A stretch of DNA of 30,766 nt. It comes from a virus. A program made the translations under genes and the position numbers. The DNA lies in the IMG/VR virus record IMGVR_UViG_3300045970_000086, positions 1-30,766 of that record; one strand, 5' to 3'. The notes under the pieces were generated by a model. That model did not search any database. It saw only the letters and a list, made by a program, of their open reading frames with translations, and had not been told where the DNA came from. Shown here one piece after another: positions 1 through 30,766 of the stretch (the first letter of the stretch is position 1; the number at the start of each line of letters is the position of its first letter).

Positions 1-2
1 CC

Positions 3-761
3 AGCCCCACCGACGATGTCGTCGGCGAGAAGTCGGCGCTCATCGCTGCCGCCGGGGGACCGCTCCGCGTCGTCGCCGTCATGGCCGGCGAGGTGAAGAC
101 CCTCGACGAGTTCGCCATCGACATCACTCCCGGCGCCGCCGCCCTCATCGTCAAGCTGTTCAGCGCGGCCGGGGAGGTCGAGCTGAAGCACGACGGCAAG
201 ACCCTCACCGTCACCGCCACCGACGCCCTCTTCGACAACCGGCGCATCGAGGTCCGCGCACTCAAGCCCGAGGCCCGCTCCGACGCGCTCCTCATCGCCC
301 AGCGCATCAACGTCGTCGCGACCCTCAGCAGCAAGGACATCACGGTCACGCACGAGGCATCCGTCGCACTCGCCGCCGCCGCGAAAGCCCTCGGAGCGCC
401 CCTGCTCATCACCCCCATCACCCACGGCAAGGAGTACGGGGCGGAACTGCACTACGGGTCGATCGCCGTCGGATACACCCGCGCCTACCAGGCCAGCAGC
501 ATCCTCAGCCCCGCATGGGGAGCGATCCTCGACCTCGAATCCGCGGCCGGCGCCGGGGACTGGCAGGACGACACCGTCACCCTGCAGCACCTCATCGACG
601 GCGCCCTCCCGCGCCGCGTCGTCTCCATCGTCCAGCCCAGCACCTCGACGTCCGAGGAACCCGATGCTGGCCCGATCGACCTGGACAACCTCGACGAGGA
701 CGACACCGTCGACGTCGTCACCACGGTCGACGCGTTCGCCGACGAGGAGGCCATCGCATGA
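3..761 (+). CDS. hypothetical protein with acidic C-terminal tail (5' partial)
   Basis: The frame is open from base 3 with no start codon before the ATG at 81, and that ATG has no Shine-Dalgarno sequence, so I read this as the 3' part of a gene that begins left of the window. About 252 residues are visible. The body alternates short beta-like and Ala-rich helical stretches. The last 40 residues are a very acidic tail (many Asp/Glu, for example DLDNLDEDDTVDVV). Acidic tails of this type occur in DNA-binding replication proteins, where they recruit partners, and the neighbours are recombination/replication genes. That is only a contextual hint: I do not recognise the family. Its stop overlaps the next start (ATGA), so the two are translationally coupled. 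Confidence 0.75.
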   Translation, partial: SPTDDVVGEKSALIAAAGGPLRVVAVMAGEVKTLDEFAIDITPGAAALIVKLFSAAGEVELKHDGKTLTVTATDALFDNRRIEVRALKPEARSDALLIAQRINVVATLSSKDITVTHEASVALAAAAKALGAPLLITPITHGKEYGAELHYGSIAVGYTRAYQASSILSPAWGAILDLESAAGAGDWQDDTVTLQHLIDGALPRRVVSIVQPSTSTSEEPDAGPIDLDNLDEDDTVDVVTTVDAFADEEAIA

Positions 762-1123
762 GCGACCCCGTACTCCTCGAGGACGAATACCTCGAGGCCG
801 CCCATCGCCTGCGCAGCAACGCCGCCCTACGCAAGCAGCTCGACGTCGAGGACACCCGGGCGAAGGAGATCCTCGCCAAGGCCCTCGCCGAGGGCGAGAC
901 CGGTATCAGCACCGACGGCGAGCCCCTCGTCCAGGTGAAGCCCGGCGCCCGCGTCTGGAACGAGCAGGCTGCACGCGCCAACCTCCCCGCCGACCTGGTC
1001 AAGGCGATCACCGTCACCGTGACGGAGGAGCGCCTCGACAAGACCAAGGCGAAGGACACCCTCGCCCCCGCCATCTACGAGCTGTGCACCAAGGCGAACA
1101 AGGCAAGCGTGGTGGCCCTGTGA
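758..1123 (+). CDS. small early protein, probable replication/recombination accessory
   Basis: A 121-residue protein starting at an ATG that overlaps the upstream stop by four bases. It is rich in charged residues: an N-terminal helical half (residues 1-50, Glu/Arg/Ala-rich) followed by a beta-like segment with a GARVWNEQAARANLP motif and a C-terminal YELCTKANK segment. This architecture (helical N-terminus, then a short segment mentioning a substrate-like turn and a final Cys-containing helix) resembles small proteins that commonly precede Cas4-type exonucleases in actinophages, but I cannot assign a biochemical role. No membrane segment or signal peptide is visible. It is chained by overlaps to both neighbours in the early operon. 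Confidence 0.75.
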   Translation: MSDPVLLEDEYLEAAHRLRSNAALRKQLDVEDTRAKEILAKALAEGETGISTDGEPLVQVKPGARVWNEQAARANLPADLVKAITVTVTEERLDKTKAKDTLAPAIYELCTKANKASVVAL

Positions 1124-1272
1124 CTACACCCACGTTCGCCTGGTCAGTGCAGTGCACGATCTGCGGCTGGGCCTACGGCAACAGCGTCAAGTCCGACGTC
1201 GAAGCCCAGGCGAAATGGCACCGGCCCCGCTGCGAGCTCACCACCCAGCGCGTCCTCGAAGAGCCGGCATGA
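1120..1272 (+). CDS. 50-residue zinc-finger-like protein
   Basis: A 50-residue gene starting at GTG (1120), overlapping the previous stop by four bases (GTGA) and ending in an ATGA overlap with the exonuclease gene. The protein contains CTICGWAYG followed after about 20 residues by a HRPRC element, giving a C-x2-C...H-x3-C set that could hold one zinc ion. Size and arrangement suggest a small nucleic-acid- or protein-binding zinc ribbon. The precise overlap on both sides, and the same composition as neighbours, support it as a real gene although it is short. No function is known to me; a nuclease or ssDNA-binding accessory role is inferred from position only. Confidence 0.65.
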   Translation: MTTPTFAWSVQCTICGWAYGNSVKSDVEAQAKWHRPRCELTTQRVLEEPA

Positions 1273-2189
1273 GCACCCCAGTCGTCGACCGGACTGTCAC
1301 CTGCCTCGCCTGCGCGGAGCCACTCACCATGGCCACCCTTGCCCGAGTCCACCCCACGTGCGAGCACGACCCCGACCTTGCCGCCAGCGAACTGTTCGGC
1401 ATCATCGCCCACCACATCACCAACCAGCCGAGATCACTGCAAACCAGAATTGGGCCTAGCGAGCTCGGCACGCCCTGCGACCGCAGGATCGGCTACAAGA
1501 TGGCCGGCCAACCAGAGGTCAACAACCGGCATGGCGTCGGCTGGAAGGCATTCATCGGGACCGCCGTCCACGAGCAGTTCGCGAACATGCTCGCCCACCT
1601 CGAGGTCGCCGCCTACGACGACCCCGGCCACACGCCCCGCTGGTTCGTCGAGGAACGCGTCAACGTCGGCCAGGTCAACGACACCGACATCGACGGCTCC
1701 TGCGACCTCTTCGACGCGTGGACCGGTGACGTGTGGGACTGGAAGTTCACCACTCGCAACAAGATCCGGGAGACGTACAAGCCGCACGGCCCCGGCGACC
1801 AGTACCGCACCCAGGCCCACTCCTACGGCCGCGGCTGGGCCAGGCGGGGCATGGACGTCCGCAACGTCGGCATCATCTTCATGACCCGCGACGGCGAGTT
1901 CACCGACCGGCACGTCTTCTCCGAGCCCTACGACGAGTCCATCGCCGTCGCCGCGCTCCAGCGGGCGTCAGCGATCCGCACCGCCCTCGACGCCCTCGGC
2001 CCCGACTTCACCATCCCCACCCTCCCCACGGCCGACGCCTACTGCACGTACTGCCCCTGGTTTTCCAAGGGCAGCGCGACCCTCGCCTCGGCATGCCCGG
2101 GGCACCCCACCACCCGGGCACTCAAGACGCCCGACACCGGCGGCCCCGCATTCGGGACCGTCACACCACGAGAGGACACAGCAGCATGA
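1269..2189 (+). CDS. Cas4-like PD-(D/E)XK exonuclease (RecB-family, Fe-S)
   Basis: A 306-residue protein with the RecB/Cas4 nuclease layout. Visible elements: GTAVHEQ (residues 97-103, motif with His101), DIDGS with Asp142, and DWKF with Asp157 and Lys159 as the catalytic D...(D/E)xK. Four cysteines expected for the Fe-S cluster are present: Cys70 in TPCDRR, then Cys259, Cys262 and Cys276. The N-terminus adds an extra CLAC...HPTC element (Cys12, Cys15, Cys31), perhaps a second metal site. Family members degrade DNA ends to produce single strands for recombination. The next gene is a probable ssDNA-binding protein, so a recombination or replication-repair role fits. There is no CRISPR array or other cas gene here. 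ATGA overlaps on both sides fix the start at 1269. Confidence 0.85.
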   Translation: MSTPVVDRTVTCLACAEPLTMATLARVHPTCEHDPDLAASELFGIIAHHITNQPRSLQTRIGPSELGTPCDRRIGYKMAGQPEVNNRHGVGWKAFIGTAVHEQFANMLAHLEVAAYDDPGHTPRWFVEERVNVGQVNDTDIDGSCDLFDAWTGDVWDWKFTTRNKIRETYKPHGPGDQYRTQAHSYGRGWARRGMDVRNVGIIFMTRDGEFTDRHVFSEPYDESIAVAALQRASAIRTALDALGPDFTIPTLPTADAYCTYCPWFSKGSATLASACPGHPTTRALKTPDTGGPAFGTVTPREDTAA

Positions 2190-2833
2190 GCACTGACCCG
2201 TTCGCCGGAGGCGAATCCAACCCGTCCCTGTCGTTCAAGGACGTCCCCTTCGGCACGAGCTACAGCGGCACCGTCGTCGAGCTCCCGACCCTCATCCAGG
2301 GGCGGAACTTCGAGACCGGAGAGCCCGACGTCTGGCCTGATGGAAACCCGAAGATGGTCGTCTGCGTGACCCTGCAGATCGGCGCGGACAAGTGGTCCCT
2401 GTGGGCCGCGAAGCCTTCGAGCATGTTCTCCGCGATCAAGGCGGCGCAGGACGCGGCCGGGGTGCAGATCGCCGTCGGCGGCACGCTGCAGGTCACCTAC
2501 ACCCACGATGTGCCGAACAAGACCAACCCGAAGCTCAATCCGGCGAAGCAGTACACCGCCGCGTACACGCCGCCGAATGCGTTCGAGGAGCCCGCGCAGC
2601 CGGCCCAGCCTGCCATGCCTGCGCAGCCGACCATGCCCGTGGCGCCCGTGGCGCCCGCGGATCACGCGATGGCCGCACCCGCAGCGGCGGCACCGGTGTC
2701 CGCCGCGAACCCCGCGGAGACGGCGAAGCAGCTCCTCGCCGCCGGGCTGCCCGTCGATCAGGTAGCCACCGCCACGGGCCTCCCAGCAACCACGGTCGCC
2801 GCCCTGGCGAACCTCGTGGCCGCCGGCGCCTAG
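2186..2833 (+). CDS. probable phage single-stranded DNA-binding protein
   Basis: A 215-residue protein. Residues 1-130 look like an OB-type beta-rich domain (SFKDVPFGTSYSGTVVELP, then a long strand-turn section with KMVVCVTLQ and LQVTYTHDVP). A Pro/Ala/Gln-rich low-complexity linker follows (about 135-175), and the end is a compact helical segment (ETAKQLLAAGLPVDQVATATG) resembling a small helix-turn-helix or UBA-like fold. Actinophage ssDNA-binding proteins placed next to Cas4-type nucleases have this organisation, which is the main reason for the call. It would coat single strands made by the upstream nuclease and the downstream helicase. The start at 2186 is set by the ATGA overlap with the exonuclease. 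Confidence 0.65.
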   Translation: MSTDPFAGGESNPSLSFKDVPFGTSYSGTVVELPTLIQGRNFETGEPDVWPDGNPKMVVCVTLQIGADKWSLWAAKPSSMFSAIKAAQDAAGVQIAVGGTLQVTYTHDVPNKTNPKLNPAKQYTAAYTPPNAFEEPAQPAQPAMPAQPTMPVAPVAPADHAMAAPAAAAPVSAANPAETAKQLLAAGLPVDQVATATGLPATTVAALANLVAAGA

Positions 2834-2893
2834 CCCGGTCGCCCCCGCCGCGACCAAGGGTCGCCATCCTCGTCATGGGGGAGCGGTGGGCAC

Positions 2894-3352
2894 GTGAACA
2901 CCAACTCGCAGACACCAGATCCCGAAGAGCTCATCGACGCACTCTGCGATGAGCTGTCCGTTCACATCGCCGACCAGGTGCGCGACGACTACTCCACCTG
3001 GTCGGAGACTCGCGCGATGTCGTACGTGAACACGGTCACGGACATCCTTCTCACGCCGCGCCCCCCGAGTCCGAGGTTGCTGACGGCCCTCGTCGACGAC
3101 CTCGTTCGGATGAACACCGTCGGCGCGATCGAGTTGGACCAGTGGCCCAGCGCCCACCAGTTCGTGTACGGATGGGGGGGGCGCCCGGCCACGCGAGGCC
3201 TGTGCGAATGCGCCTACGCGAAATGTCCGACGAAGGGAGCCAATGGTCACTGCCGCAACGACGAGCAGCTGCTCCCTGAGGGCATCTTCACCAGTCCACG
3301 CCTGTGCATGTCCTGTGGATACTGCCTCGACGAGCAGATGGACGAGCGATGA
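2894..3352 (+). CDS. hypothetical protein with C-terminal cysteine cluster
   Basis: A 152-residue protein beginning with GTG at 2894, behind a purine-rich stretch (GGGGGAGCGGTGGG) that supplies a ribosome binding site. The N-terminal two thirds is helical and acidic. The last third holds seven or more cysteines (CECAYAKC, C, CMSCGYC), which looks like a metal-binding domain. The 60 bases before it hold nothing I recognise. A run of eight G (3174-3181) lies within the coding sequence, encoding Gly-Gly in WGGRP; it could cause slippage or sequencing error. The stop overlaps the next ATG. Family unknown; the position among replication genes suggests a DNA- or RNA-related role but this is inference. 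Confidence 0.65.
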   Translation: MNTNSQTPDPEELIDALCDELSVHIADQVRDDYSTWSETRAMSYVNTVTDILLTPRPPSPRLLTALVDDLVRMNTVGAIELDQWPSAHQFVYGWGGRPATRGLCECAYAKCPTKGANGHCRNDEQLLPEGIFTSPRLCMSCGYCLDEQMDER

Positions 3353-3543
3353 GCGACGCCGTCGTGAAGATCAACGTGACCACCCCCATCACGCTCGAGG
3401 AACTGGCGGCAATCCTCGCGTTCGCCATCGAAGTTGACCCCGGCGTGCAGATGGAAGCGAACTACGGCAGCGTCACCGTGTCGCTGTGGGCGCGTGACTT
3501 CGTCGCAGCACTCGAGCGCATGGCGGGCGTGGTCGACGCATGA
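3349..3543 (+). CDS. small hypothetical protein (64 aa)
   Basis: A 64-residue protein bounded by ATGA overlaps with both neighbours, the main support for its reality. The sequence is compact and globular-looking: a beta strand (VVKINVTTPI), a helix (LEELAAILAFAIEV), a second strand pair (VQMEANYGSVTVSLWA) and a final helix (FVAALERMAGVV). This beta-alpha-beta-alpha pattern with no cysteines or membrane segment suggests a small stable domain, but I do not recognise the family and give no function. Confidence 0.65.
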   Translation: MSDAVVKINVTTPITLEELAAILAFAIEVDPGVQMEANYGSVTVSLWARDFVAALERMAGVVDA

Positions 3544-3899
3544 GCGACCGACGACCGTGGAGGCCGAGCAACGGCACGGACGGAGAGATGTTCACGGCCA
3601 ACCGCTGCGAGCGATGCATCAACGACCGCTTCGACGACGAAGCCGGAACGGGCGACTCCTGCCCGATCTGGATGACGCTGATGATCGGTGACCACGACCC
3701 GCACGTCTACTGGGATGAGAAGAACAAGCACGGCGAGTGCGACATGTTCCACCCGCTCACGGACGTGCTCGCCAAGGAGATCGCAGTAATCGAGGACATG
3801 CAGGCGTACCTGACCGTCCTGAACAGCAATGGACCCCTGGCGCTGCTGCGCCGAGATCAGGTCATCGACCAGATCTCGAGGAGGTGGACGGATGAGTGA
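3540..3899 (+). CDS. hypothetical Cys/His-containing protein (119 aa)
   Basis: A 119-residue protein starting by ATGA overlap at 3540. The N-terminal half has NRCERCINDRF, then DSCPIW and later GECDMFHP, giving a C-x2-C...C...C arrangement with nearby His residues that could bind zinc. A loop HDPHVYWDEKNKHGE lies between. The C-terminal third is a long helix (VLAKEIAVIEDMQAYLTVL). It overlaps the helicase gene start by eight bases, and the primase-helicase ribosome binding site (AGGAGG) lies inside its last codons, so the two should be expressed together. Proteins of this pattern are frequent in actinophages next to primase genes, but their role is unknown to me. Confidence 0.65.
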   Translation: MSDRRPWRPSNGTDGEMFTANRCERCINDRFDDEAGTGDSCPIWMTLMIGDHDPHVYWDEKNKHGECDMFHPLTDVLAKEIAVIEDMQAYLTVLNSNGPLALLRRDQVIDQISRRWTDE

Positions 3900-6330
3900 T
3901 CACACGCAGCTCCTCGACGCCGCGATCCGCTGGCACACTGCTGGCGTCGTCGCCGTCCCCGTCCGCAGCGACGGATCCAAAGCCCCCGGCCTGCGCGAAT
4001 GGAAGACCTACCAAGCCACACCGCCCAGCATCGACCAGCTCCTCGCCTGGTTCGGCGGCTGCGCCACCGACGGAGTAGGAGTCCTCACCGGCACCGTCAG
4101 CGGAAACCTCGAGATGCTCGAGTTCGAGGGCCGCGCCGTCGACGCCGGGCTCCTCGCCCAGCTCGACACATACGCCGACGACAACGGCATGGCGCCGCTC
4201 ATCGAGCAGCTCCTCGCCGGGTACTGCGAACGCACCCCCTCAGGCGGCATCCACCTCCTCTACCGCGTCACCGGCGGCACCGTTGAACGGAACACCAAAC
4301 TCGCACGCACCGCCGACCGCATCGTCCTCGCCGAGACACGCGGGGAGGGAGGCTTCGTCGTCACCGCCCCCTCCTTCGGCCGCTCCCACCCCACCGGGCA
4401 GCCCTGGGCCATGATCTCCGGCAGCATCGAGCAGATCCCCGCCATCACCGCCGACCAGCGCGACCAGCTGTGGGCCCTGGTGTCACTCCTCGACGAATCA
4501 CCCGTCACCACGCCCATGGTCGAGCCGATGCCCGGGGTGTTCGGATCCACCCCCGGCACCCGACCCGGCGACGACTACGCGAACAAGACCAGCTGGGACG
4601 ACATCCTGACCCCCCTCGGCTGGACCCGGAAGTTCCGCATGGGCAACGGGTACGCCTGGCAGCGCCCCGACAAGACCGGCCCCGGAATCTCCGCCACCAC
4701 CGGGCAGGCCGCCGACGGCGTCGACCGCCTCTACGTGTTCTCCTCGAGCACCGAGTTCGAGCCCGAGCGCCCATACAACAAGTTCAGCGCCTACGCCCTC
4801 CTCGAGCATCACGGGGACTACGCGGCCGCCGCCACCCAGCTCGCGAAAGACGGCTACGGCACCCAGCCCACCCAGCCGATCACCGCACCGATCGCGCCAC
4901 GGCAAGGACCAGCAACGACGACGGCCCCAACGCAGCCCCGGCATCTCACCGTCGTCGACGGCACCAGCGCCCTCGCCCCCGACATCGACCCACTCCCCGT
5001 CACTCACACCCTTGCCCAGTCCGAGGACGGCCACTCCCAGGCCCTCATCGCCGAGCACGGCGCCGTCATCCGCTACTGCCCCGAACGCGGACGCTGGCTG
5101 TGCTGGAACGGGCGCGTCTGGCGATGGCAGGCACCCGGAGGCGGGCACGTCAAGGAGCTCGCCAAGGACATCGCCCGCGCCTACCCCAACAACAGCGACT
5201 GGAAGACCCACCGCAAGAGGTCCCTCTCCCACGGCGGCCTCAGCGCCTGCCTGGCCATCACCGAGACCGACCCTCGCATCGCCGTCAGCATCGACGACCT
5301 CGACGCCCACCCCTGGGAGCTCAACACCCCCGGCGGCATCATCGACCTGCGCACCGGCGAGCTCATGCCATCCGACCCCACCCGGCTGCACACCAAGTCC
5401 ACACTCGTCGCCCCCGACATGACCGCCGACCAGGGCGCATGGCTCGCGTTCCTCGACGACACCTTCAACGCCGATCGCGAGATGACGTCCTGGCTGCGCC
5501 GCCTGTTCGGCTACGCCTGCGTCGGCGAAGTGCGGGAGGCGATCCTGCCGCTGTTCTTCGGCCTCGGCGCTAACGGCAAGACCACCATCCTCGAGACCGT
5601 CTCGGGCGTCCTGGGCGACTACGCCAGCCAGGCTCCGCAGGGATTCCTCGTCCAGGGCCCACCCCAGCACCCTGCCGAGATAGCCGAGCTCGCCGGCGCA
5701 CGCCTGGTCATCGCATCCGAGACCAACGAGGACCAGAAGTTCGACGAGGCCAAGGTCAAGCAGCTCACCGGCGGCGACCGGCTGCGTGCCCGCTTCATGC
5801 GGCAGGACTGGTTCGGGTTCGCCCCCAGCCACACCCTCATCCTCATGACGAACCACCGCCCGGAAGTCCGATCCGGCGGCCACGGGTTCTGGAGACGCGT
5901 CCGCGAGGTCCCGTTCAACCACGAGGTCCCTTCCGAGAAGAAGATCGAGAAGTACCAGGACGTCCTCATCCGCGAGCACGGGCCGGCCATCATGGCGTGG
6001 CTGGCACGCGGCGCCGCCGAGTACGCGGCAAGCGGCCTGCGCGACCCCGAGGGCGTCCGCGTCGCCACCAGCGAATACCAGGCGTCGACTGACACCGTCG
6101 CCCGGTTCGTCGAGGACATGTGCATCGTCGGAGGCGGCGACCACGTCCGCTGCAACTCCTCCAAGGTGCGCGCCGTGTACGAGCAGTGGTGCACGCAGGA
6201 GGGCGAGACGGCCATCTCGGCGAAGGCCCTGACGATGCAGCTCGCAGCCAAGTACGGCATCGGAAAGGCGCGCGACAAGCGCCAGAGATTCCTGACCAAC
6301 GTGACACTCGTGGGAGGCGACGATGAATGA
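3892..6330 (+). CDS. primase-polymerase / SF3 helicase (P4-type replication protein)
   Basis: An 812-residue replication protein. The N-terminal prim-pol (AEP) domain spans about residues 1-215: the acidic motif reads LEMLEFEG with Glu77 and Glu79 where Asp-x-Asp is more usual, and TPSGGIH (115-121) is the family's sGGxH motif. A Pro/Thr-rich linker lies near 330-370. The D5-type N-terminal region follows, then an SF3 ATPase: Walker A GLGANGKT (557-564), Walker B VIASE (606-610), sensor LMTN ending Asn654, and an arginine-finger FWRR (666-669). It would prime and unwind DNA at the phage origin. The start at 3892 is preceded by AGGAGGTGG; an upstream in-frame extension is possible but lacks this. 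The stop codon region leads directly into the repeat-rich stretch. Confidence 0.93.
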   Translation: MSDHTQLLDAAIRWHTAGVVAVPVRSDGSKAPGLREWKTYQATPPSIDQLLAWFGGCATDGVGVLTGTVSGNLEMLEFEGRAVDAGLLAQLDTYADDNGMAPLIEQLLAGYCERTPSGGIHLLYRVTGGTVERNTKLARTADRIVLAETRGEGGFVVTAPSFGRSHPTGQPWAMISGSIEQIPAITADQRDQLWALVSLLDESPVTTPMVEPMPGVFGSTPGTRPGDDYANKTSWDDILTPLGWTRKFRMGNGYAWQRPDKTGPGISATTGQAADGVDRLYVFSSSTEFEPERPYNKFSAYALLEHHGDYAAAATQLAKDGYGTQPTQPITAPIAPRQGPATTTAPTQPRHLTVVDGTSALAPDIDPLPVTHTLAQSEDGHSQALIAEHGAVIRYCPERGRWLCWNGRVWRWQAPGGGHVKELAKDIARAYPNNSDWKTHRKRSLSHGGLSACLAITETDPRIAVSIDDLDAHPWELNTPGGIIDLRTGELMPSDPTRLHTKSTLVAPDMTADQGAWLAFLDDTFNADREMTSWLRRLFGYACVGEVREAILPLFFGLGANGKTTILETVSGVLGDYASQAPQGFLVQGPPQHPAEIAELAGARLVIASETNEDQKFDEAKVKQLTGGDRLRARFMRQDWFGFAPSHTLILMTNHRPEVRSGGHGFWRRVREVPFNHEVPSEKKIEKYQDVLIREHGPAIMAWLARGAAEYAASGLRDPEGVRVATSEYQASTDTVARFVEDMCIVGGGDHVRCNSSKVRAVYEQWCTQEGETAISAKALTMQLAAKYGIGKARDKRQRFLTNVTLVGGDDE

Positions 6331-6562
6331 CCAGGGCCGATCGGTGACACGAACGCGTCACTTGCGTCACCAACGTGCGATGACACGTTTCGAGAAGATC
6401 CGTGAGGCAAATGACACGTGTGACACGTTTTCTGACATCTCAAGAAATGCCCGGGTGACAGGTGACACGTTTGCTGTGGTTACCCCTCATGCGCGCGATC
6501 AAGGGTTAATGCTGAGAACGGGTCACATGCGTCATCCGTCACCACTCGGAGAAAACCGATGA
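6323..6562 (+). CDS. doubtful small ORF lying over the iteron region
   Basis: A 79-codon open frame that starts in ATGA-style overlap with the helicase stop and ends in ATGA overlap with the next gene, so its boundaries look like those of a real gene. Against this, only about half of its third codon positions are G or C, whereas neighbours are strongly GC3-biased, and much of the protein (NDTCDTF, GDTF, TRHLRHQ) merely restates the DNA repeats TGACACGTTT and GCGTCAC. I think the stretch is mainly a cis-acting DNA region, with translation through it possible but perhaps only for coupling. Low confidence as a protein gene. Confidence 0.2.
   Translation: MNDQGRSVTRTRHLRHQRAMTRFEKIREANDTCDTFSDISRNARVTGDTFAVVTPHARDQGLMLRTGHMRHPSPLGENR
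6331..6558 (+). other. candidate replication origin (repeat-rich, lower GC)
   Basis: This stretch immediately follows the primase-helicase gene, has visibly lower GC than everything around it, and carries directly repeated TGACACGT motifs plus opposite-oriented GTCAC motifs (GCGTCAC at 6355 and 6364; GGTCAC at 6521; CGTCACC near 6537). AT-richer segments lie near 6385-6450 and 6505-6520. Iteron clusters beside an initiator/helicase gene are typical of origins in P4-type replication modules. The role as origin is inference; the repeats and composition are seen directly. Confidence 0.5.
6345..6472 (+). repeat. direct repeats TGACACGTTT (iteron-like)
   Basis: TGACACGTTT occurs exactly at 6381-6390, 6421-6430 and 6463-6472. 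Variants are TGACACGAA at 6345-6353 and TGACACGTGT at 6412-6421, the latter sharing its last T with the next copy. TGACAGG stands directly before the 6463 copy. Spacing between copies is 36, 31, 9 and 42 bases, so the array is irregular. All are on the + strand in the same orientation. Confidence 0.75.
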
Positions 6563-6753
6563 CCGACATCCCCATCGCCCGAATCCAGACCATCAGCTAC
6601 GGCGAGACCAGCCGCTTCGTCACCGTCGAATGCCCCCACTGCGACGAGCAGCACACCCACGGCTGGCCCTACGGCGACGCCAACGTCGGCCACCGACTCG
6701 CCCACTGCACCCCCGGCAATCCCGGCTACGAGATCTCCATCCACCGCCGATGA
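6559..6753 (+). CDS. small zinc-finger-like protein (64 aa)
   Basis: A 64-residue protein beginning at ATG 6559, preceded by CGGAGAAAA as a ribosome binding site. The middle reads VECPHCDEQHTHGWP and then HRLAHCTPG, a C-x2-C...H...H-x3-C arrangement suited to one zinc ion. The GC3-rich codon use returns here, in contrast with the repeat region just before. ATGA overlap couples it to the next gene. Small zinc-ribbon proteins of this type are numerous in this phage; the target (DNA, RNA or protein) is not deducible. Confidence 0.65.
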   Translation: MTDIPIARIQTISYGETSRFVTVECPHCDEQHTHGWPYGDANVGHRLAHCTPGNPGYEISIHRR

Positions 6754-7172
6754 CCACCACCACGACCATGCCCGAATGGCTGAAAACGATGCTCATCGAC
6801 CAGGGCCGACTCTCCGAAACCGGACTCACCCGGCGAGCCCGAATCCGAACCCACAAGCCCTGCCACCTGCCCACCCTCGCCGGATACGACGCCGACACGT
6901 GCGCACTCGACACCTGGTGCGACCTCGCCGAACTCACCCTCGCCGGCGAAGTCCACGCCCTCCTCGCCGGCCGCACCACGTACGAGCTCACCACCGAACG
7001 CCTCTACCGCCGCGACCGCTGGACCATCACCGGGCGCCCCGCTGGACGCATGACGCCCGTCTTCGCCGAGCATCGCTGCCACGCACCGATCCCTGCCACC
7101 TGGGCCGTCCCACCCCTGCCCGCCCAACCCGCACCACCCGCGACACCCAGCAGCCAGGAGGCCCCATTTTGA
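6750..7172 (+). CDS. hypothetical protein with His/Cys motifs (140 aa)
   Basis: A 140-residue protein, start fixed by the ATGA overlap at 6750 (an alternative ATG lies seven codons further in, before PEWLKTML). Arg-rich helical beginning, then THKPCHLPTLAGYDADTC, a helical core with LAGRTTYELTTERLYRRDR, then AEHRCHAP and a Pro/Ala-rich end. The two Cys/His clusters could form a shared metal site. I have seen the LLAGR-T-YEL pattern in small accessory proteins of actinophages and actinobacterial mobile elements, but no function is established to my knowledge. Its last codons contain the AGGAGG that serves the following TTG-start gene. Confidence 0.65.
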   Translation: MTTTTTMPEWLKTMLIDQGRLSETGLTRRARIRTHKPCHLPTLAGYDADTCALDTWCDLAELTLAGEVHALLAGRTTYELTTERLYRRDRWTITGRPAGRMTPVFAEHRCHAPIPATWAVPPLPAQPAPPATPSSQEAPF

Positions 7173-7834
7173 GCGCCGACCACGCCCTCTGCGAAGCACC
7201 CCACGACAGCCCCCGCAACGCAGCCACCGGACTGCGCGTCTGCACCGGACACGCCAACGCCGCCGGCAACGCCCTCGCCTCACTCCCGACCATCCACGCC
7301 AACCTCGCCCTGTACCTCAACGCCGGCGGCAACGGCACCGGATCCGGACCCACCGTCACCACCAGCCGAGACCCCGGACTCCGACTCGACAACGCCGTCG
7401 CATCAGCGCGCGCCGACATCCAGCAATGCCTCATCGGCTGGGCCGACTACGCCACCACCCGGCGCAACGACCACGGCCCCGCACGCCGAGACCTCACCAC
7501 CATCGCCCGATGGATCGCCCAACGCATCACCTGGTACCTCAACGACGCGAAAGCCGCCGACTTCGCCACCGACCTCACCGACACCGCACGCCGCGCACGC
7601 AGCCAACGCCAGCACAACCACGCCGCCACCTTCACCATCGGACCCTGCCCCGAACCCGACTGCACGGGAACCCTCATCACCCGCCTGAGACCAGCCGACT
7701 CACTCCTGCCCAGCGTCATATGGTGCGACAACTCACCCCTCGACCAGGAGACCGGCGAACAAATCCACACCTGGCCAGCCGGCGAAGGCTGGCACACCCT
7801 CGGACGCAAGATCTACAAACGAGCCATCCAATGA
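7169..7834 (+). CDS. hypothetical protein with zinc-ribbon segment (221 aa)
   Basis: A 221-residue protein with a TTG start at 7169 overlapping the previous stop; AGGAGG lies about eight bases upstream, which decides this start. The first two thirds are helical (RLDNAVASARADIQQCLIGW, WIAQRITWYLNDAKAADF), and residues about 155-190 hold CPEPDCTGTLITRLR then VIWCDN, resembling a half zinc ribbon (C-x4-C...C). The end, WPAGEGWHTLGRKIY, resembles the C-terminus of small helix-turn-helix-linked actinophage proteins. It precedes a likely HTH protein, so the pair may act on DNA together; that is inference from order alone. Confidence 0.65.
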   Translation: MSADHALCEAPHDSPRNAATGLRVCTGHANAAGNALASLPTIHANLALYLNAGGNGTGSGPTVTTSRDPGLRLDNAVASARADIQQCLIGWADYATTRRNDHGPARRDLTTIARWIAQRITWYLNDAKAADFATDLTDTARRARSQRQHNHAATFTIGPCPEPDCTGTLITRLRPADSLLPSVIWCDNSPLDQETGEQIHTWPAGEGWHTLGRKIYKRAIQ

Positions 7835-8004
7835 CCGAACCCCGATGGATCACCATCGACGCCGTCATGACCCTCCTCAACGTCACCAACACCAACGCAC
7901 GCCAACTCGCCTGCCGCCGACAATGGCGCCGCATCACCCTCCGAGGACGCACCCACTACCTGTTCACCGACGTCCTCGACATGCCGCACCGCCGCAAAAG
8001 TTGA
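7831..8004 (+). CDS. small helix-turn-helix DNA-binding protein (MerR/excisionase-like)
   Basis: A 57-residue protein starting by ATGA overlap at 7831. WITIDAVMTLLNVTNTNARQ followed by LACRRQWRRITLRGRTHYL is the winged-helix layout of MerR/excisionase-type proteins: a helix (DAVMTLLNV), a turn with Asn/Thr, a recognition helix (NARQLACRRQ), then a basic wing (RGRTHYLF). It is the last gene of the early block. A nested palindrome begins at its stop codon, so autoregulation or control of the tRNA/late region is plausible. It could be a directionality factor if the element is temperate; no integrase is in view to support that. Confidence 0.6.
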   Translation: MTEPRWITIDAVMTLLNVTNTNARQLACRRQWRRITLRGRTHYLFTDVLDMPHRRKS

Positions 8005-8035
8005 CTCACGTGACACCCGTGTCACATCCTGTCAA
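8001..8035. promoter_or_regulatory. nested palindrome, candidate operator
   Basis: The perfect inverted repeat GTGACAC-CC-GTGTCAC (8010-8025) is nested inside a second inverted pair, TTGAC (8001-8005) and GTCAA (8031-8035). The GTGACAC half-site shares its TGACAC core with the iterons at 6345-6472. The position between the early block and the tRNA/HNH/terminase genes suits a regulatory site. No convincing -10 element could be matched to the TTGACT or TTGACA hexamers on either strand. Confidence 0.55.
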
Positions 8036-8074
8036 TAGCGTCGGGTCCCCTGTGAGGAGCCCGGCGTTCCTCAT

Positions 8075-8150
8075 TGCGGGATGGCGCAGCCGGAAGCGCG
8101 CGTGACTCATGCTCACGAGGTCGCAGGTTCGAGTCCTGCTCCCGCCACCA
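8075..8150 (+). tRNA. tRNA with CAU anticodon (Met or Ile2), CCA encoded
   Basis: A full cloverleaf can be drawn by hand. Acceptor arm 8075-8081 pairs with 8140-8146 in six of seven positions, the 1:72 pair being U-C. D-stem GCGC/GCGC (8084-8087 with 8096-8099). Anticodon stem CGTGA/TCACG with loop CTCATGC, giving anticodon CAT at 8108-8110. Variable loop AGGTC; T-arm GCAGG/CCTGC with TTCGAGT loop; discriminator A and CCA at 8148-8150. CAU serves elongator Met, initiator Met or, after lysidine modification, Ile AUA. The anticodon stem lacks the three G:C pairs of an initiator, but the unpaired 1:72 is initiator-like, so the identity remains open. Confidence 0.88.
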
Positions 8151-8168
8151 ACCACGAGAGACCAGCCC

Positions 8169-8486
8169 ATGGGCCAGTATCCCTGGGGACGAGCCAAGCC
8201 CCCCGGATCCTGGGCGCAACGCCGACGAGTCCTCCAACGCGACCCCACCTGCCGATGCCCCGGCTGCCCACACTGCACCCCAACCGGATGTCACCAGCCC
8301 AGCACCGACGACGACCACATCGTCCCGCTCAGCCAAGGTGGCGACGTGAACACCGCCGACGACTCCAACCATCAGGGCCTGTGTCATCCCTGCCACGTCC
8401 GTAAGAGCCATCTCGAGGCCGTCGCTGGCCGACGCGCCGTCGCACCACAGCGCCCACCACGCCGCCACCCCGGCCTCACTGGCTGA
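8169..8486 (+). CDS. HNH endonuclease
   Basis: A 105-residue HNH nuclease. Key residues: Asp49-His50 (DDDHIVPLSQGG), Asn67 (DSNHQGLC) and His76 (CHPCHVRKS), forming the beta-beta-alpha metal finger; Cys28, Cys30, Cys33, Cys36 or Cys41 and the CHPC pair (72, 75) would hold structural zinc. HNH proteins placed directly before the terminase genes in HK97-type phages work with the terminase in cos cleavage and packaging, which is the likely role here. The ATG at 8169 follows GAGAG; the frame is open further upstream but that part runs across the tRNA and is not coding. Confidence 0.9.
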   Translation: MGQYPWGRAKPPGSWAQRRRVLQRDPTCRCPGCPHCTPTGCHQPSTDDDHIVPLSQGGDVNTADDSNHQGLCHPCHVRKSHLEAVAGRRAVAPQRPPRRHPGLTG

Positions 8487-8590
8487 GGGGTGGGGGGAGA
8501 CCCCCCCCGGTGCCCCCGCGTCCCGTTGCTTGCGGCATAGGGGCTGCCAGCGTGTCCGCAATCTGAACGTTTCAAGGGGAGGTGTTCTGT
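8487..8590 (+). other. non-coding gap before terminase, G/C-run hairpin; candidate cos region
   Basis: No gene fits these 104 bases. They begin with a hairpin made of six G (8492-8497), a three-base loop AGA and a run of eight C (8501-8508), followed by a further C-rich stretch. The TerS ribosome binding site GGGGAGG (8576-8582) ends the gap. HK97-type cos phages usually carry their cohesive end site between the HNH gene and terS or close by, so this is where I would look for it. The hairpin could instead be a transcription terminator without a T-tract. Confidence 0.4.
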
Positions 8591-9013
8591 ATGCCTATTG
8601 CCGGTCGCAAGCCGAAGCCCGCTGGGCAGGCGGTCACCCGGAACAAGCCTGTCCATGACTGGACCGAGGTTGTCGACGTCCCCTTCGCGGGCGCCCCGAA
8701 GCTGCCGGCGAAGCAGCCGAACGGCCGTGCCTGGTCGGCGTGGACGAGGGCATGGTGGACTGCCATCTCGACGATGCCCCACTGCATCCTGTGGACGAGC
8801 GGCGACTGGCGGTTCGCGATCGAGACGGCGCTTGTCGCGGCGGAGTGGCATGACGGTCGTCTCGGTGCGGCGACGGAGCTGCGCAACCGGGAGAAGGTGC
8901 TCGGGACCACGGTCGACTTCCGTCGCGACCTGCGGATCCGGTACATGCAGCCCGACTCCGAGTCGGGCCGTGACGCCGAGGTGACTGTCCTTGCGGATTA
9001 CCGCGACCTCTGA
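8591..9013 (+). CDS. terS: terminase small subunit
   Basis: A 140-residue protein, ATG at 8591 with GGGGAGG eight bases upstream; a GTG at 8582 is in frame but sits inside that ribosome binding site. It begins with a basic GRKPKPAGQAVTRNKP segment, followed by DWTEVVDVPF and a helical core (RAWSAWTRAWWTAISTMPHC, WRFAIETALVAAEWHDG, ATELRNREKVLGTT) and the FRRDLRIRYM end. This matches the small terminase subunits of actinophages that sit between an HNH nuclease and TerL. It would recognise the packaging site and load the large subunit. Its 3' end overlaps terL by 23 bases. Confidence 0.85.
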   Translation: MPIAGRKPKPAGQAVTRNKPVHDWTEVVDVPFAGAPKLPAKQPNGRAWSAWTRAWWTAISTMPHCILWTSGDWRFAIETALVAAEWHDGRLGAATELRNREKVLGTTVDFRRDLRIRYMQPDSESGRDAEVTVLADYRDL

Positions 9014-10748
9014 TCTTCCGGCCGGCTACCGGGTCGATCAGGTGACGGGGGCCTGGTCGTCGATCCCGTGGCCGGTCGACCAGGTCGAGAAGGAGCAGTT
9101 GCTCGCGTCGAGCCTCGGGCCTGCGGTGATTGCGTGGGCGGAGGGCCGCTCGGGTGTCCCGGGGCTTCGTGACTACCAGACTGATGGCCAGTGGTCGTTC
9201 ACTGACGGGCAGCGCCGTTACCTGATCCTGTGGTACGCGGTGGGCCGGGATGGCCGGTGGCTGTATCGCTCGGGTGTGAAGCGGGGCGCGAAGGGGACGG
9301 GCAAGGACCCGTTCGGTGCCGCGATGTGCGTCATCGAGCTCTTAGGCCCAGTGCATCTGGCGGGGTGGGAGAACGGCTCGCCGATCGGCGAGCCCCACAT
9401 GCTTCCGCTGGTGCAGATCGCCGCGAACTCCGAGGCGCAGGCGAAGGACGTGCTACGGGTCGCCAATGCGATGCTGTCGGCTGAGGCCCGCTTGTTCTAC
9501 GGCGTGGACTGCGGGGAGACCCGCACGACGCTGGCGAACGGTGGCCGCCTGGAGTTGCTGACTGCGTCGGAGAAGTCGTCGGAGGGTGATCCGGCGACGT
9601 TCATCATGATCAACGAGTCGCATCACATGACGGAGTCCTCCGGCGGGCACCGTGTCGCTCAGGTGGCCCGCCGCAACGTCGGCAAGTCGCCGGCCGGTAT
9701 CCAGGCGCGGCTGTGCGAGTTCACGAACGCCCACCAACAGGGCGGTGACTCGGTCGCGGAGCGGTCGTTCGAGGCGTGGCAGGCGCAGGTGTCCGGTCGG
9801 GCGAAGCGGCAGGACATCCTGTACGACTCGATCGAGGCCCCGCCTTCCACGGATCTGTATGACGACGCCTCGAGGATGGCTGGCCTGCGAGCGGCGTACA
9901 TGGATGCGCCGTGGGCTGACCTTGACCGGCTGTCCGATGAGGTGCTGGATCCGCGGACGTCGGTCGCCGACTCGATCCGCTACTACTTGAACGGTCTCGC
10001 CGCGGCGGAGGATGCCTGGGTTGATCCGCAGCGGTTCGATGACCTGGCACGTGCCGACATCGTGGTTGCTGACGGCGAGTCGATCGCCATGTTCCTGGAC
10101 TGCTCGAAGTCGTCGGATGCGACGGCGTTGTCGGCGTGCCGGCTGTCCGATGGTCACGTGATGACGCTGGGTGCGTGGCAGCGTCCGCACGGTGACCGCG
10201 GGAAGCTGTGGCTCGCGCCGCGGCCGGTCGTCGACGCGACGGTTCGCCAGGCGTTCGACCGCTACCGGGTTGTCTGGTTCGGGGTGGACCCGTCGCCGGC
10301 CCGTGACGACGAGACGGAAGCCCTGTACTGGATGCCGCTGATCGACGAGTGGCATCGGGACTTCCGGGATCGCCTGCCTGTCTGGGCGCGTCCGGGGGTG
10401 AGCGGGCATTCCGTCCTGTTCGACATGCGCTTGTCGCAGTCCGGTGGCGTCCTACGGAACCAGCTGTTCACGGAGATGGCGATGCAGGTGTCGGGGGAGA
10501 TCGACGAGGAGCGCCCCGCGCCGGAGAAGGCGTTCACCCATGACGGTGACGCGATGCTGCGGATGCACGTTCACAATGCTCGCCGGCGCAGTAACGCGTG
10601 GGGTGTGTCGCTGGGGAAGGTCACGCGGGATTCGACGAAGCTCGTCGATCTCGCGGTAACGATGGTCGGCGCCCGGATGGGGCGGCGTATCGCGCTCAAT
10701 AGCGGGAAGGTCGCCGAGAAGAAGTCGGCGGCCTCGTTCGCGTTCTAG
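8991..10748 (+). CDS. terL: terminase large subunit (ATPase and nuclease)
   Basis: A 585-residue packaging motor. TTG start at 8991 with GAGGTGA six bases upstream, overlapping terS. The Walker A is unusual: KRGAKGTGKD (97-106), with Asp at the position normally Ser/Thr. The Walker B region is FIMINESHH (204-212), ending Asn208-Glu209 rather than Asp-Glu. The nuclease half starts near MFLDCSKSSDA with Asp370 and carries acidic residues towards HDGDAMLRMHVHNARR near the C-terminus. It pumps DNA into proheads and cuts concatemers. Length and layout match the actinophage TerL group with the Walker A GxxGxGK(D/S)P pattern. Confidence 0.93.
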   Translation: MRITATSDLPAGYRVDQVTGAWSSIPWPVDQVEKEQLLASSLGPAVIAWAEGRSGVPGLRDYQTDGQWSFTDGQRRYLILWYAVGRDGRWLYRSGVKRGAKGTGKDPFGAAMCVIELLGPVHLAGWENGSPIGEPHMLPLVQIAANSEAQAKDVLRVANAMLSAEARLFYGVDCGETRTTLANGGRLELLTASEKSSEGDPATFIMINESHHMTESSGGHRVAQVARRNVGKSPAGIQARLCEFTNAHQQGGDSVAERSFEAWQAQVSGRAKRQDILYDSIEAPPSTDLYDDASRMAGLRAAYMDAPWADLDRLSDEVLDPRTSVADSIRYYLNGLAAAEDAWVDPQRFDDLARADIVVADGESIAMFLDCSKSSDATALSACRLSDGHVMTLGAWQRPHGDRGKLWLAPRPVVDATVRQAFDRYRVVWFGVDPSPARDDETEALYWMPLIDEWHRDFRDRLPVWARPGVSGHSVLFDMRLSQSGGVLRNQLFTEMAMQVSGEIDEERPAPEKAFTHDGDAMLRMHVHNARRRSNAWGVSLGKVTRDSTKLVDLAVTMVGARMGRRIALNSGKVAEKKSAASFAF

Positions 10749-10763
10749 CCGGGAGGAGTGAAG

Positions 10764-12155
10764 GTGGCGGTTAACGACGCTCAGCCCGGTTCGGCGAAGT
10801 GGTGGCTGCGACGGCTTTACGACGAGTTCCTCGCTCGAAGCAGCAGCTTCGACACGTACCACGACATGGTCGAGGGAGAGCATCCGCTGCCGTCGACGAC
10901 GGAGACGTCGCTGAAGTACATCCGGATGGCTGGCCTGGCGACGACGAACCTGACGGGCCTGGCGGTTGAGGCGACGGCGGAGCGCATGTCGATCGAGGGC
11001 ATCCGCATTGGTGATGAGCCTGACGCCGACAAGTCGTTCTGGGATGACGTGTGGCAGCGTAGCGACTTCGACGCCGGCAGCCAGGAGGCGATCACCGCGG
11101 CGCTGGTCTTCGGGCGTTCGGGGATCTCGGTCGGACCGCCGGTGGACGGGCATGCGCGACTCAATTTCGAGGACCCCCGCCAGGTCATCATCGCTCACAC
11201 ACCGGAGGGTGATCGCGCGGCCGCGCTGAAGGTGTTCACCGATGAGTGGACCGGGTCGACGTTCGCGACCCTCTACCTGCCCGATTACGTCGTGCGAATG
11301 CAGCAGGCCGGGACACCTATGCCGGGCAACGTCGACGCGGATCCGCGCTGGGTCGCTCGCAGCATGGGCATGAGCGCCGATCCCGTGATCCGGAATCCGT
11401 TCGGCGAGGTTCCGTTCTTCGAGTTGCGGAACCGCCCCCTCGGGGAGGTCCGATCGGAGATCGCGAACCTCATCACTCCGCAGCTGCTGCTGAACCAGAC
11501 GATGTTCAACATCGAGGCGATCGCTGAGTACGGGGCTTTCCGGCAGAAGTGGGCCACGGGCATCGAGGTTCCGCGTGACCCGTCGACGGGCCAGCCTGTC
11601 GCGCCGTACGAGGCGCACCTGGCGAAACTGTTCGTCGCCGAAGGTCCCGACGCCCGGTTCGGGGACTTCGGTGCATCCGACCTGGGCCCGCACCTGGAGT
11701 TCGCGCGGGAGATCGCTGCGCACATCTCGCGCCTGTCGCGGGTCCCGATCACCTACTTCCTGTCCAATGTGAACAACATCGGGGGAGACGCTCTCGCGCT
11801 GCTCATCTCCGGGCTTGTCCTGAAGTGCCAGCGTCGTGTCACCGGGTATGAGCCCGCCCTCGAGGGAGCCTCGCGGTTGGCGCTGAAGTCGATGGGCGAT
11901 GCGAGGGCGACGGTCGCGAACATCGAGGTCAAGTGGGCCGACATGGAGACCCGGTCGATGGCCCAGTCCGCGGACGCTGCCGTCAAGCTCACGTCGGGCA
12001 CTGATCCGGTGATCACGCCGCAGACGGCGCAGGAGAAGTATCTCGGGATGTCGCAGACGGAACGCGACCGGGATGACGCGTGGCGCCGCGAGGGCCGAGC
12101 ATCCTCGAATCTTGACGAACTACTCGCGGCCGCCCAGGCCGAACCCTTGCCGTGA
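10764..12155 (+). CDS. portal protein (SPP1 gp6-like)
   Basis: A 463-residue portal protein forming the dodecameric ring through which DNA enters and leaves the head. An in-frame GTG at 10758 directly abuts the GGGAGGA sequence, whereas the GTG at 10764 is seven bases from GGAGG, so I use 10764. Family features: an N-terminal WWLRRLYDEF helix, the YIRMAGLATTNLTGLAVEATAERM segment, FWDDVWQRSDFD, and later the conserved RVPITYFLSNVNNIGGDALAL stem region. The C-terminus is Ala/Asp-rich with TSGTDPVITPQTAQEKYLGMS. It lies between TerL and the MuF-type gene, as in most siphoviruses. Confidence 0.92.
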   Translation: MAVNDAQPGSAKWWLRRLYDEFLARSSSFDTYHDMVEGEHPLPSTTETSLKYIRMAGLATTNLTGLAVEATAERMSIEGIRIGDEPDADKSFWDDVWQRSDFDAGSQEAITAALVFGRSGISVGPPVDGHARLNFEDPRQVIIAHTPEGDRAAALKVFTDEWTGSTFATLYLPDYVVRMQQAGTPMPGNVDADPRWVARSMGMSADPVIRNPFGEVPFFELRNRPLGEVRSEIANLITPQLLLNQTMFNIEAIAEYGAFRQKWATGIEVPRDPSTGQPVAPYEAHLAKLFVAEGPDARFGDFGASDLGPHLEFAREIAAHISRLSRVPITYFLSNVNNIGGDALALLISGLVLKCQRRVTGYEPALEGASRLALKSMGDARATVANIEVKWADMETRSMAQSADAAVKLTSGTDPVITPQTAQEKYLGMSQTERDRDDAWRREGRASSNLDELLAAAQAEPLP

Positions 12156-12871
12156 TCGCTGACTCTGCGACGGCCAGGAAGCTGACGCATGAGCATCGTG
12201 CTCAGCAGTTGCTCTTGCGCGCGGCTACTGCCAGGCAGATCGCGCGCCTTTGGCCGCTCCTTGACGGGCACCGCCTCGATGCGACGTATCCGCGTTTCGC
12301 GGCGCAGGTCAGCGTGACTGTGCGCGCGAATCGGGCGACGTCGGCAGGGCTGGCGGCACGCTATCTGCGTGCGCACCGCGTGGCGAATGGTGTTCGGGGG
12401 GCATTCACTGCCGTTGACGCCGGTCCGTTGGCAGCACAGCAGTTCGCGACCGCCCTTCGCGTGACAACGGTCGTTTCCGTGAAATCCGCGGCCGCGCGTG
12501 GAGTGCTGCTCGACCAGTCGATGGCCGATGCCCTGGTCCGTGCGTCGGGCTCCATGTCCCGGCTCGTGCTCGACGGGGGGCGTGACACCATCACACGCAC
12601 GGTGGCCGCCGACCCGCGGGCCAGCGGCTGGCAGCGTGTCGTCGGTGGTCCGTCCTGCGACTTCTGCTGGATGCTCGCCGACCGCGGAGCGGTGTACAGC
12701 GAGGCCACAGCGGACTTCGCCGCCCATGATCATTGCGGCTGCTCCGTCGCACCCGTCTACGGTGACAAGGGCCGCAGCGTCCGTGACTACGTCCCCACCT
12801 CGCGCAGCATCTCCGAGGCCGACCGTGCTCGCGTCCGCGACTGGATGGATGTCCATCCGAGATCCACATAG
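12152..12871 (+). CDS. MuF-like minor capsid protein
   Basis: A 239-residue protein with a GTG start overlapping the portal stop. The N-terminal two thirds are helical. The C-terminal part has the MuF/VG15-type signature: PSCDFCWMLADRGAVY with Cys169 and Cys172, followed by HDHCGC (His192, His194, Cys195, Cys197), a conserved Cys/His cluster probably binding metal. Proteins at this position bind the portal and are packaged in the head; in some phages they act in capsid maturation or are injected. No protease motif is evident, so I do not call it a protease. It is followed by an 84-base gap before the scaffold gene. Confidence 0.8.
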   Translation: MIADSATARKLTHEHRAQQLLLRAATARQIARLWPLLDGHRLDATYPRFAAQVSVTVRANRATSAGLAARYLRAHRVANGVRGAFTAVDAGPLAAQQFATALRVTTVVSVKSAAARGVLLDQSMADALVRASGSMSRLVLDGGRDTITRTVAADPRASGWQRVVGGPSCDFCWMLADRGAVYSEATADFAAHDHCGCSVAPVYGDKGRSVRDYVPTSRSISEADRARVRDWMDVHPRST

Positions 12872-12955
12872 ACCACCGCCCATTCAGGGACGGGACAAGC
12901 GCCACGGTCGCGCACCAGACCGGATAGCACCAGCCGACGGGCCACGGAGGAAACC

Positions 12956-13519
12956 ATGACCACTGCACCAGCCGACACCACGCCAGGCACCGAGGATTCG
13001 ACGCCGGCGGGTTACATCCCCCCATCATCGCAAGCGGATCTGGACCGGATCATCAATGACCGGCTCGCCCGTGAGCGTGCGAAGTTCGCCGACCACGCCG
13101 ACCTGAAAGCCAAGGCAGCGCGACTGGACCAGATCGAGGCGGCCAACGCCACCGATCTGGAGAAGGCAGTCAAGGCCGCCAAGGCCGAAGGCGAGAATGA
13201 GGCCGCCACTCGTGCAAATGCCCGGATCATCAAGTCCGAGGCGCGCGCACTGGCTGCCGCTGCTCAGTTCCGCGATCCTGCGGATGCTGTCGCGTTCCTC
13301 GATCTCGGCTCAGTACGGGTCTCGGACGACGGGGAAGTCGACGGCGCAGCCGTCAAGGGAATGCTCGACGATCTCGCGAAGGCCAAGCCGTACCTGCTGA
13401 ACACCGCTTCAGACGGCACTGCAGGAGTGGCCGATTCGCTCGATCTCGGGAGCCGCGGAAAGCCGGCAGCAGCCAGTGGCCCTGCCTCCGATTTCGCGTC
13501 ATTCATGAAGAAGATCTGA
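12956..13519 (+). CDS. capsid scaffolding protein
   Basis: A 187-residue protein with CACGGAGG just before ATG 12956. It is a typical scaffold: disordered Thr/Pro-rich start, then a long charged coiled coil (residues about 25-100, INDRLARERAKFADHADLK and the Ala/Lys/Glu repeats after it), a short region FRDPADAVAFLDLGSV common to phage scaffolds, and a basic C-terminal end FASFMKKI that would contact capsid subunits. It assembles proheads and is lost before DNA packaging. Placement directly before the major capsid gene agrees. Confidence 0.88.
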   Translation: MTTAPADTTPGTEDSTPAGYIPPSSQADLDRIINDRLARERAKFADHADLKAKAARLDQIEAANATDLEKAVKAAKAEGENEAATRANARIIKSEARALAAAAQFRDPADAVAFLDLGSVRVSDDGEVDGAAVKGMLDDLAKAKPYLLNTASDGTAGVADSLDLGSRGKPAAASGPASDFASFMKKI

Positions 13520-13533
13520 CGGCGCCCGCCGTC
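13518..13533 (+). terminator. short hairpin between scaffold and capsid genes
   Basis: GACGGC (13518-13523) and GCCGTC (13528-13533) form a six-bp stem with a GCCC loop, overlapping the scaffold stop codon. There is no T-tract. It could attenuate transcription or protect the 5' end of the capsid message after processing; the function is inference. Confidence 0.4.
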
Positions 13534-13555
13534 CCCACCCTGAAAAGGACACCTC

Positions 13556-14800
13556 ATGGCTACTCAGTTCAACTCGATCAGCGGCACTCTGCTGCCGGCG
13601 ACCGTCACCGGTCCCATCTTCGCCAAGGCGTCGGAGGAGTCCGCTGTCATGGCGCTCGCCCGCCGCGTCCCGCTTTCCATGTCCGCGAACACCGCCATCC
13701 CGGTCCCCATGGACGTGCCCGTCGCCGGGTGGGTCTCTGAGGGCGGCGTCAAGCCTGCCGCGCAGGTCGGTGTCGGCGTCAAGATCATGACCGGCAAGAA
13801 GGTCGCCCTCCTCGTTCCCGTCTCCTCCGAGGTCGTCCTGACGAACCCCGTCGGGCTCTACGACCAGCTCGCCGCCGACCTGCCGACGTCGATCGCTCGC
13901 GCGTTCGACCAGGCTGCGATCAACGGCAAGGATATGCGCTCGGGTGGCGCTGGCCCGTTCGCCGACTACCTCGCCATGACCCCGAACTCTGTCGCACTCG
14001 GCACCACCGCCCAGGCAAGCGGCGGCATCTACGCCGACATCGTGACCGGCGCCGGCAAGGTCGTGGACAAGAACTTCGACTTCACCGGCATCGCCGCGGA
14101 TCCGAGGTTCAAGATCGACACGATGCTCGCGACTGACACGCAGGGCCGCCCCCTATTCAACGATGCCAGCGCAGCCGGCGGCATCAGCGGGACCCTCGCG
14201 GGATTTCCGACGTCCTTCTCCAAGGGTGTCAGCGGGCGTTACTGGCGCGCAGGTGACGCCACGCAGGTCGTCACCATCGTCGGTACCCCGACGGGTGGCA
14301 CGTTCCTCCTGTCGTCCGGCGGCAACTCCGCGGCGATCGCATTCAATGCGGCCGCCGCAACAGTGCAGACGGCCGTTCAGGCGTGGGGCGGCATCTACGC
14401 CGCCGTCACTGTCGCAGGTGCTGCTGGTGGCCCCTACACGTTCACTTTCCCGACCTCGGGGGCGAACGTGACCACGGCCGCGGCACCGTTCGCGGTGCTC
14501 CAGACGGCGCTCACGGGCGGTACGGCGGCAACGGCCCAGGCGACCGTAGCGGCCACTGGTGCAGGCGGCGTCGACACGAACCTGCGCGGCATCGGCGGTG
14601 ACTGGTCGCAGTGCGCCTACGGCGTCGGCATGGACATCACCATCCAGAAGTCCACCGAAGCCAGCTACTACGACGGCACCACGTGGCACTCGGCGTTCCA
14701 GGAGAACCTCACGCTCCTGCTCGTCGAGGCGTACTTCGGGTTTGTCGTCGGAGACAAGAACGCGTTCGTCGCCTACACGAAGGGCACGGCCGCGTTCTAG
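13556..14800 (+). CDS. major capsid protein (HK97 fold) with inserted domain
   Basis: A 414-residue major capsid protein. Residues 1-230 and 343-414 show the HK97-type actinophage capsid: the PIFAKASEESAVMALARRVPLS start, the VAGWVSEGGVKPA loop, KVALLVPVSSEVVLTNP, and the end GIGGDWSQCAYGVGMDITIQKS followed by FVVGDKNAFVAYTKG. Between about residues 233 and 340 lies a Gly/Ala/Thr-rich extra domain (starting VVTIVGTPTGGTFLLSSGG), which interrupts the P-domain between FPTSFSKGVSGRYW and the LRGIGGDW section. Such a segment resembles a beta-sandwich module seen in phage structural proteins and may be exposed on the capsid surface. The ribosome binding site is AAAAGGAC. Confidence 0.92.
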   Translation: MATQFNSISGTLLPATVTGPIFAKASEESAVMALARRVPLSMSANTAIPVPMDVPVAGWVSEGGVKPAAQVGVGVKIMTGKKVALLVPVSSEVVLTNPVGLYDQLAADLPTSIARAFDQAAINGKDMRSGGAGPFADYLAMTPNSVALGTTAQASGGIYADIVTGAGKVVDKNFDFTGIAADPRFKIDTMLATDTQGRPLFNDASAAGGISGTLAGFPTSFSKGVSGRYWRAGDATQVVTIVGTPTGGTFLLSSGGNSAAIAFNAAAATVQTAVQAWGGIYAAVTVAGAAGGPYTFTFPTSGANVTTAAAPFAVLQTALTGGTAATAQATVAATGAGGVDTNLRGIGGDWSQCAYGVGMDITIQKSTEASYYDGTTWHSAFQENLTLLLVEAYFGFVVGDKNAFVAYTKGTAAF

Positions 14801-14833
14801 GCCCTGACATCGACTAGCGAAAGGGCGACCAGC

Positions 14834-15187
14834 ATGGCAACGTTCCTGACCGTCGACGACCTTCTCCCGTTCTCTCCCGGCATCGACCGGGACCGTGCGG
14901 CGGCGATGATCGATGATGCGTCGGCGCTTGCCGTGCTGGTCGCCCCGTGCATTGATGACAGCGCGTTCGTCAACGTCGACGCGCTCAAGGCGATCCTGCG
15001 CGGGGCGATCCTGCGGTGGGACGAGGCCGGCACTGGCGCCGTGTCCTCGCAGACCGTAGGCCCGTTCGGGCAGACGCTCGACACGCGAACCGACCGCCGG
15101 GGCATGTTCTGGCCCAGCGAAATCGCGCAGCTGCAGTTGCTGTGCGCCGCCGGTGGCTCCTACACGATCAGTCTCGCTGGCCCGTGA
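14834..15187 (+). CDS. head-tail connector protein (neck, first)
   Basis: A 117-residue protein. Its FLTVDDLLPFSPGIDRDRAAAMIDDASALA beginning, central IDDSAFVNVDALKAILRGAIL helix and the tail GPFGQTLDTRTDRRGMFWPSEI are typical of the gp15/HK97 gp6-like connector that docks under the portal. The start ATG at 14834 follows GAAAGGGCG. It is the first of four neck genes, each close to or overlapping the next. Recognition is by pattern and position. Confidence 0.8.
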   Translation: MATFLTVDDLLPFSPGIDRDRAAAMIDDASALAVLVAPCIDDSAFVNVDALKAILRGAILRWDEAGTGAVSSQTVGPFGQTLDTRTDRRGMFWPSEIAQLQLLCAAGGSYTISLAGP

Positions 15188-15522
15188 TGTTCACCCACGG
15201 CCAGACGGTGACGATCCTGCGGGAATCATCCAGCGGTGTCGACGCCTACGGCGATCCCGTCACGTCGATCACCACGCGCGTGGAGGTCACAGGTTGCGCT
15301 GTCGCCCCACGCATGTCTACGGAGCCTACTGAGCGTGGACGTCAAGGCGTCATCGTCGGGCTGAGCCTGTACGCCCCGACGGGCACCGACGTCCGGTACA
15401 CGGATCGCGTCGAGATCGACGGCGCCGTCTACCTCGTGGATGGGATTCCCGCCGAATGGGTCAGTCCTTTCACAGGCTGGGCCCCCGGCCTCGAGGTCGC
15501 ACTGCGAAGGGCCGAAGGCTGA
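15187..15522 (+). CDS. head-tail stopper-like protein
   Basis: A 111-residue beta-rich protein whose ATG (15187) overlaps the previous TGA by one base. VTILRESSSGVDAYGDPVTS and VTGCAVAPRMS, then RGRQGVIVGLSLYAPTGTDVRYTDRVEIDG and VYLVDGIPAEWVSPFTGWAPG match the compact beta barrel of phage stopper proteins, which seal the connector until the tail attaches. Position after the gp15-type connector supports it. Confidence 0.75.
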   Translation: MFTHGQTVTILRESSSGVDAYGDPVTSITTRVEVTGCAVAPRMSTEPTERGRQGVIVGLSLYAPTGTDVRYTDRVEIDGAVYLVDGIPAEWVSPFTGWAPGLEVALRRAEG

Positions 15523-15791
15523 TGGCCGGCGTCGAGCTCGACCACGCGGGCATCGCGGAGATCCTCAAGACTGCGATGCGTGGCCCCATCGACGCCCTCG
15601 CCCGGCAGATCGCCGACCGCGTCGACGTCGGCACCGTCACCGACGCGGAGGTGACCGTCCGCTCCTACACCACCGACCGGGCTGCGGCCGCGGTGTCCAT
15701 CGCCCACCCCGCGGGCCTCGCGATGCAGGCGAAGCACGGATCCCTGACGAAGGCCGCCGCCTCCCTCGGGCTGGAGGTGAAGTCGAAGTGA
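15522..15791 (+). CDS. HK97 gp10-like neck/tail-completion protein
   Basis: An 89-residue protein, start overlapping the previous stop by one base (TGATG). It opens with a helix (AGIAEILKTAMRGPIDALARQIADRV), then VTVRSYTTDRAAAAVSIAHPAGLAMQ, and ends with TKAAASLGLEVKSK. The helix-then-beta shape and its position third in the neck cluster fit the HK97 gp10 / lambda gpZ-like family that completes the connector-tail joint. It is short for the family, which lowers certainty. Confidence 0.7.
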   Translation: MAGVELDHAGIAEILKTAMRGPIDALARQIADRVDVGTVTDAEVTVRSYTTDRAAAAVSIAHPAGLAMQAKHGSLTKAAASLGLEVKSK

Positions 15792-16195
15792 AGCCCCTGG
15801 CCGTCGCCCCTGACACGGAGCGCGCCATCGTCGACCTGCTGACCGCTGACCTCGCCGCCCACGGGCAGGATGTCACCGTCGGCGTCATCATCCCCACGGA
15901 GTGGACGACGGCGACGAAACCCCACGTCCAGGTCGCCCTCGACGGCACCCCCGATGTCCGCTATCCCCACCTGGCGGCCGCCACCATCCGCGTCACCGCC
16001 TGGGCTGCGGCCACCACCATGGCGAAGACCCTCGCCGCCCTGTGCGAGGGGCTGCTCCTGTCCTATACCGGTGGAGGCTCCGTCGCCTCCATCCGGCCCC
16101 TGACCGGGATCCTGCCCACCCGCGACCCGGACACCGGCGCACAGCTCGCGTCCATCACCGTACGGGTTAACGGTCGGTTCACGATCCTGACCTAG
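15788..16195 (+). CDS. tail terminator-like protein
   Basis: A 135-residue protein with a GTG start (15788) overlapping the previous stop. DTERAIVDLLTADLAAHG, IIPTEWTTATKPHVQVALDG, a strand pair (YPHLAAATIRVTAW), helix TTMAKTLAALCEGLLL and the closing ASITVRVNGRF show the alpha/beta arrangement of tail terminators, which cap the tail tube at the head-proximal end. The order portal-connector-stopper-completion-terminator-major tail protein is that of a siphovirus. Followed by a 70-base gap with a small hairpin. Confidence 0.75.
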   Translation: MKPLAVAPDTERAIVDLLTADLAAHGQDVTVGVIIPTEWTTATKPHVQVALDGTPDVRYPHLAAATIRVTAWAAATTMAKTLAALCEGLLLSYTGGGSVASIRPLTGILPTRDPDTGAQLASITVRVNGRFTILT

Positions 16196-16203
16196 AACCA
16201 CCC

Positions 16204-16218
16204 GGCCCCTTCGGGGTC
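16204..16218 (+). terminator. small hairpin before the major tail protein gene
   Basis: GGCCCC (16204-16209), loop TTC and GGGGTC (16213-16218) form a six-bp stem with one G-U pair. No T-run follows. It lies in the gap before the major tail gene and may be an attenuator or an mRNA-stabilising structure. Confidence 0.4.
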
Positions 16219-16265
16219 CAGGCAAACCGCGGCGTCCTGATTCGATCCACCCCGAAGGAGAAACC

Positions 16266-17042
16266 ATGTCCGGTTCAACCAGCAACGCCTCCCTGTGGGC
16301 CGACGCCGACGTCTACATCAGCGCCGACCTGAACGCTCCCAATCCCGCCAACGCGGCCGCCGCGTTCTCCGGCGCCTGGTCCTACGTGGGACTTCTCGAC
16401 GGGGATGACGGGTTCACCGAGACCCGCGACGTCGACACCAAGGACCTGTTCGCGTGGGGCGGCATCCTCGTGCGCACTTCCCGCCGCAACTTCAAGCTGA
16501 CGAAGAAGTTCTCCGTCCTCGAGGACAACACCGCCACCCGATCCCTGATCTGGCCGGGGTCGTCCGCAACCCAGCTGATCGTCCCCAAGCCCGGGTACGT
16601 GAAGATCGCGTTCGAGACCCGAGAGGGTGGCAAGGTTCGGCGCCTCATCAGCAAGTACCGGGCCATGGTCGACGTCGACGGCGATGTCGTCGACAACGAG
16701 ACCGACCTCACCAAGACCGGCCTGGTCGCGACGATCTACCCCGACGCCGCCGGTGTGCTGTTCGACGTCCTGTCGGCGCCGACGATCACGTCGATCGCGC
16801 TGACCCCGCTCACCCTGGCGATCAGCGCCGCGAAGCCCATCGACAAGGTTCTCGCCACGGCGACGTACTCCGACGCCACCACCGCCGACGTGTCCGCGAG
16901 CGCGACCTGGTCCACCACGGACGCCAGCAAGGCCACCGTCCTCGGCGGCTACGTCACCCGCGTCGCGGCTGGCTCCGCCAGCGTCTCCTGCGTCTACGGC
17001 GGCATCACGTCCACGGCCCCCTGCGTGGTCACCGTCTCGTAG
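16266..17042 (+). CDS. major tail protein with Ig-like C-terminal domain
   Basis: A 258-residue protein with CGAAGGAG before ATG 16266. Residues 1-170 are the tail tube domain: ASLWADADVYISADLNAP, WSYVGLLDGDDGFTETRDVDT, and FAWGGILVRTSRRNFKLTKKF, then GLVATIYPDAAGVLF. Residues about 172-258 form an added bacterial Ig-like (Big_2) domain, starting ITSIALTPLTLAISAAKP and ending VASVSC-like strands (AAGSASVSCVYGGITS). Such domains decorate the tail surface and may weakly adhere to cells. The gene is followed by a strong hairpin, as is common after highly expressed tail tube genes. Confidence 0.9.
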   Translation: MSGSTSNASLWADADVYISADLNAPNPANAAAAFSGAWSYVGLLDGDDGFTETRDVDTKDLFAWGGILVRTSRRNFKLTKKFSVLEDNTATRSLIWPGSSATQLIVPKPGYVKIAFETREGGKVRRLISKYRAMVDVDGDVVDNETDLTKTGLVATIYPDAAGVLFDVLSAPTITSIALTPLTLAISAAKPIDKVLATATYSDATTADVSASATWSTTDASKATVLGGYVTRVAAGSASVSCVYGGITSTAPCVVTVS

Positions 17043-17051
17043 CCCCACGAT

Positions 17052-17092
17052 CCCTGGCCGGCGCCTTCTGTCGCGGTTAGCGCCGGCCGGGG
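17052..17092 (+). terminator. 13-bp hairpin between major tail and chaperone genes
   Basis: CCCTGGCCGGCGC (17052-17064) pairs with GCGCCGGCCGGGG (17080-17092), all 13 positions paired with a single G-U, around a 15-base loop. No U-tract follows, so termination would be partial. An attenuator here would keep major tail protein mRNA more abundant than the chaperone and tape measure mRNA. Confidence 0.6.
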
Positions 17093-17131
17093 CTCACACC
17101 CAACCGCGACACAGTCAAGGAGAACCGCGTC

Positions 17132-17437
17132 ATGAGCGACATCCGCAAGCAGCCCCAGGATCACAAGAAGTCCGCCGCCCAGATCGAGGCCGAAGGCGAC
17201 CCCACCATCGTGGTCGCCTGGCGCGACTTCGAGTTCACGGTCCCCGCCGAGCTCGAGGACTGGCCCGTCGAGGTGACCCTCGCGTTCGAGGATGGGAAGG
17301 CCACCAACGCGGTCCGGCTCCTCCTCGGCACCGAGCAGTGGAACCGGCTCGCCGCGACCCGGCCACGGAACCGGGACATCAACAGCCTGTTCGAGATGAT
17401 CGCCGAGCGGCTGGGGCTGGTGACGGCGGGAAACTGA
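17132..17437 (+). CDS. tail assembly chaperone, short form (gpG-like)
   Basis: A 101-residue protein with CAAGGAG before ATG 17132. An acidic, Lys-containing start (SDIRKQPQDHKKSAAQIEAEGDP) precedes a compact domain, FEFTVPAELEDWPVEVTLAFEDGK, and the helix AVRLLLGTEQWNRLAATRP. This is the N-terminal chaperone (lambda G equivalent) found directly before the tape measure gene in siphoviruses. It terminates at the TGA following the slippery heptamer GGGAAAC; some ribosomes shift there to make the longer form. Confidence 0.9.
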   Translation: MSDIRKQPQDHKKSAAQIEAEGDPTIVVAWRDFEFTVPAELEDWPVEVTLAFEDGKATNAVRLLLGTEQWNRLAATRPRNRDINSLFEMIAERLGLVTAGN

Positions 17438-17811
17438 CCGGGCTCCTCCGCCTCCTGCGTGAGCATGAGGACGCGGTGGAGTCCGACCTGTCCCGATACC
17501 ACCACATCGACTACCGCGACCGGTGGCGGCGCGACAGCGACGGGGCCCGGCGGTTGACGCTGCGGATGATCTCCGTCCGCATCCGGCACCTTCCCCCCGA
17601 CTCGGCCACATCGATGGCACTCGGCGGGCCCGGGTGGCGCCTCGAGCACTACCTGGCCGCCCACCTGTTCCACGCCACCGCCGGCAAACCCCACCCGATG
17701 CTCCCCAAGCCCGAGAAGGCGAGCAGCCCGGAGCGGGAGAAGAAGATCCGCAAGGCCAAGGCCCGCCGCGACGAACGGCAGCGGGCCCTCGACGCCGGAG
17801 TCATCCCCTAG
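17132..17811 (+). CDS. tail assembly chaperone, -1 frameshifted long form (gpGT-like)
   Basis: The zero frame reads ...gcG GGA AAC TGA, so GGGAAAC (17428-17434) lies in the correct X-XXY-YYZ phase directly before the stop. After a -1 shift translation continues from 17434 as LTGLLRLLREHEDAVESDLS and runs to TAG at 17811, giving about 226 residues. The second frame has no start of its own with a ribosome binding site. The T-type extension is helical and strongly basic at the end (PEREKKIRKAKARRDERQR), as usual for the long form that binds the tape measure protein. The ratio of the two forms controls tail assembly. Confidence 0.88.
17428..17434 (+). other. programmed -1 frameshift slippery heptamer GGGAAAC
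   Basis: GGGAAAC in phase with the zero-frame codons GGA and AAC, immediately before TGA 17435-17437. Tandem slippage to GGG and AAA keeps pairing at the first two bases. I see no obvious strong hairpin or pseudoknot just downstream; the next bases are C/G/T-rich. Confidence 0.88.
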
Positions 17812-17832
17812 ACCCTGAACGGAGGACCGCCC

Positions 17833-20019
17833 GTGTCGGACATCGGATACGCCACCCTCGCGGTCATCCCCTCCGCGAAGGGCTTCGGGAAGGCCCTGTC
17901 CTCCCAGGTCGACCCCGAACTGTCCGCCGCCGGCCACTCCGGCGGCCTCACGTTCGGCAAGGCCCTGTCCGGGGCCGCCCTCATCGGGTTCGGGGCGCTC
18001 GCCGCTGGCATCGGCATGGTCCTGAAGACCGGCATCGGTGAGGCGATGGACGCCTCCGCCGGAACAGCGCAGCTCGCCGCCGGCATCAAGTCGACGGGCA
18101 ACGCCGCCGGCGTCACCGTCGGTGGCCTGAACACGCTCGCGTCGAGCATCCAGGGCTACTCGGGGCAGACCGACGACTCGATCGTGAAAGCGGAGCAGCT
18201 GCTCCTGACGTTCACGAAGATCCAGAACAACGGCCCCGACAAGATCTTCGACCTGGCGACGGTCGCGTCCGCGAACATGGCAGCGAAGATGGGCGGCGAC
18301 GCCTCCAGCAACGCCCTGCTCCTCGGCAAGGCCCTGAACGATCCGGTGAAGGGGACCGCGGCCCTGACCCGGGCCGGTGTGCAGTTCACGGACGCGCAGA
18401 AGGCCGCCATTGAGGCGATGGTCGCGTCCGGTGACACCGCCGGCGCGCAGAAGATCATCCTCGGCGAGCTGGAGACGCAGTTCGGTGGCGCGGCGAAGGC
18501 CGCGGGGGAGTCCCTCCCGGGTCAGATGGCGAAGGCCCAGCGCGCGTTCGAGGACATCTCCCAGCAGATCGTCGAGACGATCATCCCCCTGGTCCTCCCG
18601 GCGCTGCAGTCGATCGGCGACGTCCTGACGAACACGGTGGTCCCCGCCGTCCAGGGGTTCATCCAGGGGTTCAAGGACGGCACCGGCGCGGGTGGCACGT
18701 TCCGGGACATCCTGTCGACGATCGGTGGGATCCTCCAGGCCGTCGCCGGGTTCCTCGCCGAGAACAGCGGCATCCTGATCCCCCTCGCAATCGGCATCGG
18801 GATCGTCGTCGCCGCCATCCAGATCTGGACCGTCGTCCAGGGCGCCCTGAACACCATCATGGCCCTCAACCCGATCATGCTGATCGTCATCGCGATCGCC
18901 GCCCTCATCGCCGCCCTCGTCATCGCCTACAACAAGAGCGACGCGTTCCGGGCCATCGTCGACACCGTCTGGTCCGCGATCCAGACCGCCGTCGCCGCGG
19001 TCGTCGACTTCTTCCAGACCTACGTCATGCCGATCCTGAAGTTCGTGTTCGACGCGATCGTCGCCTACGTCCAGTTCCTGTGGACCATCTACGAGCCCAT
19101 CTGGAACCTGATCAAGGCCGTCGTCGAGAAGGTCGTCACCTGGTTCAAGGAGACCGCGTGGCCCGCCATCAAGACGTTCATCGACCTGTTCGTCCTCGGC
19201 GTGCAAACCCTGTGGGCCGACTTCCAGCCCATCTGGACCAACATCCAGAACGCGGTGAAGAAGGTCGTCGACTGGTTCACGACCGTGGCGTGGCCCGCCA
19301 TCAAGTCCCTGTTCATCGACCCGATCGTCGCCGCGTTCCAGACGGCGTGGCCCATCATCCAGACCGCGTGGGACACGATCATGACCGCGGTGAAGAAGGT
19401 CGTCGACTGGTTCACCGTCACCGCGCTGCCCGCCATCACCGGATTCGTCACCAGCGTCACGACCGCGTTCGGGAACATCGTCACGTTCGTCACCAACATC
19501 CCCGGCAAGATCACCACCGCCCTCGGCGACCTCGGCAGCACCCTCTACCAGGCCGGCTCCGCCCTCATCGGCGGGCTCCTGCAGGGCATCACCGAGAAGT
19601 TCGAGGCAGTGAAGTCCTTCGTCGGCGGGATCGGGTCCTGGGTCGCTGACCACAAGGGCCCCCTGTCCTACGACCGGCAGCTCCTCATCCCCGCCGGCGT
19701 CGCCATCATGGACGGCCTCAGCGACGGCCTCCGCTCCCAGATGGGGACCCTCGCCGCCACCACCGCCGACGTCACCGACACCCTCCGCTCCATCTCCACC
19801 GCCCGCGCCCTCGGCGCCGGCACGCTCGACTTCGCCCCGCCAGCCGTCCGCACCGCGGCCGCGAACGGGGCACTGTTCGGGCCGACCGGCACCGACATGC
19901 CCGCGTTCAACGTCCGCGTGTACGTCGGCGACCGGGAGCTGACCGACATCGTCGACACCCGCATCGAGGCCGCCGACGGACGCAGCCTGGACTACGTAGC
20001 GGCGGGGAGGCGGTTCTAG
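17833..20019 (+). CDS. tape measure protein
   Basis: A 728-residue protein, the longest gene of the tail block, with GAACGGAGGACC before the GTG start at 17833. The N-terminus ATLAVIPSAKGFGKALSSQ and the helix-rich LAAGIKSTGNAAGVTVGGLN region are typical of actinophage tape measures. A hydrophobic part spans about residues 312-365 (ILIPLAIGIGIVVAAIQIW and following), as for a membrane-inserting segment. Residues about 430-540 hold three copies of a roughly 45-residue unit with VKKVVDWF...AIK. The C-terminal end after about 620 carries a mixed segment (VADHKGPLSYDRQLLIPAG) like those found in many tape measures. Family scaling of 0.15 nm per residue would give a tail near 110 nm. Confidence 0.92.
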   Translation: MSDIGYATLAVIPSAKGFGKALSSQVDPELSAAGHSGGLTFGKALSGAALIGFGALAAGIGMVLKTGIGEAMDASAGTAQLAAGIKSTGNAAGVTVGGLNTLASSIQGYSGQTDDSIVKAEQLLLTFTKIQNNGPDKIFDLATVASANMAAKMGGDASSNALLLGKALNDPVKGTAALTRAGVQFTDAQKAAIEAMVASGDTAGAQKIILGELETQFGGAAKAAGESLPGQMAKAQRAFEDISQQIVETIIPLVLPALQSIGDVLTNTVVPAVQGFIQGFKDGTGAGGTFRDILSTIGGILQAVAGFLAENSGILIPLAIGIGIVVAAIQIWTVVQGALNTIMALNPIMLIVIAIAALIAALVIAYNKSDAFRAIVDTVWSAIQTAVAAVVDFFQTYVMPILKFVFDAIVAYVQFLWTIYEPIWNLIKAVVEKVVTWFKETAWPAIKTFIDLFVLGVQTLWADFQPIWTNIQNAVKKVVDWFTTVAWPAIKSLFIDPIVAAFQTAWPIIQTAWDTIMTAVKKVVDWFTVTALPAITGFVTSVTTAFGNIVTFVTNIPGKITTALGDLGSTLYQAGSALIGGLLQGITEKFEAVKSFVGGIGSWVADHKGPLSYDRQLLIPAGVAIMDGLSDGLRSQMGTLAATTADVTDTLRSISTARALGAGTLDFAPPAVRTAAANGALFGPTGTDMPAFNVRVYVGDRELTDIVDTRIEAADGRSLDYVAAGRRF

Positions 20020-20802
20020 ATGGCCCTCGGCACCGTCACGTTCACCGCCGTGATCGACGGCACCAGCCGGTGGATCGTCCTGTCCGTGTCCTGCACCGGG
20101 ATGACCGCGGCGTCGATCTACCGCATCACCCCCGACGGGACCCGCGCCGTCCGCAACGCCCTGAACAAGGCCGGCGCCGGCGCGTTGAACGCCGCCGACT
20201 ACGAGACCCCCCAGAACCAGGCCCTGTCCTACATCGCCGTCGTCACCGACGGAACCCTCTCCAAGACATCGAGCATCGCCGTCGTGTCCGGCACCATCGA
20301 CCGTGGCGCGGACGTCCTGTTCGGCCTGACGAACCCGCTCGCCACCGTCCCCGTCAACGTCGTCGGCATCCCCGACCTCGCCACCAGCCCCCCTCAGGAA
20401 GTGGTCCGCGTCGTCGGCCGCGCCGACCCGATCGTCGTGTCCGACGTCCGCTCCTACCCGACGGGCACCCTCATGCTCGCCACCGTCGACGACGCGGAAC
20501 GGCTCGCGATCAACAGCATCCTCGCCGGCGGGTCGATCCTCGCGTTCTCCCCCCGGTATCCCACGTACGGGTTCGACGACGTGTGGTACCTGTCGATCGG
20601 GGGTGTCGCCGAGAAGCGCGCCTCCGAGGTCGTCACCGATCCCGCCCGCGAATGGGACCTGGCGTTCCAGCGCATCGCACCGCCCCCCGCAGACTTCATC
20701 GGGCCCGCGTTCGCGACCTGGAACGACATCTACGTCTCCGGTGACACGTGGGGGGCGATCCTGCCTGCCGGCACGACCTGGCTGCAGATCCAGGTGGTCT
20801 GA
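20020..20802 (+). CDS. distal tail protein (Dit-like)
   Basis: A 260-residue protein whose ATG directly follows the tape measure stop (TAGATG). The beta-rich sequence FTAVIDGTSRWIVLSVSC, the central VLFGLTNPLATVPVNVVGIPD, ARERLAINS-like turn (DDAERLAINSILAGGSILAF) and WYLSIGGVAEKRASEVVTDPAREWDL, then FATWNDIYVSGDTW near the end, are the pattern of the tail tip protein that follows the tape measure in actinophages. It forms the hub joining tail tube and the tail-associated protein encoded next. The role is by position and pattern, not by a catalytic motif. Confidence 0.8.
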   Translation: MALGTVTFTAVIDGTSRWIVLSVSCTGMTAASIYRITPDGTRAVRNALNKAGAGALNAADYETPQNQALSYIAVVTDGTLSKTSSIAVVSGTIDRGADVLFGLTNPLATVPVNVVGIPDLATSPPQEVVRVVGRADPIVVSDVRSYPTGTLMLATVDDAERLAINSILAGGSILAFSPRYPTYGFDDVWYLSIGGVAEKRASEVVTDPAREWDLAFQRIAPPPADFIGPAFATWNDIYVSGDTWGAILPAGTTWLQIQVV

Positions 20803-21980
20803 TGCTGACAGCGTCGGCGAAGTTCTCCGAGCACCTGACCGCGTCGCATCGGCCCGTCGTCCGTCTCGGGGTGTGGACCCCGACGGGGGTGGCCAGCGCG
20901 TACGAGATGGTCGGCTACCTCGGTGTCGTCGCCGGGTCCCTCACCCTGGACTACCGGCGCAACATCCGCCGGCAGACCAGCGGGCTGAGGGTCGCGTCCT
21001 ACGACTCGTCCCTCGACACGGACTTCGCTACCCGCCTCGATACCCGCGACTTCCTCGAGGCCCTCACCTCGAGCAGCGCGGAGATCAGCGTCGAGTGGGG
21101 GCTCGCGTTCCCCGACCTGACAACGGAATGGGTGACCCTGGCACGGTTGCGCGTGGAGGAGTCGACCCGGACCCTGAACGCTGCGGTCCTGGACGTGGCC
21201 GCCGCCTACGACGGCGGGTCACGAGTCGCCGACTTCCCCCTCATCACCCCGTACGCGCCGTTCACCGGTGGCGGCACGAAGCTGACCTACGTCGCCGCGA
21301 TCAAGGCCCTCGTCGAGGACGCCTACCCGACCACGTCGCTGCCCACATGGACCGTCGCCGGCGGAGTCGACATCACCAGCCTGCCCCCCGACAACACGGT
21401 GTTCACTGGTGACCGGTGGGCCGCCGTCAACGCCCTCGCCCAGGCCATCAACGTCACCGTCGGGGCGACCTCCACCGGCGGCTGGACCATCGCCCCCGCC
21501 ACACCCTCCACGACCCCCGTGTGGACCGTCAACCACGGCGCCGGCGGGGTCCTCGTCGCCGAGACCACCGCCTACTCCCGCCGCAAGCAGTACAACGCGG
21601 TCGCGATCCGCTGGCAGAACCCCGACGGCACCGGCGGCCTGTCCTACATCGCCGACATGGACCCCACCTCTCCGACCTACTACAACGGGGCGTTCGGGCG
21701 GAAGCCCCGCCCCGAGGAGACCCTCGCCACCGTCACCACGTCCGGGCAGGCCGACGCTGCCGCCACCACGATCCTGCAGCAGTGCTCCGGCCGCACCAGG
21801 GCGATCGCCCTGACCAGCGTCCACAACCCCCTCATGGAACCCGGCGACGTCCTCACCCTCCACCTGCCCGACGGCAGCGTCGAGGACCACGTCATCGACG
21901 CCATCACCCTCCCCCTGGAGAAGGGCACCATGAACCTGGAGACGCGGGTCCTGCGCATCGTCACCGGGGCGACCCCATGA
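20802..21980 (+). CDS. tail-associated minor tail protein (DUF5047-type)
   Basis: A 392-residue protein, start overlapping the Dit stop by one base. Opening LTASAKFSEHLTASHRPVVRLGV and the strand-rich RRNIRRQTSGLRVASYDSSL are typical of the minor tail protein placed second after the tape measure. A Thr-rich module (VTVGATSTGGWTIAPATP) lies mid-protein and CSGRTRAIALTSVHNPLMEPGDVLTLHLP near the end; the latter resembles baseplate hub proteins of gp27/Tal type. It probably forms the tail tip platform carrying fibres. No peptidase or lysozyme motif is visible. Last four bases overlap the next gene (ATGA). Confidence 0.8.
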   Translation: MLTASAKFSEHLTASHRPVVRLGVWTPTGVASAYEMVGYLGVVAGSLTLDYRRNIRRQTSGLRVASYDSSLDTDFATRLDTRDFLEALTSSSAEISVEWGLAFPDLTTEWVTLARLRVEESTRTLNAAVLDVAAAYDGGSRVADFPLITPYAPFTGGGTKLTYVAAIKALVEDAYPTTSLPTWTVAGGVDITSLPPDNTVFTGDRWAAVNALAQAINVTVGATSTGGWTIAPATPSTTPVWTVNHGAGGVLVAETTAYSRRKQYNAVAIRWQNPDGTGGLSYIADMDPTSPTYYNGAFGRKPRPEETLATVTTSGQADAAATTILQQCSGRTRAIALTSVHNPLMEPGDVLTLHLPDGSVEDHVIDAITLPLEKGTMNLETRVLRIVTGATP

Positions 21981-22234
21981 CCCGCCGCCTCACCGACCAG
22001 CTCCTCGACGCGTCCATCGACGCCGCGCGGCTCGCCGCCGTCGACCAGGCCGCCACCCTCCGCTTCGGGGTCGTCACCGCCGTCGACAGCGGCACGAAGA
22101 CGCTCACCTGCACCGTGTCCGGGGTGACCCTTCGCAAGGTCCCCTACATGAAGTCGTACACGACGCCGGCCATCTCGGACGTCGTCTGGCTCCTGCACCA
22201 GGGGTCCGTCGTCATCGCGCTCGGCGAGTTCTAA
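21977..22234 (+). CDS. small baseplate-like protein (85 aa)
   Basis: An 85-residue protein starting by ATGA overlap at 21977. A helical start (LTDQLLDASIDAARLAAVDQ) is followed by a beta barrel-like segment: RFGVVTAVDSGTKTLTCTVSG, VTLRKVPYM, DVVWLLHQGSVVIALGEF. That order resembles OB-fold N-terminal domains of phage baseplate spike proteins (gp5-type), here as a stand-alone subunit. It lies between the tail-associated protein and the first fibre. The role is inferred from shape and place. Confidence 0.6.
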   Translation: MTRRLTDQLLDASIDAARLAAVDQAATLRFGVVTAVDSGTKTLTCTVSGVTLRKVPYMKSYTTPAISDVVWLLHQGSVVIALGEF

Positions 22235-22244
22235 GGAGAAGCAG

Positions 22245-23171
22245 ATGCCCCAGGAGTACACCCCGTCCGGGTCACCGATCGCGTACACGGTCCCCGCCTA
22301 CGCGGACGTCGTCGACGGGCCGACCGCGTTCAAGTCGTTCGCCGACGATGTCCATAGCGGTTTGGCGGCCAAGTTAGCCGGTGTGAAGGCCGACACCGCG
22401 CCAGCGACCCCCGCGACCAACGACGTGTGGCTAGACACGTCAGGCGCTGCCGGGATCTGGAAGATCTGGAACGGGTCCGCGTGGGTGTCTTTTAGCGGGG
22501 GTAGTCCTGCCGTGGTGAGCAGCACTACCGGATCGCCCACCATCACCTCAGACGCCTCCTACGACTACTACAAGTTCACCGGCAACGGCACCATCGTCAT
22601 CGGGACGGCGGGAACCGTGACCTGCCTTGTCCTCGGTGGCGGGGGCGGTGCGCTTGGCTCCGGCGGGGGCGCCGGTGGCATAGTCACCGTTGCGCTGCTA
22701 CTGGCTGCCGGGACATACACAGTGAGGGTCGGGGCCGGTGGCGCAGCGGGCTTCGCGGGCGGCATCTCATCGCTGGGGCTTTCCGGGATGGGAGTCTTAG
22801 CCCCCGGCGGCGGTCCCGGCGTCAATGCTTGGGCTGCCGGTATCGCGGGTGGCTGTGGTGGCGGGTCGGCCGGTGGTGGCATCGGTCCAGCGGACCCACC
22901 GTGGGCAGGCAACGCGGGTGGCAACGTCGGCGCGGGCACGTACTCCGGTGGTGGCGGGCAAGGCGGCGTCGGCGGGAACACTAATGGCGGTCCCGGTATC
23001 CAGTCCACGTTCGGCGGTTCCAGCGTCAACCTTGCCGCCGGAGGGCGCGGCAACGGGGCGGCAGCCGATGGCACCTACTGGACCGGAGTCGCCAACAGTG
23101 GTGACGGCGGGCCAGCGACCGCCACGCCAAGTGGCTTCTCTGGTGTCGTCATCGTCCGAGTAGCGAAGTGA
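22245..23171 (+). CDS. glycine-rich tail fibre/receptor-binding protein 1
   Basis: A 308-residue protein with TAAGGAGAAG before ATG 22245. Residues 1-95 form an attachment part (ADVVDGPTAFKSFADDV, NDVWLDTSGAAGIWKIWNGS, a small module common to phage fibres). Residues about 110-300 are glycine-rich (GGGGGA, GGGAGGI, GGCGGGSAGG and more) with turns such as GTYTVRVGAGG and a final hydrophobic strand GVVIVRVAK. Glycine-rich repeats of this kind can form polyglycine-II bundles in phage adhesins. It would be a host-recognition fibre tip. Note the lower-GC TTAG and TTTTAG codons early in the gene, unlike neighbouring genes. Confidence 0.8.
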   Translation: MPQEYTPSGSPIAYTVPAYADVVDGPTAFKSFADDVHSGLAAKLAGVKADTAPATPATNDVWLDTSGAAGIWKIWNGSAWVSFSGGSPAVVSSTTGSPTITSDASYDYYKFTGNGTIVIGTAGTVTCLVLGGGGGALGSGGGAGGIVTVALLLAAGTYTVRVGAGGAAGFAGGISSLGLSGMGVLAPGGGPGVNAWAAGIAGGCGGGSAGGGIGPADPPWAGNAGGNVGAGTYSGGGGQGGVGGNTNGGPGIQSTFGGSSVNLAAGGRGNGAAADGTYWTGVANSGDGGPATATPSGFSGVVIVRVAK

Positions 23172-23179
23172 GGCCAGCC

Positions 23180-23428
23180 ATGAACATCGCCCGCATTGTC
23201 AACGGCACCGTCATCAACATTGAAAGCGCATCGCAGGAATGGATCGACGCGCAGGACGACCCGGACGTGACGCTCGTTGCCTACACAGACCATGCGCCCG
23301 CTGGTATCGGCGCGACGTGGGACGGCAAGGCATTCACGGCACCCGTGGACGACTACGCACGCGGCAAGGCCGACGGCGCGGCTGAACAGGTCGCGTTGCA
23401 GGCCGCACCCGTCGCGGAAGTGCTTTGA
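23180..23428 (+). CDS. small tail-fibre-associated protein (82 aa)
   Basis: An 82-residue protein, ATG 23180 with GAGG seven bases upstream; an in-frame GTG at 23168 overlaps the fibre stop but lacks spacing. MNIARIVNGTVINIESASQEWIDAQ and YTDHAPAGIGATWDGKAF look like the short proteins that follow fibre genes and contain the WDG-type motif (a small beta module for fibre attachment or assembly). The C-terminus is Ala-rich and helical. It is the last + strand gene before the lone minus-strand gene. Confidence 0.65.
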   Translation: MNIARIVNGTVINIESASQEWIDAQDDPDVTLVAYTDHAPAGIGATWDGKAFTAPVDDYARGKADGAAEQVALQAAPVAEVL

Positions 23429-23459
23429 GCGCCGACAGGTGGAAGGTGAGCCGATGAGG

Positions 23460-23711
23460 TCAGGAATGGGTCATCGCGTGTGCGTCGGCAGCAGCGACGC
23501 ACACCTTGCAGATGCGCCCGCCTATCGCCAGAGGCAGACTCGCCGCTTGATAGTTGATGCCCCAATTGATCCAGTGCGGCAGTTCCTGCCCGCACGCGGT
23601 GTACGGGGCGGTGGCGTCACCGATCCAGCCGACATGGAACCCTATCGGTTCGCTGTGCGTGTCGTCGGCTCTGCTCATCTCGCAGACGATGCCGTAAGTA
23701 CGATTGCTCAT
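23460..23711 (-). CDS. minus-strand small Cys-rich protein (83 aa)
   Basis: An 83-residue protein on the minus strand within the + strand late block. GAGAGGG stands seven bases before its ATG. Cys10, Cys40 (ACGQEL) and a CKVC pair (Cys68, Cys71), with His46, make a zinc-ribbon-like pattern; the central WGINYQAASLPLA is aromatic-rich. The antiparallel + strand frame is Arg/Pro-rich and has no family-like content, which favours the minus-strand reading. A standalone transcript against the late operon is the arrangement of a 'moron', often expressed in lysogens, but no promoter was recognisable with certainty. Function unknown. Confidence 0.6.
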   Translation of the reverse strand: MSNRTYGIVCEMSRADDTHSEPIGFHVGWIGDATAPYTACGQELPHWINWGINYQAASLPLAIGGRICKVCVAAADAHAMTHS

Positions 23712-23742
23712 TGTCGGACCCTCTCATCCAGGTGTTCGGCAC

Positions 23743-23774
23743 GACAGCCCTGCCGTTCACGCGGTGGGGCTGTC
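23743..23774. other. inverted repeat (8-bp stem) upstream of the minus-strand gene
   Basis: GACAGCCC (23743-23750) and GGGCTGTC (23767-23774) form an eight-bp perfect stem; inner CCG/CGG adds a further stacked part in the loop. It sits between the divergent minus-strand gene and the + strand lysis block. It could be a terminator, an operator or a 5'-UTR hairpin; no T-tract is present on either strand. Confidence 0.5.
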
Positions 23775-23838
23775 CCTATGAGGCACAGCGTACTCCCGAC
23801 CGGGCTTCCCATTGAGCGCCAAGGAGCGGGGTGGACCA

Positions 23839-24048
23839 ATGCATAGCGCGGAGGATCACGCCTGCAACCTGAGACACGCCGACACGACGTGCATCGAGGA
23901 CCTGATCGCAGAGACCCGAGAAGAACAGATGGCCTGGCTGCTGAGTGTCATCGACGAGTTCCCGCACTGGGATGAAAGCGGCATAGAGGTATGCAACTGG
24001 CCCGCCATCCGTGCCGCTGTCCAACGCCTTGGACAACTGAGCGCCTAG
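23839..24048 (+). CDS. small hypothetical protein (69 aa)
   Basis: A 69-residue protein from ATG 23839; AAGGAG lies 12 bases upstream, a little far, and GGGGTGG is closer. Sequence HSAEDHACNLRHADTTCIEDLI then a helix (AETREEQMAWLLSVIDEF) and CNWPAIRAAVQRLGQ. It has three Cys and several His, possibly another metal-binding small protein. It is the first + strand gene after the minus-strand gene and precedes the membrane proteins of the lysis block. The family is unknown to me. Following 80 bases up to 24128 show nothing recognisable. Confidence 0.55.
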   Translation: MHSAEDHACNLRHADTTCIEDLIAETREEQMAWLLSVIDEFPHWDESGIEVCNWPAIRAAVQRLGQLSA

Positions 24049-24128
24049 TTCGCTGACTCGTCGATCCACTGATTCTCGCCATCCTCATCTTCCGCCGCTA
24101 GGACCACGCCCCAGGAAGGGCAGCCCCC

Positions 24129-24536
24129 ATGATGAGCCGCGGAGTAGAGCTGCCCTGGGTGGTCTACGGCCGACGGCTACGGCCCTTCTCCTTCGCCATC
24201 ATGCTGTCAACCATCGTCGTCGGCGTGCAATACGTCGGCCTCGGTGAGGGTCCCGGCTCCGTCCTCGCCGACGGCTTCACCGGAGGCTTCGCGTTCATCG
24301 GAGCGGCCCTGCTGCTCCTCGGCTGGGCGACGATGAACGACGACGTCCACGACTGGGGGCTACTGCTGTGCGGCGGCGTGTGGGCCGGCCGCGCCACCCT
24401 CTACATGCTCGAGGACGGCCCCGACGCCATCGGCTTCTGGCTGTCCATGTGCTGGGTCGTCGGGATCATGGGCGCGTACGCGCTGGAACGCTACGACCAC
24501 AAGTGGCGTTACCACCTGGCGCGCGGAGATGACTGA
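24129..24536 (+). CDS. membrane protein with four probable TM segments
   Basis: A 135-residue protein with AGGAAGGG before the ATG; a second ATG follows directly at 24132. Hydrophobic stretches lie at about residues 21-40 (FSFAIMLSTIVVGVQYVG), 50-70 (GGFAFIGAALLLLGWATM), 78-92 (LLLCGGVWAGRATLY) and 100-118 (FWLSMCWVVGIMGAYAL), ending with a basic/aromatic tail (YDHKWRYHLARGDD). It heads the lysis block and could be a holin-like or antiholin protein, though a 135-residue four-TM protein is longer than most. It overlaps the next small gene by eight bases. Confidence 0.7.
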   Translation: MMSRGVELPWVVYGRRLRPFSFAIMLSTIVVGVQYVGLGEGPGSVLADGFTGGFAFIGAALLLLGWATMNDDVHDWGLLLCGGVWAGRATLYMLEDGPDAIGFWLSMCWVVGIMGAYALERYDHKWRYHLARGDD

Positions 24537-24681
24537 CTCGCAATGGTCGCTGGTCATCGGTGCCGCCCTCGTCATCCTCACCCGGCTCGTGGACGTGTTC
24601 CTGCCCAAGGGGTACATGGCGCGGATCGTGCGCCGCTACCTCGTCAAGGACGACGACACCGACCCCGGCGAAGGGGAGTGA
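24529..24681 (+). CDS. small single-TM protein (50 aa)
   Basis: A 50-residue gene too short to stand out by length but convincing by context: ATG 24529 lies inside the end of the previous gene behind GCGCGGAG, and its TGA overlaps the spacer of the next gene. After DSQWS comes one hydrophobic segment (LVIGAALVILTRLVDVFLP), followed by a basic patch (RIVRRYLVK) and an acidic tail (DDDTDPGEGE). A short N-out/C-in single-TM protein with charged tail next to holin genes suggests a holin partner or regulator. Identification is by shape only. Confidence 0.6.
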   Translation: MTDSQWSLVIGAALVILTRLVDVFLPKGYMARIVRRYLVKDDDTDPGEGE

Positions 24682-24684
24682 GCG

Positions 24685-25212
24685 ATGCCAGGTGAGACAG
24701 CAGACGCAGTGTCCGGCTGGACGGTCGACACCGCCGCCGCACATCTGCAACGCCAGATCAACATGCTCGCCAACCTTCTTGACGAGCGGTACGCCACGCA
24801 GACGAAGGCCATCGACGCCGCGTTCGCCGCCCAGCAGCTCGCCATGACCACGGCGCTGCAGGCCGCAGAACGTGCCGTACAGGTTGCTAATGCCAACGCG
24901 GAGAAGGCCGTCCTGAAAGCAGAGGTGTCCAGCGACAAGCGGTTTGAATCGGTCAACGAATTCCGTGGGCAACTCAACGATCAAGCCGGGATGTTCGCCA
25001 CCCGTGAGCAATTGGAACTGATCCGAGAGTCCATCAACGAACGGCTGCGCGAGGTCACCAAGCGCATCGACCTGAACACGTCCCGGCTCGACGCGGACGG
25101 CGGGAAGAACGCCGGGATCAGCGCGTCGTGGGCTGTCGGGGTTGCTGCTGTCGCCGGGCTCATCGGCATTCTCGGGTTCGGCCTGGCGATGGTCGACCTG
25201 TTCAACCGCTGA
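24685..25212 (+). CDS. coiled-coil protein with C-terminal membrane anchor
   Basis: A 175-residue protein, ATG 24685 preceded by AAGGGGAG. Residues about 15-130 form long helices with heptad-like Leu/Ala spacing (INMLANLLDERYATQTKAID, AAERAVQVANANAEKAVLKAE, REQLELIRESINERLREVTK). Residues about 146-170 (ASWAVGVAAVAGLIGILGFG) are one TM segment with a short basic end. Proteins of this shape, common in actinophages and other phages next to holin genes, may be lysis regulators or membrane-bound spanin-like parts, but there is no lipobox or signal peptide. Function unproven. Confidence 0.65.
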   Translation: MPGETADAVSGWTVDTAAAHLQRQINMLANLLDERYATQTKAIDAAFAAQQLAMTTALQAAERAVQVANANAEKAVLKAEVSSDKRFESVNEFRGQLNDQAGMFATREQLELIRESINERLREVTKRIDLNTSRLDADGGKNAGISASWAVGVAAVAGLIGILGFGLAMVDLFNR

Positions 25213-25255
25213 CACACCGTCTCAACCCGCATCACCAACTGAATAGAGGCACGCC

Positions 25256-25486
25256 ATGTGGAGCACCGCATTCTGGAAGGACACCGCTGAGCGCACCATC
25301 CGCACCTTCGCGCAGGCGCTGCTCGCCCTCATCGGTACCAACGTCGTCGACATCACCGACCTCGACTGGACGCAGATGCTGCTCGCCGCCGCCACCGCCG
25401 CTGTCATCACCGTCCTGACCTGCGTCGTAGCCACCGGCGTCGGCACCAAGGGCGACCCGTCCTTCACCGGAGAGGCAAAGCCATGA
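25256..25486 (+). CDS. holin (r1t-type)
   Basis: A 76-residue protein. The WKDTAERTIRTFAQALLALIG beginning is the actinophage r1t-type holin signature, with one TM segment at about residues 14-28 and a second at about 40-62 (MLLAAATAAVITVLTCVVAT), separated by DITDLDWTQ. The C-terminus (GTKGDPSFTGEAKP) is polar. It would form membrane lesions to release the endolysin encoded two genes on. ATG 25256 follows TAGAGGCACG. It ends with an ATGA overlap with the small acidic ORF. Confidence 0.85.
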   Translation: MWSTAFWKDTAERTIRTFAQALLALIGTNVVDITDLDWTQMLLAAATAAVITVLTCVVATGVGTKGDPSFTGEAKP

Positions 25487-25587
25487 CCAACGATCCGCTC
25501 GAGCTGATCGACGCCGACGACGAGCCCGTCGACCCGAACGCCGGCGACTACGTCGACGACCGCGACGACGAGCCGGACGTGCCATGA
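25483..25587 (+). CDS. very small acidic protein (34 aa)
   Basis: A 34-residue ORF with ATGA overlaps at both ends, lying exactly between holin and endolysin genes. Fifteen or more of its residues are Asp or Glu (DADDEPVDP, DDRDDEPDVP). No membrane segment or cysteine. The exact coupling on both sides argues for translation, possibly mainly to pass ribosomes on to the endolysin start, since the gap would otherwise lack a good ribosome binding site. A protein function cannot be assigned. Confidence 0.5.
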   Translation: MTNDPLELIDADDEPVDPNAGDYVDDRDDEPDVP

Positions 25588-26432
25588 CCGTCTACCCGTC
25601 CCCGTCGCCCGCGCAGCTGCGCACCGCGTTTCACGATCACGGTGTCCGCTTCGTCGAGCATGCGCACTGCAGCCCCGGCCGCTCCAAGTGGTCGCACGGG
25701 TTGCGCGCTGCCACCGTCCACCACACCGCGTCCCGCGGACCCAGCTCGGACTACCTCGCCACCCACTGGAACCTGCCCGGCGCCAACGCGTGCATCCAGA
25801 ACGGCGCCTATCAGGGCAACGCCAACGATGGGAAGGCTGTCATCCTGTCGTGGGGCGACTGCTGGCACACCGGCGAAGGCGGCCCCTGGAAGGGCGTCGC
25901 CGGCAAGGACTCCCTCCACCTGGTGTCCTTCGGCATCGAGGTGGAATCCCTCGGTACCCGACCCGACATCAGCAGCGCGCAGCAGGAGACCGTAGGGCGG
26001 ATTCTCGCGTCCCTCGTCGACCTGGGCATGCCGCTCGGGCACGTGCACACACACCGCGACTGGACTGACGGCACCGCCCCCGTTGGCGGCTACCCCCTGC
26101 CCACCGTCGGCCGGAAGATGGACACCAACAAGCGCTGGTATCCCACGTCTCTGTGGCACGACCAGGCCGTCAAGTACCTCCTGCCGGAGGAGATGTGGGA
26201 CGGCGTCGTCCCCCTGTTCGACAACGTCGTCAAGGCCGAGAAACAGCACCTCGCGAACATCGCCACGTACCGCCTCGCATGCCGCCTGTTCGACCTCGGT
26301 CACATGACAGCCGTCCGCCCCGTCAACGAGCAGGGCTATCCCGTGATGGGGATGAAGCACTGGCAGGCATCCAAGGGGTACACGGCGACCGGCACGTACG
26401 GCCCCATCGCCCACACCAAGCTCTTCGGCTAG
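25584..26432 (+). CDS. lysA: endolysin, N-acetylmuramoyl-L-alanine amidase
   Basis: A 282-residue protein with an Amidase_2/PGRP-type catalytic domain (about 15-165). Zinc ligands and neighbours: ATVHHTAS (His46-His47), DYLATHWNLPGANACIQNG, and GHVHTHRDW (His153, His155, His157 with Arg158-Asp159, equal to the family GHRD motif). VVSFGIEVE-like strand (LVSFGIEVESLG) carries the typical Glu. Residues about 240-282 (VMGMKHWQASKGYTATGTYG) resemble a PG-binding helix-rich module with FQ-like spacing and GP near the end. It would cut the amide between MurNAc and L-alanine. ATGA overlap with the acidic ORF fixes the start. Confidence 0.9.
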   Translation: MTVYPSPSPAQLRTAFHDHGVRFVEHAHCSPGRSKWSHGLRAATVHHTASRGPSSDYLATHWNLPGANACIQNGAYQGNANDGKAVILSWGDCWHTGEGGPWKGVAGKDSLHLVSFGIEVESLGTRPDISSAQQETVGRILASLVDLGMPLGHVHTHRDWTDGTAPVGGYPLPTVGRKMDTNKRWYPTSLWHDQAVKYLLPEEMWDGVVPLFDNVVKAEKQHLANIATYRLACRLFDLGHMTAVRPVNEQGYPVMGMKHWQASKGYTATGTYGPIAHTKLFG

Positions 26433-26460
26433 ACCACCCACCACTCAGCAAGGAGCAGCC

Positions 26461-26649
26461 ATGCCCTCGGAGTCCTTCACCTACGCCTGTGACAGGCCGG
26501 GGTGCATCTTCGCGTCCACCGGATGGGCCACCATCGACCAGGCGACTGCCCGCGGGGATGAGCACCTGCGCGAGCACGACACCGGCCAGCTGATGACCGA
26601 CCTCGTCGAGTTCGAGCGATCCGTCGGCTTCCAGCGAGAGGGCAACTGA
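26461..26649 (+). CDS. small C2H2-like zinc-finger protein (62 aa)
   Basis: A 62-residue protein, ATG 26461 after CAAGGAG. TYACDRPGCIFASTG then RGDEHLREHD gives a C-x4-C...H-x3-H arrangement like a single zinc finger, with a helix DLVEFERSVGFQ at the end. It lies between the endolysin and the next structural genes. Small zinc-finger proteins recur through this phage; the role in the late region is unknown. Confidence 0.65.
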   Translation: MPSESFTYACDRPGCIFASTGWATIDQATARGDEHLREHDTGQLMTDLVEFERSVGFQREGN

Positions 26650-26650
26650 C

Positions 26651-27196
26651 ATGACTGCCATCATTAGCGGGGAACTGCTCTGGAAGTACAGCGTGTCCGC
26701 GGCCGCCGGCAACACGACCGCATCATCGGCCGCCGCTTCCCTAGGCGACCAGATCAGCACTAGCGCCTGGGCGGGCGGCGCCCTGAACGACCTGTTCGAC
26801 AACATCTCCGGCGCGGAGAACGCCGCGAGCACCGTCGACTACCGGTGCGTGTTCGTCCACAACTCGAATGCCGCGAACACGCTGGAGAACCCGACGGTGT
26901 ACCTGTCGGCGGAGACCGCCGGCGGCGCATCGATCACCATCGCGATCGACAACATCGCCGCCTCCGCTATCGGGTCGGCGTCCGCGCAGGCCGCCGCCAT
27001 CGGTACGGAGACCACCGCCCCCACGGGCGTCGGTGCCTTCTCCGCCCCGACGACGTCCGGCACCGGCCTGGCGCTGTCGAACCTGGCCACCGGCAACTGC
27101 CGCGCGGTGTGGGTGAAGCGGACCGCCGCGAACACCGCCGCCCTGACCGGCGACGGTGTCACCCTGGCCTGCACCGGAGACACGGGAAGCCTCTAG
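26651..27196 (+). CDS. probable minor tail/appendage protein (181 aa)
   Basis: A 181-residue protein, ATG 26651 with GAGAGGG upstream. Ala/Thr/Ser-rich and beta-like: LLWKYSVSAAAGNTTASSAA, VFVHNSNAANTLENPTVYLS and ITIAIDNIAASAIGSA. The VFVHN-N-LENPTVYLS segment is common to phage proteins made of Ig-like or carbohydrate-binding beta sandwiches in the appendage region after lysis genes. It probably forms part of the fibre or decorates the tail. No enzymatic motif is seen. Confidence 0.65.
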   Translation: MTAIISGELLWKYSVSAAAGNTTASSAAASLGDQISTSAWAGGALNDLFDNISGAENAASTVDYRCVFVHNSNAANTLENPTVYLSAETAGGASITIAIDNIAASAIGSASAQAAAIGTETTAPTGVGAFSAPTTSGTGLALSNLATGNCRAVWVKRTAANTAALTGDGVTLACTGDTGSL

Positions 27197-27198
27197 CC

Positions 27199-27552
27199 AT
27201 GGCGCTCGTCACCGACGGCGACCGCGTCAAGGACACCACCACGAGCACGGGCACCGGCGACATCACCCTGTCGGGCACCGCCCCCTCGGGGTTTCGCACG
27301 TTCGCCTCGGTAGCGAACACCGGAGACAACGTGTACTACTGCATCGCCGGAGGAGCAGAGTGGGAGGTCGGCTACGGCACCCTCACCGCGGCCACCACCC
27401 TGCAGCGGTCCCGCATCCTGCAATCCAGCAACGCGAACGCGGCCGTGAACTTCAGCGCCGGGACGAAGGACGTGTTCATCACCGCCCCCGCACGCCTCAT
27501 CCGCGGCGTCGGCACCACCTGGGCGCTCGCAAACGCCTACGCCATCAACTAG
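27199..27552 (+). CDS. phage tail-fibre domain protein (117 aa)
   Basis: A 117-residue protein starting at ATG 27199, two bases after the previous stop. It contains a widespread phage fibre domain: VKDTTTSTGTGDITLSGTAPS, GFRTFASVANTGDNVYYCIAGG, EWEVGYGTLTAATTLQRSRI and then LQSSNANAAVNFSAGTKDVF. This module occurs as the N-terminal connector in many long tail fibres; here it is an independent gene, probably an adaptor joining fibres to the tail. Its ribosome binding site is weak, so coupling to the previous gene is likely. Confidence 0.75.
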   Translation: MALVTDGDRVKDTTTSTGTGDITLSGTAPSGFRTFASVANTGDNVYYCIAGGAEWEVGYGTLTAATTLQRSRILQSSNANAAVNFSAGTKDVFITAPARLIRGVGTTWALANAYAIN

Positions 27553-27561
27553 GAGCCTGAC

Positions 27562-28017
27562 ATGGCAGCGAACACCGCCCCGATCTTCACCGACATCCCC
27601 CTCATCGGGCGTGCCGTGTGGCTTCCCGCGACAACCGCCAACGTCAAGTCCGACGGCGTCGGCACCATCGGCACCGACATGCTCCTGCTCCTCACGGCAG
27701 GCGCGGACGGATCATTCCTGAACCGGATCCGGCTCACCCCCGCGGCCTCGGTCGCAGCGACGGCGACCACCGCCTCCATCCATCGCCTGTTCCTGTCCAC
27801 GGTGGCGTCCGGCGCAACGACCAGCGCGAACACCACCCTCATCGCGGAGTACGCCGCCCCCGCGCAGACCGCCGACCAGACGACCGTGTCGGTGCAGCCC
27901 ATTGACGTCCCGCTCGGCTTCTACATCCCGTCCGGCGTCACGCTGCTCTGGTCCATGCACCATGCCGCGGCGGCGAGCACCGCGTGGCACGCGGTCTGCT
28001 TCGCCGGGTCGTACTAG
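27562..28017 (+). CDS. probable structural/appendage protein (151 aa)
   Basis: A 151-residue protein with TAGGAG before ATG 27562. Beta-rich and Thr/Ala-rich: AVWLPATTANVKSDGVGTI, LLLLTAGADGSFLNRIRLTP, IHRLFLSTVASGATT and TLLWSMHHAAAASTAWHAVC. The 'LTAGADGSFLNRIRL' pattern is frequent in phage minor structural proteins with a jelly-roll-like fold. It probably belongs to the same appendage as its neighbours. Function otherwise unknown. Confidence 0.65.
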   Translation: MAANTAPIFTDIPLIGRAVWLPATTANVKSDGVGTIGTDMLLLLTAGADGSFLNRIRLTPAASVAATATTASIHRLFLSTVASGATTSANTTLIAEYAAPAQTADQTTVSVQPIDVPLGFYIPSGVTLLWSMHHAAAASTAWHAVCFAGSY

Positions 28018-28944
28018 ATGTTCCGCGACTACTTCGGGGCACCGCAGGGAACGCGCGCAGACCAGCAGGTATTCCAGTGCCAGGGCGCCCAGTGGGAGCC
28101 GTGGCACAAGCCTCGCGGAGCGACGATGCTCATGCTCGTCGCCCTCGGCTCAGGAGCCGGCGGTGGCGGCGGCCAGACGGCTGCGGCGGGCGCGGTCCGT
28201 GGTGGCGGTGGTGGCGGAGGTTCGGGTGCGGTCGCCCGCCTGATCATCCCTGCGTTCTTCCTCCCCGACACGCTGTACGTCAACGTTGGCAAGGGAGGGC
28301 GCGGCGGTGCGGCGACAACCATCGGATCGGCCGGGCTGCGCACGTTCGTCTCTGTGACCCCGAACAGCACGATCAACGCTGCCAACATCGTCCTGCAGTC
28401 CGGGGCAGCAGCAGCACTCCCCGGCGCTGCCGGTGCGACCGGTGGTGCGTCAGCTGGTGGCGCCGCGGAGACGATCTCCACCCTCGCCCTGTGCCAGTTG
28501 TCCACGATGGGCATTGCCTCGTTCATCGCCGGCAAGGTGGGGGCGGCAGCAGGTGCAGCCACGGGGGCAGCGGGTGGCGCGAACACTCTCCTCGCCACAT
28601 CCATCGTCCCCACGTCGGGCGGTGCAGGCGGCGGCACGACCCCGGCTGCGAACACTGAGTTCGCAGGTGGTGCTCAGACCGGCGTCGGCGTGTTCCCGAC
28701 CCTCGCAGGTGGACTGGGTGGCGGCAACCCCGGCCGCGGCGGGATGCGCGAGAACGGCGTCGGTCTTCTCCCGTGGCTGACCTACGGCGGCGCGGGCGGC
28801 GGCACCGGCGGTGCAGCGGCCACTCTCGGCGGTGACGGCGGCAACGGCGGAGTCGGCTCCGGTGGTGGCGGCGGCGGTGGCGGTGTCACGGGCGGCCGCG
28901 GCGGCGACGGTGGTGACGGCCTCGTCCTCATCGTGAGCTGGTAA
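28018..28944 (+). CDS. glycine-rich tail fibre/receptor-binding protein 2
   Basis: A 308-residue protein, start adjoining the previous stop (TAGATG); no strong ribosome binding site. The N-terminus MFRDYFGAPQGTRADQQVFQ binds the next region VFQCQGAQWEPWHKPRGATM. From about residue 46 onward it is dominated by glycine/alanine (GAGGGGGQ, GGGGGGGSG, GGAGGGT, GGDGGNGG) ending GDGLVLIVSW, a hydrophobic end as in fibre 1. The design (Gly-rich triple-helix-bundle type) suggests a second receptor-binding tip. It equals the first fibre in length (308 residues) but the sequences are not otherwise close. Confidence 0.8.
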   Translation: MFRDYFGAPQGTRADQQVFQCQGAQWEPWHKPRGATMLMLVALGSGAGGGGGQTAAAGAVRGGGGGGGSGAVARLIIPAFFLPDTLYVNVGKGGRGGAATTIGSAGLRTFVSVTPNSTINAANIVLQSGAAAALPGAAGATGGASAGGAAETISTLALCQLSTMGIASFIAGKVGAAAGAATGAAGGANTLLATSIVPTSGGAGGGTTPAANTEFAGGAQTGVGVFPTLAGGLGGGNPGRGGMRENGVGLLPWLTYGGAGGGTGGAAATLGGDGGNGGVGSGGGGGGGGVTGGRGGDGGDGLVLIVSW

Positions 28945-28948
28945 ACCC

Positions 28949-30028
28949 ATGCTCGGCTTCGCCCCGCTCTCCTCGACCCCGATCAGCGCCCTTCCTGCTG
29001 CGACTGCGACAACGACCCCGGTCACGTCGACCCGCGCCACTACTTGGAACGTCAAAGCTGCCGTCACGTCGAGCAGGGCGACCTCCTGGGACGTCGCCGG
29101 GAACCTCACCCCCGTCACGTCCACGCGCGCCACGACGTGGGACGTCAAGGCGCCCGTCTCAGCAACCAGGGCGACCACGTGGCGGGTGCTCGCAGGAGCC
29201 ACATCGACGCGGGCCACCACGTGGAACGTGCGCGGCGCCGTCACTGCGACACGGGCCACGACATGGGACGCCAAGGCAGCGGTCACGGGCAGCCGCGCCA
29301 CCACCTGGGACGTCAAGGCGCAGGTCACCTCGAGCAGGGCCACATCGTGGGATGTCGCAGGCGGCCTCGCCTCCGTCACCTCGACCAGGACCACCAGCTG
29401 GGACGTGAAGGCGGCTGCCTCGTCCGTCCGCGCCACCAGCTGGAACACCCTCACACCGGCGACCTCCACCAGGGCAACCAGCTGGAACGTCAAAGCGACA
29501 GTCACCTCCACCAGGGCTACGACGTGGACGGTGCTGCTCCCCGTCACCTCGAGCAGAGCCACCTCGTGGAACGTCAAGGCACCCGTCACCTCAACGCGGG
29601 CGACGTCGTGGGATGTCGCCTCCTCCATGCTCTCCGTCACCGCCACCCGTGGCACCACGTGGAACGTCAAGCAGGCGATCACGTCGAGCAGGGCAACGTC
29701 GTGGGGTGTCTCCGCGATCGTCACCACCGTCCGGCCCACCAGCTGGGACGTCCTCACCGCAGTCACCCCATCCACCCGTGCCACCAGCTGGCGCACCCTG
29801 CAAGCCGTCACCTCGACTAGGGCGACGTCGTGGGATCTCGCTGGGTCGGCTGTCACTGGCATCGACATCACCGTCCTGGCATCCCTCGGTGCCCGCCGAT
29901 GGACCGGCGACCTCGAGGCCCGCGCCTACGCCGGGGGCGTCCTGACCGGGGCGACCCGCACGGGAAGCGTCAGCGAGCGGAACCGCACCGGAACACTCAC
30001 CCCTCGACGATGGGACGGATCCATATGA
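28949..30028 (+). CDS. tandem-repeat beta appendage protein (TRATTW repeats)
   Basis: A 359-residue protein. After a short start (MLGFAPLSSTPISALP), residues 25-298 are 19 consecutive units with consensus V-T-S-T-R-A-T-T/S-W-N/D-V-K-A-A/P. Distances between the Trp residues are 14, except 17 after units 2, 8 and 14 and 15 after unit 17. The last 55 residues contain RRWTGDLEAR and NRTGTLTPRRWDGSI, which look like related but diverged modules. Each unit probably makes one strand and turn of a regular beta-solenoid or fibre shaft. No known enzyme motif. It lies at the end of the late operon after the second Gly-rich fibre; a fibre role is inference. Confidence 0.75.
   Translation: MLGFAPLSSTPISALPAATATTTPVTSTRATTWNVKAAVTSSRATSWDVAGNLTPVTSTRATTWDVKAPVSATRATTWRVLAGATSTRATTWNVRGAVTATRATTWDAKAAVTGSRATTWDVKAQVTSSRATSWDVAGGLASVTSTRTTSWDVKAAASSVRATSWNTLTPATSTRATSWNVKATVTSTRATTWTVLLPVTSSRATSWNVKAPVTSTRATSWDVASSMLSVTATRGTTWNVKQAITSSRATSWGVSAIVTTVRPTSWDVLTAVTPSTRATSWRTLQAVTSTRATSWDLAGSAVTGIDITVLASLGARRWTGDLEARAYAGGVLTGATRTGSVSERNRTGTLTPRRWDGSI
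29021..29842 (+). repeat. tandem 42-bp coding repeats (19 units)
   Basis: Nineteen in-frame units, mostly 42 bp, extend from residue 25 to about residue 298 of the protein. Three units are 51 bp and one is 45 bp. The DNA copies are clearly diverged (different codons for the same residues, for example ACCTCG, ACGTCG and ACCTCC for Thr-Ser), so the array has been maintained at protein level for some time rather than arising from recent slippage. Confidence 0.85.
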
Positions 30029-30288
30029 GCTACATCCCGCGAGAGTCCGTCGAGTTCGTCCCCGTCGTCGTGACGAAGGGCGGCGTCGCCATCACCACGG
30101 GCGTGACGTTCGCGCTCGCCGTCGCCGGAGCCCGGCCCGTCACCTTCACGACCCCGACCACCCTCGGCGCTCAGATCGGCATCATGACCACCGGCAGCCT
30201 CGCCACCGGCTCGTGGACGGTGTGGGCGAAGATCGTCGACTCGCCGGAGACCCCGGTCGTCGAGGCCGGGTCCTTCACCATTACTTAG
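30025..30288 (+). CDS. small structural protein at the end of the late operon (87 aa)
   Basis: An 87-residue protein. ATG 30025 overlaps the previous stop (ATATGA), and another in-frame ATG lies at 30010 inside the preceding gene; the overlap favours 30025. Beta-rich: VEFVPVVVTKGGVAITTGVT, FALAVAGARPVTF and GSWTVWAKIVDSPETPVVEAG, resembling an Ig-like domain. It follows directly on the repeat protein gene and comes just before the terminator, so it may be an assembly partner or tip. No family assignment is possible. Confidence 0.65.
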   Translation: MSYIPRESVEFVPVVVTKGGVAITTGVTFALAVAGARPVTFTTPTTLGAQIGIMTTGSLATGSWTVWAKIVDSPETPVVEAGSFTIT

Positions 30289-30311
30289 GCCCGCTCGTAC
30301 GGCGCACATCG

Positions 30312-30350
30312 ACGCCCCCCGCATCCTGCCTCGGATGCGGGGGGCGTTCT
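30312..30350 (+). terminator. strong terminator ending the late operon
   Basis: A 15-bp perfect stem (30312-30326 with 30333-30347; ACGCCCCCCGCATCC and its complement) with six-base loop TGCCTC, followed by TTCT and more T-containing sequence. On the other strand it is also a strong hairpin after the minus-strand gene at 30358-30687, so it probably stops convergent transcripts from both sides. Confidence 0.85.
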
Positions 30351-30357
30351 CCGTTGT

Positions 30358-30687
30358 CTAGGGCATGAGTGACTGGTGCGCGGCGTCGGCCGTCGCCTTG
30401 GCCGCGGTAACCGTGGCAGCCTGCTGCCGATTCGCCCGGTCGTTCATGACCCTGACCAGGAACACCATGAGGTAGGTGAGCCACGACACGACGAGGACCA
30501 TGATGTAGCCGCCGAACGGGAATGACCCGTTGTCCGTCGATAGATGCCAGACGCCTAGGTAGAAGTCGAATGATGAGTCGGCGTAGGCCATCGCCCGCGG
30601 CGGGTACTGCGTGGTCAGGAACCACCACGCCGCCGGTGCGGCGAGCGTGACGGCGACGAAGCCGGTGATCCAAGTGCGAAGTCTCAT
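30358..30687 (-). CDS. minus-strand membrane protein (109 aa, two TM)
   Basis: A 109-residue protein on the minus strand, with AAGGGGAG before its ATG at 30687. TM segments lie at about residues 7-26 (ITGFVAVTLAAPAAWWFLT) and 59-82 (GGYIMVLVVSWLTYLMVFLV); the loop between holds YPPRAMAYADSSFDFYLGVW, and the C-terminal 25 residues are Ala-rich and probably cytoplasmic (NRQQAATVTAAKATADAAHQ). It converges on the late operon and shares the terminator. Small membrane proteins in this position often serve host-cell or superinfection functions in temperate phages, but nothing here proves it. A competing minus-strand frame (30281-30673) lacks such membrane pattern. Confidence 0.65.
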   Translation of the reverse strand: MRLRTWITGFVAVTLAAPAAWWFLTTQYPPRAMAYADSSFDFYLGVWHLSTDNGSFPFGGYIMVLVVSWLTYLMVFLVRVMNDRANRQQAATVTAAKATADAAHQSLMP

Positions 30688-30733
30688 GGTGTCTCCCCTT
30701 TGTGGTGACGGTAGCCGTTCGGTCGATGCGTTG

Positions 30734-30766
30734 CTAGGCGACCGCGAGGACCGCGGCCATGTCGTC
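30734..30766 (-). CDS. C-terminal end of a minus-strand gene (partial)
   Basis: Read on the minus strand, the last 33 bases give an open frame (DDMAAVLAVA) ending in TAG at 30736-30734. The 46 bases to the next minus-strand gene carry only its ribosome binding site, so the two may be in one operon. Too little is visible for any assignment. Confidence 0.35.
   Translation of the reverse strand, partial: DDMAAVLAVA

Follow-up and report, generated by a model that had tools for sequence, protein, structure and literature searches.

Phage appendages set what a phage sticks to, and most appendage genes are unannotated. Among the closest described counterparts of the locus reported here is gp15 of Vibrio phage KVP40 (Schizotequatrovirus), a 450-aa protein (L092, 3495-4847) annotated only as a tail sheath stabilizer. 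Residues 3-222 match T4 gp15 (PDB 4huh, 3j2m), and residues 228-439 form an array of ~14 units in which Trp recurs mostly every 14 residues, with a lag-14 identity of 0.245 vs ~0.06. This extension accounts for KVP40 gp15 being much longer than T4 gp15, and our literature search found no paper on the repeat motif or on the KVP40 gene tags. The triple beta-spiral shafts of adenovirus and reovirus resemble such arrays in their unit of ~15 residues, in having a strand and a turn per unit and in their fibrous context; a Trp signature is not typical of these shafts. A further likeness is to the head fibres and collars of phages such as phi29 and 7-7-1 (PMC12796354), which are accessory virion structures, much as the gene cassettes described below often lie beside the major capsid gene. 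According to a reference title quoted in PMC12796354, the phi29 head fibres contain a helix-turn-helix repeat, and no sequence link between the phi29 or 7-7-1 fibres and collars and our arrays was found here.

Here we describe a related array in an IMG/VR virus record of 30,766 nucleotides (IMGVR_UViG_3300045970_000086), hereafter called the window. Like the KVP40 extension, which has a partner homologue adjacent to it, the window protein is a 14-residue Trp array in the same register (VTSVNDIDWSTRSE vs VTSTRATSWDVKA). Unlike KVP40 gp15, it is encoded by a separate gene after the endolysin, has an R-x-T-T-W flavour and ends in an RRWxG tip; it has no match to phrog_227 (tail terminator gp15), and only ~20 residues precede the array. 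We define the W14 family by Trp or Tyr every 14-17 residues, V at position -8 and V or T at position +2, and we find that it is an undescribed and uncatalogued 14-residue aromatic repeat family.

Results

The window encodes a primase/helicase, terminase (8582, 8991), portal, protease, scaffold, capsid and adaptor, together with a tail terminator, major tail protein, chaperone, tape measure and tail genes. Its large terminase shares 66-70% identity with the enzymes of Tsukamurella, Mycobacterium and Gordonia phages, which makes an actinobacterial host likely. The W14 gene belongs to a tightly packed run of genes after an endolysin-like gene (25584), starting with a 62-aa gene and continuing with those listed in Table 1, among them a partner gene on the same strand 1.75 kb upstream of the array gene. 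As this cassette follows the endolysin and not the capsid gene, head attachment cannot be assumed in the window phage. Homologues of the 87-aa protein lie directly after the W14 genes of four other contigs (L003, L011, L017 and L018), although a search of viral contigs with the 87-aa protein itself as query returned no confirmed relative. The window's gene order (tape measure, tail genes, amidase, partner, W14 gene) recurs on a contig from an Arthrobacter MAG (L181, 978-14895), which is likely a phage contig binned with Arthrobacter.

Table 1. Positions of the cassette genes and array features in the window
Feature	Position	Strand	Remarks
Partner gene, 181 aa, beta-sandwich-like	26651..27196	+	phrog_13135 (function unknown)
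~117-aa protein	27199..27552	+	frame homologous to part of the L018 ORF between partner and W14 gene
151-aa protein of unknown function, inside the cassette	27562..28017	+	
Glycine-rich protein	28018..28944	+	Gly_rich_2, PF21722; tail PHROGs; gene before W14
W14-repeat protein	28949..30028	+	359 aa, pI 11.9, 21 Trp, no Cys
19-unit array, residues 24-299	29018..29845	+	consensus V-T-S-T-R-A-T-[TS]-W-[DN]-V-K-A-x
17-residue unit 2	29060..29110	+	AVTSSRATSWDVAGNLT
17-residue unit 8	29321..29371	+	QVTSSRATSWDVAGGLA
17-residue unit 14	29582..29632	+	PVTSTRATSWDVASSML
C-terminal tip with RRWxG motifs	29846..30025	+	resembles tips of L003, L011, L017 and L018
87-aa small protein	30025..30288	+	ATG overlaps the W14 stop by 4 bp

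An earlier note made from the window's letters had described an open reading frame of 19 Trp-anchored units, and its translation gives exactly the Trp-to-Trp distances claimed there (14,17,14,14,14,14,14,17,14,14,14,14,14,17,14,14,15,14). Thr, Ala, Ser, Val and Arg dominate the protein, Thr alone occurring 79 times. R at -4, T at -2 and W at 0 are invariant in 19 of 19 units, which places the repeat far beyond chance. The DNA copies of the units are on average 61% identical (range 38-81%), and at identical residues the codons agree with a frequency of 0.451, compared to 0.455 predicted from codon usage (n=1133). Synonymous sites are thus saturated while the protein pattern is kept, indicating that selection maintains it. 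The antisense ORF at 28450-29871 (minus strand, 473 aa) was rejected as a gene; mirror ORFs stand opposite the arrays of 18 other loci and are most simply a consequence of repeat codons that leave no stops on that strand, so that they look like a codon artefact.

The note had further seen in the three long units an 87-residue super-repeat. In the window array the 17-residue units are indeed numbers 2, 8 and 14, giving 87 residues per six units, yet the six-unit super-period is weaker than it appears and is not a property of the family. With three long units placed at random among 18 spacings, even spacing is expected in 8.8% of cases and the exact 6,6 arrangement in 0.7%. At a lag of six units, DNA similarity shows no increase (permutation p=0.15) and is the same as the mean of all pairs when long-long pairs are omitted, and the protein similarity at this lag (p=0.016) is largely due to the long units themselves. 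In homologues, successive 17-residue units lie 1,1,3,4,4,5,6,6,8,9 and 17 units apart, and these irregular positions, a pattern that the note itself had named as counting against its view, led us to reject the conserved super-repeat. The 17-residue unit is instead a defined recurrent type, W[DN]VA[GS]xLxxV, with a three-residue insertion in a fixed loop; among 33 such units V(+2) is present in 91%, A(+3) in 64%, G or S(+4) in 78%, L(+6) in 70% and V(+9) in 91%. The 15-residue units carry their extra residue, often Pro, directly before the S-T-R segment. Since the two insertion sites differ, each unit has two loop positions, which fits a coil with a long and a short side.

Array homologues were collected from IMG/VR with a DNA pattern for three R.T[TS]W units in a row, and whole-record searches found the partner on 20 of the 22 contigs with R-type arrays and on two MAG contigs. 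The two R-type contigs without it (L003 and L019) both end inside the array gene, and every one of the 22 homologous arrays whose context is intact lies on a contig that also encodes the partner. The same kind of pattern scan of bacterial genomes gave 55 loci, 53 of which are chance frames of other repeats and two of which are real (L049 and L082). The partner of the window matches phrog_13135 over its full length (E 4e-23) and shares 40-81% identity with array-adjacent proteins of phages that otherwise differ; no other neighbour of W14 arrays is as constant from one unrelated phage to the next. The partner belongs to no Pfam or NCBIfam family and has no solved homologue. In cellular genomes it is rare, being present in one of 396 Actinomycetota genomes, and that one is a MAG already in our set.

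In the reverse direction, a partner profile found 132 relatives in IMG/VR, 80 of which were kept, representing 75 non-duplicate loci. A Trp chain (at least 6 Trp at 14-17 residue spacing) is encoded within 6 kb on the same strand in 47 of these 75 loci, compared to 0.9 expected by residue shuffling and none on the opposite strand; the count is 45 of 59 where at least 3 kb of downstream DNA is available. Inspection adds ~8 loci whose weaker arrays are shorter, contain Tyr or have His or Ala substitutions. Near the partner gene of L170, from position 6045 onward, lies a 14-residue array with His or Ala at the Trp position (ALGDTVQLVAHTRA). Six partner loci with full downstream context have no array; at the same time Aeromonas phage BUCT552 (L175, 1206-5636) has a tail protein ending in about twenty nearly identical 14-residue Tyr units of the YNLRSTVQAELLAP type, and no partner gene was found in its genome, so neither component is strictly required for the other.

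Flavours of the array were compared over 744 units in 46 partner-linked proteins, a set chosen for the Trp chain. These units have the consensus V(-8) ... W(0) [NDS](+1) [VT](+2) [RKL](+3) A(+4), and positions -4 and -2, which are R and T in the window flavour, are L or V and L in many others. The share of R at -4 is bimodal among the proteins, with values of 0.76 and above or of 0.28 and below; the R flavour corresponds to exactly one clade of the partner tree (one change vs a shuffled mean of 16; 0 of 500). The partner ends in GSL in 20 of 21 R-flavour cases vs 0 of 25 others. This coincidence indicates that the array and partner genes travel together, and is not by itself proof of contact between their products.

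The window ORF has at least six consecutive Trp at 14-17 spacing (19 units), a profile relation to other W14 proteins and the partner nearby. In hhalign comparisons the window type matches other W14 proteins at 99.3% (E 7e-21), and these match the KVP40 extension at 98.2% (E 3e-14); the direct comparison of the window type with the KVP40 extension is weak (52%), so that the link runs via the other W14 proteins. Because periodic sequences inflate profile scores, the shared neighbour is the stronger argument for the unity of the family. Residues ~18-200 of phrog_6079 (tail) match the window array, those of L016, L026 and L035 and the KVP40 and EniLVp02 extensions; the match to the window is weak (E 5e-4) and covers only part of the 605-residue profile. 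Searches of the array against Pfam, NCBIfam and PDB sequences gave no match. A tblastn search of the window protein against isolate phages gave none at 1e-5, and the weak matches at E ~1 are the KVP40-type gp15 extension.

The number of units among homologues ranges from 6 to ~50. Some array proteins have extra lectin-like domains, namely Laminin_G_3 in L010 and L013 and CBM_4_9 in L033; in several arrays a globular domain interrupts the repeats (L013, L016, L026). The tips vary as well: RRWxG is common to the window, L003, L011, L017 and L018, and phrog_8987 ends L002 and L035. In at least 25 of 67 loci the gene directly upstream of the partner encodes a major capsid protein, and these capsid proteins represent five or more PHROG families.

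Among isolates, the partner is found in ~50 records, nearly all of them Vibrio Straboviridae. The KVP40 partner is KVP40.0353, located between gp15 and gp16 and directly adjacent to the array gene; 54 phage records match it, and 52 match at least 80% of the gp15 extension. The gp15 extension of EniLVp02 has Tyr in place of Trp, and in Alteromonas phage PT15-A5 (Schitoviridae) Tyr recurs with a period of 14 residues in the product of the gene preceding the partner. Table S4 of PMC12028318 presents virion proteomics of phage 6E351A, whose partner is MYOV011v1_p0203 and whose gp15 is p0204.

The AlphaFold2 monomer of the array has one strand of 7-8 residues in nearly every unit, with pLDDT of 72-82 over residues 61-220 except for one block at 68. 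Overall the model has a mean pLDDT of 64.8 (52-65 among five models) and a pTM of 0.48, and the tip is unpredicted; the prediction moderately supports regular one-strand units. A Foldseek search of the array model against PDB found no matching fold (best E 0.7). The partner model is confident (pLDDT 90.5, pTM 0.89), beta-rich and sandwich-like; Foldseek against PDB and viral models gave no confident PDB fold, and one uncharacterised viral model matched at TM 0.75.

Discussion

We estimate a probability of about 0.6 that the W14 array is a virion shaft with a dedicated partner protein in an actinobacterial siphophage. The fusions to gp15 and to a tail protein, the capsid neighbours and the extra domains make a virion appendage the most likely role, and by analogy the array of the window phage would also sit on the virion. 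Going by the predicted strands, the array probably folds as a narrow, monomeric beta-solenoid. The regular beta-solenoid or fibrous shaft of the earlier note accordingly stands as the best reading, given a strand in nearly every unit and a variable number of units, and its super-period does not; the note overlooked the partner gene (26651-27196), which links the protein to other phages. Each 14-residue unit would form one coil, in which a strand R-x-T-T-W-x-V-K is followed by a pair of tight turns and then by V-T-S as a short segment; every other side chain of the strand (R/L, T/L, W, V) would stack unit upon unit, and the 17-residue units would bear a small bulge on the solenoid. Such arrays could serve as spacer and carrier, holding carbohydrate-binding domains (Laminin_G_3, CBM_4_9) or variable tips off the particle, with the window array presenting its RRWxG tip. 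Carbohydrate-binding domains would then be interchangeable on the shaft, whose role may be adhesive, and the 181-aa beta-sandwich partner would serve the array and most likely bind it, as a coat, cap or clamp, on the virion. In KVP40-like phages the partner is kept with the array covalently anchored on gp15, so anchoring cannot be all that the partner does.

The arrangement in threes seen in adenovirus fibre and reovirus sigma-1 offers another way to build such a shaft: three chains wound into a triple beta-spiral, each unit contributing an 8-residue strand, a turn and then another, short strand. The unit length near 15 with one strand and turn, the frequent Pro or Gly at loop positions of the longer units and the fibre-like context with lectin-type extra domains are all consistent with it, as is the trimeric state, in known phages, of tail-tip proteins similar to the one in BUCT552. 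But gp15 is a hexamer in T4, and the same arrays both extend gp15 and stand alone, so that no single oligomeric state fits them all; moreover, the monomer prediction already gives regular strands, and domains inserted within arrays (L013, L016, L026) are easier to accommodate in a monomeric solenoid. We consider the triple spiral rather unlikely. Less likely again is an array without a fold of its own, an extended rail of 14-residue docking sites in which each Trp would enter one partner copy, producing a string of partners on the particle. The near-constant presence of the partner, even where the array is covalently anchored, its confident beta-sandwich model and the match of array flavour to partner clade speak for such a rail, and no residue other than Trp is strictly constant among W14 proteins, in a set that was itself chosen by the Trp chain. 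One flavour in one clade is also expected from simple co-inheritance, however, and an order intrinsic to the array is suggested by its regular alternation, its strict spacing and the strands in the AlphaFold model; the Tyr array of BUCT552, which stands without a partner, also counts against the rail. Finally, the Thr/Ser/Ala-rich composition, dominated by few residues, and the wide range of unit numbers might recall a low-complexity repeat expanded by slippage with no particular role. Such drift is highly improbable: R, T and W never vary against a background of saturated synonymous sites, and in phages unrelated to one another the family keeps both its spacing and its neighbour.

The array lies almost always beside the same partner in very different bacterial viruses, and therefore looks like a transferable building kit for appendages. 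In a more speculative direction, array and partner could tentatively be a new, self-contained two-component appendage system, in which a Trp-ladder rail or solenoid binds many partner copies, is spliced onto varied virion proteins and is transferred whole among siphophages, T4-like myophages and Schitoviridae; we think this doubtful though possible. The splice target would be gp15 in T4-like phages, and elsewhere the array would have a gene of its own, with lectin domains, located after the capsid gene or the endolysin.

The association joins two PHROG families, 6079 (tail) and 13135 (unknown), into one recurring module, and provides a testable partner pair in the well-studied isolates KVP40, nt-1 and Alteromonas phage PT15-A5. 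W14 is also a modular repeat whose natural length varies several-fold. A 2113-aa W14 protein (L095, 7016-13354) has 42 Trp in one chain, spaced 14-17 residues apart. The gp15 extension of Vibrio phage 1.081.O (MG592456) has CRISPR spacers annotated within it at ~238002-238574, where the protein repeat was probably miscalled as a CRISPR array.
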